Assembly (NCBI GenBank): GCA_017515595.1
Contig: JAFWFL010000105.1
Span: 1-52,492, forward strand
From: Coriobacteriales bacterium
Lineage (GTDB): Bacteria > Actinomycetota > Coriobacteriia > Coriobacteriales > UMGS124
Direction of reading: 5' to 3'
Length of the DNA: 52,492 nucleotides
The translations under genes were made by a program, and so were the position numbers. This document shows positions 1 through 52,492 of the stretch, piece after piece. The notes under the pieces are model-generated. The model saw only the letters and a program-made list of their open reading frames with translations, ran no database searches and had not been told where the DNA came from. Position 1 is the stretch's first letter. Every line of letters starts with the position of its first letter.

Positions 1-1
1 C

Positions 2-301
2 GCCGGTATTGATGCCGGTGAGGACCCGTTTGGCCGCACAACCGGTTTGGTAAAGCTCGAAACCGCTCCTTGGTATGCGATCCCTGTTGCCCCCGGTATC
101 CATCACTGCATGGGCGGTATCTTTGTTGACGCTGATGCCCAGGCTCTTACCATCAAGCGCGAGAAGGTCCCCGGACTTTTCGCAGCAGGCGAAGTCACCG
201 GTGGTATCCACGGCGCCAACCGCCTTGGCGGCAACGCTGTATGCGACATTGTTGTAAACGGTATCAAGGCCGGCCAGCGCGCAGTTGCTTCTCTTGCATA
301 A
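2..301 (+). CDS. C-terminal part of a fumarate-reductase-like FAD flavoprotein (cut by window edge)
   Basis: Only the last 99 codons are in the window, so no start can be given. The tail reads APGIHHCMGG, then VPGLFAAGEVTGGIHGANRL, then GGNAVCDIVVNGIKAG, the canonical C-terminal FAD/substrate-domain signature of flavocytochrome c fumarate reductases and urocanate reductases. It is closer to this classic form than any of the other flavoproteins in the window, whose C termini are more divergent. In the family the protein reduces fumarate or a similar enoate at FAD, usually on the outside of the membrane. Substrate cannot be inferred from the fragment. A strong rho-independent terminator follows about 50 bp after the stop. 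Confidence 0.9.
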   Translation, partial: AGIDAGEDPFGRTTGLVKLETAPWYAIPVAPGIHHCMGGIFVDADAQALTIKREKVPGLFAAGEVTGGIHGANRLGGNAVCDIVVNGIKAGQRAVASLA

Positions 302-347
302 AACAAGCTGCGAAGCGCATCAGATAATATCATAGAATGAAGCGATA

Positions 348-394
348 CCCCTGTCATAGGTATTTCCCCTTTCGGTACCTATGGCAGGGTTTTT
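348..394 (+). terminator. Rho-independent terminator of the flavoprotein gene
   Basis: The arm at 348-361 pairs with the arm at 376-389 over about 14 bp (CCCTGTCATAGGTA with TACCTATGGCAGGG, one mismatch), followed directly by five T. It lies just after the flavoprotein stop codon at 301. Confidence 0.85.
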
Positions 395-429
395 CAGTTT
401 AAACTAAATCAGGATTTAACCCGGCTGTG

Positions 430-475
430 CACAGAAATCGCCCGTTTATGACAACTCAAACGGGCGATTTCTGTG
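430..475. repeat. Perfect 18-bp inverted repeat with 10-nt loop
   Basis: Bases 430-447 are the exact reverse complement of 458-475. Unlike the upstream hairpin there is no T-run on either side, so it is not an obvious terminator. The gene-free stretch 395-681 holds nothing else I can support. Confidence 0.75.
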
Positions 476-681
476 TGGGAAGGGTCTATGGCATCAAAAA
501 ACATCACATTGTAAACAGGTAGATATGTGATTTTACCTTTGGTTGTAATCTCGCGTGCATTTGACAGGGCAAATGCCTTTTAGATATGGTAATCCTCGTT
601 ATTAACAAAGTTGTTCAGTGCGCTATGAAGGAAATAAATCAAATATGATTTTTACAGGAAATTGTGGCAATTGTTTGCGGG

Positions 682-1176
682 CTATAACATGATGCATCGC
701 CATGCGTTTACGAGTTTGTCAAGGGTCATGGTTGCGTTGGCAGGGCTTGTTGAGGGGAGTTTGGTCGCCGGCAAACCGGTGAGCGGTTCAGAGAATCTGT
801 GATACAACTCGTACGCCTTGGATCCTGAGCAAAAGATAGCTTGTATTGGAGCGTGGTCAAGAATGCGCGAGAGATCGTTTGGCACAGCATTGGTAATACT
901 CGAATCAGAGGCGCCGGTGATCTCGCATGATACAAGAACATCCCAAAGAGCTATATGGTTCTTGAGGAGCTGCTCTTTGCGTGCTTCATTGGTTACGGCA
1001 AGCGGTTCCTGTAAGAGCTCAGAGAGTACACGCCAAAAGCGGTTATGAGGATGGCCGTAATAAAAGCCGGCATTGCGTGACGCGGGCGAAGGCATGGTGC
1101 CCAGAATGAGAACACGCGATTCCCGGTTAAAAACCGGCTCAAGCGGGTGCACAACCAGCTCTTTTTCTTGTGCCAT
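682..1176 (-). CDS. DNA-deoxyinosine/uracil glycosylase family protein
   Basis: A 164-residue protein of the uracil-DNA glycosylase superfamily, in the hypoxanthine (deoxyinosine)-DNA glycosylase branch. The N-terminal signature VLILGTMPSPASRNAGFYYG followed by HPHNRFWRVL is the active-site and DNA-binding segment. A later FCSGSKAY stretch and the LPSTSPANA motif near the C terminus match the second conserved block. It would excise deaminated bases in base-excision repair in the cytoplasm. The ATG at 1176 is preferred over an in-frame TTG at 1182 because AAGGAG lies 7 nt upstream of the ATG. It sits 10 bp behind feoB and is probably cotranscribed with it, although the functions are unrelated. 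Confidence 0.85.
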   Translation of the reverse strand: MAQEKELVVHPLEPVFNRESRVLILGTMPSPASRNAGFYYGHPHNRFWRVLSELLQEPLAVTNEARKEQLLKNHIALWDVLVSCEITGASDSSITNAVPNDLSRILDHAPIQAIFCSGSKAYELYHRFSEPLTGLPATKLPSTSPANATMTLDKLVNAWRCIML

Positions 1177-1186
1177 TCCCAACTCC

Positions 1187-3643
1187 TTAGGGCATACCGC
1201 AGAGGAGACAAATGCCTCTGATTATGAACGCGATTATCCACGCGATTGCACATTGGCCAAACACAATCCCCAGAGCCCATTTGTGGCCAAGCTCCCGGCG
1301 TATAGCTGCAATTGCGGCAACGCAGGGGGTATATAAGAGGCAAAATACCAACAGAGCAACGCATGAGGACGGAGTCACAAACGCTGTCATAGCTTCTGCG
1401 CTTCCAAAGATGACAGTCAGCGTTGAAACAACGCTTTCTTTGGCGAGGAATCCCGTGATAAGCGCACTCGATATGCGCCAGTCTCCCAAACCGAGCGGTA
1501 TAAGTATGGGTACCAAAACGCTCGCAATAACTGCGAGAATGCTGGTATCTGAGCCATTAACAATATTAAGGCCAAAATCGAATTTCTGGAGGAACCAAAT
1601 AGCGACAGTCGCTAAGAAGATAATTGTGAATGCACGGCTCACAAAATCCCAAGTCTTATCCCATACCAAATGGCCAACGTTTTTAGCGCCGGGCATGCGG
1701 TAGCTTGGCAGCTCCATAACAAACGGCACTGCTTCGCCCTTGAACACCCATTTTTTGATAACGGCAGCAACGCCAACAGCCACCACAATACCCAAAAGAT
1801 ACAACAAAAATGTTATAAGCCCGGCCTGGGCAGGGAAAAACGCCAATGCAAGGAATGAATAGATGGTCAGTTTGGTTGAGCAGCTCATGAACGGAGTTAA
1901 AAGTATTGTCATGCGGCGGTCGCGTTCACTCGGCAGCGTCCTGCTCGCCATAACTGCCGGTACGGTACATCCAAAACCTACGAGCATAGGAACAATACTT
2001 CTGCCCGAGAGGCCAATATGTCTGAGCGGTTTATCCATCACAAATGCGACGCGAGCCATGTAACCGGAGTCTTCGAGCAGCGATAAGAAGAAGAACAGAA
2101 TGACGATGATGGGGACAAAAGCGACTACCGCGCCAACTCCGTTAAAAATTCCGTCAATCACAAGTGACTGCAAGAACTCACTCACTTCCCAGGCCTCAAG
2201 TGCAGCGCTTGTTGCTGCTGTTGCAGCTTCAATACCCTGGGCGATCCAATCTTGGAAAATTGGGCCTAAGACATAAAACGTGAGCCAGAATATTCCCGCC
2301 ATAATGGCAATAAATGCAGGTATGGCAGTGTAGCGTCCGGTAAGAATCTTATCTATGGTACGGCTGCGTTCGTATCCTTTTGAGAGGCTTGGTTTTACCA
2401 CCGTTTGGGCACATACTTTGTTAATGAACAAAAAGCGCATGTCGGCAATGGCAGCTGCACGGTCAAGCCCTCGCTCGGCTTCCATTTGTTCCACAATGTG
2501 CTCTATAGCCTCAAGCTCGTTTTGGTCAAGTCCCAACGCTTTTTGTACCAGCTCGTCACCCTCAACGAGCTTGCTTGCCGCAAAGCGCAAAGGTATGCCT
2601 GCTTGCTCAGCATGATCCTCAACCAAGTGCATAATGCCATGAAGACAGCGGTGCAGCGCTCCGCCGTGGTCATCTTTGTCACAAAAGTCCCAGCGCTTTG
2701 GCTTTTCCTGGAATTTGGCGATATGAAGCACATGGTTTACCAGCTCTTCTATGCCTTGGTTCTTGGAAGCCGAGATGGGTACCACAGGGATGCCGAGCGC
2801 TTCTTCAAGCTCGTTAATGCGAATGCTGCCGCCATTCTCGGCCACCTCGTCCATCATATTGAGAGCAAGCGCCATTGGGGTGTCAAGCTCAAGGAGCTGC
2901 ATTGTGAGGTAGAGATTACGTTCAATGTTGGTTGCATCAACAATGTTAATAATCGCCGCGGGCTTCTCGTCAAGAATAAACGAACGGGAAACTACTTCTT
3001 CACTACTGTATGGCGAGAGAGAATAGATACCCGGAAGGTCGGTAACCAAAGTCTGGGGATGGTCTTTGATGGGACCGCTTTTGCTTTCTACGGTAACGCC
3101 GGGGAAGTTGCCCACGTGCTGGTTTGACCCGGTCAACCGGTTAAATAGCGTGGTTTTGCCGCAGTTCTGGTTACCGGCAAGCGCAAAGGTGAGCACGGTT
3201 CCCTCGGGCAGAGGATGCTCTGTTGAGGAGTCGTGGTAGATTCCGCCTTCGCCCAAACCGGGGTGGTCTCCGTGAGGAGAAGTTTCATCTCGCTTTGACA
3301 AGATGTGCGCCGCACTTTGCTGCTTCTGGGCAGGCTGGGCACTTGTTTGGCTTGAACCTGGAGTCTGAGCATGGTTTTTGTGCGGCTCGGAAGGCTGAGA
3401 TTCTACAGGCGCTACCTCAATTTGAGCAGCGTCAGAAAGCCGCAGCGTCAGTGCGTATCCGTGAATGCGCACTTCTATAGGATCGCCCATGGGCGCAAAC
3501 TGGACAAGTGTCAAATTCACACCGGGAATTAAGCCCATATCAAGCAAATGCTGTCTTTGCGGTCCACTCCCGCCAACCGTCAGCACCGTTGCCGATGCTC
3601 CCACCCGGAGCTCGTTTAATGTTGTCAAAGCTGCCTCTCTCAC
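1187..3643 (-). CDS. feoB: Ferrous iron transporter with FeoA domain fused to FeoB
   Basis: An 818-residue single-chain Fe(II) importer. Residues 4-75 form an FeoA (SH3-like) domain (LLDMGLIPG, IEVRIHGYALTLR). Residues 76-150 are a polar, histidine-containing linker. The G domain then begins with GNQNCGKTTLFN (G1, about 157), DLPGIYSLSPYSSEE (G3 region) and NMMDE (G4), followed by the helical insertion and the FeoB membrane core with paired Gate motifs. It moves ferrous iron through the inner membrane, driven or gated by GTP hydrolysis. FeoA-FeoB fusions are known in some anaerobes; a separate feoA or feoC is absent here. The upstream region 3644-3690 is AT-rich and may hold the promoter, but I cannot point to a clear Fur or DtxR box. 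Confidence 0.95.
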   Translation of the reverse strand: MREAALTTLNELRVGASATVLTVGGSGPQRQHLLDMGLIPGVNLTLVQFAPMGDPIEVRIHGYALTLRLSDAAQIEVAPVESQPSEPHKNHAQTPGSSQTSAQPAQKQQSAAHILSKRDETSPHGDHPGLGEGGIYHDSSTEHPLPEGTVLTFALAGNQNCGKTTLFNRLTGSNQHVGNFPGVTVESKSGPIKDHPQTLVTDLPGIYSLSPYSSEEVVSRSFILDEKPAAIINIVDATNIERNLYLTMQLLELDTPMALALNMMDEVAENGGSIRINELEEALGIPVVPISASKNQGIEELVNHVLHIAKFQEKPKRWDFCDKDDHGGALHRCLHGIMHLVEDHAEQAGIPLRFAASKLVEGDELVQKALGLDQNELEAIEHIVEQMEAERGLDRAAAIADMRFLFINKVCAQTVVKPSLSKGYERSRTIDKILTGRYTAIPAFIAIMAGIFWLTFYVLGPIFQDWIAQGIEAATAATSAALEAWEVSEFLQSLVIDGIFNGVGAVVAFVPIIVILFFFLSLLEDSGYMARVAFVMDKPLRHIGLSGRSIVPMLVGFGCTVPAVMASRTLPSERDRRMTILLTPFMSCSTKLTIYSFLALAFFPAQAGLITFLLYLLGIVVAVGVAAVIKKWVFKGEAVPFVMELPSYRMPGAKNVGHLVWDKTWDFVSRAFTIIFLATVAIWFLQKFDFGLNIVNGSDTSILAVIASVLVPILIPLGLGDWRISSALITGFLAKESVVSTLTVIFGSAEAMTAFVTPSSCVALLVFCLLYTPCVAAIAAIRRELGHKWALGIVFGQCAIAWIIAFIIRGICLLCGMP

Positions 3644-3865
3644 TTAAAACCATACAGCTGTTTATGAGACACAGTATACAGCATTCTTAAGATGTAAAAA
3701 TAAAAAGCATAAAGACAGGGAAAAGACAACAGGACTCTCGTCCTCGTGACTCAAGTACCAGTAGTACCAACAGGTGGGTCGTTCTAAAACTGACTTGCGC
3801 ACAGAGATTGTCTGTTTTGTGCCCTATTAATCCAATTAATTGGGTGTCTGGGCAGAGTATGGTTT

Positions 3866-3912
3866 CTTTGCCGAGAAGAACACGCAGGTCAGAAGCGCAT
3901 GGCTTCTCGATA
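3866..3912. repeat. TTCTCGGC-type inverted-pair hairpin
   Basis: GCCGAGAAG at 3870-3878 is answered by CTTCTCGA at 3903-3910, with an inner GCGC-containing stem and the central word GGTCAGAAG. Close relatives lie at 26401-26438 (opposite orientation) and 33302-33347. It lies after the 3' end of the LOG gene and may work as its terminator. The stretch 3644-3950 otherwise has no gene I can support; GACTCTCGTCC and GTGACTCA near 3733-3753 look like a worn REP copy. Confidence 0.6.
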
Positions 3913-3950
3913 TTAATCAAATGTAGAACCAAAGTACCACATTTATTGGA

Positions 3951-4526
3951 TTAATGAGGCTGCGGGGAGTGGGCTTTTGTGTTTGATCCTGCGTATGGCT
4001 GGAGAATCTTGCTGATTTCTGCTACGGATGTGGCAAATTCAATAAGACTTCTCTGCTCGGCTGGGTGGAATCCGTGGTCGCACATGCGTTTGCAGAGTTC
4101 TATGAGCGGGTCGTAATAGCCATTGATATTGAGCGCAATGCACGGTTTGTTGCTGAGCCCTATGCGCTTCATGACGGCGGCCTCGGAGATTTCATCGAGC
4201 GTGCCCATGCCTCCGGGCAGCGCTATGTACGCATCACCCAGGTCAAGCATGGTTTTGCGTCTGACTGACATATTGGGCGTCATAATGAGCTTGGTCAGAC
4301 CGGTGTGAGCGAAGCCCTTCTCGGCAAGAATTTGAACTTCTACGCCAATGACCTTGCCGTTTGCGGCAAGCGCCGAGTTTGCAACAATCTCCATAAGGCC
4401 GCTGTTGCTGCCGCCATATACCAGGGTATGTCCCTGAGAAGCAATCCATTCTCCCAGCTCGTGCGCTGATGCTCCAAACGCGGGATCATCTCCGTAGCTC
4501 GAGCCGCAATATACCACAATGTTCAT
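3951..4526 (-). CDS. LOG-family protein (TIGR00730 type, nucleotide 5'-monophosphate phosphoribohydrolase)
   Basis: A 191-residue Rossmann-like protein of the lysine-decarboxylase-like/LOG family. The first strand MNIVVYCGSS and the glycine-rich VYGGSNSGLM bind the nucleotide. The catalytic signature appears as SVRRKTML plus LPGGMGTLDEI, the PGGxGTxxE motif with its essential Glu. In bacteria these proteins cleave purine ribonucleotide monophosphates (AMP or cytokinin ribotides) to base and ribose 5-phosphate; lysine decarboxylation is a historic misannotation. Start chosen at the ATG (4526) because AAAAGG lies 9 nt upstream; an in-frame TTG at 4535 would have no space for an RBS. It is 20 bp after the ACT-MBL gene and probably in one transcript with it. 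Confidence 0.9.
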   Translation of the reverse strand: MNIVVYCGSSYGDDPAFGASAHELGEWIASQGHTLVYGGSNSGLMEIVANSALAANGKVIGVEVQILAEKGFAHTGLTKLIMTPNMSVRRKTMLDLGDAYIALPGGMGTLDEISEAAVMKRIGLSNKPCIALNINGYYDPLIELCKRMCDHGFHPAEQRSLIEFATSVAEISKILQPYAGSNTKAHSPQPH

Positions 4527-4546
4527 AACATACAACCTTTTCTGTA

Positions 4547-5980
4547 TTACTCCACTCGTATGACGGGTCCGTGACCTCCGATGATTGTCCAGGGACCGGG
4601 GCCCAGGAGCTCAATGAGGGCGTTGCGTTCGCGCTTGGCCATGCTGGGGTTAGCGTCAACCGGGTTCATGAGGTATGCGGCATTGGCGTTAAAGCGCATT
4701 TGTTCTTTGGTTTCTCCTTCTATGTTGATATAAATATCTCCCGAGAAGGCAATGCGGTGCTTGCGCTCTATAAGAGCGATTTCACCGGGGGAGTGGCCGC
4801 CTGCTCCGGCATATACCTCAAAGCAGAGCTCGCCCAAAACGAGGTCATCAGCACGACGGAATGCCTGGCCTTCCTGTATGGGCGGTTCGCATCCGGTCAG
4901 CGCTACGAGACGGTCCTGTGGCGGGGTAACGTGATTGGCGAGAATTTTGTAAATGCTGATAAACGCCGAGCCCGAGGATGATTCTTCATGTATGCCGGTC
5001 ACACCCTTGCGCTCGGCGTCAAAGCATTCAAGACATATGGGACTTGCAAAAATGGTTTGGAAGAGGTTACTCCCGCCGCAGTGGTCAAGGTGGGCATGAG
5101 TCAGAATGAGATCGCGGCGCCGCTCCATGAAGCCCGGATAGCATTGCTCCAGCAAAGTACCGAGGTTATCTGAAAAGCAGCTGAGGCCCGCGTCTACTGC
5201 CACAAGCCTGTCCGGAGTCTCGATCACGCAGGTATTACTCCCGCACGGTGGTTCAATAAGTGTCACATGCAGGCCTTCTTTTGTATCAAAACAGGTCATG
5301 CGCGGTTCATGGTGGCTGTTATCATACCGGGCAATAGCGGTGGCACATCCGCGGATTGCATCAAAGGTTTTATACGGAGCTTCTCCGCGACCCTCTAAAA
5401 CCTGCATGACCTGGTTGGTGAGTACCGTAAGGTCGCGTGTTTTTTGAGGGCCAAGGTTGAGCAGCTTGTCTATATCATGGGCAAAGCTCAGGTAAAACAC
5501 CGTGTTGTCAAGAATCTTTTCGCCACGGTCGTACTCGATAATACGTACGTGGGCAATTTGCGCGGCCTTCCCCATAAAATCAGAAAGCTCCTGCGGATGA
5601 TCAATAGCAAGGCCGAGCAAAAGAACGGTTTGTTTTGACCCGTTTGACCGCGCGTTTACATAAGATGCCGAGAAGCCAAACTCTGCTACAAGCTCGAGCA
5701 CTTTCACTGCCGAACCCGGTACATCAGGGATGGTGAACTCAAAGAGGACAATTCCTTCATCGCTGGGCCATGCGGTTAGGTAACCCAGATCACCGAGGAT
5801 AGTCTCGGCCTGCTCGAGCTGGTCAGATGTGCCGTCTGCCTCAAGGAAGAGCGCATGAGCGTCAACAACGCGGTTGAAGCTTAAACGGGTGATGTTAACT
5901 CCGATGTCAGCGAGATGCCGGCAGCATTCCAAAAGAACACCCGCCCTATCAGGAAACTGGAGTATAAAAGTACGTCTCAT
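4547..5980 (-). CDS. Tandem ACT domains fused to a metallo-beta-lactamase-fold hydrolase
   Basis: A 477-residue protein. Residues 1-75 (RRTFILQFPDRAGVLLECC) and about 85-160 (ILFEF-like strand, DVPGSAVKVLELVAEFG) are two ACT modules, which normally bind amino acids or other small ligands. From about 230 to the end there is an MBL fold with the zinc motif ILTHAHLDHCGG, a later GGHSPGEIAL, FSGDIYIN and a terminal IGGHGPVI. The MBL part is of the glyoxalase II/hydrolase type. No substrate can be named; the domain order suggests ligand-regulated hydrolysis in the cytoplasm. The ATG at 5980 has GGAGGA 4 nt upstream. The downstream neighbour is the LOG gene; the upstream one is the ArsC-like gene, 52 bp away. 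Confidence 0.85.
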   Translation of the reverse strand: MRRTFILQFPDRAGVLLECCRHLADIGVNITRLSFNRVVDAHALFLEADGTSDQLEQAETILGDLGYLTAWPSDEGIVLFEFTIPDVPGSAVKVLELVAEFGFSASYVNARSNGSKQTVLLLGLAIDHPQELSDFMGKAAQIAHVRIIEYDRGEKILDNTVFYLSFAHDIDKLLNLGPQKTRDLTVLTNQVMQVLEGRGEAPYKTFDAIRGCATAIARYDNSHHEPRMTCFDTKEGLHVTLIEPPCGSNTCVIETPDRLVAVDAGLSCFSDNLGTLLEQCYPGFMERRRDLILTHAHLDHCGGSNLFQTIFASPICLECFDAERKGVTGIHEESSSGSAFISIYKILANHVTPPQDRLVALTGCEPPIQEGQAFRRADDLVLGELCFEVYAGAGGHSPGEIALIERKHRIAFSGDIYINIEGETKEQMRFNANAAYLMNPVDANPSMAKRERNALIELLGPGPWTIIGGHGPVIRVE

Positions 5981-6032
5981 TCATTCCTCCAATAAGTGAG
6001 CCAAATGACCTATCCCCTGACTCACTTTCGAC

Positions 6033-6386
6033 CTACAAAAGCTTGTCTGTCCATTCGGGCTCTTTGAATCCGGTCAGAACAAAGCCGTCGCCTACTAAGA
6101 GCGGGCGCTTTACGAGCATGCCGTCGGTGGCGAGGAGTGCGAATTGCTCGTCTTCGCTCATGGTTGGGAGCTTCTTTGAGAGCTCGAGCTCGCGGTACTG
6201 CTTGCCGCTTGTGTTGAAGAATTGTTTTAAGTCCGGGCTGCTCATTGATGCATATTCGCGAAGAGCCGCTTCAGTTGGATGGTTCTCTTTGATGTCAACA
6301 GGTTCGTACTCAACATGGTTATCATCAAGCCACTTCAAAGCCTTTTTGCAGGTAGTGCACTTGCTATAGCAATACACCTTGATCAT
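6033..6386 (-). CDS. ArsC/Spx-family thioredoxin-fold protein
   Basis: A 117-residue protein of the ArsC/Spx/YffB family. The N terminus IKVYCYSKCTTCKKALKWL carries the redox or catalytic CTTC motif, and the C-terminal half has the family block LVKRPLLVGDGFVLTGFKE, in which the RP pair is conserved. Related proteins are annotated as arsenate reductases, but no ars gene is nearby and many members are general disulfide or glutathione/mycothiol-linked reductases. RBS AAAGGATG lies just upstream of the ATG. The 52-bp gap to the ACT-MBL gene contains a worn REP-like inverted repeat (TGAGCCA, then CCCCTGACTCA). Confidence 0.85.
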   Translation of the reverse strand: MIKVYCYSKCTTCKKALKWLDDNHVEYEPVDIKENHPTEAALREYASMSSPDLKQFFNTSGKQYRELELSKKLPTMSEDEQFALLATDGMLVKRPLLVGDGFVLTGFKEPEWTDKLL

Positions 6387-6547
6387 AGCCGCATCCTTTC
6401 TTATTATTCCAAGAATTCCTTGGGCAATTTAAATCACCATACCCAGAAACCTTTGTTTTGATACTTCTTCTATTGCCCGGGTATTATTATACTGTGCATG
6501 TGGTAAAAAAGTACCGTGTTTTATACAGCCAATAAAGGAGGCAGACA

Positions 6548-6967
6548 ATGAGTACTGTTGAAGCTATTAACCAGTATATTGATGAGACAATTGAAACTTC
6601 AGGGGCATTTTATTTGGCAACCGTAAACGGCGATAAGCCGGCAACCCGCCCCCTTGGTTTTAAGATGGTGGTTGACGGTAAGTTCTATCTTGGCATTGGA
6701 ACATTTAAAGCGGCGTACCAGCAGATACTTGCCAATCCCAATGTGCAGCTTGTTGCCTGCAAAAAAGACGGCACCTGGATTCGTGTTGACGCAAAAGCCA
6801 TTCCGGTAGACGACCCCGCCCTGGTAGAAAAAGTCTGGGAGATTATGCCACCCCTTAAGGGTCTCTATGATTCAAACGGCTGGCAAATGGGTGTGCTGCT
6901 CCTGGAAGACGGCAAAGTAGATTTTATAGAAAACGCCATGCAGGTTGCACGCACCGAGACGTTCTAG
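6548..6967 (+). CDS. Pyridoxamine 5'-phosphate oxidase-like FMN-binding split-barrel protein
   Basis: A 139-residue protein of the PNPOx-like split-barrel superfamily: FYLATVNGDKPATRPLGFKM is the first barrel strand and flavin phosphate site, then YQQILANPNVQLVACKKDGT. Such proteins bind FMN or F420 and are often nitroreductase-like or stress-related; the substrate is unknown. RBS AAAGGAGG lies 6 nt before the ATG. It is monocistronic, with an AT-rich upstream stretch (a TATTATTATACTGT-like -10 region near 6483) and a REP-like palindrome directly downstream. Confidence 0.85.
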   Translation: MSTVEAINQYIDETIETSGAFYLATVNGDKPATRPLGFKMVVDGKFYLGIGTFKAAYQQILANPNVQLVACKKDGTWIRVDAKAIPVDDPALVEKVWEIMPPLKGLYDSNGWQMGVLLLEDGKVDFIENAMQVARTETF

Positions 6968-6980
6968 AGTACATAGTATC

Positions 6981-7023
6981 TGTCACTGGGGACGGTTCTT
7001 AGTGACTCATCCCCCGTGACTCA
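6981..7023. repeat. REP-like palindrome of the RAYT family
   Basis: It contains GTCACTGGGGACGGTTCTTAG followed by two TGACTCA-type words. This is the same sequence that forms the ends of the two RAYT elements at 10585-11378 and 23086-23877, here without any transposase gene. Confidence 0.75.
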
Positions 7024-7165
7024 ATTGATGAAGTCAGCCGCATAAGCTCTAAGATAGGAGAGCTGCTCAGAGCAAAGCCATTTGCACCGCCGTTTAGCAG
7101 GTCCGGGGTGATATGGATGTCTGTGTGATTACCGGCATGAAACGGTTGTACAGAGCGTTCCATGA
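7024..7165 (-). pseudogene. Remnant of the C terminus of a flavocytochrome c-type flavoprotein
   Basis: Read on the minus strand from about 7163, the DNA translates as ERSVQPFHAGNHTDIHIT, then PDLLNGGANGFALSSSPIL. This matches the end of the intact flavoprotein at 11542-13131 (GLYVAGGDADIHTAPYLQ, then NGSANGFALGSGLIAGE) residue by residue. Nothing upstream of it survives, so about 35 codons of a deleted gene remain between the REP at 6981-7023 and the LuxR gene. It shows that another flavoprotein gene once stood next to this regulator. Confidence 0.75.
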
Positions 7166-7189
7166 ATGCATAAATTATTGGGAGGTTTT

Positions 7190-8575
7190 ATGTTTTGGGA
7201 GAAGTCGCGAACAATCCAATCCCATATACAAAGCCTTGGATTTCTTCCTTTGATGTATTTTGGTTTTGCTTTTACACGGCGTTGGACGTTCATTCTCTCA
7301 AGTTTTACCCTAGGCGATGCGGCGTCTTTGGCGGTATTCGGCCTCCTTGGCGCATTATCTAGTACATTAATGCTTATAGCGGGCTCAATGATTGTCTTAA
7401 AGACCGGTTTCCTCTATAAAAAGGGCATCCTAATTCCTATCTCAGCTCTCATAACAATCATGGGCTCGATCCCAGTATTATTTTTTGATGCACCTGAAGT
7501 GTTATTAATGGGAGGAACAGCCCTTGCAAATATTGGGTTTTCGATGCTTTTTCTTTTGTGGTTGGAATTTTATGGGTTATTAAAGCCCGTTCAAATGATT
7601 CTTGCTTATTCGGGTTCGATGCTGCTAAATGTACTGATTACCAGTTTTGCAAATCTAATAATTCCCTCGGTTGCTCCTTATGTGATCTTAACATTTCCCC
7701 TGATTTCCGCTGTTTGTCTCATATTCTGTTATCTCCATCTAAATGATTCAGAATTCAATCGTGATGCAAGCCCTGCTACAACTGCATGGGACGCATCATT
7801 TAAGAAGCTTATTGCCTGGCTTTGCATATTTGGGTTTGCATTTGGTGCATCAAGTGCTGTTATTTCTGAAACCGCAGTGGGAATGTCCACATTAGGAAGA
7901 TTTGTTTTCTCGGCAGTGTTGTTCTTTGGAACACTACAGTTTCCTAAAAAATTCACGCTTATCTTGGTTTACCGTATTACCTTGCCACTCATGATATTAG
8001 CACTTGCACTAGGGTTCTTTTCTGACCTGGCACCCTTGTTACCACAATTCTTTCTATCAGCGGGAATGGATGGTTATCAGGCATTGTCAATAATTGTTTG
8101 CTGTGGAATGGCTATGCATAAAAATGTCTCTGCTGCATTTTATTGCGGTATCGCATTTGCTATCGAAACTATATCTATACAAATAGGACGCATCGCAATA
8201 GTAACGTTACAAAACTATATCTCGCTCAATTTTATAATTGTAGGCATAGTACTAATTTTTGCTTTGGTCATTGCCACATTGTTCTTATTTAAAGAGAGCG
8301 ATCTTACGGCATCATATAGCGAACGGGCATTAGAAGCAATCCGAGACAATGAGTTTTTTACTCGCGAGCTTACATCACATGCAAAAGTTTACGGACTCAC
8401 TGACAAAGAACTAAGTGTTTTTATCCTTATGGTACGTGGTATGAGTACAAAAGAAATTGCGGCAGAGTTTTATCTTGCTCCCAGTACAGTTCGCGTTCAT
8501 ACGAGTAAAATTTATCAAAAGCTCGATGTACATAATCGAGAAGAGTTCGACAAATTGGTTAAAACGCTTTTATAA
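7190..8575 (+). CDS. LuxR-family regulator with N-terminal 12-helix membrane domain
   Basis: A 461-residue protein. The first ~390 residues are a polytopic membrane domain with about twelve hydrophobic helices (for example LMYFGFAF, LAVFGLLGALSSTLMLIAG). The last ~65 residues are a LuxR-type helix-turn-helix: LTDKELSVFILMVRGMSTKE, then IAAEFYLAPSTVRVHTSKIY. Such membrane-anchored LuxR proteins are abundant in Eggerthellaceae beside flavoprotein or molybdoenzyme genes and are presumed to sense the substrate. The ATG at 7190 follows GGGAGG by 4 nt; an upstream in-frame ATG at 7166 lacks an RBS. It probably controls the flavoprotein gene starting at 8818, 240 bp downstream in the same direction. 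Confidence 0.85.
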   Translation: MFWEKSRTIQSHIQSLGFLPLMYFGFAFTRRWTFILSSFTLGDAASLAVFGLLGALSSTLMLIAGSMIVLKTGFLYKKGILIPISALITIMGSIPVLFFDAPEVLLMGGTALANIGFSMLFLLWLEFYGLLKPVQMILAYSGSMLLNVLITSFANLIIPSVAPYVILTFPLISAVCLIFCYLHLNDSEFNRDASPATTAWDASFKKLIAWLCIFGFAFGASSAVISETAVGMSTLGRFVFSAVLFFGTLQFPKKFTLILVYRITLPLMILALALGFFSDLAPLLPQFFLSAGMDGYQALSIIVCCGMAMHKNVSAAFYCGIAFAIETISIQIGRIAIVTLQNYISLNFIIVGIVLIFALVIATLFLFKESDLTASYSERALEAIRDNEFFTRELTSHAKVYGLTDKELSVFILMVRGMSTKEIAAEFYLAPSTVRVHTSKIYQKLDVHNREEFDKLVKTLL

Positions 8576-8817
8576 ATCACCAAGAGCTTTAGACAATAGA
8601 TCATTTTCTTCTATAAGCAGAAGGTGTTTTCATAATAAAGCGCGTTCTAAGAAAAAATAAACGCGATTGTTTATGCTAAGCGCTGCAGCTACAGTATATA
8701 TTTTGCGCCATCGTTTGAGTAATGCGGGCATTGCGGAAACCCTACGGCGCACATACCAATACTTACTCATGCGTTAAAAAAGAAAGATACCAATTCTAAC
8801 AGAGGAAAGGAATCACC

Positions 8818-10428
8818 ATGAGTAAAAGTGTAACACGTCGTAGCTTCGTAACCGGCACAAGTGTTGCTGCCGCAGCAATGGCGGCAAACGCGATCGTATC
8901 TACTGCCAGTGCAGCAGAGGTTCCCGCTAACATCGAATGGACAGGTGAGGCCGACGTAGTTGTCCTGGGTACCGGTGGAGGCGGTCTTGCAGCGGGTATT
9001 ACCATGGCAGCTGAGGAGCTTGGTTCTTGCATCGTGCTCGAAGCTGCTCCGGAATGGCTTCGTGGTGGCAACTCCCGTGTGTGCGGATCAATACTTTTAA
9101 TTCCAATTGAGGGTGATGGTCTGGCTGAGTATCAGACTGATCTTAATGGCAAGTACTCTGTTGAACCTGAACTTATTAACGCTTGGGCACAACAACTTCA
9201 GGAGAATTATGACTGGCTCACAGATGTATGCGACTTTAACTTGGTAGTAACACCAAACTGCAACCCTGAGTACCCTGAGCGTCCCGGTTGCGATGACGTT
9301 GAGGTTTATGTAAACGGCGAGATTGGAGGATCGCGTGTGTGGCTTGGCCTGGCCGAAGCCGCTGATGACTACGGCGTTAATATCATTTATGATTCACGAG
9401 GAACTGAGCTTATTACTGCTGAGGGTATAGGCGTTATTGGCGTTCGCACCGAGGATGGCCGTGCTTATAAGGCCAAGAAAGGCGTTATTCTCGCATGCGG
9501 CGGTTTTGAGGCTAACAAAGAGCTTATTCGGAAGTACTACCAAATTGGAATTACAGACCTGTATCCCCGTGGCTCGTTCTATAACCGCGGTGACGGCATA
9601 ATTATGGCCGAGAAGGTTGGCGCTCAGCTGTGGCACATGAATAATTTTGTAGGTAATGCATGGGGTATTCAGCTTGATCCTGAAGACGAATATGCCAACT
9701 TCTCAATGTCGCTTAAAGCAAATGACTATATCTTTATTGGACCGGACGGATGTAGGTTCCAGTCAGAGGATGATTCTAAGCGCATGCGCCACGGAAAGAT
9801 CAATACCGGTGGTGTTTGGCTGAACCTCGAGATGCCAACCCCCAGTTACCTTGTCTTTGGCCAAAAAACATATGATGGTGGCCTACCTACACCTCCCGGT
9901 ATTGGTTTCCAGTCTGTGGTAACTGAGGGTAACATACCTTCTATGGAGGACCTTGTTGAACGCGGGATTATTGCCAAATGCGAAAACGCAGCTGATCTTG
10001 CTGCAATTACTGGTTTTGATGCAGACGTCCTTCAAGGTACTCTTGACCGTTGGAACGGTTTCGCGGCTGCGGGTGAAGATAGGGACTTTGGTCGCGGAGT
10101 AGAACGCGATGAACTTGGTTATCCGGTTGACCATCCACTGTTTAACGGAATCACAAAGATTAAGCCTTATGAGCTTGAAATGCTTGAGTTCCCGCTGTAT
10201 GTGACCCAGCTTCGTCCCACATTCCTGAACACACAAGGTGGACCCAAGCGTAACATTAACTGCCAGATTGTTGATGTAAATGACGAGCCGATTCCTCGTC
10301 TCTATGGCGCCGGTGAGCTTGGCGCTATTTATGCCAACGAGTATAACGGTGGTGGTAACTTGAGCGAGACCATTGCCAATGGCCGTACCGCAGCACGCCA
10401 CTGCGCTTCTCTCGAACCATGGGAATAG
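8818..10428 (+). CDS. Tat-exported FAD flavoprotein, flavocytochrome c/fumarate reductase type
   Basis: A 536-residue protein. The twin-arginine signal TRRSFVTG with an alanine-rich h-region ends near ASAAEV. The FAD Rossmann motif VVVLGTGGGGLAAG begins near residue 45. The C terminus LYGAGELGAIYANEYNGGGN and NLSETIANGRTAARH is the second FAD-binding segment. There is no FMN-binding domain and no CxxCH haem motif, so electrons must come from a separate donor. Family members reduce a carbon-carbon double bond (fumarate, cinnamates, steroids and others) in the extracytoplasmic space; the substrate here is unknown. RBS AGGAAAGGA. The gene stands alone behind the LuxR gene at 7190 and ends with a long hairpin at 10528-10574. 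Confidence 0.9.
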   Translation: MSKSVTRRSFVTGTSVAAAAMAANAIVSTASAAEVPANIEWTGEADVVVLGTGGGGLAAGITMAAEELGSCIVLEAAPEWLRGGNSRVCGSILLIPIEGDGLAEYQTDLNGKYSVEPELINAWAQQLQENYDWLTDVCDFNLVVTPNCNPEYPERPGCDDVEVYVNGEIGGSRVWLGLAEAADDYGVNIIYDSRGTELITAEGIGVIGVRTEDGRAYKAKKGVILACGGFEANKELIRKYYQIGITDLYPRGSFYNRGDGIIMAEKVGAQLWHMNNFVGNAWGIQLDPEDEYANFSMSLKANDYIFIGPDGCRFQSEDDSKRMRHGKINTGGVWLNLEMPTPSYLVFGQKTYDGGLPTPPGIGFQSVVTEGNIPSMEDLVERGIIAKCENAADLAAITGFDADVLQGTLDRWNGFAAAGEDRDFGRGVERDELGYPVDHPLFNGITKIKPYELEMLEFPLYVTQLRPTFLNTQGGPKRNINCQIVDVNDEPIPRLYGAGELGAIYANEYNGGGNLSETIANGRTAARHCASLEPWE

Positions 10429-10527
10429 AGAACATAAATTTAAGATAGTAATATGTCATGATAGTACTACATGGCTGCTTAGGTATATATAAAAGTCAGG
10501 CTTACTGGTTATAATCTGGCTATCAAA

Positions 10528-10574
10528 CAAGGGCTTCTCGGCTGTATACCAATGCTTCAGCCGAGAAGCCCTTG
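10528..10574. terminator. Long hairpin after flavoprotein gene (inverted TTCTCGGC pair)
   Basis: The arm 10528-10544 pairs with 10558-10574 over 17 bp (CAAGGGCTTCTCGGCTG with its complement). There is only a weak T content after the stem, so termination is likely but not certain. It contains the over-represented octamer TTCTCGGC in both arms. Confidence 0.6.
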
Positions 10575-10584
10575 AGTGAGTCAC

Positions 10585-11378
10585 GGGGACGGTTCTTAAT
10601 GACTCATGCACGCTGAACAATATTGCGATTGACCCCGGTCAATCTGGAGATCTGACGAACGCTCAGTCCTTGCTCTTTTAGCTTGATTAGGATTTGATTT
10701 CTTTGATTCTTTTCTAAACTCTGAATCACTTGCGGATTTGTTTCCTTGGTTATGTTTTTAATTAACTCCAACGCCTTTGTATCAGAGAGTTCGTCTGTTG
10801 ATTCATACTCAAGACATATGTCACAGTTTTCTGTTTCCAGAAATGCGATCAAGTCCTCTGCTGTGGTAAAGTATCCTGATAGTATTCCGTCTTTTTGAAC
10901 AAAGGTATAAGGATAATCCTTCGCAAGACATATTCCGGCTTTTTGCGGGTTGAGATAGATATATCGCGCAACGGTTAACAGATATTGTTCGTCATCTATC
11001 GGTTCGCTTTTGAATCGATCCTGGAACACCGGTCCCACCCGACCATACTTTTTATTATAGTAGGCGGCATAACTGACCAGAAGCTTTTTGAGCAATGCAG
11101 CGTAAGAACCATCCTCAACATACATCAGGAGATGAACATGATTGCTCATCATACAATATGCTGCAATCTCAAATGAAATCTCTTTTTGATAACGCTCAAT
11201 GGTAGTTTTAAATCGCTTGTAATCATCTTCGTCATAAAACAAGTTTTCGCGGTTTATCCCACGAACGATCACATGTGCCCAACCAGTCGTACTCATATTT
11301 CGCGCAATTCTCGGCATATGATCACCCCCCTGGTCAGGGTATCATGGATTCAAAAATGAGTCAAAAAGAACCGTCCCC
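10585..11378 (-). mobile_element. RAYT element copy 1 (REP-associated tyrosine transposase with REP ends)
   Basis: The element is bounded by inverted ends: GGGACGGTTCTTAATGACTC on the left (10586-10605) and its near complement on the right (11356-11378), enclosing one transposase gene. A second copy with the same ends is at 23086-23877. Solo copies of the end sequence occur elsewhere (6981-7023, 23955-23985, and worn copies near 5994, 26293, 26367, 33488). Confidence 0.85.
10604..11317 (-). CDS. REP-associated tyrosine (Y1/IS200-like HUH) transposase, copy 1
   Basis: A 237-residue RAYT. The N-terminal WAHVIVRGINRENLFYDEDD is the family opening. The HUH metal site is MSNHVHLLMYVED, and the catalytic tyrosine is expected in LLVSYAAYYNKKYGRVGPVF. 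A C-terminal helix-turn-helix (LSVRQISRLTGVNRNIVQ) has been added to the fold. RAYTs nick single-stranded DNA at REP hairpins and are thought to spread them; here the gene lies between two REP-type ends. The start follows GGGGGGTGATC. It is very similar to the copy at 23104-23817, with many silent and some coding differences, so the two are not a recent identical duplication. Confidence 0.92.
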   Translation of the reverse strand: MPRIARNMSTTGWAHVIVRGINRENLFYDEDDYKRFKTTIERYQKEISFEIAAYCMMSNHVHLLMYVEDGSYAALLKKLLVSYAAYYNKKYGRVGPVFQDRFKSEPIDDEQYLLTVARYIYLNPQKAGICLAKDYPYTFVQKDGILSGYFTTAEDLIAFLETENCDICLEYESTDELSDTKALELIKNITKETNPQVIQSLEKNQRNQILIKLKEQGLSVRQISRLTGVNRNIVQRA

Positions 11379-11466
11379 ATGACTCACAAAAGCAGAAAAC
11401 CGTTGCAAAACTGACTCACCCGGCTCATATAAAAAGAGCTGGGTTGTTCGGCAAAGGTTTGGCGGC

Positions 11467-11510
11467 AAAAACACCTCCGGAGAATGTTAGCTCTCCGGAG
11501 GTGTTTTTTA
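11467..11510 (-). terminator. Bidirectional rho-independent terminator
   Basis: AAAACACCTCCGGAGA pairs with TCTCCGGAGGTGTTTT around a 7-nt loop. A-run on the left and T-run on the right make it usable from either strand; it ends the minus-strand flavoprotein gene at 11542. Confidence 0.88.
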
Positions 11511-11541
11511 CGAAAGGGGGATCAGTCAGGAATATCTTTTA

Positions 11542-13131
11542 TTATGCCATAGCTGAGGCGCCGGCTGCTTCTCCGGCTATGAGACCGCTGCCCAGGGCAA
11601 AGCCGTTTGCGCTGCCATTTTGCAGGTACGGAGCGGTATGGATGTCTGCGTCACCGCCGGCAACATAAAGGCCGTTAATAACTACGTTGCGCTCATCAAG
11701 TGCCTGGCAGTTGCCGTTGCATTTAATGCCGCCCAGGCTCATGTAGGCAGAAGGCTGAAGCTCAATTGCATAGAACGGAGCTTGGAGTACAGGAATCAGA
11801 TACTCAGGCTTGGTAAAGAACTCATCATCAAAACCGGCTTCTGCTGCTGCATTATATTTTTCAACAGCAGCAGGAAGCATGGGCAGAGAAAGCGCCTGAG
11901 CCAGCTCTTCAAGGGTATCTGCCTTATAGCCCCACTCCTGCTCAACGGCCTCGGCAAACTGCTCGCGGGCATTCTCAAGAACCTTGTCGCCGGCACCGCG
12001 CACCATTTTTGCGGTATGGAAGAAATTGGCAAAAGGCTCTGTCTCAAGACGGGTCATGTATGCCTCGTCAAAAATAGCATAGTATGTGCTCTGGCGTGTA
12101 AGAGGCTCTCCGCTGTAGAAGGGGTTCTCGGCCAAATAACCTTCGTTTGTAAAGCGGGCACCGTTGGCATCAACAAACATGCAGGCAAGATGTGCCAAAC
12201 GCAGGAAATCATTACCGGGGTTGGCAGAAGCGAAGCTGTTAGAACCGGTTATGGGGAAGGCTTTGGTGTTTGCTCCGCCATACTCGTTCATAACAATCGA
12301 GAAGGTCTTGCCAATCTGGGCGCCTGCAGAAAGAGCCATGTCGATACCGGCACCATCACCAACCGCTACTGCCTTGGAAACAACATTTGCGCCGGCAAAA
12401 TACTTCTTTTGATACTCGGCATTGCCCAAAAAGCCGCCGGTGCAAAGCACTACTGCCTTAGTATAAATGTCAATAATGCCCTCATCTTCGCTCTCGCAAC
12501 GGATACCCGCGATAGCGCCTTCTGCATCAAAAATAAGGGACTGTGCTTTGGTACCAAACATGGTTTCTACGCTGTTTGCATCAAGCATCTTTTGGAACAT
12601 GTCTGCACGCTCGGCGCCGCGACCGTCATAGGTGTGTGCTGCACGGTTGATCATCTCGGACTCAGGAGTTGAGGTTGGGAAGGGAGAATTGTCAAACACA
12701 AAACCGCCATCGTCAATGAGGATATTTGCAGCACGGCCGGTAGCTTCAAGAATTGTGCGCAGGGATTGGCCGTTGTATGCATAGTTCGAACGTTCCTGCA
12801 GATAAGTCATAGCTTCTTCAACGGTGAGCGGATTTTCATACTGAAGCTGGAGCTTTGAACCAACAATAAAGGGACCGTGGGTAAAGATGTCAGTAGTAGC
12901 AGCAAGCATAGAGGCGCGGTCAACCGCAATAACGCGTGCACCCTGCTTTGCGGCGCCAACAGATGCCATCAAGCCTGACGTGCCAAGACCTGCGACCACA
13001 ACATCCGCCTCAAGTACCTTGTCTGCCTGAGGAGCCGCGGCTTCTTCAGCGATAGCTACAGAGGCCGCCAGGCTGCCTGCAGCGATGGCGCCAGCGGTTG
13101 AAGCAATAAAAGAACGGCGTGTCATTTCCAT
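11542..13131 (-). CDS. Tat-exported FAD flavoprotein, flavocytochrome c/fumarate reductase type
   Basis: A 529-residue protein. It starts MEMTRRSFIASTAGAIAAG (twin-arginine signal), cleaved probably near VAIAEEA. The FAD motif VVVAGLGTSGLMASVGAA begins near residue 44. The C-terminal FAD block reads GLYVAGGDADIHTAPYLQ and NGSANGFALGSGLIAGEAAG. There is no FMN-binding or haem domain. It is presumed to be an extracytoplasmic reductase of an unknown unsaturated substrate. RBS AAAGGAG 8 nt upstream. It runs opposite to the neighbouring LuxR genes. The decayed fragments at 7024-7165 and 13220-13434 resemble parts of this protein class, so this subgroup has been duplicated and lost locally. Confidence 0.9.
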   Translation of the reverse strand: MEMTRRSFIASTAGAIAAGSLAASVAIAEEAAAPQADKVLEADVVVAGLGTSGLMASVGAAKQGARVIAVDRASMLAATTDIFTHGPFIVGSKLQLQYENPLTVEEAMTYLQERSNYAYNGQSLRTILEATGRAANILIDDGGFVFDNSPFPTSTPESEMINRAAHTYDGRGAERADMFQKMLDANSVETMFGTKAQSLIFDAEGAIAGIRCESEDEGIIDIYTKAVVLCTGGFLGNAEYQKKYFAGANVVSKAVAVGDGAGIDMALSAGAQIGKTFSIVMNEYGGANTKAFPITGSNSFASANPGNDFLRLAHLACMFVDANGARFTNEGYLAENPFYSGEPLTRQSTYYAIFDEAYMTRLETEPFANFFHTAKMVRGAGDKVLENAREQFAEAVEQEWGYKADTLEELAQALSLPMLPAAVEKYNAAAEAGFDDEFFTKPEYLIPVLQAPFYAIELQPSAYMSLGGIKCNGNCQALDERNVVINGLYVAGGDADIHTAPYLQNGSANGFALGSGLIAGEAAGASAMA

Positions 13132-13219
13132 GATTTATACTCCTTTTATTATGATGTACATGTTTGTATTTTGGAAGGGCTTCCGTGCAGAGAAGCCCTT
13201 CCGCCGGGGAGAATATGAA

Positions 13220-13434
13220 TTAGATTTCCTCACCTAAGGCTACACGGGCAGCAAGCCAGCCAAAGGTTGCGCTCTTGCCACCGGCTGCACCTGCGTGCAG
13301 GTTGGTGCGGTATATGTACCGGGAATAAGAGCTGCGTCTTCTGCTAAAGCAACGCTTGCGAGAGCGGTACCTGCAACTGATGCGGCAGCAAGAGCGCCGG
13401 CACCTTGGATAAAGCTACGACGTGAGAACTGCAT
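13220..13434 (-). pseudogene. Flavoprotein remnant: Tat signal peptide joined to the last ~25 codons by an internal deletion
   Basis: From the ATG at 13434 the frame reads MQFSRRSFIQGAGALAAASV, then AGTALASVALAEDAALIPGTYTA, a full Tat signal plus the first mature residues of an FMN-binding-type flavoprotein. After about 13320 the open frame changes to meaningless sequence (PTCTQVQPV), but the +1 frame reads NLHAGAAGGKSATFGWLAAR then VALGEEI and a stop at 13220, a typical flavocytochrome C terminus. So some 450-700 codons are missing and the junction is out of frame. RBS-like GAAAGGAAG stands before the ATG. Confidence 0.82.
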
Positions 13435-13757
13435 AGTGAGACTTCCTTTCTTAAAAGAACTTACGCTTTGCATGTACGCCTTGAGGATGTTTGAAGCTCC
13501 GAGGCGCCGTGCTCGTTGACAACACGTATCCTAAAGTCTAAAACGGTCTGTAAAAAAGGCTGATTTGGGTGTGACTTTGACTTTAAAGAGGGGTGAAAAA
13601 AGACACACCCTGCCGTGACCAGGGAATACATCACTAATAGAAAAAATGTTGGGTCGCAAGGATTTTTGGCAGAGAGTTCTGTTATGATGCGTATATAGAT
13701 TGGCCGGTGAGATAAAGCTTCAAATTACTCAGCCGTGACTATTTGTAGGGGTATCTT

Positions 13758-15197
13758 ATGGACGCAAAGTTGGATCCTGCCAAACCGAGTCTCGTGAGAC
13801 ATTCAAGGCCTGAGCATTTAGTGCCTGCATGCTTTGGCATGTGCTTTACGCTTATCTTTAACCTTGCGCTATTTGCGAGTGCACGCAAAGTAGAGCTCCC
13901 CTTTTTTGATCTTCAAACAGTATCGCGCTTTGTCAGTATTCTCGCTTTTGTTGGGTTTACCGTGCTTTCACGGAGAGGGTTTTCTCTGATGAATCGTCCA
14001 AAACTTTTGTGGTTTGCTGCGGGAGCAACCGCATTGGGCTCACTGATATTGTATCTCACTGTTGGTTTCTCGTCCGTTTTAGGTTCGGTATTCTCGGGCG
14101 TCATCGCTCTGTGCGGTATCATTCTTGCAGTATGTGGATACAGTACTACATTTCTTGCATGGTTTGAAATGCTTGCGGGCATGAGCATGGATTATGCCGT
14201 GTTGTACTATATAGTCGCACGCACCGTTTCTGCCGGAATGCGCAGTTTGTTCTCTTTTGTACCGCAAGAAGCAATTCAGGCAGCAATGATCATTATGCCA
14301 ATATTATCGACTTTGTGTCTGCTTTCCGGTCATAACGCTTCAAAAGATATGCCCTACGCCCAAGGCGAAGAGATATATCCCCGATGGAATTTCCCCTGGC
14401 GTCCCGTTGCGCTGCTCACAACGTTCGAGTTTGTTTTAACTCTCGTAACCGGATTCTCAGGCTCCGGACTCGGTATTTCTATCATTGGCTCACTGGCAGG
14501 ATGTCTGCTTGTCCTGGCAATTGTTCTTGTTTACTTCAAGCGATTCGACCTCAAAGTTACTCATTTTCTGGCGCTTCCCCTTGTGCTGGCAAGCATGATG
14601 TGCGTGCTTTTAGGAGGCAGTTTCTCTACTCCCGGGTCTATACTTGCTTTTGCGGCTCATGACATATTTTTGACATTTGTATACGCACTCTTATTTGATA
14701 TTTCATTTAGGCGGGGCGTTAATTCACTGTGGGTATTCAGCCTGATGCAGGCGTCTGTAACTGTGGGAATTTTGGTTTCATATCCTGTTAGGGATGCTGC
14801 TTTAAGCGGAGGATTTACAGATATCCTCATTGCAGCGTGCGTTGTTTTGATTACCGTTGTTTTTCAGACATTTCTTACAAATGAAGACTATTCGAATGCC
14901 TGGGGTTTAAGAATGGCCCACGATACTCATGAAGCAGGCCAGTTACAAGATAACCCGGAATATGAAATCCCGGCAGCTACGCTTGAAGAACGCTGCTCTC
15001 GGGTAGCACGCCAATATAACCTTACCCGCCGAGAAGAACAAATCCTCTTTATGCGGCTTCAAGGTGCGACTCATCATGACCTTGAAGACCAGCTGGTCAT
15101 AAGTAACAACACCGTCAAAAGTCATATCCGTCATATCTACCGCAAAATGGATGTGGCAGACCTCGACGCTGCTCGCGCAGTGGTAGAAGCTGCTTGA
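13758..15197 (+). CDS. LuxR-family regulator with N-terminal 12-helix membrane domain
   Basis: A 479-residue protein. The N-terminal ~400 residues consist of about twelve hydrophobic segments (FGMCFTLIFNLALFASA, VSILAFVGFTVLS and so on). The C-terminal LuxR helix-turn-helix reads LTRREEQILFMRLQGATHHD, then VISNNTVKSHIRHIYRKMDV. A short acidic linker (NPEYEIPAATLEERCSRVAR) joins them. It should act as a membrane-bound transcription factor sensing an external compound. AGGGG lies 8 nt before the ATG. It is followed in the same direction by a second regulator of the same class at 15293 and then three flavoprotein genes, which are the likely targets. Confidence 0.85.
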   Translation: MDAKLDPAKPSLVRHSRPEHLVPACFGMCFTLIFNLALFASARKVELPFFDLQTVSRFVSILAFVGFTVLSRRGFSLMNRPKLLWFAAGATALGSLILYLTVGFSSVLGSVFSGVIALCGIILAVCGYSTTFLAWFEMLAGMSMDYAVLYYIVARTVSAGMRSLFSFVPQEAIQAAMIIMPILSTLCLLSGHNASKDMPYAQGEEIYPRWNFPWRPVALLTTFEFVLTLVTGFSGSGLGISIIGSLAGCLLVLAIVLVYFKRFDLKVTHFLALPLVLASMMCVLLGGSFSTPGSILAFAAHDIFLTFVYALLFDISFRRGVNSLWVFSLMQASVTVGILVSYPVRDAALSGGFTDILIAACVVLITVVFQTFLTNEDYSNAWGLRMAHDTHEAGQLQDNPEYEIPAATLEERCSRVARQYNLTRREEQILFMRLQGATHHDLEDQLVISNNTVKSHIRHIYRKMDVADLDAARAVVEAA

Positions 15198-15292
15198 TGG
15201 ATTATGATATATTACTCCTTGCAGCTAAAATTAAGTATTTATGATATAAATAGTAATGTTGATTTATTTACAGGTCTGAAGAGTGAGCCGAG

Positions 15293-16759
15293 ATGTTCCG
15301 AGAAAGAAGCGCTTTTAAACTTTTGCAATTTGAATATCTGGGGTTTGCGGCCTTTTATGTATGGCATTTAGTGATCAATCAATCTTCAGACCAGGCATTT
15401 GCAATGACTGCCCTGCTGGGGGGAGGTCAGGCTGTTTTCTTTGCCGGCGCACTCGCGATATCATTACTTTTTATTTACTGGTCTCCAAAAGACAAAGAGA
15501 AGCGGTCTCTTGCGTATGCCCGGTTAACACATATAACATACCTGTTGGGCGTTCTGGGAGCAATCGTAACACTGATCGTACTTATTCCCAATCTGCCTGG
15601 ACCAATGGTGTTTATTACAACACTTATAACAGGTATAACGTGTGGCGCTTTTGAGATTACGTGGTTTGTTAAAATTGCGATGCTTCCACCTTTGAGTATG
15701 CAGGCGAATATATTCGCTATGACTGCTTTGGGTACGCTAGTCGCATTTTTGCTTGGTTTTATACCCATACCACAAGTTCGGGCAATTATTATTGCTGCTT
15801 TGTTACTCGTATCAATAGTATTCCTCAGACTTATATCACATGAACAAACAGAAACCCAAGGAGATCTAATTGTAAAGCAAAGCACTGATGATCAGCTCAA
15901 ATTAGGCCGGCAAGCACTTATACGTATGCTGCTCGCAGGCTTGGTTTTCTCGTTTGTGTTCTACTTGACCAAGCCCCTGGTAACATCAGGTCTTTTGACT
16001 GAAACCAGCAGTACTTGGCGCTTATGGTCTAAGCTTTTGGTTGCTGCTGTATTGTTTGCATTTATGCTCTTTAACCACCCGCTTCAAACATCATCACTCT
16101 TTAGAATTGCCATGCCTGTCTCGGTTATTGGGTTTGGTTTGGCTTTGATTGACTCTCAATCTTTTGCCGGATTGAGCTATTTTGTTATCTCTGCCGGAAA
16201 CAAACTCTTTGATCTTCTTATTACGGTATTTATTTTGAGAGCGATATATCAGCTTGGCCTTGAACCATACAAATATGCCGCTATTTGGGCAGGGATCAGA
16301 TTTTTCGCGGGATTTGCGGGACTTTTGGGTTCCGAGCTTATCCTAGATGCACTTGATGCCGGACTTATTCAGATAACAGTTCTCATCCCTGCTGTTATCT
16401 GTCTTTTGGTTGTGTTTTTTGCTTGGCTCATGCCTGAAAGCCTGATCGAACGAATATTTGAACCATTTGCCCCCGAGAGTAAACCTGCAGAAGAACAGAT
16501 TAACGTATCAACCCAGGAATCTGATGACCAACGTGTTACGTTAAACCTTCAACGTATCGCTGAAGAAAAGCATCTTACTCCACGCGAGACTGAAGTATTG
16601 GCACTGTTGGCTCAAGGCAGGAGTCTTGCAGTTATCATGGAGCGCTTGTCTATTTCCCAGGGTACCGCTCAATCGCATAAAACAAATATCTATCGTAAAC
16701 TTGATGTTCATAGTCAGCAGGAACTTATTGGTCTCATACGTGATAATGATAATTTGTAA
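15293..16759 (+). CDS. LuxR-family regulator with N-terminal 12-helix membrane domain
   Basis: A 488-residue protein with the same architecture as its upstream neighbour: about twelve membrane helices, then an acidic linker (EPFAPESKPAEEQINVSTQE) and a LuxR DNA-binding domain: LTPRETEVLALLAQGRSLAV, then MERLSISQGTAQSHKTNIYR. Sequence identity to the other two is low outside the HTH, so the three probably sense different ligands. The RBS is weak (GAAGAG about 11 nt before the ATG). The 280-bp gap downstream holds a palindrome at 16866-16880 and a terminator at 16887-16914. Confidence 0.85.
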   Translation: MFRERSAFKLLQFEYLGFAAFYVWHLVINQSSDQAFAMTALLGGGQAVFFAGALAISLLFIYWSPKDKEKRSLAYARLTHITYLLGVLGAIVTLIVLIPNLPGPMVFITTLITGITCGAFEITWFVKIAMLPPLSMQANIFAMTALGTLVAFLLGFIPIPQVRAIIIAALLLVSIVFLRLISHEQTETQGDLIVKQSTDDQLKLGRQALIRMLLAGLVFSFVFYLTKPLVTSGLLTETSSTWRLWSKLLVAAVLFAFMLFNHPLQTSSLFRIAMPVSVIGFGLALIDSQSFAGLSYFVISAGNKLFDLLITVFILRAIYQLGLEPYKYAAIWAGIRFFAGFAGLLGSELILDALDAGLIQITVLIPAVICLLVVFFAWLMPESLIERIFEPFAPESKPAEEQINVSTQESDDQRVTLNLQRIAEEKHLTPRETEVLALLAQGRSLAVIMERLSISQGTAQSHKTNIYRKLDVHSQQELIGLIRDNDNL

Positions 16760-16865
16760 GTTAAACACCCTGTATATTCCGGTGTTCTCAATTAGGTAGT
16801 CTTCAAAGGCAATTATCTTCCGTAATTATTATAATTCCAGGTAATACATCTTATAACTATGCCAT

Positions 16866-16880
16866 CGTATGAATCATACG
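16866..16880. promoter_or_regulatory. 15-bp palindrome, possible operator for the flavoprotein gene at 17042
   Basis: CGTATGAATCATACG is a perfect inverted repeat around a central base. It lies 160 bp upstream of the flavoprotein start, but also just before the regulator's terminator, so it could simply be part of that structure. Confidence 0.35.
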
Positions 16881-16886
16881 GTTTGA

Positions 16887-16914
16887 GGGGGTGGTTTTTA
16901 TCCCACCCTTTTTG
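16887..16914 (+). terminator. Rho-independent terminator after the LuxR gene
   Basis: GGGTGG and CCCACCC pair around a 7-nt T-rich loop, followed by TTTTT. Confidence 0.7.
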
Positions 16915-17041
16915 CATCTAAATCAAAGGATCTATACGATGTATAACTACATATCGTTTTCTATTGTATGCATTGTTCTTGGCGGCGCACGCATAAAGAC
17001 TGCGCTGCAATGTACACCAGCATATATAAAAGGAGACAGAT

Positions 17042-19546
17042 ATGCAAAGCACAGTAACAAATTGTTCACGCAGAAGCTTCCTGACCAGAGCTGCCTGTGC
17101 CCTTGGTTCGCTTGCCTTGGCGTCCGGAACCACGCTTGCTTTAGCAGATGCCGCATCTTCTGAAGGCACTGCATCAGGCACCGCGACCGCTCTTGGTTTT
17201 GGTGGTGATGTAACTGTTACCATTGAGATTAACAGCGCAACCGGTGCAGTGGTCGCAGTTACCATTGAAGGTCCTGCCGAGACACCCGAGAAGGGCGGAC
17301 GTGCTATTGAGCAAATGCAGCAGGCAATGGTTGATACCGCAAGTATTGATGTTGATGGCTTTGGCGGCGCAACCATAACCTCCAATGCAATCGCAACCGC
17401 TGCAAGCAAGGCGTATGCTATTGCAAACGGCACTGCAATTGAAGAGTCTCCCGCTATTATGAAGCCGGGCAAGTACACCGGTGCAGCTAAGGGTTATTGG
17501 CAAATGTGGGACCTCCCCGTTACCATTACCGTTAATGAAAACGCTATTCTTAAAATCGAAGTTCCCGAGGACCGTATGGAACACGGCGAGACAGAGGTTA
17601 TTCTCAATAGCGTAATTACTGATTTGTTCCCGCGTATTATCGAGAACCAGTCTATTGCTGTTGATGCCACAACAGGTGCAACCGCATCTTCAGGCGCCGT
17701 AAAGTCTGCCATCCGCCAGGCTCTTATTGAGGCGCTGGAAGCCGCCGGTTCTGATGCGGGAGCTGTGAGCAAGTTTGAAGCCACCCCAGCCGCTGAAGCG
17801 CCTGCAGAACCTATTGTAAAAGATGTTGATGTCTTGGTAGTTGGCCTTGGTACCGGTGGTATTCTTGCCATGAAGAGCGCATGTGAGACTATCCAGACCA
17901 TTGTTCCGCGCGAGAATTCCCATGGCCGCGTAAGCATTCTAGGTATTGACCGTGCCGGCAAGATTGGCGGTAAGTCGAATCTTGCGCACGAGGCCGTAGC
18001 TTCTAACGCACAACACTATGCAGATTTTGCCAATGGCGGTGAGCCGTTCTGCGATAATGAAGCATTCCGTGAGGGATTCTTGCTCTTTGATACAACTGAT
18101 GGCGAAATGCTTGCTAAGCGCGACGTTGTTGACGTATTTATTGACGAGAGCGGTAAGACCATCGACTGGATGTATGATCTGGGCTGGAACTTTGGTACCA
18201 TGAAGCGCCCCAACCCGTCATTGGGCGGAATTGTAACCTATAACGGCGTTTACACCAACAACGCAGATATGGGTACAAACGAGGACCGTCGTGTCATCAA
18301 CATGACCTACTATCAGTCTGTTATCGCGGCCGTTGTTTCACAAGGCGGAGAAGTCATGCTCAATACTGAAGGCTATGACTATATCACTGAAGATGGCCGT
18401 GTTGTTGGCGTCAAGGCCCGCAATGTCCATACCGGCCAGGAGTATATTATCAACGCCAAGGCTGTTATTACCAATACCGGCGGTTTCTGCAACAACCCCG
18501 CAATGCGCGAGAAGTATCTTGCCGAGAAGTTCCGTGGCGAGCGCAAGGTTTTGGGTACCGGCCAAGATACCGGTCTTATGATTGAGGCAGCAATCAATAT
18601 GGGCGCCGGTACGTACAACATTGAGATGTCACCCATTGCTATGCACTGCGGTGTTGACCACACTATTACCAAATGGCCTTACAACTTTGATGAGAATAAT
18701 CTTGAGAACCGCACCGGTCGCCATAAGGCCTGGTCGCTCAACAATATTCCAAACGGTGTCAGCAACTTAAGCGATTCTATTTTGATTACCAATGCAGGTG
18801 AGCGCGTTCTTAACGAGGCCAACTATGCGGGCTTCTCGAATGACCTCACCGTTGACTCATTCCTCTTCTATAAGGCAGGCGCAAACCACTGGCGCGTTGT
18901 TTCTGATGATGTCCTTGCGCCAATTGTAACAGAAGGCTTTAACACGGTAGCCCGATGGGACGGCTATGCCGCACGTGGCGAAATCCCTGCCGGAATGCCA
19001 GTTCCTGAAGTTTATGAAGGCCTTGAGATTGCTATCGAAGAGGGTATGGCTTATAAGGCAGATACGCTTGAAGAGCTCGCAGGTTATATGGATATGGATC
19101 CTTTGGCGCTTATTGCAACTGTCGAGCATTATAACGAGCTTTGTGCCGCAGGAGAGGATACTGATTTTGGCAAAGACCCGAAGTACCTTGTTCCTTTGGT
19201 AACACCTCCGTTCTATGCAATTAAGAATTATTGTTACTCATTTGGTACACAGGGCGGCCTTGATATCGATACCCAAATGCGCGTACTTGCTCAGGATGGC
19301 GCAACTCCTATTGACGGTCTGTACGCAACAGGTCTTGACTGCATGGGTGTTATCTGCAACCCCAACCGTGGTTATCCCGGATTTGGCGGTGTAGCACAAG
19401 GCTGGCTCTGGACAAGCGGCCGTCTGGCTGGTATCAATGCAGCAAACTATGTCAGCGAAACCTATGGCTTTAAAGAGGTTACCGCCGCTAAGTATAACTT
19501 CAAATCAAGCTCTGAAGGCGGCACCGGTTTAGGTAACAGAGTATAA
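17042..19546 (+). CDS. Tat-exported flavoprotein with two FMN-binding domains and a FAD domain
   Basis: An 834-residue protein. SRRSFLTRAACALG is the twin-arginine signal. Residues ~50-130 form a first FMN_bind domain, with the flavinylation-type motif GFGGATITSNA near 107-117. Residues ~142-235 form a second, with VDATTGATASSGAV near 207-220. FMN is normally attached by ApbE to the Thr of such D-x-x-[ST]-G-A-T motifs. The FAD domain begins at VLVVGLGTGGILAMKSA (~264) and ends GLDCMGVICNPNRGYPGFGG. The double FMN module would relay electrons from a membrane donor to the FAD site. Substrate unknown. RBS AAAGGAGA. It leads a tandem run with the genes at 19723 and 21385. Confidence 0.92.
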   Translation: MQSTVTNCSRRSFLTRAACALGSLALASGTTLALADAASSEGTASGTATALGFGGDVTVTIEINSATGAVVAVTIEGPAETPEKGGRAIEQMQQAMVDTASIDVDGFGGATITSNAIATAASKAYAIANGTAIEESPAIMKPGKYTGAAKGYWQMWDLPVTITVNENAILKIEVPEDRMEHGETEVILNSVITDLFPRIIENQSIAVDATTGATASSGAVKSAIRQALIEALEAAGSDAGAVSKFEATPAAEAPAEPIVKDVDVLVVGLGTGGILAMKSACETIQTIVPRENSHGRVSILGIDRAGKIGGKSNLAHEAVASNAQHYADFANGGEPFCDNEAFREGFLLFDTTDGEMLAKRDVVDVFIDESGKTIDWMYDLGWNFGTMKRPNPSLGGIVTYNGVYTNNADMGTNEDRRVINMTYYQSVIAAVVSQGGEVMLNTEGYDYITEDGRVVGVKARNVHTGQEYIINAKAVITNTGGFCNNPAMREKYLAEKFRGERKVLGTGQDTGLMIEAAINMGAGTYNIEMSPIAMHCGVDHTITKWPYNFDENNLENRTGRHKAWSLNNIPNGVSNLSDSILITNAGERVLNEANYAGFSNDLTVDSFLFYKAGANHWRVVSDDVLAPIVTEGFNTVARWDGYAARGEIPAGMPVPEVYEGLEIAIEEGMAYKADTLEELAGYMDMDPLALIATVEHYNELCAAGEDTDFGKDPKYLVPLVTPPFYAIKNYCYSFGTQGGLDIDTQMRVLAQDGATPIDGLYATGLDCMGVICNPNRGYPGFGGVAQGWLWTSGRLAGINAANYVSETYGFKEVTAAKYNFKSSSEGGTGLGNRV

Positions 19547-19575
19547 GCTGTACATCCTCATTTGAGGTTGTCTTT

Positions 19576-19617
19576 TGCCGAGAAGGTCTCGCGCTGTCTT
19601 CCAAGACCTTCTCGGCA
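19576..19617 (+). terminator. Hairpin after flavoprotein gene (inverted TTCTCGGC pair)
   Basis: TGCCGAGAAGGTCT at 19576-19589 pairs perfectly with AGACCTTCTCGGCA at 19604-19617. No clear T-run follows. It separates the 17042 gene from the next flavoprotein gene. Confidence 0.6.
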
Positions 19618-19722
19618 TCATGAAGTCAGAAGTTGCTCATCAGAGCAAAAGCATTTTAATCATAAAGAGACAGCAATTCTTTCAAGTTAGGTATTCTATT
19701 CTGATACGTATGGAGGTTACTC

Positions 19723-21300
19723 ATGGAAATCACACGCAAACAGCTTCTTCACGGTGTAGCAGCTGCATCAGCATGCGCAATGGCGGCAGGTACGGTTTCT
19801 GCTTTTGCAGACGACGCAACCCAAATTGCCTGGGATGCTGAGTATGATGTAGTTGTAGCCGGTTATGGTGCATCCGGCGCAGTAGCTGTAATTGAAGCTG
19901 CCGACAACGGCGCGAGCGTCCTTTTGGTTGACAAGGCTCCCGAGGGACGCGAAGGCGGTTGCAGCAAGGCTAACCAATCGCTCATTACCTGCACTGATAA
20001 CCCTGATGATTTCTACACTTATATGGACGCGCTTCGCGGCGGCTTTAGCTATCCCACTGATTCGATGCTGCGCATGTATTGCGAAGAGGCCGCAAAGAAC
20101 TGGGATTATCTTGATTATCTTGGGGCTCCCGAGGCTGATCTGAATTTCCACGCCCGCGGAGCTGACCTCGAAGATCTTCCTTGTGCAGACAGCGTTTATG
20201 TAACCACGCTTTCTCCGTCATATTACCTCTTTTTGCAGGAATGTGTTGAAGAAAGATCAAACATTGAGGTCTGGAGCGAATCTCCTATCATTGACTGCAT
20301 CCAGGACCCAATTAGCAAGGTTATCCTTGGCGCTGTCATTGAGCATGAAGGTAAGCGCCTGAACATTAAGGCCAAGGGTGGCGTTATTCTGGGAACCGGC
20401 GGCTTTGAGGCAAACCTGCAGATGGTTGAGTCATTCTTTGGCGAGACCAGGGTTGGTTACACGGTTTCAGGCTACAACACCGGCGACGGTGTCCTTATCT
20501 CTATGAAGTATGGTGCCAACCTTGTTAATATGACCCATGGCAATGCATTTGGCTGGTGCATTTTTAACGAGGAGACCGGCGCTGCTACTTCACTTGGCAG
20601 GTCTGTCCGTAATGGCGGTATCTTTGTCGCCGGCGATGGTGTGCGTTTTTACAACGTGTCAGCCCGTGCACGCCGCGGAAACCAGAATTTCTTTGGAAAC
20701 CATCGTCCCGCGATTTTGCCCAAGGTAACCTATCTCGTGTTTGATGATGCCACCCGTGCTATGGGTCCGGTAGTTGCCGGCTACAGCGAAGACGGCGCTG
20801 CAGAGATCGAAGCCGGTCTTATCATCAAAGGCGAAACAATAGAAGAACTTGCCGAGAAACTCGGCATGGTTCCAGAGACATTAGCTGAGACTGTTGCTGC
20901 ATTTAACCAGGGCATTATTGACGGCAATGATCCTATGGGCCGCAGCACTTCAAAGTGCAATCCCATTGAAGTTCCGCCGTTTTATGCAATCTCGCTTGAC
21001 CGCTCCATTACCAATACCGAGGGCGGCGCGCTGCGCAATGAGGCCTCATTGGCAGTCAACACATTTGGCGAGGTAATTGAGAATCTCTACGTGGTAGGCT
21101 GCATGGGCTGCCCCACCGTTGGCAAGGACTGGAACTGCGGTGGCAACATGAGCGAAAGCATTGTTTTTGGACGCATTGCCGGCGCAAAAGCAGCAGCTGC
21201 CGCCCGCGGTGAAGACCCTGCCAATGTGAAGCCCATTGAGGTTCCCGCAAACACTTACACCATCCCCACCCGTGAAGAAGTAGCCGCAGCTAAGGCATAG
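19723..21300 (+). CDS. Exported FAD flavoprotein with an RK variant of the Tat motif
   Basis: A 525-residue protein. The N terminus MEITRKQLLHGVAAASACAM is a Tat-like signal in which the second arginine of the pair is lysine; cleavage is likely near VSAFADD. The FAD motif VVVAGYGASGAVAVIEAADN follows near residue 45. C-terminal FAD segment: NLYVVGCMGCPTVGKDWNCG and GNMSESIVFGRIAGAKAAAA. No FMN_bind or haem motif. It is a presumed reductase of an unknown organic acceptor. RBS GGAGG 6 nt before the ATG. With the gene at 21385, which has the same ITRKQLL signal, it forms a tandem pair and probably a transcription unit. Confidence 0.9.
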   Translation: MEITRKQLLHGVAAASACAMAAGTVSAFADDATQIAWDAEYDVVVAGYGASGAVAVIEAADNGASVLLVDKAPEGREGGCSKANQSLITCTDNPDDFYTYMDALRGGFSYPTDSMLRMYCEEAAKNWDYLDYLGAPEADLNFHARGADLEDLPCADSVYVTTLSPSYYLFLQECVEERSNIEVWSESPIIDCIQDPISKVILGAVIEHEGKRLNIKAKGGVILGTGGFEANLQMVESFFGETRVGYTVSGYNTGDGVLISMKYGANLVNMTHGNAFGWCIFNEETGAATSLGRSVRNGGIFVAGDGVRFYNVSARARRGNQNFFGNHRPAILPKVTYLVFDDATRAMGPVVAGYSEDGAAEIEAGLIIKGETIEELAEKLGMVPETLAETVAAFNQGIIDGNDPMGRSTSKCNPIEVPPFYAISLDRSITNTEGGALRNEASLAVNTFGEVIENLYVVGCMGCPTVGKDWNCGGNMSESIVFGRIAGAKAAAAARGEDPANVKPIEVPANTYTIPTREEVAAAKA

Positions 21301-21384
21301 AGTTAATTATTGTTCTTACAAGATCATCATGACCGGGCAGCTCGTTTGAAATACGCCACTGCCCGGTCTTATAAAGGAGGAACC

Positions 21385-22983
21385 ATGAGCATTACTCGTA
21401 AGCAGCTTTTACAGGGAGCAGCAGTCGCAACAACTGCAGCAGTAGCGGCAAACGCTGGAGCTGCACTGGCAGATGACCAAAAACAATCCTGGGAGCCGGA
21501 GTGGACTGATGAAGCTGACCTTATTGTTGTTGGCTTTGGTGGCAGTGGCGTAATGGCAACCATTGCCGGTATTGAGGCTGGTTGCTCGGTTATTGCTCTT
21601 GAGAAAACCGCCACGCGCGAAGGCGGAAACATGGCGCGCTCGGGTGGTCAGCTCCACGAGGTTGACTATGATATAGACGAATGGTACAGCATTTATAAGC
21701 ATGGCTGCTACGGTGCAGATTGCGACGAGAGAACCATTCGCGCCTACATGGCATTCACCAATGAAACTCCTGAATGGTTTGAGAAATATGACATTCCGGT
21801 TGATTGGACCGAGACTAAAGGTGACGGGCGCAAAACCCCGCCGTTATACTTGATGGGAAGCATCGCAAATCAAGAGGGGACCATGGGTAGGCACCTCTAT
21901 AAGGCGTTGAACGAAGCCGCAACGGAGCGTGACGCAGATGTCAGGTGCTCAACCAGGGCAAAGCGCCTTGTACAAAACCCCTTTACCAAAGAAATCTGCG
22001 GCGTTATTGCCGAGGGTCCCAATGGCGAAACTCTCAACTTCAAAGCACACAAAGCAGTTATCATGGCATGCGGCGGCTACGAGAATAACCAATGGATGCT
22101 CTACAACTACTTTAGCCCCGGTATCAAGTTCTATGCAACAAATGTCAATAACACCGGTGACGGTTTCCCCATGGTCACAGAGGTGGGCGCGGCGCTGTGG
22201 CACATGGGCCTGGTAGAAGCTACTACCGAGGTTTATAATGTGCCTTCTGACGAGCTTGGAGTGCGGTGTGCTGCAAGCCTACGCTCTTCTACTTTAGGAT
22301 CGAGTTCTAACTATAAATTTATTTTTGTAGGAAAGAATGCTAAGAGATACTGCAACGAGAAGAGTGCGGTAGGACACAAGCATGGCTGCTTCCCTGAGTT
22401 TATTTATGATGATGACAATTTTGATTTCGCGCTGCGTCCCATGTTTATGATCTTTGATCAAAGCATGTTTGATGATACCAACCCCTTAAGCAAGAGTGGT
22501 GGCGACGGTTGGCCGAGCAATGAATATGCTGTAGAAAAAGGCTGGATTTTTAAGGGCGAGACCATTGAAGAGCTTGCGGCAAACATCAAGTCCAACACTG
22601 CATGCACGCTCGAAGAGGATTGGATCAACGGTATTGATGCCGATACTCTCAGGGCTACGGTTGCAGATTACAACCAGTATTGCGAAGACGGAGAAGATCC
22701 CGAGTTTGGCCGCAAGCCTGAAGAAATGTTACCGCTTGATAATCCGCCGTTCTACGCAATTGAGCTTGGAAATGGCCTTATGAACACCAACGGTGGTCCT
22801 CAGCGCAATGAATACGCACAAACACTCAATGGTTATGGTGAAACAATCCCGCGCTTGTACAACACCGGAGAGTTTGGTTCATTCAATGGTTTGCTCTATA
22901 ACTTTGGTAACCTTATGGAAGCTGTAACTACCGGTCGTGTAGCAGCGCAGCACGCCGCAACTCTCGAAGCTTGGGATGCATAG
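21385..22983 (+). CDS. Exported FAD flavoprotein with an RK variant of the Tat motif
   Basis: A 532-residue protein. The start is the ATG at 21385, 6 nt after AAAGGAGG; the frame is open further upstream but without an RBS. The signal MSITRKQLLQGAAVATTAAV again carries RK instead of RR. The FAD motif is LIVVGFGGSGVMATIAGIEA. The C terminus RLYNTGEFGSFNGLLYNFGN and NLMEAVTTGRVAAQHAATLE closes the FAD domain. It lacks FMN and haem domains. The 84-bp gap from the gene at 19723 contains a short GCCCGGTC inverted repeat (near 21330 and 21360) that may be an internal terminator or processing site. Substrate unknown. Confidence 0.9.
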   Translation: MSITRKQLLQGAAVATTAAVAANAGAALADDQKQSWEPEWTDEADLIVVGFGGSGVMATIAGIEAGCSVIALEKTATREGGNMARSGGQLHEVDYDIDEWYSIYKHGCYGADCDERTIRAYMAFTNETPEWFEKYDIPVDWTETKGDGRKTPPLYLMGSIANQEGTMGRHLYKALNEAATERDADVRCSTRAKRLVQNPFTKEICGVIAEGPNGETLNFKAHKAVIMACGGYENNQWMLYNYFSPGIKFYATNVNNTGDGFPMVTEVGAALWHMGLVEATTEVYNVPSDELGVRCAASLRSSTLGSSSNYKFIFVGKNAKRYCNEKSAVGHKHGCFPEFIYDDDNFDFALRPMFMIFDQSMFDDTNPLSKSGGDGWPSNEYAVEKGWIFKGETIEELAANIKSNTACTLEEDWINGIDADTLRATVADYNQYCEDGEDPEFGRKPEEMLPLDNPPFYAIELGNGLMNTNGGPQRNEYAQTLNGYGETIPRLYNTGEFGSFNGLLYNFGNLMEAVTTGRVAAQHAATLEAWDA

Positions 22984-22997
22984 GAAATAACACATAG

Positions 22998-23074
22998 TCT
23001 ATTATCATAACTCAAGGGTTTCTCGGCAAGTTTAATTACCATGTCGAGAAACTCTTGAGTGAGTCAGAGTCATG
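22998..23074. repeat. 77-bp direct repeat, left copy (flanks RAYT copy 2)
   Basis: It matches 23886-23962 with one visible mismatch. It contains an inverted pair (ACTCAAGGGTTTCTCGGCA and its near complement), so each copy is itself a hairpin. The two copies lie on either side of the RAYT element. Confidence 0.88.
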
Positions 23075-23085
23075 GGGAGTCACGA

Positions 23086-23877
23086 GGGACGGTTCTTAAT
23101 GACTCATGCACGCTGAACAATATTGCGATTGACCCCGGTCAATCTGGAGATCTGACGAACGCTCAATCCCTGTTCCTTGAGCTTAACGAGGATTTGATCT
23201 CTCTGATTCTTTTCTAAACTCTGAATCGCTTGCGGATTTGTCTCCTTAGTTATGGTTTTGATTAACTCTAATGCTTTTGTATCGGCGTGTTCGTCTGTTG
23301 ATTCAAACTCAAGACAGATGTCACAGTTTTCTGTTTCCAGAAATGCTGTTAATTCTTCGTTTGTATCAAAGTATCCTGACAGTATTCCGTCTCTTTGAAT
23401 AAAAGTATAAGGATAATTCTTCGCAAGGCATATGCCGGCCTTTTGCGGGTTGCGGTAGATATATCGCGCAACTGTCAGCAGATATCGCTCGTCATCTATT
23501 GGTTCGCTTCTGAATCGATCTTGGAATACCGGTCCAACTCTACTGTATTTTTTGTTATAGTAAGCGGCATAACTAACCAGGAGCTTTTTGAGCAATGCGG
23601 CGTAAGAACCATCCTCGACATACAACAAGAGATGGACATGATTGCTCATCATACAATATGCTGCAATCTCAAATACAATTTCTTTTTGATAACGCTCGAT
23701 GGTGGTTTTGAATCGCTTGTAATCATCTTCGTCATAAAACAAGCTTTCGCGGTTTATCCCCCGGACAATCACATGTGCCCAACCAGTCTTCCCAATATCT
23801 CGCGCAATTCTTGGCATATGATCACCCCCCGAACAAGATATCATGAATTCAAAAATGAGTCAATAAGAACCGTCCCC
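23086..23877 (-). mobile_element. RAYT element copy 2 with REP ends
   Basis: The left end GGGACGGTTCTTAATGACTC (23086) and right end, its near complement (up to 23877), enclose one RAYT gene, as in copy 1. The element is framed by the 77-bp direct repeats at 22998-23074 and 23886-23962. Confidence 0.85.
23104..23817 (-). CDS. REP-associated tyrosine transposase, copy 2
   Basis: A 237-residue RAYT, paralogue of the protein at 10604-11317. MPRIARDIGKTGWAHVIVRG opens the fold; MSNHVHLLLYVED is the HUH metal-binding motif; LLVSYAAYYNKKYSRVGPVF carries the likely nucleophilic tyrosine; LSVRQISRLTGVNRNIVQ is the C-terminal helix-turn-helix. The start at 23817 aligns with copy 1 and follows GGGGGGTGATC; a longer frame upstream runs into the REP end. 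Both copies appear intact, so either could act on the REP sequences of this genome. Confidence 0.92.
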   Translation of the reverse strand: MPRIARDIGKTGWAHVIVRGINRESLFYDEDDYKRFKTTIERYQKEIVFEIAAYCMMSNHVHLLLYVEDGSYAALLKKLLVSYAAYYNKKYSRVGPVFQDRFRSEPIDDERYLLTVARYIYRNPQKAGICLAKNYPYTFIQRDGILSGYFDTNEELTAFLETENCDICLEFESTDEHADTKALELIKTITKETNPQAIQSLEKNQRDQILVKLKEQGLSVRQISRLTGVNRNIVQRA

Positions 23878-23885
23878 CTTGACTC

Positions 23886-23962
23886 TCTATTATCATGACT
23901 CAAGGGTTTCTCGGCAAGTTTAATTACCATGTCGAGAAACTCTTGAGTGAGTCAGAGTCATG
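23886..23962. repeat. 77-bp direct repeat, right copy (flanks RAYT copy 2)
   Basis: Right partner of 22998-23074. It is followed by another REP-type word, GAGGGACGGTTCTTGGTGAC, at about 23962-23982. Confidence 0.88.
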
Positions 23963-24082
23963 AGGGACGGTTCTTGGTGACTCAACGTAGCGTGCCTGTC
24001 GTCTTTTAGGGCGACAGGCACGCTGCATTTTAAGCTATATTACCTGCATTGGGCGGGGTTCTCGACCGCGCCTTTTAGTGTT

Positions 24083-26230
24083 TTACGACTGCAGGTACTT
24101 GACGGCGCTGATGCCGGCGAGACGGCCACTAGTAAGGGCCCAGCTCAGGGCAACACCGCCGTACTGGGCGTACGGAGCCATGTTGGAGTACAGGACGCCA
24201 CCGGAGTCGTTGCCGCAGGAGAACAGGCCGCCAACCTTGGTTCCGTCGGGGAGCAGGACGTTGACGTCTGTGTCGACGTCCATGGCTGCGGTTGTTGCGT
24301 AGGGTAACGGCCTCATGGTCACTGCGTAGTACGGCGGGTTCTGCAGGTTGTCAACCAGCTTGCTGGCAGCCTTGCCAAACTCATCGTCTACGCCGGCGGC
24401 GCAGTAGCCACGGTAGCGCTCGACCTGAGCAATGAAGTCGTCTACCGGGAAGCCGAGGATACCGGCAAGCTCTTCAAGCGAGTCAGCCTTGTGGACAAAG
24501 CCGAGGTTCTCGGCCTCTTCCAGGACCTCGTAGATCTGCGGGATTGGGCGGGCGTTTGGATAGCCACCAAAGCCGTAAACCCAGCTGGAGGACTTGAAGG
24601 TGCCAGGATCGCCCGGGAAGCCGTTCTTGGCCAGGTTGTCGACGACCTCGCTGCCCACGATGGTGTACCAGACGCCGCCGCCAGCCCAGAAGGCGAACAT
24701 GCCGGCTTCATTGTAGTGGCGCTTGCCGTCAAAGCCAACCTGGAGGTTGCCGGTGTCGTTGCCAATGAGCAGCGGCAGGTCATTCAGCGACCAGGTATTC
24801 TGGATCTGGAGGTGCGAGATAACACCTTCACGGTAGTATATTGGGTACTTCCTGACCAAGCCGTCAGTCTTCTTGACGTGGATGCACGGAGGCATGTCGA
24901 TGTTGTAAGTGGCGAGACCTTGGTCAACCATGGACTTGATCATCTGGCCTTTGCTCTGATACATACCCCAGACGGCCCACGGACCCTGGAGCGGGTACAC
25001 GGGGTTCTGGATGAATTCGGCCTGGCGATCAGTGCTGCCCAGGAAGCCGCCGGTGGCGGTGATGACAACCTTGGCGTTGACAGTGTAGACCTTGCCGGAG
25101 ATGTTGTTCACGGCCTTGACGCCCGTGACCTTGTTGGCGGCTGCGTCATACAGCAGTTCGGTGCAGGTGGTCTCCAGGAGGATTTTGCCGCCGAGGGCCT
25201 GGTAATCAGCGAGCATGTGGCCAAAGTACTGGCCAACAGCCTGCGAACGGGGGCCAAAGGTGTAGTCAGGATACTCGGCTTCGAGGTCCATTGGGGCGTT
25301 CCTGGTGTTGGCGCAATAGACAAACTGCTGGTAGCAAGCCCAAGCGACTGATGGCAGGCTCTGCATGGCCTTGGTGAACACAAAGCCGTGTTCAAACTGG
25401 AGCCAGTCGATAGTGTTGCCAGACTCGTCCATGAGGAGCTTGACCATCTCGGGCTTGCAGCCGGTGCCCTTGCCGTAGACGTTCATCCAGTCCTCATACA
25501 GACTGTCGTATTCGCAGTAGGGATTACCCTCGTTGTAGACCTCGGAGTACTTGGGGGCGTTGACGGTGAAGGGGCCACCACCCAAGGACGCAGCGCCGCC
25601 GCACTTGCCGGCGGTCTCAATAGCCAGGACGCTCACGGGAAGGCCGGCAGCCTGCATCTGCTCGGCGACGCTCATGGCAGCGGAGCTACCGGCACCGCCG
25701 ACACCGCAAACAACAACGTCAACGTCAATGACTTCCTCGCCGCCTTCAGGGATGGGCTCGACCTGGAAAGCCTTAATGGCAGCTGGGTCAGAACCACCGG
25801 CAATGAGGGCCTTCTTAAGGGCGTCCTCGGTGGCCATCTTGACACCGTTGCTGACGAACGTGGCGCCACAGATGGAGTCGACGGCGGTGGATTGCTGCTC
25901 AATCATGCGCGGGATCATGAGCCTCTCGACAGACTCCATGATGACAGGCTCTTCGCGGTTAAGTTCCTTCTCGATGATCTCGACGCTCAGAAGCTCGGTC
26001 TCGCTTACCTCAATCTTCACCTGGACGGGCTCAATCCAGTCAAAGCCCCAGGCCTGGCCGCAGTAGATTCCGGGTTTCATTGCGACGGTCTCGGAGGCAG
26101 CAGGCTCGGAGGCGGCGGGCTCGGCAACGGCAGCCACGGGGGCGGCTGAAGCGAGGCCGGCGACTCCCAGGGTCATGGCACCAAGAGCAGCGCCTTTGAT
26201 GAGGTCACGACGATTGATGTTGTTTGACAT
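24083..26230 (-). CDS. Tat-exported flavoprotein with FMN-binding and FAD domains, GC-rich and divergent
   Basis: A 715-residue protein. INRRDLIKGAALGAMTLG is the Tat signal, followed by an Ala/Glu/Ser-rich linker. Residues ~52-145 form one FMN_bind domain with the flavinylation-type motif VDSICGATFVSNGVK (117-131). The FAD domain starts VVVCGVGGAGSSAAMSVAEQ (~172) and ends GLFSCGNDSGGVLYSNMAPY and YGGVALSWALTSGRLAGISA. The codon use is clearly richer in G and C than in the flavoproteins before it, which suggests import from a higher-GC relative together with the radical SAM and precursor genes that follow on the other strand. Substrate unknown. RBS GAAAGGAAC. It is read divergently from the RiPP genes, sharing a 325-bp intergenic region. 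Confidence 0.9.
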   Translation of the reverse strand: MSNNINRRDLIKGAALGAMTLGVAGLASAAPVAAVAEPAASEPAASETVAMKPGIYCGQAWGFDWIEPVQVKIEVSETELLSVEIIEKELNREEPVIMESVERLMIPRMIEQQSTAVDSICGATFVSNGVKMATEDALKKALIAGGSDPAAIKAFQVEPIPEGGEEVIDVDVVVCGVGGAGSSAAMSVAEQMQAAGLPVSVLAIETAGKCGGAASLGGGPFTVNAPKYSEVYNEGNPYCEYDSLYEDWMNVYGKGTGCKPEMVKLLMDESGNTIDWLQFEHGFVFTKAMQSLPSVAWACYQQFVYCANTRNAPMDLEAEYPDYTFGPRSQAVGQYFGHMLADYQALGGKILLETTCTELLYDAAANKVTGVKAVNNISGKVYTVNAKVVITATGGFLGSTDRQAEFIQNPVYPLQGPWAVWGMYQSKGQMIKSMVDQGLATYNIDMPPCIHVKKTDGLVRKYPIYYREGVISHLQIQNTWSLNDLPLLIGNDTGNLQVGFDGKRHYNEAGMFAFWAGGGVWYTIVGSEVVDNLAKNGFPGDPGTFKSSSWVYGFGGYPNARPIPQIYEVLEEAENLGFVHKADSLEELAGILGFPVDDFIAQVERYRGYCAAGVDDEFGKAASKLVDNLQNPPYYAVTMRPLPYATTAAMDVDTDVNVLLPDGTKVGGLFSCGNDSGGVLYSNMAPYAQYGGVALSWALTSGRLAGISAVKYLQS

Positions 26231-26555
26231 GGCAGTTCCTTTCTGTCTGACGACATTATTTTGGGAAATCCCAAATCACTACCATTTTATAAAATGAGTC
26301 ACAGGGAACAGTTTTCTTGACCAATTCATCACCATTTCACCATATTTTAAATACAATAACGTTGAGTGAATGAGTCAAGAAGAACCATCTTTGTGACCTG
26401 TCGAGAAGAACGCGCTTCTGACCAGCGCGTACTTCTCGGTAATGAGTAATGAGTTAAGAAGAACTGTTTCCATAACGCTTGCTTAGTGTGAAAGGGAGAC
26501 GTAGTTTAACGGAACAAAGCGGAAGGGAGCGGAGTTCCTGTCCCATGACGAGTAC
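26231..26555. repeat. Intergenic region with three worn REP copies and one TTCTCGG hairpin
   Basis: ATGAGTCACAGGGAACAGTT near 26293, ATGAGTCAAGAAGAACCATC near 26367 and ATGAGTTAAGAAGAACTGTT near 26449 are degenerate versions of the RAYT end sequence. The hairpin at 26401-26438 (CGAGAAGAACGCGC with GCGCGTACTTCTCG) belongs to the family at 3866 and 33302. No promoter for either flanking gene can be called safely. Confidence 0.6.
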
Positions 26556-27899
26556 GTGATGCTTATGCGTTGCGACGGCGCCCATGACATCGAACGGGAC
26601 TGCCTTGGGGAAGACGAGCAGCAGTTGCTCGACTCATTGCTGGAGGAGGGAATAATCCGCAGGGCTCGGTTTGGTGAGTATCTCGCGCCAGATCAGGAGT
26701 ACAAAACCTACCCGGCGCAGTACAAGAGGGAGGCCCACTGGTCAATCACCGGGGCGTGCAACCTCAGGTGCCGGCATTGCTTCATGTCGGCCCCGAGCGC
26801 CAAGCATGGGGTGCCGAGCAAGGAGCAGATTGTCTCGATTGCAGACCAGCTGGCCGAGTGTGGCGTCTTCCAAGTGGGGATCACCGGCGGCGAGCCCCTG
26901 ACGAGGAAAGATTTTTTGGACATCGTCGACATGCTGAACGAGCGCGAGATTGGCATCGACTGCATCTACACCAACGGCTGGCTGGTGGATGAGGAGCTCC
27001 TGGACGGCCTGGAGAAGCGCGGGGCACACCCCCCGTTCCAGCTCAGCTTTGATGGAGTGGGATGCCACGACTTCCTGCGCGGCGTACCCGGCGCTGAGGA
27101 ACATGCCCTAAGCGCCATCCGGCTGTTGTGCAGGCGCGAGCACCAGGTCTCGGTTTCTATGTGTCTGCACCGTGGGAACCGGCATACGCTGAGGGAAACC
27201 GTGAAGTGCATGGCATCGCTCGGCGTGAGCAGCATGAAGGTCTCCGCCGCCTTCGAGCTGGGGGAATGGGCCCATCCGGAGCTCGCTGATTTGCGGCTTT
27301 CCCCAGAAGAGGAGCTTCAGCTGTATCTTGATTACATACCGCAGTACTTTGATGATGACGCTCCGCTCGCCATTACGTTGTCGGGAGCCTTTCGCTACAG
27401 TCCCGGCAGAGATGCGTGGGATAGCTTTAGTATCAAGGGGTGCCCGGCAGAGGCCGAGAAATGCACGCCATCCTGCGGCGTACTGGTTGATTGCTTCTAT
27501 ATTGGCGCCGAGGGCATGGTATGCCCTTGCATGGGGATGGCCGACACGGCATACGCGCCTAGCTTCCCCAACCTCTTTGAGACACCGCTCAAAGACATCT
27601 TGGGCGATTCAGAGTTCGACCACCTATGCCGCGCGAGCGTGTCGGACGTGCGCGACGGGAGCGGCAAGTGCAGGGATTGCGAATTTATTGACCGCTGCAA
27701 TGGCGGCTGCAGGAACTCCGCCCTCATGGCTGGGGAAGGCTACTACGGCGCTGACCCTGAGGCCTGCTGGTTCTTTGAGCACGACGGCGACAAGAGAATC
27801 GCGCAGGTGGCCAAAGAGTCGTTTGAGGCGTATTTGCGGCGCAATCAGCCCCAAGGGGGGCAGGCTGCGACCGAGGACGATTTGAAGGATTGTATATAG
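26556..27899 (+). CDS. Radical SAM/SPASM RiPP maturase
   Basis: A protein of at least 447 residues. ITGACNLRCRHCFMS carries the radical SAM CxxxCxxC motif (C68, C72, C75 from the GTG at 26556). The SPASM region has VDCFYIGAEGMVCPCMGM (from ~312), CRDCEFIDRCNGGC (CX2CX5CX3C, 372-385) and a last Cys in PEACWFF, so two auxiliary FeS clusters are expected. The N terminus (RCDGAHDIE, LLDSLLEEGII) resembles the leader-binding wing of RiPP enzymes. It should install radical-made crosslinks in the Nif11 peptide encoded 25 bp downstream. The start is doubtful: the frame is open and looks coding (FLSHDEYVMLM) back to a TAG at 26502, and GTG 26556 has no good RBS. GC-rich. Confidence 0.88.
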   Translation: MMLMRCDGAHDIERDCLGEDEQQLLDSLLEEGIIRRARFGEYLAPDQEYKTYPAQYKREAHWSITGACNLRCRHCFMSAPSAKHGVPSKEQIVSIADQLAECGVFQVGITGGEPLTRKDFLDIVDMLNEREIGIDCIYTNGWLVDEELLDGLEKRGAHPPFQLSFDGVGCHDFLRGVPGAEEHALSAIRLLCRREHQVSVSMCLHRGNRHTLRETVKCMASLGVSSMKVSAAFELGEWAHPELADLRLSPEEELQLYLDYIPQYFDDDAPLAITLSGAFRYSPGRDAWDSFSIKGCPAEAEKCTPSCGVLVDCFYIGAEGMVCPCMGMADTAYAPSFPNLFETPLKDILGDSEFDHLCRASVSDVRDGSGKCRDCEFIDRCNGGCRNSALMAGEGYYGADPEACWFFEHDGDKRIAQVAKESFEAYLRRNQPQGGQAATEDDLKDCI

Positions 27900-27924
27900 G
27901 AACAAGACAAGGAAAGGAGGAACG

Positions 27925-28362
27925 GTGAGCACTGAAAATGCAAAAGCATTCCTGAAGGAGGGATTCGAGGACCCCAAGGTGGTCGAACTCCTGAAGGAGT
28001 ATAGCGAGCCGGCTACGCAGGAGGAGACGCTTGCCGCCTATGTGAACATCGCAAAAAAGACAGGCTTTGATTTTACCGAGGAGGAGCTGACAGCCGCCAT
28101 CGCAGAAATGGACCAGGAGACAGCCTCCAGGACCGAAATGAACGTCAAGGGACTTGAGCTGCTTCCGGATGAGGGACTCGCGCAGGTGGCCGGCGGAGTA
28201 GGGCACCCCTACTGCCCGGAGGATTACTTCAGCAAGGATCGCTCCTGCAAGGACACCTACGAGAACTACGAGAACTGCTGGCACAACGACGGATGCGACT
28301 GGGTATACCACGACTACTATGATTACATGTGCAAGCGGACAAACTGGAAGGGTCATCCGTAA
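27925..28362 (+). CDS. Nif11-type leader RiPP precursor peptide with Cys/Tyr-rich core
   Basis: A 145-residue precursor. Residues 1-70 are a Nif11-like leader (NAKAFLKEGFEDPKVVELLK). Residues 76-91 (GLELLPDEGLAQVAGG) end in a double-glycine cleavage site. The 54-residue core begins VGHPYCPED. It has 5 Cys (97, 108, 118, 124, 136), 8 Tyr and 3 Trp. The repeated triads YEN-YEN-C-WHN (112-121), then YHD and YYD (128-133), look like the aromatic-x-Asn/Asp triads that radical SAM enzymes turn into cyclophanes. GTG start with AAAGGAGG 5 nt upstream. Translated right after the radical SAM gene. No dedicated ABC/C39 exporter or peptidase is visible nearby. I do not recognise the core sequence. Confidence 0.85.
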   Translation: MSTENAKAFLKEGFEDPKVVELLKEYSEPATQEETLAAYVNIAKKTGFDFTEEELTAAIAEMDQETASRTEMNVKGLELLPDEGLAQVAGGVGHPYCPEDYFSKDRSCKDTYENYENCWHNDGCDWVYHDYYDYMCKRTNWKGHP

Positions 28363-28418
28363 GGTAGGCCTCTCCTTAAAACCCCTCTTGCACGGTACAA
28401 AAGGAACAAGTTGTATAT

Positions 28419-28461
28419 TGCCGAGAAACCCGCGTCCTTAACCGGCGCGGGTTTCTCGGCA
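28419..28461 (+). terminator. Hairpin after the precursor gene (inverted TTCTCGGC pair)
   Basis: TGCCGAGAAACCCGCG pairs perfectly with CGCGGGTTTCTCGGCA. An almost identical hairpin follows the AAA ATPase gene at 29965-30007. Confidence 0.65.
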
Positions 28462-28583
28462 CAAGTACAGTGAACAGTGGAAAAACATGAAATAATGTCA
28501 AAAAATATAATCATAGATGTTGAAATAACGGTAGAGATAGAGTAGTATTATTACGAAATATCGCAACAAATGGAGGTATAGCC

Positions 28584-29918
28584 ATGTTTAAAAGAAAAGT
28601 CTATGATGAACTGAAGACATGGAAAGATACGTATGATGGGACATACTCCGTATTGATACAAGGTGCACGACGTGTTGGTAAAAGTACAGTCGCAGAAAGT
28701 TTTGCGAAACATGAGTATAGAAGCTACATCAAAATCGATTTCGCGAATATGTCAGAAGGTGTAAAGGATATCTTCAATGATATCAATAACCTTGACTTAT
28801 TCTTTTTGCGTCTTCAAGCAGAGACTAATATTACCTTATATGAAAGGGAATCAGTTATCATCTTTGATGAGATTCAACTGTTTCCAAAAGTAAGGCAGGC
28901 AATAAAGTATCTTGTGGCAGACCATCGATATGATTATATCGAGACCGGTTCACTTATATCAATCAAAAAGAATGTTAAGGGTATCGTGCTGCCTTCAGAA
29001 GAGCACAAGATTACTATGTACCCTATGGATTATGAGGAATTTCTCTGGGCAACGGGGAACTCAAACTATGAGCTGATCAAGAAAATTGTAAAAATAGGCA
29101 AACCCATTGGCAATTCAACAAACAGAAAACTCATGAGGGATTTTAGGGTTTATATGGCTGTAGGTGGTATGCCGCAAGCTGTCGAGGCGTATGTTCAAAA
29201 GAAAAACTTTGCAGAAATTGATGCAATTAAAAGGGAGATAATCGACCTCTATAAAGATGACTTTAAAAAGATAGACTCTTCCGGGAGGATATCAAGAATA
29301 TTCAAAGCCATTCCGTCTCAGCTGGCTTTGCGAAAGAAACGGTTTGTTATTAGCAATGCGACAGGCAAGAAAAAGAGTACAAAAGATGAAGAACTCCTAT
29401 CAGATTTATTAGATTCAAAATGCGCTCTCATTTGTAACAATGTATCCAGCCCCGGTATAAGCCTTTCTCAAACAAAAAGTGATGAAGAGTTTAAACTCTA
29501 TATCACTGATACAGGCCTATTTGTAACGCTTCTCTTTAATGATGAAAGCAAGGCACACGAGGATATTTATAAAAAGATGCTCAGCGATAAGCTTTCTGAG
29601 AATCTTGGATATCTTTATGAAAACGCAGTAGCACAAATATTGGCCTCAGCAGGGAAGCAGCTCTACTATCATACGTGGAGAAAATCAGAAAGTACGCATT
29701 CTTATGAAGTAGACTTCTTACTAATTCATAATACAAAGCTTGTACCAATAGAAGTAAAATCTTCACGCATAACACCGCATCTGTCAATTGATAACTTTTC
29801 GAAGAAATACGCTCCGTATGTTGGTGATAAAATCATTGCTTCTCAACAGGATATTGGTGAACTTGAAGGTATACATCTATGGCCAATATATTGCCTGCCA
29901 GCTCTTATAGAGGATTAA
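28584..29918 (+). CDS. AAA ATPase with DUF4143 domain
   Basis: A 444-residue protein of the AAA_14/DUF4143 class. The Walker A motif is VLIQGARRVGKSTVAES (residues ~22-38), and Walker B is VIIFDEIQLFPKVRQAIKYL. A sensor-like IETGSLISIK follows, then a DUF4143-type C-terminal half whose end resembles a PD-(D/E)xK nuclease fold (YEVDFLLIHNTKLVPIEVKS, with D and ExK residues). Function is unknown; the family is common in anaerobes and often appears as a mobile cargo gene. The DNA is AT-rich compared with the RiPP block before it, so it has a different origin. RBS TGGAGG about 8 nt upstream of the ATG. Monocistronic with hairpins on both sides. Confidence 0.85.
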   Translation: MFKRKVYDELKTWKDTYDGTYSVLIQGARRVGKSTVAESFAKHEYRSYIKIDFANMSEGVKDIFNDINNLDLFFLRLQAETNITLYERESVIIFDEIQLFPKVRQAIKYLVADHRYDYIETGSLISIKKNVKGIVLPSEEHKITMYPMDYEEFLWATGNSNYELIKKIVKIGKPIGNSTNRKLMRDFRVYMAVGGMPQAVEAYVQKKNFAEIDAIKREIIDLYKDDFKKIDSSGRISRIFKAIPSQLALRKKRFVISNATGKKKSTKDEELLSDLLDSKCALICNNVSSPGISLSQTKSDEEFKLYITDTGLFVTLLFNDESKAHEDIYKKMLSDKLSENLGYLYENAVAQILASAGKQLYYHTWRKSESTHSYEVDFLLIHNTKLVPIEVKSSRITPHLSIDNFSKKYAPYVGDKIIASQQDIGELEGIHLWPIYCLPALIED

Positions 29919-29964
29919 TACCCTCGCAGAACTCCCTGAGCTGTTTGGCGTTTTTGTGCCAAAT

Positions 29965-30007
29965 TGCTAAGAAACCCGCGTCCCTAACCGGTGCGGGTTT
30001 CTCGGCA
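29965..30007 (+). terminator. Hairpin after the AAA ATPase gene
   Basis: The stem of GAAACCCGCG and a near complement encloses CCCTAACCGG; it is nearly the same as the hairpin at 28419-28461, so this is a dispersed hairpin family. Confidence 0.6.
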
Positions 30008-30143
30008 CAAAATAGATGGTTTAAATGCCAGAGGGTTTTACTCTTCCCAAAAGCCTATGAAAGAACGTTGGCTACATGATAGCCCCAGGATTCAAGCATA
30101 GGCACCACCGCGCGCGGGCGGTTGTTGTATTTCCTGTTTCGCT

Positions 30144-32165
30144 TTATATATTTACCTCAACCCTGAGAGCTATGGGGTTCTCGGGGTGGTCACTGTATTG
30201 ATAGAACTCGAGGCTGTAGGTGCCGGGGCCTTCGTAGGGGAAGATCGCATTAAGCGTAGTCTCGGTACCGGGGTAGAGGGACTGGCCAGAAGCGCTTCCC
30301 CAGCAAAAATCATCTTCCCAAATGACAGACAATGGGGATTCCTGGCCGCTTGGGCATGCAAAGTGTGCCGCATAACTTGAGGGAAGCCCGTAATACGGCC
30401 CGCGTTGTATAATGGAATGGCTTTTTACAACCAGAGGGATCGTAATGGTTTCCTGGTTTCTGAGGGTTCTGATGAGGTAGTCTGCAGGGTCGGTGCCAAA
30501 AGCGTATTCAAAGTGGCCAAAGCTGAGAAACTCTGTTGTTGAGCTTGGGGCAACCGGGATACCAGGCGTTGCTTTGGCATCATCGACAGTTATGGATACT
30601 GACGTAAAGTCGTCGGCATCACCTAAAGACAGAATATAAGTACCGGGACCTTCGCTTGTAAAGCGGACATAGGATTCAACCGAATCGCCCGGATTAATTA
30701 TGCCAAGTTTGGAAAGGCTGCCCTTCTCGGCACGCAAGTTCATATTATGGCCTGCAGGACCAAATACTCGTACGTAGGTGTTGGATGGAGCTATGAATTG
30801 GTCGCTGAGGTTGGTGACGGTAACCGGGATCTTGATAACGGTAGTTTCAGCGTCTCCCTCAAACAGAGTTTTAGTCTCATAGACGCTTTGATCTTGGGAA
30901 ACCTTGTACAGAAGACCATGGATGAGAATGGTTGAATCATCAAGGTTTAGGCGCGCGAAACCGCCAACAACATGGCTAGCCTGCGGAAGAATATTTACCC
31001 GGTCTTTGTCAATGCTGTCTGTGAATTCAAAGTCATCTCGTGCCTTCTGAGAATCAAATTCAACTTTGAATTTTGCATCTGGGATATCGCGGTTCTTAAT
31101 GAGGAACGTATAGGTACCGTTGCCCTGATATGGCAGATAGAACATACAGGTAGTTTGTGTAAACGGAAGCATTTCTGAGTTTTGACCGAGAGACCACTTA
31201 AAGAAATCCTGGTAAAAAGGAGCTTCTTCGCCCTTGAGATCATAAGCATGCACGACCTGCCAGACACCGTCTGTACCATTGGGTAAAAACTCGTTACTTG
31301 AGTTCCTGATAATCATGGGGATACCAATAACCTCATAAGGGCCTTTGTTATATGAGTACTTGAGTGATGTATGGACATAAGAACTTGGATCAGTGCTGAT
31401 GGCACACTCAAAACCTACTGAACCGCTTTGTGAATATGTTTGAAAATCGCTGATCTGTGTTGGCATGGCAAGGACGGTCTGTTGTGCTTCAACATGATCT
31501 ACCAAGGCATATGTTGCAACAAAGTCATCGTCATCACCAATAACGATGGTATAAGCGCCTGGTCCTTCGACCCTGAAGCAGGCGACAAGCTCAATAGATT
31601 CGCCTATTGTTATGCCAGCGGAATCCAGGAGTTCACCGGTAGACAGATCATCATAACTGACCAGGCCAACAAATTCATTAAGGTCTCTGGAGTCTCCGCC
31701 AATAACACCGCTGTAGTATGTGCCGGTTGGTCCAAACAGGCGGATGTCAGGTGAATAAGGCCGGTCGAGAGGGCTGCCCACATTGGTGAGGGTGATAGGT
31801 ATTTTAATGATGGTATACTCGCCGGCGCTTGTGGAGATCCATCCCTCGTTATAGTGCGAAGTATCGGGGTCAAGCATGTACTCAAAGCCCTCGTATGCGA
31901 TGATATGGCCCGCCGGAACCGCGGCGATGGTAAGCGGATAGCTGCCCTCTTCCAGGGCCAGGCGCGCATGGGTACCGGCCGTATCATAGGGGTGGATGTC
32001 TGCATATGGAGAAGCCGGGCTATTTTCGGTATCTAAAAAAGAGGAGATAATACCGGTTAGGGAAGTTGCGCGGGCAACGTGTGGGTTCGTTGCGGCAGAG
32101 ACCATCGCAAGTCCCGCCAGAGCTGCTTTACAGACATTTCTTCTTGATATTGCACACTGTTCCAT
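30144..32165 (-). CDS. Secreted protein with duplicated two-domain beta repeats, function unknown
   Basis: A 673-residue protein. The N terminus MEQCAISRRNVCKAALAGLA is a Tat-like signal (SRRNVCK). The rest has an A-B-A'-B' layout of beta-rich domains. Units A and A' share FGPTGTYYSG / FGPAGHNMNL and VEGPGAYTIVIGDDDDF / SEGPGTYILSLGDADDF. Units B and B' share GFECAISTDPSSY / FEYAFGTDPADY and a YxGxGTY ending. No catalytic motif is seen and there is no sortase or anchor signal, so a secreted or loosely bound surface protein is likely. ATG at 32165 with GGAGG 7 nt upstream; the open frame extends 28 codons further but without an RBS. I do not recognise a named family. Confidence 0.75.
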   Translation of the reverse strand: MEQCAISRRNVCKAALAGLAMVSAATNPHVARATSLTGIISSFLDTENSPASPYADIHPYDTAGTHARLALEEGSYPLTIAAVPAGHIIAYEGFEYMLDPDTSHYNEGWISTSAGEYTIIKIPITLTNVGSPLDRPYSPDIRLFGPTGTYYSGVIGGDSRDLNEFVGLVSYDDLSTGELLDSAGITIGESIELVACFRVEGPGAYTIVIGDDDDFVATYALVDHVEAQQTVLAMPTQISDFQTYSQSGSVGFECAISTDPSSYVHTSLKYSYNKGPYEVIGIPMIIRNSSNEFLPNGTDGVWQVVHAYDLKGEEAPFYQDFFKWSLGQNSEMLPFTQTTCMFYLPYQGNGTYTFLIKNRDIPDAKFKVEFDSQKARDDFEFTDSIDKDRVNILPQASHVVGGFARLNLDDSTILIHGLLYKVSQDQSVYETKTLFEGDAETTVIKIPVTVTNLSDQFIAPSNTYVRVFGPAGHNMNLRAEKGSLSKLGIINPGDSVESYVRFTSEGPGTYILSLGDADDFTSVSITVDDAKATPGIPVAPSSTTEFLSFGHFEYAFGTDPADYLIRTLRNQETITIPLVVKSHSIIQRGPYYGLPSSYAAHFACPSGQESPLSVIWEDDFCWGSASGQSLYPGTETTLNAIFPYEGPGTYSLEFYQYSDHPENPIALRVEVNI

Positions 32166-32383
32166 CGTAACCTCCAAAACCTCGAATACCAGATGAGCCT
32201 TTCTAAAAAGCACAGAGTGTTTGGTACGCATAATAGCATTAACAAGCAAATCCGTGAAGTGAAAGGTCTTGAAGCAGCGATTGCTTGGAGATTGGATGAC
32301 ATTACACAGTTAAATAGTAACCAGGAGAGCAGGTACTGTTATTATCAGGTTACGTATTGTGCCGTGATGCCGGAGGGATGAGC

Positions 32384-33130
32384 ATGGAGTACATGAGAGT
32401 TACAAAAGAGAACTTGGAGACGGAGCATATTTGCTGCGCTATTTCTAACAATAAGGATGTACAGGTATCATCTAAGAAGGCGTGGCTGGCAGATCGCTTT
32501 GATGATGGGCTGGTATTCCTCAAAAGCACTGAGCGCGGCAAGTGTTGTATTGAATACATTCCGGCCGAGAATGCCTGGAATCCCCTTTGTGCTGATGGGT
32601 ATATGTACATTGATTGCTTGTGGGTCTCTGGCTCATTTAAAGGCCATGGGTATTCGAATGACCTGCTTAATGCTTGCATAGAAGACAGTAAGGCAAAAGG
32701 TAAGAAGGGGCTTTGCATTTTATCCTCGGCAAAGAAAAAGCCGTTTTTGGCTGACCCTAAGTATCTCAAGCATAAAGGCTTTGAAGTCTGTGATGAGGCA
32801 GACAACGGCATACAACTCTGGTACCTGCTGTTCTCTCCCAAAGCAGAGCAGCCAAAGTTTAAGGAATGTGCCAAGCACCCCCACTGTGACGAGGCCGGTT
32901 ATATTCTGTATTACACAAGCCAGTGTCCGTTCAATGGTAAGTACGTTCCTATTGTTGAGCAGACAGCCAAAGATCACGGCATTCCGTTCAGGGCGATTCA
33001 CCTGGAAAACAAGGCTGATGCCCAAAATGCTCCAACGCCCATAACAACCTACGCGCTGTTTAAAGATGGCGAATATCTCACAAACGAGCAGATGAACGAT
33101 ACCAAGTTCTTAAAGCTGGCGTCTAAATAA
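32384..33130 (+). CDS. GNAT acetyltransferase with C-terminal YoaP-like domain
   Basis: A 248-residue protein. The first ~150 residues are a GNAT fold: IDCLWVSGSFKGHGYSNDLL is the acetyl-CoA loop region, followed by LCILSSAKKKPFLADPKYLK. The last ~100 residues (GYILYYTSQCPFNGKYVPIV, then FRAIHLENKADAQNAPTPIT) match the thioredoxin-like YoaP extension, with a single Cys in the CPF position. The substrate is unknown; the family is widespread and usually monocistronic. The ATG at 32384 is 6 nt after GGAGGG; an ATG two codons earlier overlaps that RBS. It is followed by 760 bp without genes. Confidence 0.88.
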   Translation: MEYMRVTKENLETEHICCAISNNKDVQVSSKKAWLADRFDDGLVFLKSTERGKCCIEYIPAENAWNPLCADGYMYIDCLWVSGSFKGHGYSNDLLNACIEDSKAKGKKGLCILSSAKKKPFLADPKYLKHKGFEVCDEADNGIQLWYLLFSPKAEQPKFKECAKHPHCDEAGYILYYTSQCPFNGKYVPIVEQTAKDHGIPFRAIHLENKADAQNAPTPITTYALFKDGEYLTNEQMNDTKFLKLASK

Positions 33131-33227
33131 AACTATGCAAGGATTGTTCTGAATCACGACAATACGAGAGTATTCATGTTGCTCATTCTTCTGTTTAACT
33201 GCCAACGAGAGATGATTCACTTTTTGT

Positions 33228-33421
33228 CTCGCGTAGAGAAATTATCGATTCATGACTACTCAAATGCGTTTGAGTAGTCATTCCGGAAGAACAAAATAAA
33301 GTGGCCGAGAAGAACTTGCAGGTCAGAAGGCCAGGGCTTCTCGGCCTAAGAGGTTGGAGGCCCAAAATTGACTACTCAAATGCGTTTGAGTAGTCATGAA
33401 ATGGCGATTTCTCTACGCGAG
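33228..33421. repeat. Nested palindromic element (MITE-like)
   Basis: The two ends, CTCGCGTAGAGAAAT at 33228 and its complement ending at 33421, are inverted. Inside each lies the same 28-bp self-complementary word built of TGACTACTCAAA, TGCG and TTTGAGTAGTCA (33253-33280 and 33369-33396). In the centre is a TTCTCGGC-type hairpin (33303-33347). There is no open reading frame. Such a symmetric, gene-free unit looks like a non-autonomous mobile element or a large folded RNA. Confidence 0.75.
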
Positions 33422-33457
33422 ATAAAGTGTGAATTGTCTAACGGGTATGCAAAGCCG

Positions 33458-33832
33458 TCGCTTTTGGCACAATCTTGACCGTTTGTACAGGGACGGCTGT
33501 TTCAAACAAGTTACCCTGACTCAATCTTGACCGTTTGTACAACCCGTTGGCACATTCTTGACCGTTTGCACGTGCTGATGGTGCGATCTTGAGGAATGCG
33601 CATTGTAATCAGCAAGGGTTTCTCCATGGCTTATTAAAAGGCCAGGTAATGAGGCTGCTGATTGGAGAAGCTCTTGCTGCTCATTTCTTTGAGATGTGCA
33701 AACGGTCAAGAATGTGCCAACGGGTTGTACAAACGGTCAAGAACGAGTCAACAGGTTGCGCAAACGGTCAAGAACGAGTCAACAGGTTGCACAAACGGTC
33801 AAGAATGTGTCAGCGGGTTGTACAAACGGGCC
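33458..33832. repeat. 31-bp tandem repeats in two opposing blocks around a 124-bp core
   Basis: On the right, four 31-bp units start at 33696, 33727, 33758 and 33789, plus a partial fifth; each has the core CAAACGGTCAAGAA. On the left, about three units are inverted (33458-33488, 33510-33540, 33541-33571), and the one at 33541 is almost an exact complement of the right unit. The core 33572-33695 holds no gene I recognise. Multiple internal end repeats in inverted blocks are known for IS21-type termini, so this may be an emptied insertion element; that is inference. Confidence 0.75.
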
Positions 33833-33896
33833 GAGTATGGACCAGAGTACTCACATACATGAGAATCTGCACCATCGAAAAAGCGGGTTGCTGCGT

Positions 33897-34808
33897 TTAT
33901 AGGAGGCATTGTACATATGGGCTTGCGGTTACGTGTGCTTTGACGATGTCTATGAAGTGTTTGATGTGGGGTTTGTCGATGTTGTTGGCGGCTATGAGGC
34001 AGCAGATTATTTCTTCGGGCGGGTTGCCGTCGAGTTCGAGCATAACCATGTTTTCTGATGCTGAGGACAGGCGGACGCCCTCGGTGCGCGGTACAAAAGC
34101 AAAGAGATCATCCCGAATTACATCTTTAATGACCGAAGCGTTATCCAGACTCGCAACAAAAAGAGAACCTGAGCTAAAATGCTGGTCATGCCATATATTA
34201 AAGGATGAACTCCAGGGAAGTCTGATCTCCCGGCAAGGATCAAGATCTGCGACCGAGACCTTCTGAGTGCCTTTCCAAGACTCACCTCCCACCACCACAA
34301 ACGGTACTGAGTACACCGGGAGAGCCAGCGCAGAAGCGGTTGCATACTTTTGAGTACCGTATACGTAATCAATAAACGCAATGTCCGCAAGGTTTTCTTC
34401 TACCAGTGAGTAGCCCTCGGCTGTGTGGCACAGGTGGAAGTCAAGCCGGTACGGAGCATCGTCCGCAGTTACTTCGCGGAGAATCCCGGGCAGCAAAAAT
34501 GCACTCACCGAGCCTATGGCTGCGAGTTTGAGCACCGGCCTGCTGTCAAGCGTATGGAGCGCCTGGGCTTCTCGGAAAACGGTTTCCCATTTTTGGGCAA
34601 TCGAGAGAAACACCTTGCCCTGCGTGGTCAGAGATACGCCCCTCACACCTTTGCCCCGCTCAAAGAGCTTACAGGACAACTCTTGTTCGAGGTTACCAAT
34701 ACGCCTGCTCAAGGCTGGTTGTGTTACGTAGAGCTGCTCTGCTGCGGTAGATATACTTCCACACTGGGCGACAGCAAGAAACGCGTCGATGTCCTGTTTG
34801 GTTGGCAT
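33897..34808 (-). CDS. LysR-type transcriptional regulator
   Basis: A 303-residue LysR protein. The N-terminal winged helix reads MPTKQDIDAFLAVAQCGSIS, then TAAEQLYVTQPALSRRIGNL. The rest is a periplasmic-binding-like effector domain (LKLAAIGSVSAFLLPGILRE onward). LysR proteins usually bind a small ligand and control a divergent gene; here that is the MFS transporter at 34963 and probably the molybdoenzyme operon behind it. The ATG at 34808 follows AAGGAGGT by 8 nt. The 154-bp divergent gap is AT-rich and should carry the operator, but no clear T-N11-A palindrome can be fixed by eye. Confidence 0.9.
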   Translation of the reverse strand: MPTKQDIDAFLAVAQCGSISTAAEQLYVTQPALSRRIGNLEQELSCKLFERGKGVRGVSLTTQGKVFLSIAQKWETVFREAQALHTLDSRPVLKLAAIGSVSAFLLPGILREVTADDAPYRLDFHLCHTAEGYSLVEENLADIAFIDYVYGTQKYATASALALPVYSVPFVVVGGESWKGTQKVSVADLDPCREIRLPWSSSFNIWHDQHFSSGSLFVASLDNASVIKDVIRDDLFAFVPRTEGVRLSSASENMVMLELDGNPPEEIICCLIAANNIDKPHIKHFIDIVKAHVTASPYVQCLL

Positions 34809-34962
34809 AGCGGCACACCTCCTTACGTTTATATATACCAAAAATGTTATATATTAATCTAAATATATGCATTTTACAAATACATCGAAGAGTTCTATTG
34901 TATGCATCCGCAAAAGTGACAGTGAAGCAGCGGTGCTTTAACTTGGATTACAGGGAGTATGC

Positions 34963-36249
34963 ATGGCACGGGCAGGTAACATACATTATAGCTGGTTGGT
35001 TTGCTCGGGTTGCGCTATTGCGCTTTTCTGCACAAGCGGACTCTCGATTAATGCGTTTACCGTTTATCAGCCGTTTCTTATTGATGCTTACGGTCTTACC
35101 GGCGCTGAGTCCTCGGCGATTATTACCGTGCGCAGTCTGTTTGCCTTTATCGCGATGTTCCTGACGGCGCCTTACTACAAAAGAATTTCTCTGCGTGCGG
35201 GGCTCACTCTTGCGACGCTCCTTATAGCTGCAGGTATTCTCCTGTTTGGCCTGGCTCGGGACTTCATCTCATGCTGTTTTGCGGCTGCCGTTGTGGGAAT
35301 TGCTTATGGTCTGGGAACCATGGTGCCTATCGCCATGCTGTTGGGCAGGTGGTTTGAAGGAGGCCGCAACACCGCTTTGGGTATTTGTACGGCAGTAACG
35401 GGCCTTTCTACCTTGGGGATTCCCACGCTTTTAACCGCGCTCGTCGAGACATGGGGCCTGACCTTTGCGTTTACGGCCGAGGCAGTCTTTATTGTGCTTT
35501 GCGCGTTGGCATGTTTTGTGCTCGTAAGGAGCTGTCCCGCTGATATGGGACTCGAGCCTTATGGCCAGGGTCTTCTCGGCGATACTACGCAAACTATGTC
35601 CCAAGCGGACAAAAAGCCTCTCGCCAAGCGCGCCTGGTATGTTCTTGCGCCAATGCTTTTGCTTTTGGGTGGCCTTACCAGTGTGGGTTACAGCCACCTC
35701 TCGGTTTTTACCTCGTCAAACGGCTTTGCCTCACACGTGACCGCGCTCTTTATTACCGTCTCGGGTGTGGCGCTCATTCTCAGCAAAATTGCGTTTGGTT
35801 TTTTGTCCGAGAAGATCTCGGTCTACCGTTGTAACTGGTTGTTTGGCTGCTGTCTCATAGCTGGGTTTGTGCTGCTTTGTGTAGCTCAGAGCAGCATCGT
35901 GCTCATGTTCTGCGGTGTTTGTCTCTACGGAATTGGCCTAGCCACAACAACCGTAGGCCTTACTGCCTGGGCGGGCGATTTGAGCGACACTGCCCATTAT
36001 GATCAAACCGTGCGCCGTTTCCAAATTGGTTATGCGGCAGGAGGCCTGGTGTTTTCTCCGCTGCCGGGAATTCTTGCAGATGCCTTTGGCGGTTCATATA
36101 TCCCGGCGTATATTTTCTTTGCTGTATGCGCTGTGTTTGTGGTGCTGACTATTCAGGCGGTATACCGTTTTCACACAAAGGGTTACGTTTTTACGGGTGC
36201 CTTTCTGCGTTCAAAAAAGGACTCTTGTGTAGCGTTTGACAAATCATAA
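34963..36249 (+). CDS. Major facilitator superfamily transporter
   Basis: A 428-residue, twelve-helix MFS protein of the monocarboxylate/oxalate-formate antiporter type. The N-terminal helix is SWLVCSGCAIALFCTSGLSI, and helix pairs recur to LTIQAVYRFHTKG. A cytoplasmic loop after helix 6 (PYGQGLLGDTTQTMSQADKK) divides the halves. It likely brings in or expels the substrate or product of the molybdoenzyme encoded behind it. The start is the ATG after CAGGGAGT. Divergent LysR gene upstream; the molybdoenzyme gene starts 182 bp downstream on the same strand. Confidence 0.9.
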   Translation: MARAGNIHYSWLVCSGCAIALFCTSGLSINAFTVYQPFLIDAYGLTGAESSAIITVRSLFAFIAMFLTAPYYKRISLRAGLTLATLLIAAGILLFGLARDFISCCFAAAVVGIAYGLGTMVPIAMLLGRWFEGGRNTALGICTAVTGLSTLGIPTLLTALVETWGLTFAFTAEAVFIVLCALACFVLVRSCPADMGLEPYGQGLLGDTTQTMSQADKKPLAKRAWYVLAPMLLLLGGLTSVGYSHLSVFTSSNGFASHVTALFITVSGVALILSKIAFGFLSEKISVYRCNWLFGCCLIAGFVLLCVAQSSIVLMFCGVCLYGIGLATTTVGLTAWAGDLSDTAHYDQTVRRFQIGYAAGGLVFSPLPGILADAFGGSYIPAYIFFAVCAVFVVLTIQAVYRFHTKGYVFTGAFLRSKKDSCVAFDKS

Positions 36250-36431
36250 TATTAGTAAATTGACAATTCATGATTGAACATTAAACTGTTCTCTACATTG
36301 GTTTGGAACGGAGAGAAACACTGGACTGCCGTTGGCGTATCCATCCAAAGGTAGTCTATGTTATTTACCAAGCCTTTTGTACGAGAGTTTTGCCGTTGGC
36401 AAAAGAGAGGGAGATAAAAGAAGGGAGACTT

Positions 36432-39086
36432 ATGTTGGACAAAGCTCTTACCAGACGCAGTTTTGCGAAATGGGGTGCTGCGGCAGCAACAGCAGGACTT
36501 TTGGGCCTCACGTCTGTTTCGCCGGAGAACTGCTTGTTTGCATCTGAAGATGCACCCGCAGAAGAAAAGGGCGAATGGAAAACCGGCGCATGCTATAACA
36601 ACTGCAGCTGCGGCAGCTCGCGTTGTTTGCTCCGCGTTTATGTTGAGGATGGCATCCCGCTTAAAATCCGCACCGACGAGGCAGAGGAAGACTCATATGC
36701 CGTGCCGCAGCGCCGTGCTTGCGCGCGCGGACGTGCGCGTATGAGCGAGCAGACCGGTCCTGCCCGTGTAAAGTACCCCATGAAGCGCAAGAACTGGAGT
36801 CCTGAGGATCCCCACGGCGAGCTTCGTGGTATTGACGAGTGGGAGCGCATTAGCTGGGATGAGGCTCTTGATTATGTAGCCGCAGCCTGGAAGAAGAATC
36901 TTGATGCATACGGCCCCATGGGTGCCCTGTGCGCAGCCAGCTCTAACATTGGCGACGGTTATTATGACAACGTTGTAAACCTCTTTGACGCACTTGGCGG
37001 CTCGGTTCACAACGAGGCCGGTACCGTTTCCTTCGCATCTTACGCGGTGGCCGATACCCACATGATTGGCGGCTTCGCCTTTACCGGTGGCCCTCATCAC
37101 CTGCAGCTTAAGCAGTCTGACCTCCATGTATTGTTTGGCTGCAACTGGGCTGCCAACAAAGCCGGTAACCATACATGGTACTTGCGTCAGTGCAAAGAGG
37201 CAGGCGCAAAGATCATTCTCATTGAGCCCTGGCTTAACCAAACCGCAGCAGCCATTGTGGACGAGTGGATTCCCATTCTGCCCGGTACCGACACCGCACT
37301 CGTCATCGCCATTTGCCACGAGTGGATTGCAAACGGCACGTATGACCAAGATTATCTCGATAAATACTGCGTTGGTTTTGACGACACCACAATGCCTGAG
37401 CATGCAAAAGGCCAGAACCTTTCCTGGAAAGACTACGTCATGGGCACCGGCTATGACATGCTCGAGAAGACCCCGGAGTGGGCCGAGGCAATCTGCGGCG
37501 TCCCCGCACAGCGCATCCGCGACCTTGCTGCCGAGATTGCCGAGGTAGATAAGGTCGACTTCTTTGCGAGCCAGTCAACCGCCAAGATTCCGGCAGGCGA
37601 GCAGTTTGTTCAGAGCTTCTATACCATGGCGCTTATGCATGGCGGCATTGGCACGCCCGGCCATTATATGAGCTGGAGCGGCATTAAGGACTACGTGGGC
37701 GGTTCAATGACCCCCGGTAGTTTCTGCCCCACCACCGCTGACCCCGTGAACCCCCTGCAGCCGGCAGGTGCTCCTGTTTACATGTATTACCCCATTCCTC
37801 AGTGGGATGTTCTTGAGGATCCTCAGTCCTGGCTCAACATGGAGCCGTCCGAGTGCTGGCGCTCGATTCTTGCAGGTGAATATGGCCGTGACATTTGGCC
37901 GGGTGGTAAGCGCAAGATCGACATCCATATGATCTACTTTGGCGGATACATGAACACCCTCAACCAGATTCCTGATGCAAACAACGGTATCAAAGCCGTA
38001 CGCAGCATGGACTTTGTATGGGGTGCCGGTCCTTACTTTGACGCAAGCCGTCAGTACTGCGACATTGTGCTTCCGGTCCAGGTATGGTGGGAGAAGTCGA
38101 ATAAGGCCTTTGGCGGAGACGCTTCTTCTGTTCTCTGGTTTGACCAGATCATGGAGCCGCTTTATGAGGCCAAGCATGAGCAGTGGATTATGGAGCAGCT
38201 CGCTCCCCGCATGGGCGTTGACCCCAAAGCCGTAAGCCCGCTTTCTGATGATGACCGCCGCTACGCCACCGTGCGCGACGCCACCATTATGAACAACGAG
38301 ACCTTCATGTCTTCTCCGCTTCTTACCATTACGCAGGAAGAAATTGATGAGCTCTTCCCCGAGGCAGAAGGCGCAGCACCTCAGGAAGGCGCATATACCT
38401 TTGCCGAGTTCCGCGAGAAGGGTATTCTTAAGTACCCGTTCACCGAGGATTCAATTGCCTATGCTGAGCCGTTTGGCGCCTTTGTTGCTGATCCGGAAAA
38501 CGCTCCTCTGGCAACTGCTTCTGGCAAATTTGAGATCTATTGCGAGACCCTCGCTTACATGATTAACTCCGTGGGTTACTCCAACATTGCACCTATTGGT
38601 ATGTACCAGATTGGCGACCCCGAGCAGGGCGCCGAGTCCCGTACCGAGGAATGGCCGCTTGTTCTTTGGTCACCCCATTCACTGCGCCGCTCCCACAGCC
38701 CCAACGACAACGCCGTATCGCTGCGTGAGGCCTTCCCGCAGGAGTGCTTCATGTCAACGGTAGACGCCGAGGCCCGCGGCATCAAGAACGGCGACACCGT
38801 TCTTATGACAAGCCCGCACGGCAAAGTATTGCGCCACGCAAAAGTTCTGCCTTACATTGTTCCCGGCGCTGTAGCCATTCAGGACGGTGCTTGGATTCAG
38901 ATTGATGAGGAATCCGGCATTGACCTTGGCGGATGCCCCAACATTCTCCAGGCCCCCAAGTCATCCGGCGGCGGATGCCAAGCCTGGACCGGCACACTTT
39001 TGCAAGTCGAGAAATATGAGGGGCCGCTTACGCTTGACGCCGACAAGAACCGTCCCATTGTGACGCCCGTTGGCATTGAAGCGTAG
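36432..39086 (+). CDS. Tat-exported molybdopterin oxidoreductase, DMSO reductase family
   Basis: An 884-residue catalytic subunit. LTRRSFAKWGAAAATAG is the Tat signal. The N-terminal [4Fe-4S] site is CYNNCSCGSSRCLLRV plus RRACARGR. The bis-MGD domains follow: ERISWDEALDYVAAAWKKN, LHVLFGCNWAANKAGNHTWY and, near the C terminus, the molydopterin-binding barrel (LWSPHSLRRSHSPNDNAVSL, DAEARGIKNGDTVLMTSPHG). The Mo ligand is probably the Ser in GTVSFASYA. The enzyme could be a respiratory reductase or a catechol-dehydroxylase-like enzyme, both common in this bacterial family. RBS GGGAG 5 nt before the ATG at 36432; an in-frame upstream ATG lacks an RBS. Next genes: FeS subunit, then chaperone. Confidence 0.92.
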   Translation: MLDKALTRRSFAKWGAAAATAGLLGLTSVSPENCLFASEDAPAEEKGEWKTGACYNNCSCGSSRCLLRVYVEDGIPLKIRTDEAEEDSYAVPQRRACARGRARMSEQTGPARVKYPMKRKNWSPEDPHGELRGIDEWERISWDEALDYVAAAWKKNLDAYGPMGALCAASSNIGDGYYDNVVNLFDALGGSVHNEAGTVSFASYAVADTHMIGGFAFTGGPHHLQLKQSDLHVLFGCNWAANKAGNHTWYLRQCKEAGAKIILIEPWLNQTAAAIVDEWIPILPGTDTALVIAICHEWIANGTYDQDYLDKYCVGFDDTTMPEHAKGQNLSWKDYVMGTGYDMLEKTPEWAEAICGVPAQRIRDLAAEIAEVDKVDFFASQSTAKIPAGEQFVQSFYTMALMHGGIGTPGHYMSWSGIKDYVGGSMTPGSFCPTTADPVNPLQPAGAPVYMYYPIPQWDVLEDPQSWLNMEPSECWRSILAGEYGRDIWPGGKRKIDIHMIYFGGYMNTLNQIPDANNGIKAVRSMDFVWGAGPYFDASRQYCDIVLPVQVWWEKSNKAFGGDASSVLWFDQIMEPLYEAKHEQWIMEQLAPRMGVDPKAVSPLSDDDRRYATVRDATIMNNETFMSSPLLTITQEEIDELFPEAEGAAPQEGAYTFAEFREKGILKYPFTEDSIAYAEPFGAFVADPENAPLATASGKFEIYCETLAYMINSVGYSNIAPIGMYQIGDPEQGAESRTEEWPLVLWSPHSLRRSHSPNDNAVSLREAFPQECFMSTVDAEARGIKNGDTVLMTSPHGKVLRHAKVLPYIVPGAVAIQDGAWIQIDEESGIDLGGCPNILQAPKSSGGGCQAWTGTLLQVEKYEGPLTLDADKNRPIVTPVGIEA

Positions 39087-39103
39087 AGGGAGGAGAGATA
39101 CTT

Positions 39104-39730
39104 ATGACGCAATATGCATTCTACTTTGACTCGGCACGCTGCACCGGCTGCAAGTCGTGCCAGGTTGCCTGTAAAGAGAATTATCACCTGCCTACCGACA
39201 ACCTGTACAGGCGCGTATATGACTATGCCGGCGGTTCCTGGGAACCAACCGAAGCAGGCCACTATGCTCCTAACGGTGTTTTCCATTACTTCATAAGCAT
39301 GGCTTGCAACCATTGCGAAAACCCCGCATGCGTTGCAAACTGCCCCACAGGCGCTATGCAAAAAGACCCTGAGACCGGTATTGTTTGGACTGACCATGAG
39401 ACCTGCATTGGCTGCGCAACCTGTGTTGGCGTATGCCCGTACAACGCCCCGCAGCTCCATGCAGACCTGGGCTACTCCATTAAGTGCGATATGTGCAAAG
39501 ACGAGGTTGCAAACAATCAGAAGCCCTACTGCGTCATGGCTTGCCCCATGCGCGCACTCGATTGGGGCGACGTGGATAAGCTCCGCGCCAAGTATGGAGA
39601 GGGCAACATAGAGATCGAACCGCTCCCCATGAACACCACCAATCCTACCACTATTATTAACCCCCACAAAGATGCCCAGCCCACCGGCCAAGGAACCGGC
39701 GCTGTGGTAAGCTTTGAGTACGAGTTGTAA
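39104..39730 (+). CDS. Four-cluster ferredoxin subunit (DmsB type)
   Basis: A 208-residue electron-transfer subunit. Four Cys groups can be read: CTGCKSCQVACKENY, CNHCENPACVANCPTGAM, CIGCATCVGVCPYNAP and CDMCKDEVANNQKPYCVMAC with PMRAL, enough for four [4Fe-4S] clusters. It passes electrons to the molybdopterin subunit encoded 17 bp upstream. There is no signal peptide, as usual for a partner carried through Tat with the catalytic subunit. A membrane-anchor gene (DmsC/NrfD type) is missing after it. Confidence 0.93.
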   Translation: MTQYAFYFDSARCTGCKSCQVACKENYHLPTDNLYRRVYDYAGGSWEPTEAGHYAPNGVFHYFISMACNHCENPACVANCPTGAMQKDPETGIVWTDHETCIGCATCVGVCPYNAPQLHADLGYSIKCDMCKDEVANNQKPYCVMACPMRALDWGDVDKLRAKYGEGNIEIEPLPMNTTNPTTIINPHKDAQPTGQGTGAVVSFEYEL

Positions 39731-39737
39731 CAAGAAT

Positions 39738-39771
39738 TTCTCCGCATAGGACGTAGGTTCTATGCGGAGAA
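39738..39771 (+). terminator. Inverted repeat after the FeS subunit gene
   Basis: TTTCTCCGCATAG pairs with CTATGCGGAGAAA around a 7-nt loop. No T-run follows, so partial termination or processing is more likely than a full stop. Confidence 0.55.
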
Positions 39772-40029
39772 ACCCGGGCTGTGCCGGCTTGCTTAACGCA
39801 TGTCCGGTTCTCTGCGGAGCAAAACGGTTGATGCAAGTTATGACGGGCGCTAGCATGAGCGCAGACAAAATTCGGAGAGTTTCTCGGCAAAAGGCCAGGT
39901 AACAGAAAACTTTTGAAAATTGATCATGCTAGTACCCGTCAAAACTTGCAGAGAGCCAAACTATGCGATCCAACAGTATGACATTTACATGGTCTTTCCG
40001 GTACAGAATACCTTATTGAGGGAGTCCTC

Positions 40030-40734
40030 ATGGAACAAGAAGTTCTTTGCGCTGCGCAGGTTATGTTTGCGCTTGTATCAAAACTCATCTATCTTGAGCC
40101 CACTGCTGATGATATGCGGTTTTATATGGAAGCTGACCTGTTTTCGCAGGTGCCTTTTGGTGAGGATGACCCCGAGGTTGTAACCGGCCTTGTCCAAATG
40201 CAGTCATGGTGTTTAGAAACATCTGAGGATCCAGACTCTTTTGATAGCAGGTTAGCAGACCTCAGACGTGACCAGTTTCAGCTGTTTGTTGGCGCAGGTA
40301 TTCCAGATGCGCCAAGCTGGGCCGGTTATTACCTGAGTACCGACAGCCAGATTCTCAGCGAAGAAACACTCCCTGTGCGCAGACTGTACCGCGAGTTTGG
40401 TCTTCAAATGGAGCACCTGAACCGCGAGCCGGATGATAACCTGGGAATTATGCTGAGCTTCCTGGCGCATCTCATTGATATTGAGACTGATCCCATAGAA
40501 CCTGAGGACAAAAAGCAGCGCGCAGCTTCTGCTCAGCAAGAACTTCTCGTCGAACGCATTCTTCCATGGCTTGCAAGCTGGCATTATCTTGTCAACAAAC
40601 ACGCACGTACAGAATTCTACCGCGGCATTGGCAACGTAACCTTTGGCCTGGTACGCACCTATGCGCAACGTTTTGACATACGATATGACAGTAAAGACCA
40701 GCGCTTTGTTATATCTGCCCATACGACTGTTTAA
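40030..40734 (+). CDS. TorD/DmsD-type chaperone for the molybdoenzyme
   Basis: A 234-residue, mostly helical acidic protein: LVSKLIYLEPTADDMRFYME at the start, then PVRRLYREFGLQMEHLNREP and DDNLGIMLSFLAHLIDIETD, the region with the family's conserved Pro/Asp and His pattern. Such proteins bind the Tat signal of the catalytic subunit and help load the cofactor before export. ATG after GGGAGT. It is separated from the FeS gene by 299 bp with a CGGAGA-rich inverted repeat (39738-39768, TCTCCGCATAG with CTATGCGGAGA), a likely transcript end or attenuator. Confidence 0.85.
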   Translation: MEQEVLCAAQVMFALVSKLIYLEPTADDMRFYMEADLFSQVPFGEDDPEVVTGLVQMQSWCLETSEDPDSFDSRLADLRRDQFQLFVGAGIPDAPSWAGYYLSTDSQILSEETLPVRRLYREFGLQMEHLNREPDDNLGIMLSFLAHLIDIETDPIEPEDKKQRAASAQQELLVERILPWLASWHYLVNKHARTEFYRGIGNVTFGLVRTYAQRFDIRYDSKDQRFVISAHTTV

Positions 40735-41110
40735 GCAGGTAAAAGGCTGTATATTTGGATTTAAGTATCTGCCAAATCATAAAGAAAAATCCATAAGAAG
40801 TGCTGGCGGTTATCATACGTATCTGTTTACAGAGGCGTCATGGATAAAAAGCTTAAAACCCCCAATTTGAAGTGCTGGTGCTGGCACAGATATCGAAAAT
40901 GCAATATGAATGTTTCAAGATTATCAGGTGGTACAAATTCAAGTGTCCTTGACATGGGGAGCACTTCAGTCCTCCATTAAAGGGCAATTTGTGCCAGAAT
41001 CCTCCACAAATGCGGGAAGGCTTTACAATTTAGCTGGCAGCTGAGGACTTTGTTTTGGGAACCTTCTACAATCATCAGTATGGTTGGTCTATGATTGAAG
41101 GAGGTTTCTG
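40735..41110. other. Gene-free stretch, nothing recognised
   Basis: No convincing reading frame, hairpin or repeat is visible between the chaperone gene and the PASTA protein. An AAGGAGG at 41099-41105 belongs to the PASTA gene. Confidence 0.5.
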
Positions 41111-41959
41111 ATGATTGGTTTGAAGAGCAAAGTGGCATTGATATTGATGCTGTGTGCAGGGGCTTTGTTTGCCGGCATGGCCGGGCAGGCATTTGGTGCG
41201 GTGGTGCCGGATGTGAGCGGGAGTACGTATGTTACGGCAGCCGACGCGCTTGAAGATGCGGATCTTCAGGTTAAAACCGTACGCGAGGACGGGAACTCTG
41301 TAGCGATACTCGTAGCTACCAACTGGATGGTAGTAGACCAGAATCCCAAAGCCGGAACAGAGGTTGAGGATGAATCTGTTGTTACACTGACGGTAAGAAA
41401 AGCAACAGACGAGGAAAACAAACAGGCTATTAACGAGAAGAACACCCTCATGTACGGCGAGTTTCATATGTCGATGCTGGATACTATGACACTTGATGAG
41501 CTCATTAAACTCCGTGATGAAGTCAATGCGCGCATCAGCCAGATGCAGGCTTCTGCAGAAGCATCGGGCGGACCCGCGGTTATTGATGCATCAAATTATA
41601 TTGGGCAGACTGTAAGGTTCGACGGGTTTGTTATAGGACTATATGATGTTTATACAACTGTCCAGGATTATAGCGGTACCCTCTACATTCGTGTTCCTTT
41701 GGCTCTTGGAAATGAGAATGATAAAACAGATTCAATCAACATGTTTTATGTTTCATACTTTGGCTCCCATGGTACAGAAATCGATATTCCGTATTTCTCG
41801 TTTGATGATGAGATTTCGACATTTGGCGATTTGAGGCCCGGTGCTGCCACAGAAGTAGCGGCATATCTTAAGTACGACGGTGACGGAATGTACTACATTA
41901 CCTTTGATAACTGGTCGGAGACAGCAGAGATTGCGGTGCCCGTCTCGATCAACGGATAA
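41111..41959 (+). CDS. Secreted PASTA-domain protein
   Basis: A 282-residue protein. A Sec signal peptide (KVALILMLCAGALFAGMAGQ, ending AFGA) is followed by a PASTA domain at residues ~31-95 (VVPDVSGSTYVTAADALEDA, then VVDQNPKAGTEVEDESVVTL). A short helical segment (MTLDELIKLRDEVNARISQM) and a beta-rich C-terminal domain (YIGQTVRFDGFVIGLYDVYT) complete it. There is no kinase or transmembrane domain, so it is a free or surface-associated relative rather than a Ser/Thr kinase; PASTA domains bind cell-wall fragments. RBS GAAGGAGG 5-7 nt before the ATG. It ends at a bidirectional terminator. Confidence 0.8.
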   Translation: MIGLKSKVALILMLCAGALFAGMAGQAFGAVVPDVSGSTYVTAADALEDADLQVKTVREDGNSVAILVATNWMVVDQNPKAGTEVEDESVVTLTVRKATDEENKQAINEKNTLMYGEFHMSMLDTMTLDELIKLRDEVNARISQMQASAEASGGPAVIDASNYIGQTVRFDGFVIGLYDVYTTVQDYSGTLYIRVPLALGNENDKTDSINMFYVSYFGSHGTEIDIPYFSFDDEISTFGDLRPGAATEVAAYLKYDGDGMYYITFDNWSETAEIAVPVSING

Positions 41960-41989
41960 TCAGCCGAGAAGCAAACAGAGGCTTTCAGC

Positions 41990-42031
41990 AATAAGGCGGA
42001 ACAACAGAACCTCCTGTTGTTCCGCCTTATT
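41990..42031. terminator. Bidirectional terminator between convergent genes
   Basis: The 17-base arm at 41990-42006 (AATAAGGCGGAACAACA) is the exact complement of 42015-42031. It sits between the PASTA gene and the minus-strand flavoprotein pseudogene. Confidence 0.8.
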
Positions 42032-42100
42032 GGCGCAAGAATTAAATCCCGTTATATCGGGAGCTGTAACGTTTAGCCGGCGATATATGCAGCTGTGTTC

Positions 42101-43584
42101 TTAGCGGCCGGAGTCTACGGCCTGGCCCATGGCGCCGCCTGAGATGGCGAAGCTGTAAGCGAACTTGCGGTAGTTCATGTTCGACTCCATGCCTACGGCA
42201 TAAAGACCGGGGATGGGGGAACCGTCGGGACGGATGACTTCATACTTAAGGTCAACAACAATGCCGCCAACGGTGCCGTGAGCCGAGAGGATCTGCCTGA
42301 AAGCAAAGAACGGAGGCTCGGAAATAGGAGCAAGCCCGGTGAGGTCTTTACCAAAATCAGTATCTACGCCTGCTTCGATAAGAGCATTGTAGTTTGCAAT
42401 GCTTGCGGCCAGAGCCTCTGCGTCGATGTTGATCTGAGCAGCGAGATCATCAATGCTGTCAGCATAGAATACGCCGGTGGGGCTGTCGACGGCTTCAACC
42501 TTAGCATCCTCAAGAGCGTCGCCCATCATTGCGGCATCAAAGATGGAGTAAATCTCGTTGTGCTGGAAGAGCAGGTTCATGGCCGGAAGTGACGGCAGAC
42601 CCTTGCAGGCGCTCTCGTCAACAATGCGCTCTCCGTCCTGGTTAACCCACATGGTCTTGGGATCAACGGCGTAGAGCCCAAATGCGCGGTTGGGGGTGTC
42701 GCCCATAACAAGGCCGTTAAAGCTGTTGTGTGCAGAGTCGTCAACGCCGCCTGCGGCGATGACCATGTTAATGCCGTCGCCTACATTGGTAAGAGCGCCG
42801 TCGCAGGAATACCTGCCAACAGGCATTCTCCAGAAGCGCTTCGCAACTTCCTCAAGGCTGCCGCCATAGCCGCCGCCGGCGAGAATAACTGCCGGTGCGT
42901 CAATCTCGAGAACGCCGCCGTCGCTTGTGGTAGCATAAATACCGGCAACACGTCCGTCTTCCATCTTGAGTGCACGGCCGCGGGTGCTCAGGAGAAGCTC
43001 GCATCCCTCATGGCTCTTGAACTCGGCCTCCATGGGGTCACCGTAGTAGTCTGTGCTTCATGGTCACCCGGGAACCAGTGGAATACGGGGAATGCGCCCA
43101 TGCCGCGATAATCATCAACAACACCGGTAAACTGCACGCCATTGTCAATGAGCCACTGAATGTTGTCGCCCGAGCGCTCAAGCTGCTCTTTCCAGAAGCG
43201 GCCGTCGAGGCAGTAACGGCAAGCTTCATTCTCGACCTTAATGACCTCGGGGATAGAAATCTCAATGCCCTGTTCGCGCTGAATGGGGCTGTCAACAGCG
43301 GCAATGCCCTCAGTACTGCGAATAACTGCGCCGCGGATTGCAGAAGCTTCAATAATGATGGTCTTAAGACCTTCCTGTGCGGCCGCAACGCCTGCTGCTA
43401 TGCCCGAGACACCCGAGCCCATAACAACAACGTCTGCCTCGAGGGTTTGGGTAACCTGGGAGGCGTAATCAACGGGAGCGTCGGCAGCTGCGGGTTCCTC
43501 GGCCATAGCGCTTGCAACAGCGCCACACGCGATGGTTCCGGCAGTGGCTGCAACAAACATTCTCCTGCTAAGGTTCTCACTCAT
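42101..43584 (-). pseudogene. Tat-exported FAD flavoprotein broken by a frameshift
   Basis: From the ATG at 43584 (RBS GGAG) the first frame gives the Tat signal LSRRMFVAATAGTIACG, the FAD motif VVVMGSGVSGIAAGVAAAQE and continues to FPVFHWFPGDHEA; it then goes out of frame and stops near 42988. The second frame takes over at DYYGDPMEAEFKSHEGCELL and runs to GLYAVGMESNMNYRKFAYSF and AISGGAMGQAVDSGR. Between GAA (43057-43059) and ACA (43052-43054) only two bases remain, so one base has been lost at about 43055. Without this, the product would be about 494 residues, normal for the family. It may be a real pseudogene or a sequencing error. Confidence 0.88.
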
Positions 43585-43897
43585 GATATTCTCCAATCTT
43601 GTAGACCGGTTTTTAGCCTGCAGTTGATCAACAGGCATCTTGACAAGCCTCACAATACCATGGCACGAGGTACAAATACATCACGCGGCAATAACGAAAT
43701 CCCTCATAAGTGCATCGCCAGTAGCACCTGGTGACTCCTCTGGTGATGCCATTACCTGGGGCGTGGCACGCTGACACAAGGACAGATATTTGTCATCCGG
43801 AGCCAAAAAATTTTATTTTTGTAATGTCGAGAAGACCGAGAAGGTGTTTGCGCAAAGCAAGACCCTGTTTTTAACTTGATTTATCCAATTTGTTTGG
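43585..43897. other. Intergenic stretch without a gene
   Basis: It holds a TCGAGAAG/CCGAGAAG pair near 43826-43840 (both in the same direction) and an AT-rich run near 43806-43822. Nothing else could be supported. Confidence 0.5.
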
Positions 43898-44968
43898 CTA
43901 TTTGTCCACTTCAATCAGGAGGCCTTTTAACTCTTCCTTTGTTGGCAATATAGTTTGATATTTGCTTGCAAATATCTGCTCATTGTCTTCAGGCAGGGTC
44001 ATCTCTACTATTGCATCGTTTTTATCCCTGCAAAGCAGGATACCAATGGTAGGGTTTTCTTCTTCGAGTTTTACCTTGCGATCATAGTAATGCACATACA
44101 TCTGCATTTGACCAATATCCTGATGAGTCAGCTTATCAAGCTTGAGGTCAAATAATACAAAGCAACGCAAGAGACGATTATAAAATACGAGATCAACTTT
44201 AAAGTGATCCTCATCAAAGGTAAATCGTTGCTGTCTGCCTACGAATGCAAAGCCACGCCCCAATTCAAGAAGGAATTCCTGCAAGTGATCGATAATTCGT
44301 GTCTCAAGTTCGGTTTCTGAGTATTTTGTTTCTTCTTTCAGGCCGAGAAACTCGAGCACATAAGGGTCTTTTACTACATCAATTGGTTCTTGAATGACCT
44401 GGCCTTCTTCTGCAAGTTTGCGCACGCCTTCCTTGTCGCGGCTAAGGGCAAGACGCTCATAAAGGGCACTATCAAACTGTCTCTGCATCTCAGCCAGGCT
44501 CCAATTGTTTCTGGCTGCCTCGATTTCGTAAAAATGTCGTTCGGCCTCGTTATCAACACGCATAAGCTTGAGATAGTGCGACCAGCTCAAAAAGAATTTT
44601 CGTCCGGTTGAGGTGGTGGGGAGGTTCCTTCCAAATTCCTCAGACACCGTCTGAGGAATTTGGTCTACAGAGTAAACACGAAAGAACTTGCGCATTTGTT
44701 CGACATTTGTCATCGAAAATCCACGACCAAATTCCTCGGTCAGACGGCTCGACACATTGGCAAGTATTTGTTTACCATAATCAGCGCGATCGCTCCCGGC
44801 TTGCTCTTCCTCAAAAATAATCCGTCCGACTTCAAAATAAGCATAGGTTATAGCAAGGTTGACTGAGCGCGCTGCAGCGGTTTTGGCACTGCGTATGACA
44901 TCAGCAGCTGCATCAAGATAACCGGTTCCCTGGATTTGTGTGTTAGTAGTTTCTATTCCCTTATCCAT
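43898..44968 (-). CDS. DUF1016 (YhcG-type) PD-(D/E)xK nuclease domain protein
   Basis: A 356-residue protein. The N-terminal half is the DUF1016 domain (NLAITYAYFEVGRIIFEEEQ, MRKFFRVYSV, LSWSHYLKLMRVDNEAERHF, then YEIEAARNNWSLAEMQRQFD). The C-terminal half is the nuclease fold: ERQ-type block LELGRGFAFVGRQQRF, then DHFKVDLVFYNRLLRCFVLF and DLKLDKLTHQDIGQMQMYVH, with the D and DLK catalytic residues. These proteins often accompany restriction-modification genes; here the gene starts 7 bp after the type IIL enzyme and must be in its operon. Start set at the ATG 44968; an upstream open frame overlaps the methylase gene in the wrong style. Confidence 0.88.
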   Translation of the reverse strand: MDKGIETTNTQIQGTGYLDAAADVIRSAKTAAARSVNLAITYAYFEVGRIIFEEEQAGSDRADYGKQILANVSSRLTEEFGRGFSMTNVEQMRKFFRVYSVDQIPQTVSEEFGRNLPTTSTGRKFFLSWSHYLKLMRVDNEAERHFYEIEAARNNWSLAEMQRQFDSALYERLALSRDKEGVRKLAEEGQVIQEPIDVVKDPYVLEFLGLKEETKYSETELETRIIDHLQEFLLELGRGFAFVGRQQRFTFDEDHFKVDLVFYNRLLRCFVLFDLKLDKLTHQDIGQMQMYVHYYDRKVKLEEENPTIGILLCRDKNDAIVEMTLPEDNEQIFASKYQTILPTKEELKGLLIEVDK

Positions 44969-44975
44969 AGCAACA

Positions 44976-47804
44976 TTATCCTTCCTTGCTGGTAATTTGG
45001 GCATAGAGCTTGAATAGGTGGGCAACAATCTTCTCCTCATCGCCGCCAAAGTTAACACCATAAGCAGTCTCGACCGCAGCATCAAGTGCCTTGTGTGCAT
45101 TGAGAAGATCGGCAGGCATCTTGTTGGGATCATAAAGAGTTGCAAGAGTCTCACCGGGATGGTTCTCCCGCGCGTTAAGCACAGCTTGCGCACAAGATTC
45201 TATATGCTCTCGTTGTTCAGAAGAAATGCACTGTTCAACCGGTGTTGTAGCATGAATCTCTCCTGTTGCAAGATCAATAACTCCCGGCCAAACAAAATTG
45301 TTGTAGACAATGGTATTTGAATAGCTATAGTCACTTTTCAAACGACCGGCAACAATGCGAATCCAGGCATTATGAAATTGACTTTCGAGTATACCAAATT
45401 CATATAAACCCGCATCCGAAATAAAGAACAATTTATCCCCCGGAATCATACCATTCGTGACAAATCCCATAGGAACATACACACGTCTGCCTGACGATAC
45501 TTTTGGTACAGCAATATAACTCTGTCCCTGCGGTGGGCGAACCTCATCAAACAACCACGGAGTTTCTGCTTTTCTCCGTGTAGCTTCCTTTTTGCTTGCA
45601 AGTCTCATTTCCCGCACTTGTTCAACACGTTCGCAAACAGGTGGCATAGATTCGAGCTCTTCTTTGGTAATTCCCACAAGCCAAAGACAATAGCGGTCAT
45701 TGCCGTTAATAAATTCTGCTCCCATTGAGAACGGTTTGATCCATTCTTCTGATTTTGGACACTTAGAAATTAATTCTAATCTACCCTCTGGCTCTAAAAT
45801 CAGATTTTGACCATCACTTGGTTTTCCACCTGCTGTCATTGGTAATACGTTGCAGATTGGCACCGTTCTACGCTCAAGCGAAATGTTTGATTTGTCTTCC
45901 AGATATCCGTTAATGTTGGTTGGCGCCAGCGTGGTACTATCTTCCAAGAATATCGTTTTAGGAATACCAACTTCGCGTGAAAAGCCTACAATAATGCAGT
46001 GTACATGTGCCTGGTCAGACGCTTCGTTATTCCACACAAAAGTACGCCATGCAAAATCAATATGATTGCCTTCTGCAAACATGCGATCCCATATAGGTTT
46101 AACTTGCTGGCCTTGACAAATGGAATTGGTCGAAACAAATGCGGTCCGAATATGATAACCTCTCGAATACTCAGATGCTTTCGCATACCAGCATGCAACA
46201 TAATCTACCGTACTTACATTTCCGAATATTGTTGCCCGGTCACACTTTTGATCCTCATTAAGATTCGCATATCCCAAAAATGGCGGATTTCCAATCACAT
46301 AACTGCACTTCTCGGCTGGGAGAACGTCATTCCAATCTATCCTCAGCGCATTGCCTTCATGGATATTACTGTTGGTTTTAAGCGGGAGCGGGTCTATCCA
46401 CATGCTGAGAATTTCGCGGGTTTGGTCAAGCATTTGGAGTTCTGCTATCCATAGAGCAGTTTTAGCAACTTCAACGGCAAAATCGTTAATCTCAATGCCA
46501 TAGAACTGGTCAATACTCACCTGAATAGGATCAAGCAAACCCATAACCAACTGGTCTCCATAGAGATCTTCCAATACGCGGTTCTCAAGCTTGCGCAGCG
46601 ATATGTATGTCTCGGTTAAGAAGTTCCCGCTGCCGCAAGCCGGGTCAAGCACTTTGATAGAAGCGAGCTTTTTGCGAAAAGCTTCGAGCTTGAATTTGCG
46701 TTCTTTCTCAATCGCTGCGCCTTCGATGGCGGTCAGTTCGTCTTTAAGCGCGTCGTAAAAGAGAGGCCCCGTAACCTTATGAATATTCTCAATGCTTGTA
46801 TAATGCATACCTCCTGCCCGGCGGGTTTCAGGGTTCAAGGTACTCTCAAATACTGCACCAAAAATGGTGGGGCTAATATCTTTCCAGTCAAACTCAGCAG
46901 ATGCTTCTTGAAGCAGGATAAAGCGTGTGTCAGCACTAAACTGCGGAATGATAATATTTGCTTCAAAAAGCCCGCCATTTACATAGGGGAACGCTGCAAG
47001 ATCAGGGTCTATATAAGGGTCACGTTCAGCAACAGGAGTCTTAAGAACTGAAAATAAATCGATAAGGGCTTGCCTCATGTGGTTAACCTGGAAGTTCTTA
47101 AGGTATGTATAAAATGCGTTTCGCTTGTGCAGAAGGCCGGCGTCTTCAGCAAAAAGCAGAAAAACTATGCGCGTGATGAGGATGTTAAGGCTGCGCTGCT
47201 CGTGTACATTGTGTTCTATGTCGTGGTATGCCTGTGAAAATGTATCATAGAGCTTGCCAACAACCTCGCCTGCGCTCACAGAAAGCTGCTTCTCGCGTTC
47301 AAGGCGGCTGTTTTCTTTTTGCGTAAAAAATGACAAACGATGATATTGCTCGGGCAGCTCATCCAGAAGGATGGTTTCGTAGTATTTCTCGGCATCTTCA
47401 CGGTCGAGATCATAGATACGAATCTCATCAAAATTACAGGTAATGATCCATTTGGGCATAACCGAGCGCGGGGTGATGTTATCTGCATACCACTTGGCCT
47501 GTTCAAAAGGCGTTACCCATCGTATATTGCCACGGCTGTCTTTACCACGCTGTTCAGGCTCATTCAAATCAATACCACGGCTTTTATTCTCAATGAGGAT
47601 TGAAAGATCTTCATAGAAGATATCTATACGGCGGCCTTTGACTTTGCGCTCAAAGTCAAGATGCTGAGTGGGGTTTACAATACCAAGAACCTGTGAACAC
47701 AATTCGATCCAAAAGCTATTTGACTCACGCTGTTCATTGCCCTCGGCTTTCTTCCAGCGCGCAACAAATTCTTTTACAGCCTTTGTTTGTTCAATAGACG
47801 CCAT
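44976..47804 (-). CDS. Type IIL (MmeI-like) restriction enzyme-adenine methyltransferase
   Basis: A 942-residue bifunctional protein. Residues ~55-80 form a PD-(D/E)xK endonuclease site (RRIDIFYEDLSILIENKSRG: D, then E-x-K). A helical spacer follows, then the N6-adenine methyltransferase with motif I DPACGSGNF (~386) and motif IV GNPPFLGYA (~506). A target-recognition region fills the rest to the C terminus (~620-942). Single-chain enzymes of this kind methylate one strand of a short asymmetric site and cut about 20 bp away. The recognition site cannot be read from the sequence. Start: ATG 47804 chosen, GTG at 47810 possible. It is followed by the DUF1016 nuclease gene. Confidence 0.85.
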   Translation of the reverse strand: MASIEQTKAVKEFVARWKKAEGNEQRESNSFWIELCSQVLGIVNPTQHLDFERKVKGRRIDIFYEDLSILIENKSRGIDLNEPEQRGKDSRGNIRWVTPFEQAKWYADNITPRSVMPKWIITCNFDEIRIYDLDREDAEKYYETILLDELPEQYHRLSFFTQKENSRLEREKQLSVSAGEVVGKLYDTFSQAYHDIEHNVHEQRSLNILITRIVFLLFAEDAGLLHKRNAFYTYLKNFQVNHMRQALIDLFSVLKTPVAERDPYIDPDLAAFPYVNGGLFEANIIIPQFSADTRFILLQEASAEFDWKDISPTIFGAVFESTLNPETRRAGGMHYTSIENIHKVTGPLFYDALKDELTAIEGAAIEKERKFKLEAFRKKLASIKVLDPACGSGNFLTETYISLRKLENRVLEDLYGDQLVMGLLDPIQVSIDQFYGIEINDFAVEVAKTALWIAELQMLDQTREILSMWIDPLPLKTNSNIHEGNALRIDWNDVLPAEKCSYVIGNPPFLGYANLNEDQKCDRATIFGNVSTVDYVACWYAKASEYSRGYHIRTAFVSTNSICQGQQVKPIWDRMFAEGNHIDFAWRTFVWNNEASDQAHVHCIIVGFSREVGIPKTIFLEDSTTLAPTNINGYLEDKSNISLERRTVPICNVLPMTAGGKPSDGQNLILEPEGRLELISKCPKSEEWIKPFSMGAEFINGNDRYCLWLVGITKEELESMPPVCERVEQVREMRLASKKEATRRKAETPWLFDEVRPPQGQSYIAVPKVSSGRRVYVPMGFVTNGMIPGDKLFFISDAGLYEFGILESQFHNAWIRIVAGRLKSDYSYSNTIVYNNFVWPGVIDLATGEIHATTPVEQCISSEQREHIESCAQAVLNARENHPGETLATLYDPNKMPADLLNAHKALDAAVETAYGVNFGGDEEKIVAHLFKLYAQITSKEG

Positions 47805-47810
47805 GTTCAC

Positions 47811-48190
47811 TCATCTCATCCGGGCTAACGTTAGCCTGCTAAGTATATCCAAGAGCAAACACTCAATTGTTGGCGTTGTCAATTGTCGCATGATAGATAC
47901 AGATCGCATACGCGATGAGTCACGAGGACGCGGGTTCTGTCTCATTGTCCAGGTAAATAGATAAGAAGTGGCCGAGAATACCTCGGTATGAAGAACTCAT
48001 TAGTACGAATTGCGACAGAATGAGTTGAACATGGCGTACCTCTTCATTTTGGCTTGCGCTGGTTTTTGGATGGTTTACTATACGTTTTGTCAAACAGGCA
48101 AGGCAAAAAACAAAAGACCTTGCGATCAATCAAAACCTATGGGAATCCAAATATCCCTTTATACCAAAAAAAACGAAAGGAAGTACTTTT
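47811..48190. other. Intergenic region with a worn REP copy
   Basis: ATGAGTCACGAGGACGCGGG near 47916 with TCTGTCTCAT is a degenerate RAYT-end sequence. A small frame at 48028-48210 (MAYLFILACAGFWMVYYTFC) lacks an RBS and overlaps the next gene, so it is not called. AAACGAAAGGAAG just before 48191 is the RBS of the di-Mop gene. Confidence 0.5.
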
Positions 48191-48619
48191 ATGAAAATCA
48201 GTGCTCGTAATCAGCTTGCCGGAACCGTTACCTCTGTTAATGAGGGTGCCGTAAATAGTATTGTCGCAATCAAGATCTCCTGTGGCTGCACCGTAAAGGC
48301 CAACATCACCAATGAGGCCATCTCTGAGCTTGGCCTTGCAGAGGGTAAGGCTGCTGTTGCCATCATTAAGGCAAGCAATGTTATGTTTGCCGCAGGTGCA
48401 GACAAGCTTCCTCTTTCTGCCCGCAACCAGTTTGTTGGCAAGATTGTTATGGTAAAGGAAGGTGCAGTAAACTGCCATGTAACTCTTGAGACCAAGAGCG
48501 GCATCCGCATCAGCGGCTCTGTTACCAATGAGGCAGTATCTGAGCTCGGTCTTGCAGAGGGTGTTGAGGCTGTAGCCTTCTTTAAGTCAACCGACGTTAT
48601 GGTTGGCATCGAGGAGTAA
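48191..48619 (+). CDS. Di-Mop molybdate/molybdopterin-binding protein
   Basis: A 142-residue protein of two tandem Mop (TOBE-like) domains. Domain 1, ~2-66: KISARNQLAGTVTSVNEGAV and ANITNEAISELGLAEGKAAV. Domain 2, ~75-138: LSARNQFVGKIVMVKEGAVN and GSVTNEAVSELGLAEGVEAV. Such proteins form ring oligomers that store molybdate in the cytoplasm. This fits a genome that makes molybdoenzymes such as that at 36432, although no mod transport gene is near. Strong terminator downstream. Confidence 0.92.
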   Translation: MKISARNQLAGTVTSVNEGAVNSIVAIKISCGCTVKANITNEAISELGLAEGKAAVAIIKASNVMFAAGADKLPLSARNQFVGKIVMVKEGAVNCHVTLETKSGIRISGSVTNEAVSELGLAEGVEAVAFFKSTDVMVGIEE

Positions 48620-48668
48620 GTTCCTGCGAGGGCTTCTCGGCAATAAAAGCTTAAACAAGTACCATTTT

Positions 48669-48712
48669 AAAGCCACCTGTACTTTCCAATTGTGATAAGT
48701 ACGGGTGGCTTT
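48669..48712 (+). terminator. Rho-independent-like terminator after the di-Mop gene
   Basis: AAAGCCACCTGTACT pairs with AGTACGGGTGGCTTT (one G-T) around a 14-nt loop. The T-run is short (TTTAT). Confidence 0.7.
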
Positions 48713-48899
48713 ATGCCGAAAGACTGACTCATGACACATTGCACTTAATAACTTGGATAAATCAGGCTAAAAACTCTGGACTTTACTGTGCGCTTAAGAG
48801 GTTGGAAAGCTCTTGTTACAATCTGGCCACCCATCTGTGAATCGCATAGGCGCATCAGCGAGGCATAAGCGAGCAAAAAATCGATTACACAGAACCTGC

Positions 48900-49026
48900 A
48901 ATTGAATTATTCCAGTTTGGGTATAATACAAGTTGACGGAAGCCCGTTTCTCGTTAATGGATCACGGGTGACGCCGGTTTTGGCTGGCCGCTAGTTCTCT
49001 CGCGAAGGACTAGCGGTTTTTCTTTT
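48900..49026 (+). ncRNA. Candidate small RNA: TATAAT promoter, ~90-nt folded transcript and terminator
   Basis: A perfect TATAAT lies at 48922-48927 with TTGAAT-like sequence upstream. From about 48934 the DNA can fold CCCGT with ACGGG (48952-48969) and ends in a strong hairpin CCGCTAGT/ACTAGCGG (48988-49016) followed by TTTTTCTTTTT. No open frame fits between. It lies 170 bp before the first CRISPR-like repeat. Function unknown. Confidence 0.35.
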
Positions 49027-49178
49027 TCAGAAACCACCTCCTCCGGGTCCTCCGACGGCACTTTGTACTTGTACCAGTATCTTTTAAACGTTGACCGGAA
49101 TAGCTCCCGGTGATGTTCAGCGAACTCTATGATTGTACATAAAGCCGCTGTAACTTCTAAGACAACTAGGATACCCAT
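48954..49178 (-). CDS. Hypothetical small membrane-protein frame (doubtful)
   Basis: A 74-residue frame with one hydrophobic segment (ILVVLEVTAALCTIIEFAEH) followed by a basic tail. It has no good RBS, its start is only 20 bp from repeat R1, and its 3' half overlaps a plus-strand terminator, so the frame may be a relic or chance. If real it would be a single-pass membrane protein transcribed away from the cassette array. Confidence 0.3.
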   Translation of the reverse strand: MGILVVLEVTAALCTIIEFAEHHRELFRSTFKRYWYKYKVPSEDPEEVVSEKEKPLVLRERTSGQPKPASPVIH

Positions 49179-49197
49179 AGGTCATGGGATGCATGCC

Positions 49198-49226
49198 CTG
49201 CTCCCCGCACGTGCGGGGATGATCCC
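49198..49226. repeat. CRISPR type I-E-like repeat R1
   Basis: 29 nt: CTGCTC, the palindrome CCCCGCACGTGCGGGG, then ATGATCC(C). It has the length and form of actinobacterial type I-E repeats. It is in frame with the toxin fragment that follows (LLPARAGMIP). Confidence 0.88.
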
Positions 49227-49470
49227 CCAAGGAATGAGTATCTCAGCTTTGGAACATGAACTGGATCATTTTATGTTTGATAAAGAACATGAGTTTCCTG
49301 GTATGGTTTATCTACTTGAGCCAGATGTGCATATCAGTATGGAACAGCGCGCTTATGGGATCGAGATTGAGAAAGCTCTTAATGCAGGGTATAATGAGTT
49401 AGCAGAAAAGCTGAAGGAAAATCTCTTAAAAGAGGAGGCAAGTATTAATGACGATTTTGGAAGTGATTGA
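49198..49470 (+). CDS. Orphan toxin C-terminal fragment 1 with HExxH motif
   Basis: The frame runs from repeat R1 to a stop at 49470. The toxin part reads GMSISALEHELDHFMFDKEH, EFPGMVYLLEPDVHISMEQR and AYGIEIEKALNAGYNELAEK. HELDH is an HExxH zinc-metallopeptidase-type motif, and the ERAY-like segment occurs again in fragment 2. No signal, delivery domain or start with RBS precedes it, so it looks like the C-terminal module of a polymorphic toxin without its body. It is followed, with overlap, by a small immunity-like gene. A possible start codon upstream (49129) gives a read-through frame over R1, which I do not trust. Confidence 0.6.
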   Translation: MLPARAGMIPQGMSISALEHELDHFMFDKEHEFPGMVYLLEPDVHISMEQRAYGIEIEKALNAGYNELAEKLKENLLKEEASINDDFGSD

Positions 49471-49687
49471 AACTATGCAAGATAAGGATATTGCGCGCTA
49501 TCTCGAAAGCGATTCTAGAAGGGACAAAGTCGTTGCGCTCGCTGCATTATGGGATAATATGTTTGATGCTCATTTATTTGTTGATGAGCTTAATGATATG
49601 ACATCAGATCAATCACCGGCTTGGTTTGGAGCAACAATAGGAAATATTGCAACTGATTTGCTCGACAGGATTAAAGTTGAAAATTGA
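49448..49687 (+). CDS. Immunity-like protein 1
   Basis: A 79-residue acidic, helical protein (MTILEVIETMQDKDIARYLE, then ALWDNMFDAHLFVDELNDMT). It overlaps the end of toxin fragment 1 by 23 bp, and GAGGAGG lies before its ATG inside the toxin frame. Size, charge and position fit an immunity protein. Its layout resembles immunity-like protein 2 (helix, AALWDN/MGYLLED, hydrophobic core, DLL), so the two may be distant paralogues. It ends 7 bp before repeat R2. Confidence 0.65.
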   Translation: MTILEVIETMQDKDIARYLESDSRRDKVVALAALWDNMFDAHLFVDELNDMTSDQSPAWFGATIGNIATDLLDRIKVEN

Positions 49688-49694
49688 TGATGAA

Positions 49695-49723
49695 CTGCTC
49701 CCTGCACGTGCGGGGATGATCCC
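49695..49723. repeat. CRISPR type I-E-like repeat R2
   Basis: Same as R1 with one visible change (CCCTGCACGTG for CCCCGCACGTG). It starts 497 bp after the start of R1. In frame with toxin fragment 2. Confidence 0.88.
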
Positions 49724-49859
49724 CGTTTGGGATGATATGGAACGAAGGGCTTATGGGATTGAGATTGAACTTGCAAAACAATATGGTTATAATGATTTAG
49801 TTGATAGATTGGAAGTAAACTTGAGAGAGGAGTTGAATCAGCGTCATGGCAGAACGTAG
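49695..49859 (+). CDS. Orphan toxin C-terminal fragment 2 (short)
   Basis: After the repeat the frame reads VWDDMERRAYGIEIELAKQY and GYNDLVDRLEVNLREELNQR, a clear paralogue of the last 45 residues of fragment 1. The HExxH part is missing, so this piece was cut further downstream and cannot be an active enzyme. An ATG (49734) exists without a good RBS. It overlaps the next small gene by 14 bp. Confidence 0.6.
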   Translation: MLPARAGMIPVWDDMERRAYGIEIELAKQYGYNDLVDRLEVNLREELNQRHGRT

Positions 49860-50130
49860 TATACACGGTTTTTCTACTGATGAGATTAAGAATCTGCTAG
49901 TAAGTGATATACCTGTGGATCGCATGTCAGCAATGGGTTATCTGCTTGAAGATGATCAACCTCTCGATGACTTTGTTGACTTAATTGTTCCGCTTAAACA
50001 GAGTGAAACTCTGGGAGTATTTGGCATGACAGAAGGAGATATTGCTGCGTTACTGTTGGCAGCAAAAGAAGTCGAGCCATATAATGGAACTAATCAGATT
50101 GTATTGCATCAACTCGAACTTATTTCATAG
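49846..50130 (+). CDS. Immunity-like protein 2
   Basis: A 94-residue acidic protein (FSTDEIKNLLVSDIPVDRMS, AMGYLLEDDQPLDDFVDLIV, FGMTEGDIAALLLAAKEVEP). It starts inside the toxin fragment 2 frame, as immunity 1 does. Probable antitoxin or immunity partner for the family of toxin fragments 1 and 2. Function inferred from position and size only. Confidence 0.65.
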   Translation: MAERSIHGFSTDEIKNLLVSDIPVDRMSAMGYLLEDDQPLDDFVDLIVPLKQSETLGVFGMTEGDIAALLLAAKEVEPYNGTNQIVLHQLELIS

Positions 50131-50144
50131 CTATGAGGTGCAGT

Positions 50145-50616
50145 TTGAAGCGTGATATTGATTTGGTGCGCTTTATTCTGATTGAAACAGAGAAAGCGGA
50201 CATTCCTCTTGAGTTAGATCGTTTTGTAACTGATGAATGGCCGTTACCTCTAGTTGGTTATCATGTCGAACTTATGATTGTCCATAATCTTATCGATGCG
50301 ACAGTAACAAAAGATTGGAATGATGTGGTTATTCGAGGTAAACTGCTCCCCGCACGTGCGGGGATGATCCCGCTTCATCAATACAGGTAAAGAACAGTTA
50401 ATACGGTTCATTGACGAATTAGAGGAATGCGGTAGTATCACAGTCGAAATGTTTGGTGACAACGACTACACCATTCATTTCAAAAGTGCCGCATTATCAG
50501 CTGTAAGAGATTGGCGGCTGAAAATCTTTACGTCGATTGCAGATCATGTATTCCAGCTGCTTATTGGTACATCCGGTGGAATTGTAGTTTTGCTCATAAG
50601 CAAGCTTATCCAATAA
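50145..50616 (+). pseudogene. DUF2513-like gene split by repeat R3
   Basis: From a TTG at 50145 (AGGTG upstream) the protein starts KRDIDLVRFILIETEKADIP and has LPLVGYHVELMIVHNLIDAT, matching DUF2513, a family of small winged-helix-like proteins in phage and defence regions. At 50342 it meets R3 and soon stops (TAA at 50388). If the 28 nt 50343-50370 are left out, the frame continues RGK-RFINTGKEQLIRF to IDELEECGSITVEMFGDNDY and a hydrophobic tail (HVFQLLIGTSGGIVVLLISK), 147 residues in all. So the repeat has entered an intact gene, or joins two gene parts that fit by chance. Confidence 0.7.
50343..50371. repeat. CRISPR type I-E-like repeat R3
   Basis: Identical to R1 over 29 nt. It lies inside the DUF2513-like gene, 648 bp after R2. 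No target-site duplication is visible next to it (flanks GAGGTAAA and GCTTCATC). Confidence 0.9.
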
Positions 50617-50693
50617 GCAGCCACAGAACACAATACGTGATAACAAAACCAGCAGCCACATAAGCAATATCGACAAGACAATCGCAAAGGCTC

Positions 50694-50912
50694 TTATATT
50701 TCGATGATTTCATCAATTAAATCTTTTTCGAATCTAGAACAAATGTAAGAGTACAACTCTGGACGAATATCATGTATAAGTTTTACTAGAGATGGATTTG
50801 ATTGAAAATATTCCAATACATCCTCATCACTATACTCATCAAAATGTATAATCGGCTGATCGTATTGATCAGCGTCCAATGGTCTTTGTAATACTTCAAT
50901 CAATCGAATCAC
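50694..50912 (-). CDS. Immunity-like protein 3
   Basis: A 72-residue acidic protein (MIRLIEVLQRPLDADQYDQP, DEYSDEDVLEYFQSNPSLVK). Its GTG start overlaps the stop of the JAB toxin fragment by four bases (GTGA), which couples their translation. Size and position fit an immunity protein for toxin fragment 3. Confidence 0.65.
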   Translation of the reverse strand: MIRLIEVLQRPLDADQYDQPIIHFDEYSDEDVLEYFQSNPSLVKLIHDIRPELYSYICSRFEKDLIDEIIEI

Positions 50913-51287
50913 CTCACCTCATAAGCTAACCCATATTCTGCATATACCTCAGTACAAACATGATCAATATCACGACCAAGATTTACACTTTCAAAGAAAA
51001 TCAAATTATTAATATTATCACATTCTTTTTCGGTGAAAACCTTGCCATTATTCTTGTAAATATACACTTGTCCATTATACCCCGCAATCACGCTAACACT
51101 ATAATCATTTTCAGCTGCTTTCGAAAAATCATCAAGACTCGGTGGCGTACCATTAGGATGATTTTGAATAGCTACTATTCTTGACTGCCCCTTTCTTTCA
51201 GCAATAAAAGCCCTTATTTCATCATTATAATTTATGCCATAAGGAATACTACAATCAACACTTATAGATTCTCCAGTAACAATATCT
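50909..51287 (-). CDS. Orphan toxin C-terminal fragment 3 with JAB/MPN-like domain
   Basis: Read from repeat R4 on the minus strand: SRDIVTGESISVDCSIPYGI, NYNDEIRAFIAERKGQSRIV, then AIQNHPNGTPPSLDDFSKAA. The HPNGTPPSLDD segment is like the H-x-(H/N)P-x-G...S...D metal-site block of RadC/JAB metalloprotease domains, which occur in polymorphic toxins. It ends YAEYGLAYEVR. There is no start with an RBS; the nearest GTG (51091) would skip the motif. Promoterless module fragment coupled to immunity-like protein 3. Confidence 0.65.
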
Positions 51288-51315
51288 CTGCTCCCCGCAC
51301 GTGCGGGGATGATCC
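51288..51315. repeat. CRISPR type I-E-like repeat R4
   Basis: Identical to R1 for 28 nt, then A instead of C. It starts 945 bp after R3. Its core is a palindrome, so on the minus strand it is in frame with toxin fragment 3 as PARAGSR. Confidence 0.9.
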
Positions 51316-51410
51316 ATCACGCCCATCTGTGATCTCATTCCAATTAGCGTTCTTAACAGGATCGCAACACACCCGTGCAGGCTTTTCAGCTGGCATGATT
51401 AGCTTCTAAA

Positions 51411-51434
51411 ACAAAAAACCGCCCGTAGGCGGTT
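51411..51434 (-). terminator. Terminator directly after the tRNA-like sequence
   Basis: On the minus strand AACCGCC and GGCGGTT form a stem with a 4-nt loop, followed by TTTTTT. Confidence 0.75.
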
Positions 51435-51436
51435 GT

Positions 51437-51502
51437 GTAAGCGTCCGGATCTGAACCGGAGTCTCCTCTAACAAGGGCACTCCACTCTATGCTACTGCTT
51501 AC
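51437..51502 (-). tRNA. tRNA-like element with a shortened anticodon arm (probably not a working tRNA)
   Basis: On the minus strand: acceptor GTAAGC with GCTTAC (plus a bulged A), T8-A9, D-arm GCAT-AGAGTGGA-GTGC, then a 12-nt hairpin CCTTGTTAGAGG where a 17-nt anticodon arm is expected, and a good T-arm TCCGG-TTCAGAT-CCGGA. Total 66 nt. A terminator follows within 3 nt. It may be a degenerate tRNA, a tRNA mimic, or an old attachment site in the toxin cassette. Confidence 0.4.
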
Positions 51503-51573
51503 GCTTGTTATTTTCCCACTATTTTAACATCCGGTCAATTAGTCTGTCTTGTATGCATGATAAACCTCGTGAA

Positions 51574-51828
51574 TTAGATTTCTCCTTTGGATAAGATATC
51601 ACCGACATCCTCTGCACTTGCATCTAGATGAAAAAAGATGGCAGGAGAATAATTTAAAGCTACCATATCTGCTTTCCTGATAACTATGGGGCTTTTGGTT
51701 CCACCCGTGTGCTCGATACCATCATCATAACCAAACACATAGTAATCTTTATACTCTTCATAGTAATTTATTTTATGGGGATATTTCTCTGTTGCTACTT
51801 TTAATGCCTCGTTAAAAGACGATTCCAT
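51574..51828 (-). CDS. Immunity-like protein 4
   Basis: An 84-residue protein (MESSFNEALKVATEKYPHKI, YKDYYVFGYDDGIEHTGGTK, SPIVIRKADMVALNYSPAIF) resembling small papain-toxin immunity proteins in layout (YxDYYVF...GG...PIVIRK). It starts 4 bp after the natural stop of toxin fragment 4, as expected for a toxin-immunity pair. The tRNA-like element follows 70 bp downstream. Confidence 0.65.
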   Translation of the reverse strand: MESSFNEALKVATEKYPHKINYYEEYKDYYVFGYDDGIEHTGGTKSPIVIRKADMVALNYSPAIFFHLDASAEDVGDILSKGEI

Positions 51829-51831
51829 AAA

Positions 51832-52186
51832 TTACACCTTCTGTCTTGTAAATGCATTCCTTGCATAATCAGTAAACTGTTGGTTATCAATACGTACCGG
51901 AACAGCTCTGCTTACACTTGTAAGGTTCAATTTATTATAGCGCTTATTGGATTGCGGGTCTATGTATACAATTTAGCCTCGTATGTTTTCTGCTATAAAC
52001 GCATGCCCATTATACCCTCTACTGACAGAAACAATAACCCTTGATTCACTGCTATACTGTTTCATTTGAGACGCAAGCTTATTAACGGATTTCCCAATAT
52101 GCGTCACTTGGGAATTTGAAAGTGCTTTGAGATAATTTTGAGAATACGGAAGCATATCTCCACCGTAAGTCGTAAGAGCAGTAACT
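51832..52186 (-). pseudogene. Orphan toxin C-terminal fragment 4 (papain-like), with a premature stop
   Basis: Read from R5 on the minus strand: SRVTALTTYGGDMLPYSQNY, LKALSNSQVTHIGKSVNKLA, VIVSVSRGYNGHAFIAENIR-G, then TAA at 51973-51975. The same frame continues IVYIDPQSNKRYNKLNLTSV to RQKV and a natural stop at 51832. NGHAF followed by YIDPQ is the His and Asp block of papain-like polymorphic toxins. One base change (AAA to TAA) explains the stop. The toxin is thus inactivated while its immunity-like gene is intact. Confidence 0.65.
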
Positions 52187-52213
52187 CTGCTCTTCGCACG
52201 TGCGTGGTAAACC
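52187..52213. repeat. Degenerate CRISPR type I-E-like repeat R5
   Basis: It keeps CTGCTC and CGCACGTGCG, with changes on both sides of the palindrome and a shorter, different end (GGTAAACC). It starts 899 bp after R4. In frame on the minus strand with toxin fragment 4 (ARAKSR). Confidence 0.7.
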
Positions 52214-52217
52214 GAGT

Positions 52218-52248
52218 AAGAAGCCCGCTCTATGACAGCGGGCTTCTT
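52218..52248 (+). terminator. Hairpin outside the last repeat
   Basis: AAGAAGCCCGCT pairs perfectly with AGCGGGCTTCTT. It closes the cassette region on the right and would stop transcription entering toxin fragment 4 from outside. Confidence 0.65.
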
Positions 52249-52313
52249 GCGTATACCCGTCTTTAGGATTTAACACCAGATTATTTTGAATACACAATGC
52301 ATAAATTGAGACT

Positions 52314-52339
52314 AAAGCCAGCCGTTGAGCTGGCTTTTT
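52314..52339 (+). terminator. Rho-independent terminator
   Basis: AAAGCCAGC pairs with GCTGGCTTT with a 6-nt loop and a following T-run (TTTTT). Confidence 0.75.
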
Positions 52340-52357
52340 ATGTATATATCGTGAGTG

Positions 52358-52409
52358 TTGACAAAATTCTTTGAAAGTATTGTTATACATGGTGCTATGG
52401 TGTTATAAT
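52358..52409 (+). promoter_or_regulatory. Promoter-like sequence before the transposase gene
   Basis: TTGACA near 52358 and a perfect TATAAT at 52404-52409, with ATTGTT near -35 of the latter. It points to the gene starting at 52444. Confidence 0.5.
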
Positions 52410-52443
52410 AGAGAGGATCGGTTGTCGGAGATAAGGACTTGGT

Positions 52444-52492
52444 ATGGCATATTTTTTAAAGAAGTCAACGAATAAAAAAGGTCTTTACTTAC
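52444..52492 (+). CDS. Start of an IS1634-like (IS4-group) transposase, cut by window edge
   Basis: Only 16 codons are present: MAYFLKKSTNKKGLYL. This opening (MAYFLKK...KG.YL) is typical of IS1634-family DDE transposases in Eggerthellaceae, in my recollection. The remainder lies outside the window. If right, the left end of the insertion sequence lies between 52340 and 52443. Confidence 0.5.
   Translation, partial: MAYFLKKSTNKKGLYL

Follow-up and report, generated by a model that had tools for sequence, protein, structure and literature searches.

The window, a 52,492-nucleotide stretch of DNA from a Coriobacteriales bacterium, carries a genuine RiPP gene pair, consisting of a radical SAM/SPASM peptide maturase and a Nif11-leader precursor, and the maturase belongs to a family that is undescribed. 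With confidence that is evenly balanced, we infer that this pair is a two-gene satellite of a Cys-directed Nif11-RiPP family, in which thioethers would be installed at predicted core sites and the pair would depend on functions supplied in trans.

Both genes and all features of the locus lie on the forward strand. The maturase gene (26556-27899; 447 amino acids from the first GTG) and the precursor gene (27925-28362; 145 amino acids) are separated by 25 bases. The Shine-Dalgarno sequence AAAGGAGG (27913-27920), as read off the DNA, lies 4 nt 5′ of the precursor GTG, and the two-gene unit ends at a perfect 16-bp inverted repeat (28419-28461), located by a repeat search, that is terminator-like without a T run and folds with -39.5 kcal/mol (z -9.3). 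An Rfam search of the 23-31 kb region of the window returned no match. The pair is flanked by an FAD/FMN-domain oxidoreductase and an AAA/DUF4143 ATPase. No exporter adjoins it, the NHLM ABC1 and ABC2 subunits being absent next to the precursor at this locus, and thus export of the product would need trans action.

The maturase exceeds the Pfam cut-offs for both Radical_SAM (PF04055, 68.4 bits) and SPASM (PF13186, 26.4 bits). The CxxxCxxC motif for the radical SAM 4Fe-4S cluster (CNLRCRHC, 26757-26780) is formed by C68, C72, and C75, which are invariant in an alignment of 59 sequences, while the SPASM auxiliary-cluster region (27474-27767) provides C307, C325, C372, C375, C381, C385, and C404 in invariant or nearly invariant columns. 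The radical SAM/SPASM maturase that a preliminary description had paired with the precursor is borne out, with the qualification that the gene is 5′-truncated. An N-terminal RRE is a usual, although not universal, feature of radical SAM/SPASM peptide maturases; its strands are missing from the window copy, and the domain is present in the structural model of a paralogue encoded on contig C119 of the same genome.

The truncation follows from the position of the start. No start codon lies between the preceding stop and GTG 26556, protein similarity runs on 5′ of this codon, and the proteins of relatives are longer by about 37 N-terminal residues, such that the window maturase begins at the equivalent of residue 38. 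The N-terminus of the relatives follows the pattern M-x-Y-x-L...LRGW, with Gly13 and Trp14 at least 90% conserved among the 59 aligned maturases. What precedes the window start is an in-frame remnant, ..NGTKRKGAEFLSHDEY (26505-26555), that resembles the RRE of relatives in the L011 alignment and in three-frame translation; it reads EFLSHDEY where the C119 paralogue has KFLNKKQY, and an in-frame TAG lies at 26502. A frameshift behind the missing N-terminus was rejected, as no RGW motif is found upstream in the three-frame translation. The model of the window maturase (pLDDT 92.5) lacks the N-terminal strands. The window maturase retains the conserved residue at all remaining columns with at least 90% conservation, so its catalytic part has not decayed. 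In relative L018, a TAA interrupts the frame at about this position, yet the LRGW segment is retained upstream. Two further codons, CTG 26538, in frame with the maturase, and ATG 26545, the start of a four-codon frame that overlaps ATG 26559, both lie 3′ of a GGAG stretch, and it may be speculated from these positions that the true start is a codon other than GTG 26556.

The precursor leader (residues 1-91, 27925-28197) scores above the curated cut-offs of NCBIfam leader_Nif11 (TIGR03798; 39.8 versus 32.3 bits) and Pfam Nif11 (36.0 versus 23.8 bits) and ends in VAGG (88-91), a predicted C39 peptidase site. The Gly-Gly at 90-91 leaves a core of 54 amino acids with 5 Cys, 8 Tyr, and 3 Trp and with five aromatic-x-[ND] triads: YEN at 112, YEN at 115, WHN at 119, YHD at 128, and YYD at 131. 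Leader, cleavage site, core length, and composition are all as the preliminary description had given them, and its counts are exact on recount; the number of triads is marginal relative to shuffled versions of this core (mean 2.4, with five or more in 4.9%). The core consists of a 17-residue unit, C-x2-[TS]-[YF]-x-[DN]-x-E-[ND]-C-x3-D-x-C, followed by Y-x2-Y-x-C. The unit, CKDTYENYENCWHNDGC (residues 108-124, 28246-28296), holds C1, C2, C3, Asp122, and Glu116 and is one of 18 homologous units. It contains both ranthipeptide spacings around Asp122 (CWHND and NDGC). In the tail, DWVYHDYYDYMC (residues 125-136, 28297-28332), column counts show conservation of Y-x2-Y-x-C but not of the residues that complete the YHD and YYD triads.

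The 3.3-Mb genome (134 contigs) encodes the paralogous pair within a complete cluster on contig C119 (locus L011), comprising maturase (L011 8954-10411), precursor (L011 10494-10961), and both NHLM exporter subunits. Identity to the window pair is 62% for the maturase and 34% for the precursor. The exporter subunits, ABC1 (a C39-peptidase ABC transporter; 937.8 bits, cut-off 853.3) and ABC2 (a second ABC protein; 734.4 bits, cut-off 709.4), are accompanied by a HlyD-like piece of only 73 amino acids. The C119 maturase model (pLDDT 93.0) displays strands at 2-31 and helices of an RRE-like winged domain, followed by the radical SAM and SPASM domains; among solved structures it matches SuiB and SkfB best, and EpeE epimerases are also among its fold matches. 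The preliminary description mentioned neither this cluster nor the RRE strands lost from the window copy nor the lack of a transporter at the window locus. A second NHLM export system, on contig C36 (L140, 7665-15811), has no maturase and also carries a sigma-like factor and STAS-like and phosphatase-like genes. Other loci of this genome include two radical SAM genes with, after them, a small precursor that ends in VAGGCVCICCAHNCARICAR (L012, 7097-10670, contig C49) and two tandem 61-amino-acid Nif11-like short peptides that end with Cys and aromatics (L142, 4808-5261, contig C43).

A genome scan combined with an order-wide search yielded 148 non-redundant cores and 98 distinct maturase rows, of which 97 are placed in the tree. 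The relatives come mostly from rumen and gut MAGs. The family scores far below all NCBIfam equivalog cut-offs: the PapB model reaches a distant relative (L103) with 73 against 340 bits and is not among the matches of the C119 maturase at E ≤ 1e-18, and the StsB sactisynthase model matches weakly. The maturases of core types A, B, C, and most of E are set apart in the tree from those of the Gly-rich type D, with L017 as the exception. The window maturase falls in a clade with L046, L047, L048, and the C119 paralogue (SH-aLRT 97), of which it is the longest branch (0.40). Several loci combine one maturase with many precursors, such as the L046 array of ten (types A and B) and the L130 array of at least nine (type B). 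At L085 (7423-11304), at least 11 Gly-rich, Cys-containing type D precursors (C-x3-G-x-G) lie beside one related maturase. When further type A relatives were sought in the order of genome G397, only G397 itself was returned among 396 genomes at E ≤ 1e-120. Searches of the open-access literature on Nif11 peptides in connection with ranthipeptides, triceptides, or the rumen turned up no description of this maturase family, and no described product with the window core was found, in line with the preliminary description.

Conservation across the relatives centers on Cys and acidic residues. Glu9 and Asp15 are present in 18/18 type A units, which were retrieved with a pattern that fixed three Cys and the aromatic at position 5 and allowed [DN] at 15 and [EDS] at 9. 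The first triad (YEN-112) is aromatic-x-[DN] in 16 of these 18, the second YEN is restricted to the window and its C119 paralogue (2/18), and the third, WxN, occurs in 12/18 type A and 4/15 type C units. In the type A tail, Tyr7 (17/18), Tyr10 (14/18), and Cys12 (14/18) are kept, whereas YHD and YYD each lose the third position of the triad. All 15 type C units have C-x3-D, and in all 15 the aromatic of the first triad is replaced by Val, mostly as T-V-E. Cys is found in all cores of types A-E, but C-x3-D is not constant in type B cores, which lie beside the same maturases. The Cys invariance of types A and C is built into their search patterns, such that the independent part of the argument is a shuffle test over all cores. 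In this test, whose figures are not strict probabilities because related cores are not independent, C-x3-[DN]-x-C is found in 43 of 148 cores (6.7 ± 2.4 shuffled, maximum 13), N-x-x-C in 62 (31.8 shuffled), and aromatic-x-[ND] in 94 (81.2 shuffled). Type D cores instead carry C-x3-G-x-G (41 versus 14.4 shuffled), and aromatic-x-[ND] is missing from 22 of 40 of them.

The chemistry suggested by this pattern is of the ranthipeptide type. PapB links Cys and Asp within Cys-X3-Asp motifs (PMC9413430), and in NxxcA Cys23 is bonded to Asn20 (PMC8326336). On the strength of these precedents and of both spacings occurring in the window unit, Cys thioethers are favored over triceptide cyclophanes, a preference that stands at about an even chance and leaves room for one triad. 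In this scheme, the maturase would hold the Nif11 leader with its RRE domain, activate an acidic or amide core residue, and bond the sulfur of a nearby Cys to that residue as a thioether, most likely between Cys118 and Asp122 (C-x3-D) or between Asn121 and Cys124 (N-x-x-C). Cleavage after VAGG and export would follow, both carried out by a C39-peptidase NHLM transporter. Like the ranthipeptides freyrasin (PapB) and NxxcA, the window pair combines radical SAM-SPASM maturase logic with Cys-X3-Asp and Asn-x-x-Cys spacings in the core; the family differs in its Nif11 leader, its NHLM export, and a maturase far under the PapB model. The C-x3-D shared with freyrasin is an analogy, since the maturases fall outside both the PapB sequence family and the NCBIfam equivalogs. 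The C119 cluster resembles NHLP/Nif11 export systems in surpassing both curated NHLM cut-offs and departs from them in that it does not adjoin the window pair and has a HlyD part of only 73 amino acids. SuiB and SkfB, at 16-18% identity, form a Lys-Trp link and an alpha-thioether, respectively. A streptide-like Lys-Trp link was rejected, as neither residue is constant: Lys occupies C1+1 in 10/18 units and Trp occupies C2+1 in 12/18.

The preliminary description had favored triceptide formation at the triads, with Cys thioethers as its alternative. A three-residue cyclophane at [YF]-x-[DN], in which the beta carbon of residue 114 would be bonded to the Tyr/Phe ring of residue 112, draws on the conservation of the first triad and on precedent, in that YxdB forms a Tyr-x-Asp link and OscB joins Trp to Asn/Asp (PMC11002830), comparable to Tyr112-Glu-Asn114. 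The likeness to triceptides, made by 3-CyFE enzymes such as OscB and YxdB, lies in this one triad. The other triads vary while conservation centers on Cys, Asp, and Glu, the aromatic of the first was itself demanded by the type A pattern, it is Val throughout type C, whose maturases branch on the same side of the tree, and the maturase reaches no NCBIfam equivalog cut-off. A cyclophane is therefore unlikely overall; four of the five triads are not conserved among homologous cores while Cys is kept, so that the earlier reading is weakened for these four and may hold at YEN-112, and its alternative is the better fit given a C-x3-[DN]-x-C spacing far above chance. A sactipeptide, in which an alpha carbon is bonded to the Cys sulfur, could be expected from SkfB, which is among the top sequence and fold matches, and from the StsB match. 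All of these matches lie far under cut-offs, and the invariant Asp at Cys+4 suggests an acceptor specific for its side chain, which makes alpha-carbon linkage very improbable.

The Cys of the window core could instead form disulfides. In the broader version of this alternative, they would serve in disulfides or metal binding while the radical SAM enzyme makes another change, such as a Tyr-Cys link or an epimerization, as the conserved Y-x2-Y-x-C tail and the EpeE fold matches might indicate. Cys is, though, the sole residue common to all core types, and SPASM maturases of Cys-rich RiPP precursors have so far mostly been thioether formers, both of which render it improbable. The possibility that the window pair is a decaying copy without a product, which is compatible with any chemistry of the family, has somewhat less than an even chance. 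The lost RRE strands, the upstream in-frame stops, the missing exporter, and the longest branch of the clade all point to decay, while the otherwise complete set of conserved columns, the absence of internal stops, the strong Shine-Dalgarno sequence 5′ of the precursor, and the intact core unit speak against it.

Returning to Cys-thioether formation by a satellite pair, the absence of the RRE strands and of an adjoining exporter implies either that the pair relies on the RRE-bearing maturase and NHLM exporter of C119, with a second exporter available on C36, or that it is in early decay. The window locus is thus probably either a satellite or a relic in its early stages and is, for that reason, of less interest in itself than the family to which it belongs. 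The pair adds a maturase family of rumen and gut bacteria for which no curated model exists; its cores fall into several types, and as many as ten precursors are arrayed beside one enzyme. A few Cys, Asp, and Tyr mutants of the conserved unit would allow the crosslink to be tested directly. The truncated maturase is a natural test of RRE function in trans. Like ProcM with the Nif11-leader prochlorosins, one enzyme here faces many precursors with variable cores (10 at L046, at least 9 at L130), although the enzyme is a radical SAM protein rather than a lanthipeptide synthetase. As a bolder and rather unlikely extension, the maturases may be promiscuous on Nif11 arrays with unrelated Cys-rich cores (A, B, and C in one cluster) and thus amount to a radical SAM version of the prochlorosin system. 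A single product might then bear both a Tyr/Phe-x-Asp cyclophane and a Cys-Asp thioether, while the RRE-less window maturase would borrow recognition in trans.

The surroundings of the pair have features of their own. The AAA/DUF4143 ATPase gene (28584-29918) has a GC content of 37% versus about 60% in adjoining genes and is probably a recent acquisition. Three imperfect 30-nt direct repeats (26293-26477, spacing 76 and 79 nt) stop at the expected start of the maturase N-terminus. Palindromes lie on both sides of the pair (26403-26437 and 28419-28461), and sequences with 83-86% similarity to parts of the upstream palindrome recur at 3865-3910 of the window and on contigs C91 and C79. With an IS200-like Y1 transposase at 23107-23844, these palindromes may be REP-like. 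A mobile insert upstream of the pair was rejected, as the matches elsewhere are only short dispersed palindromes. A tandem array of 4.4 copies of a 31-nt unit is located at 33695-33829.
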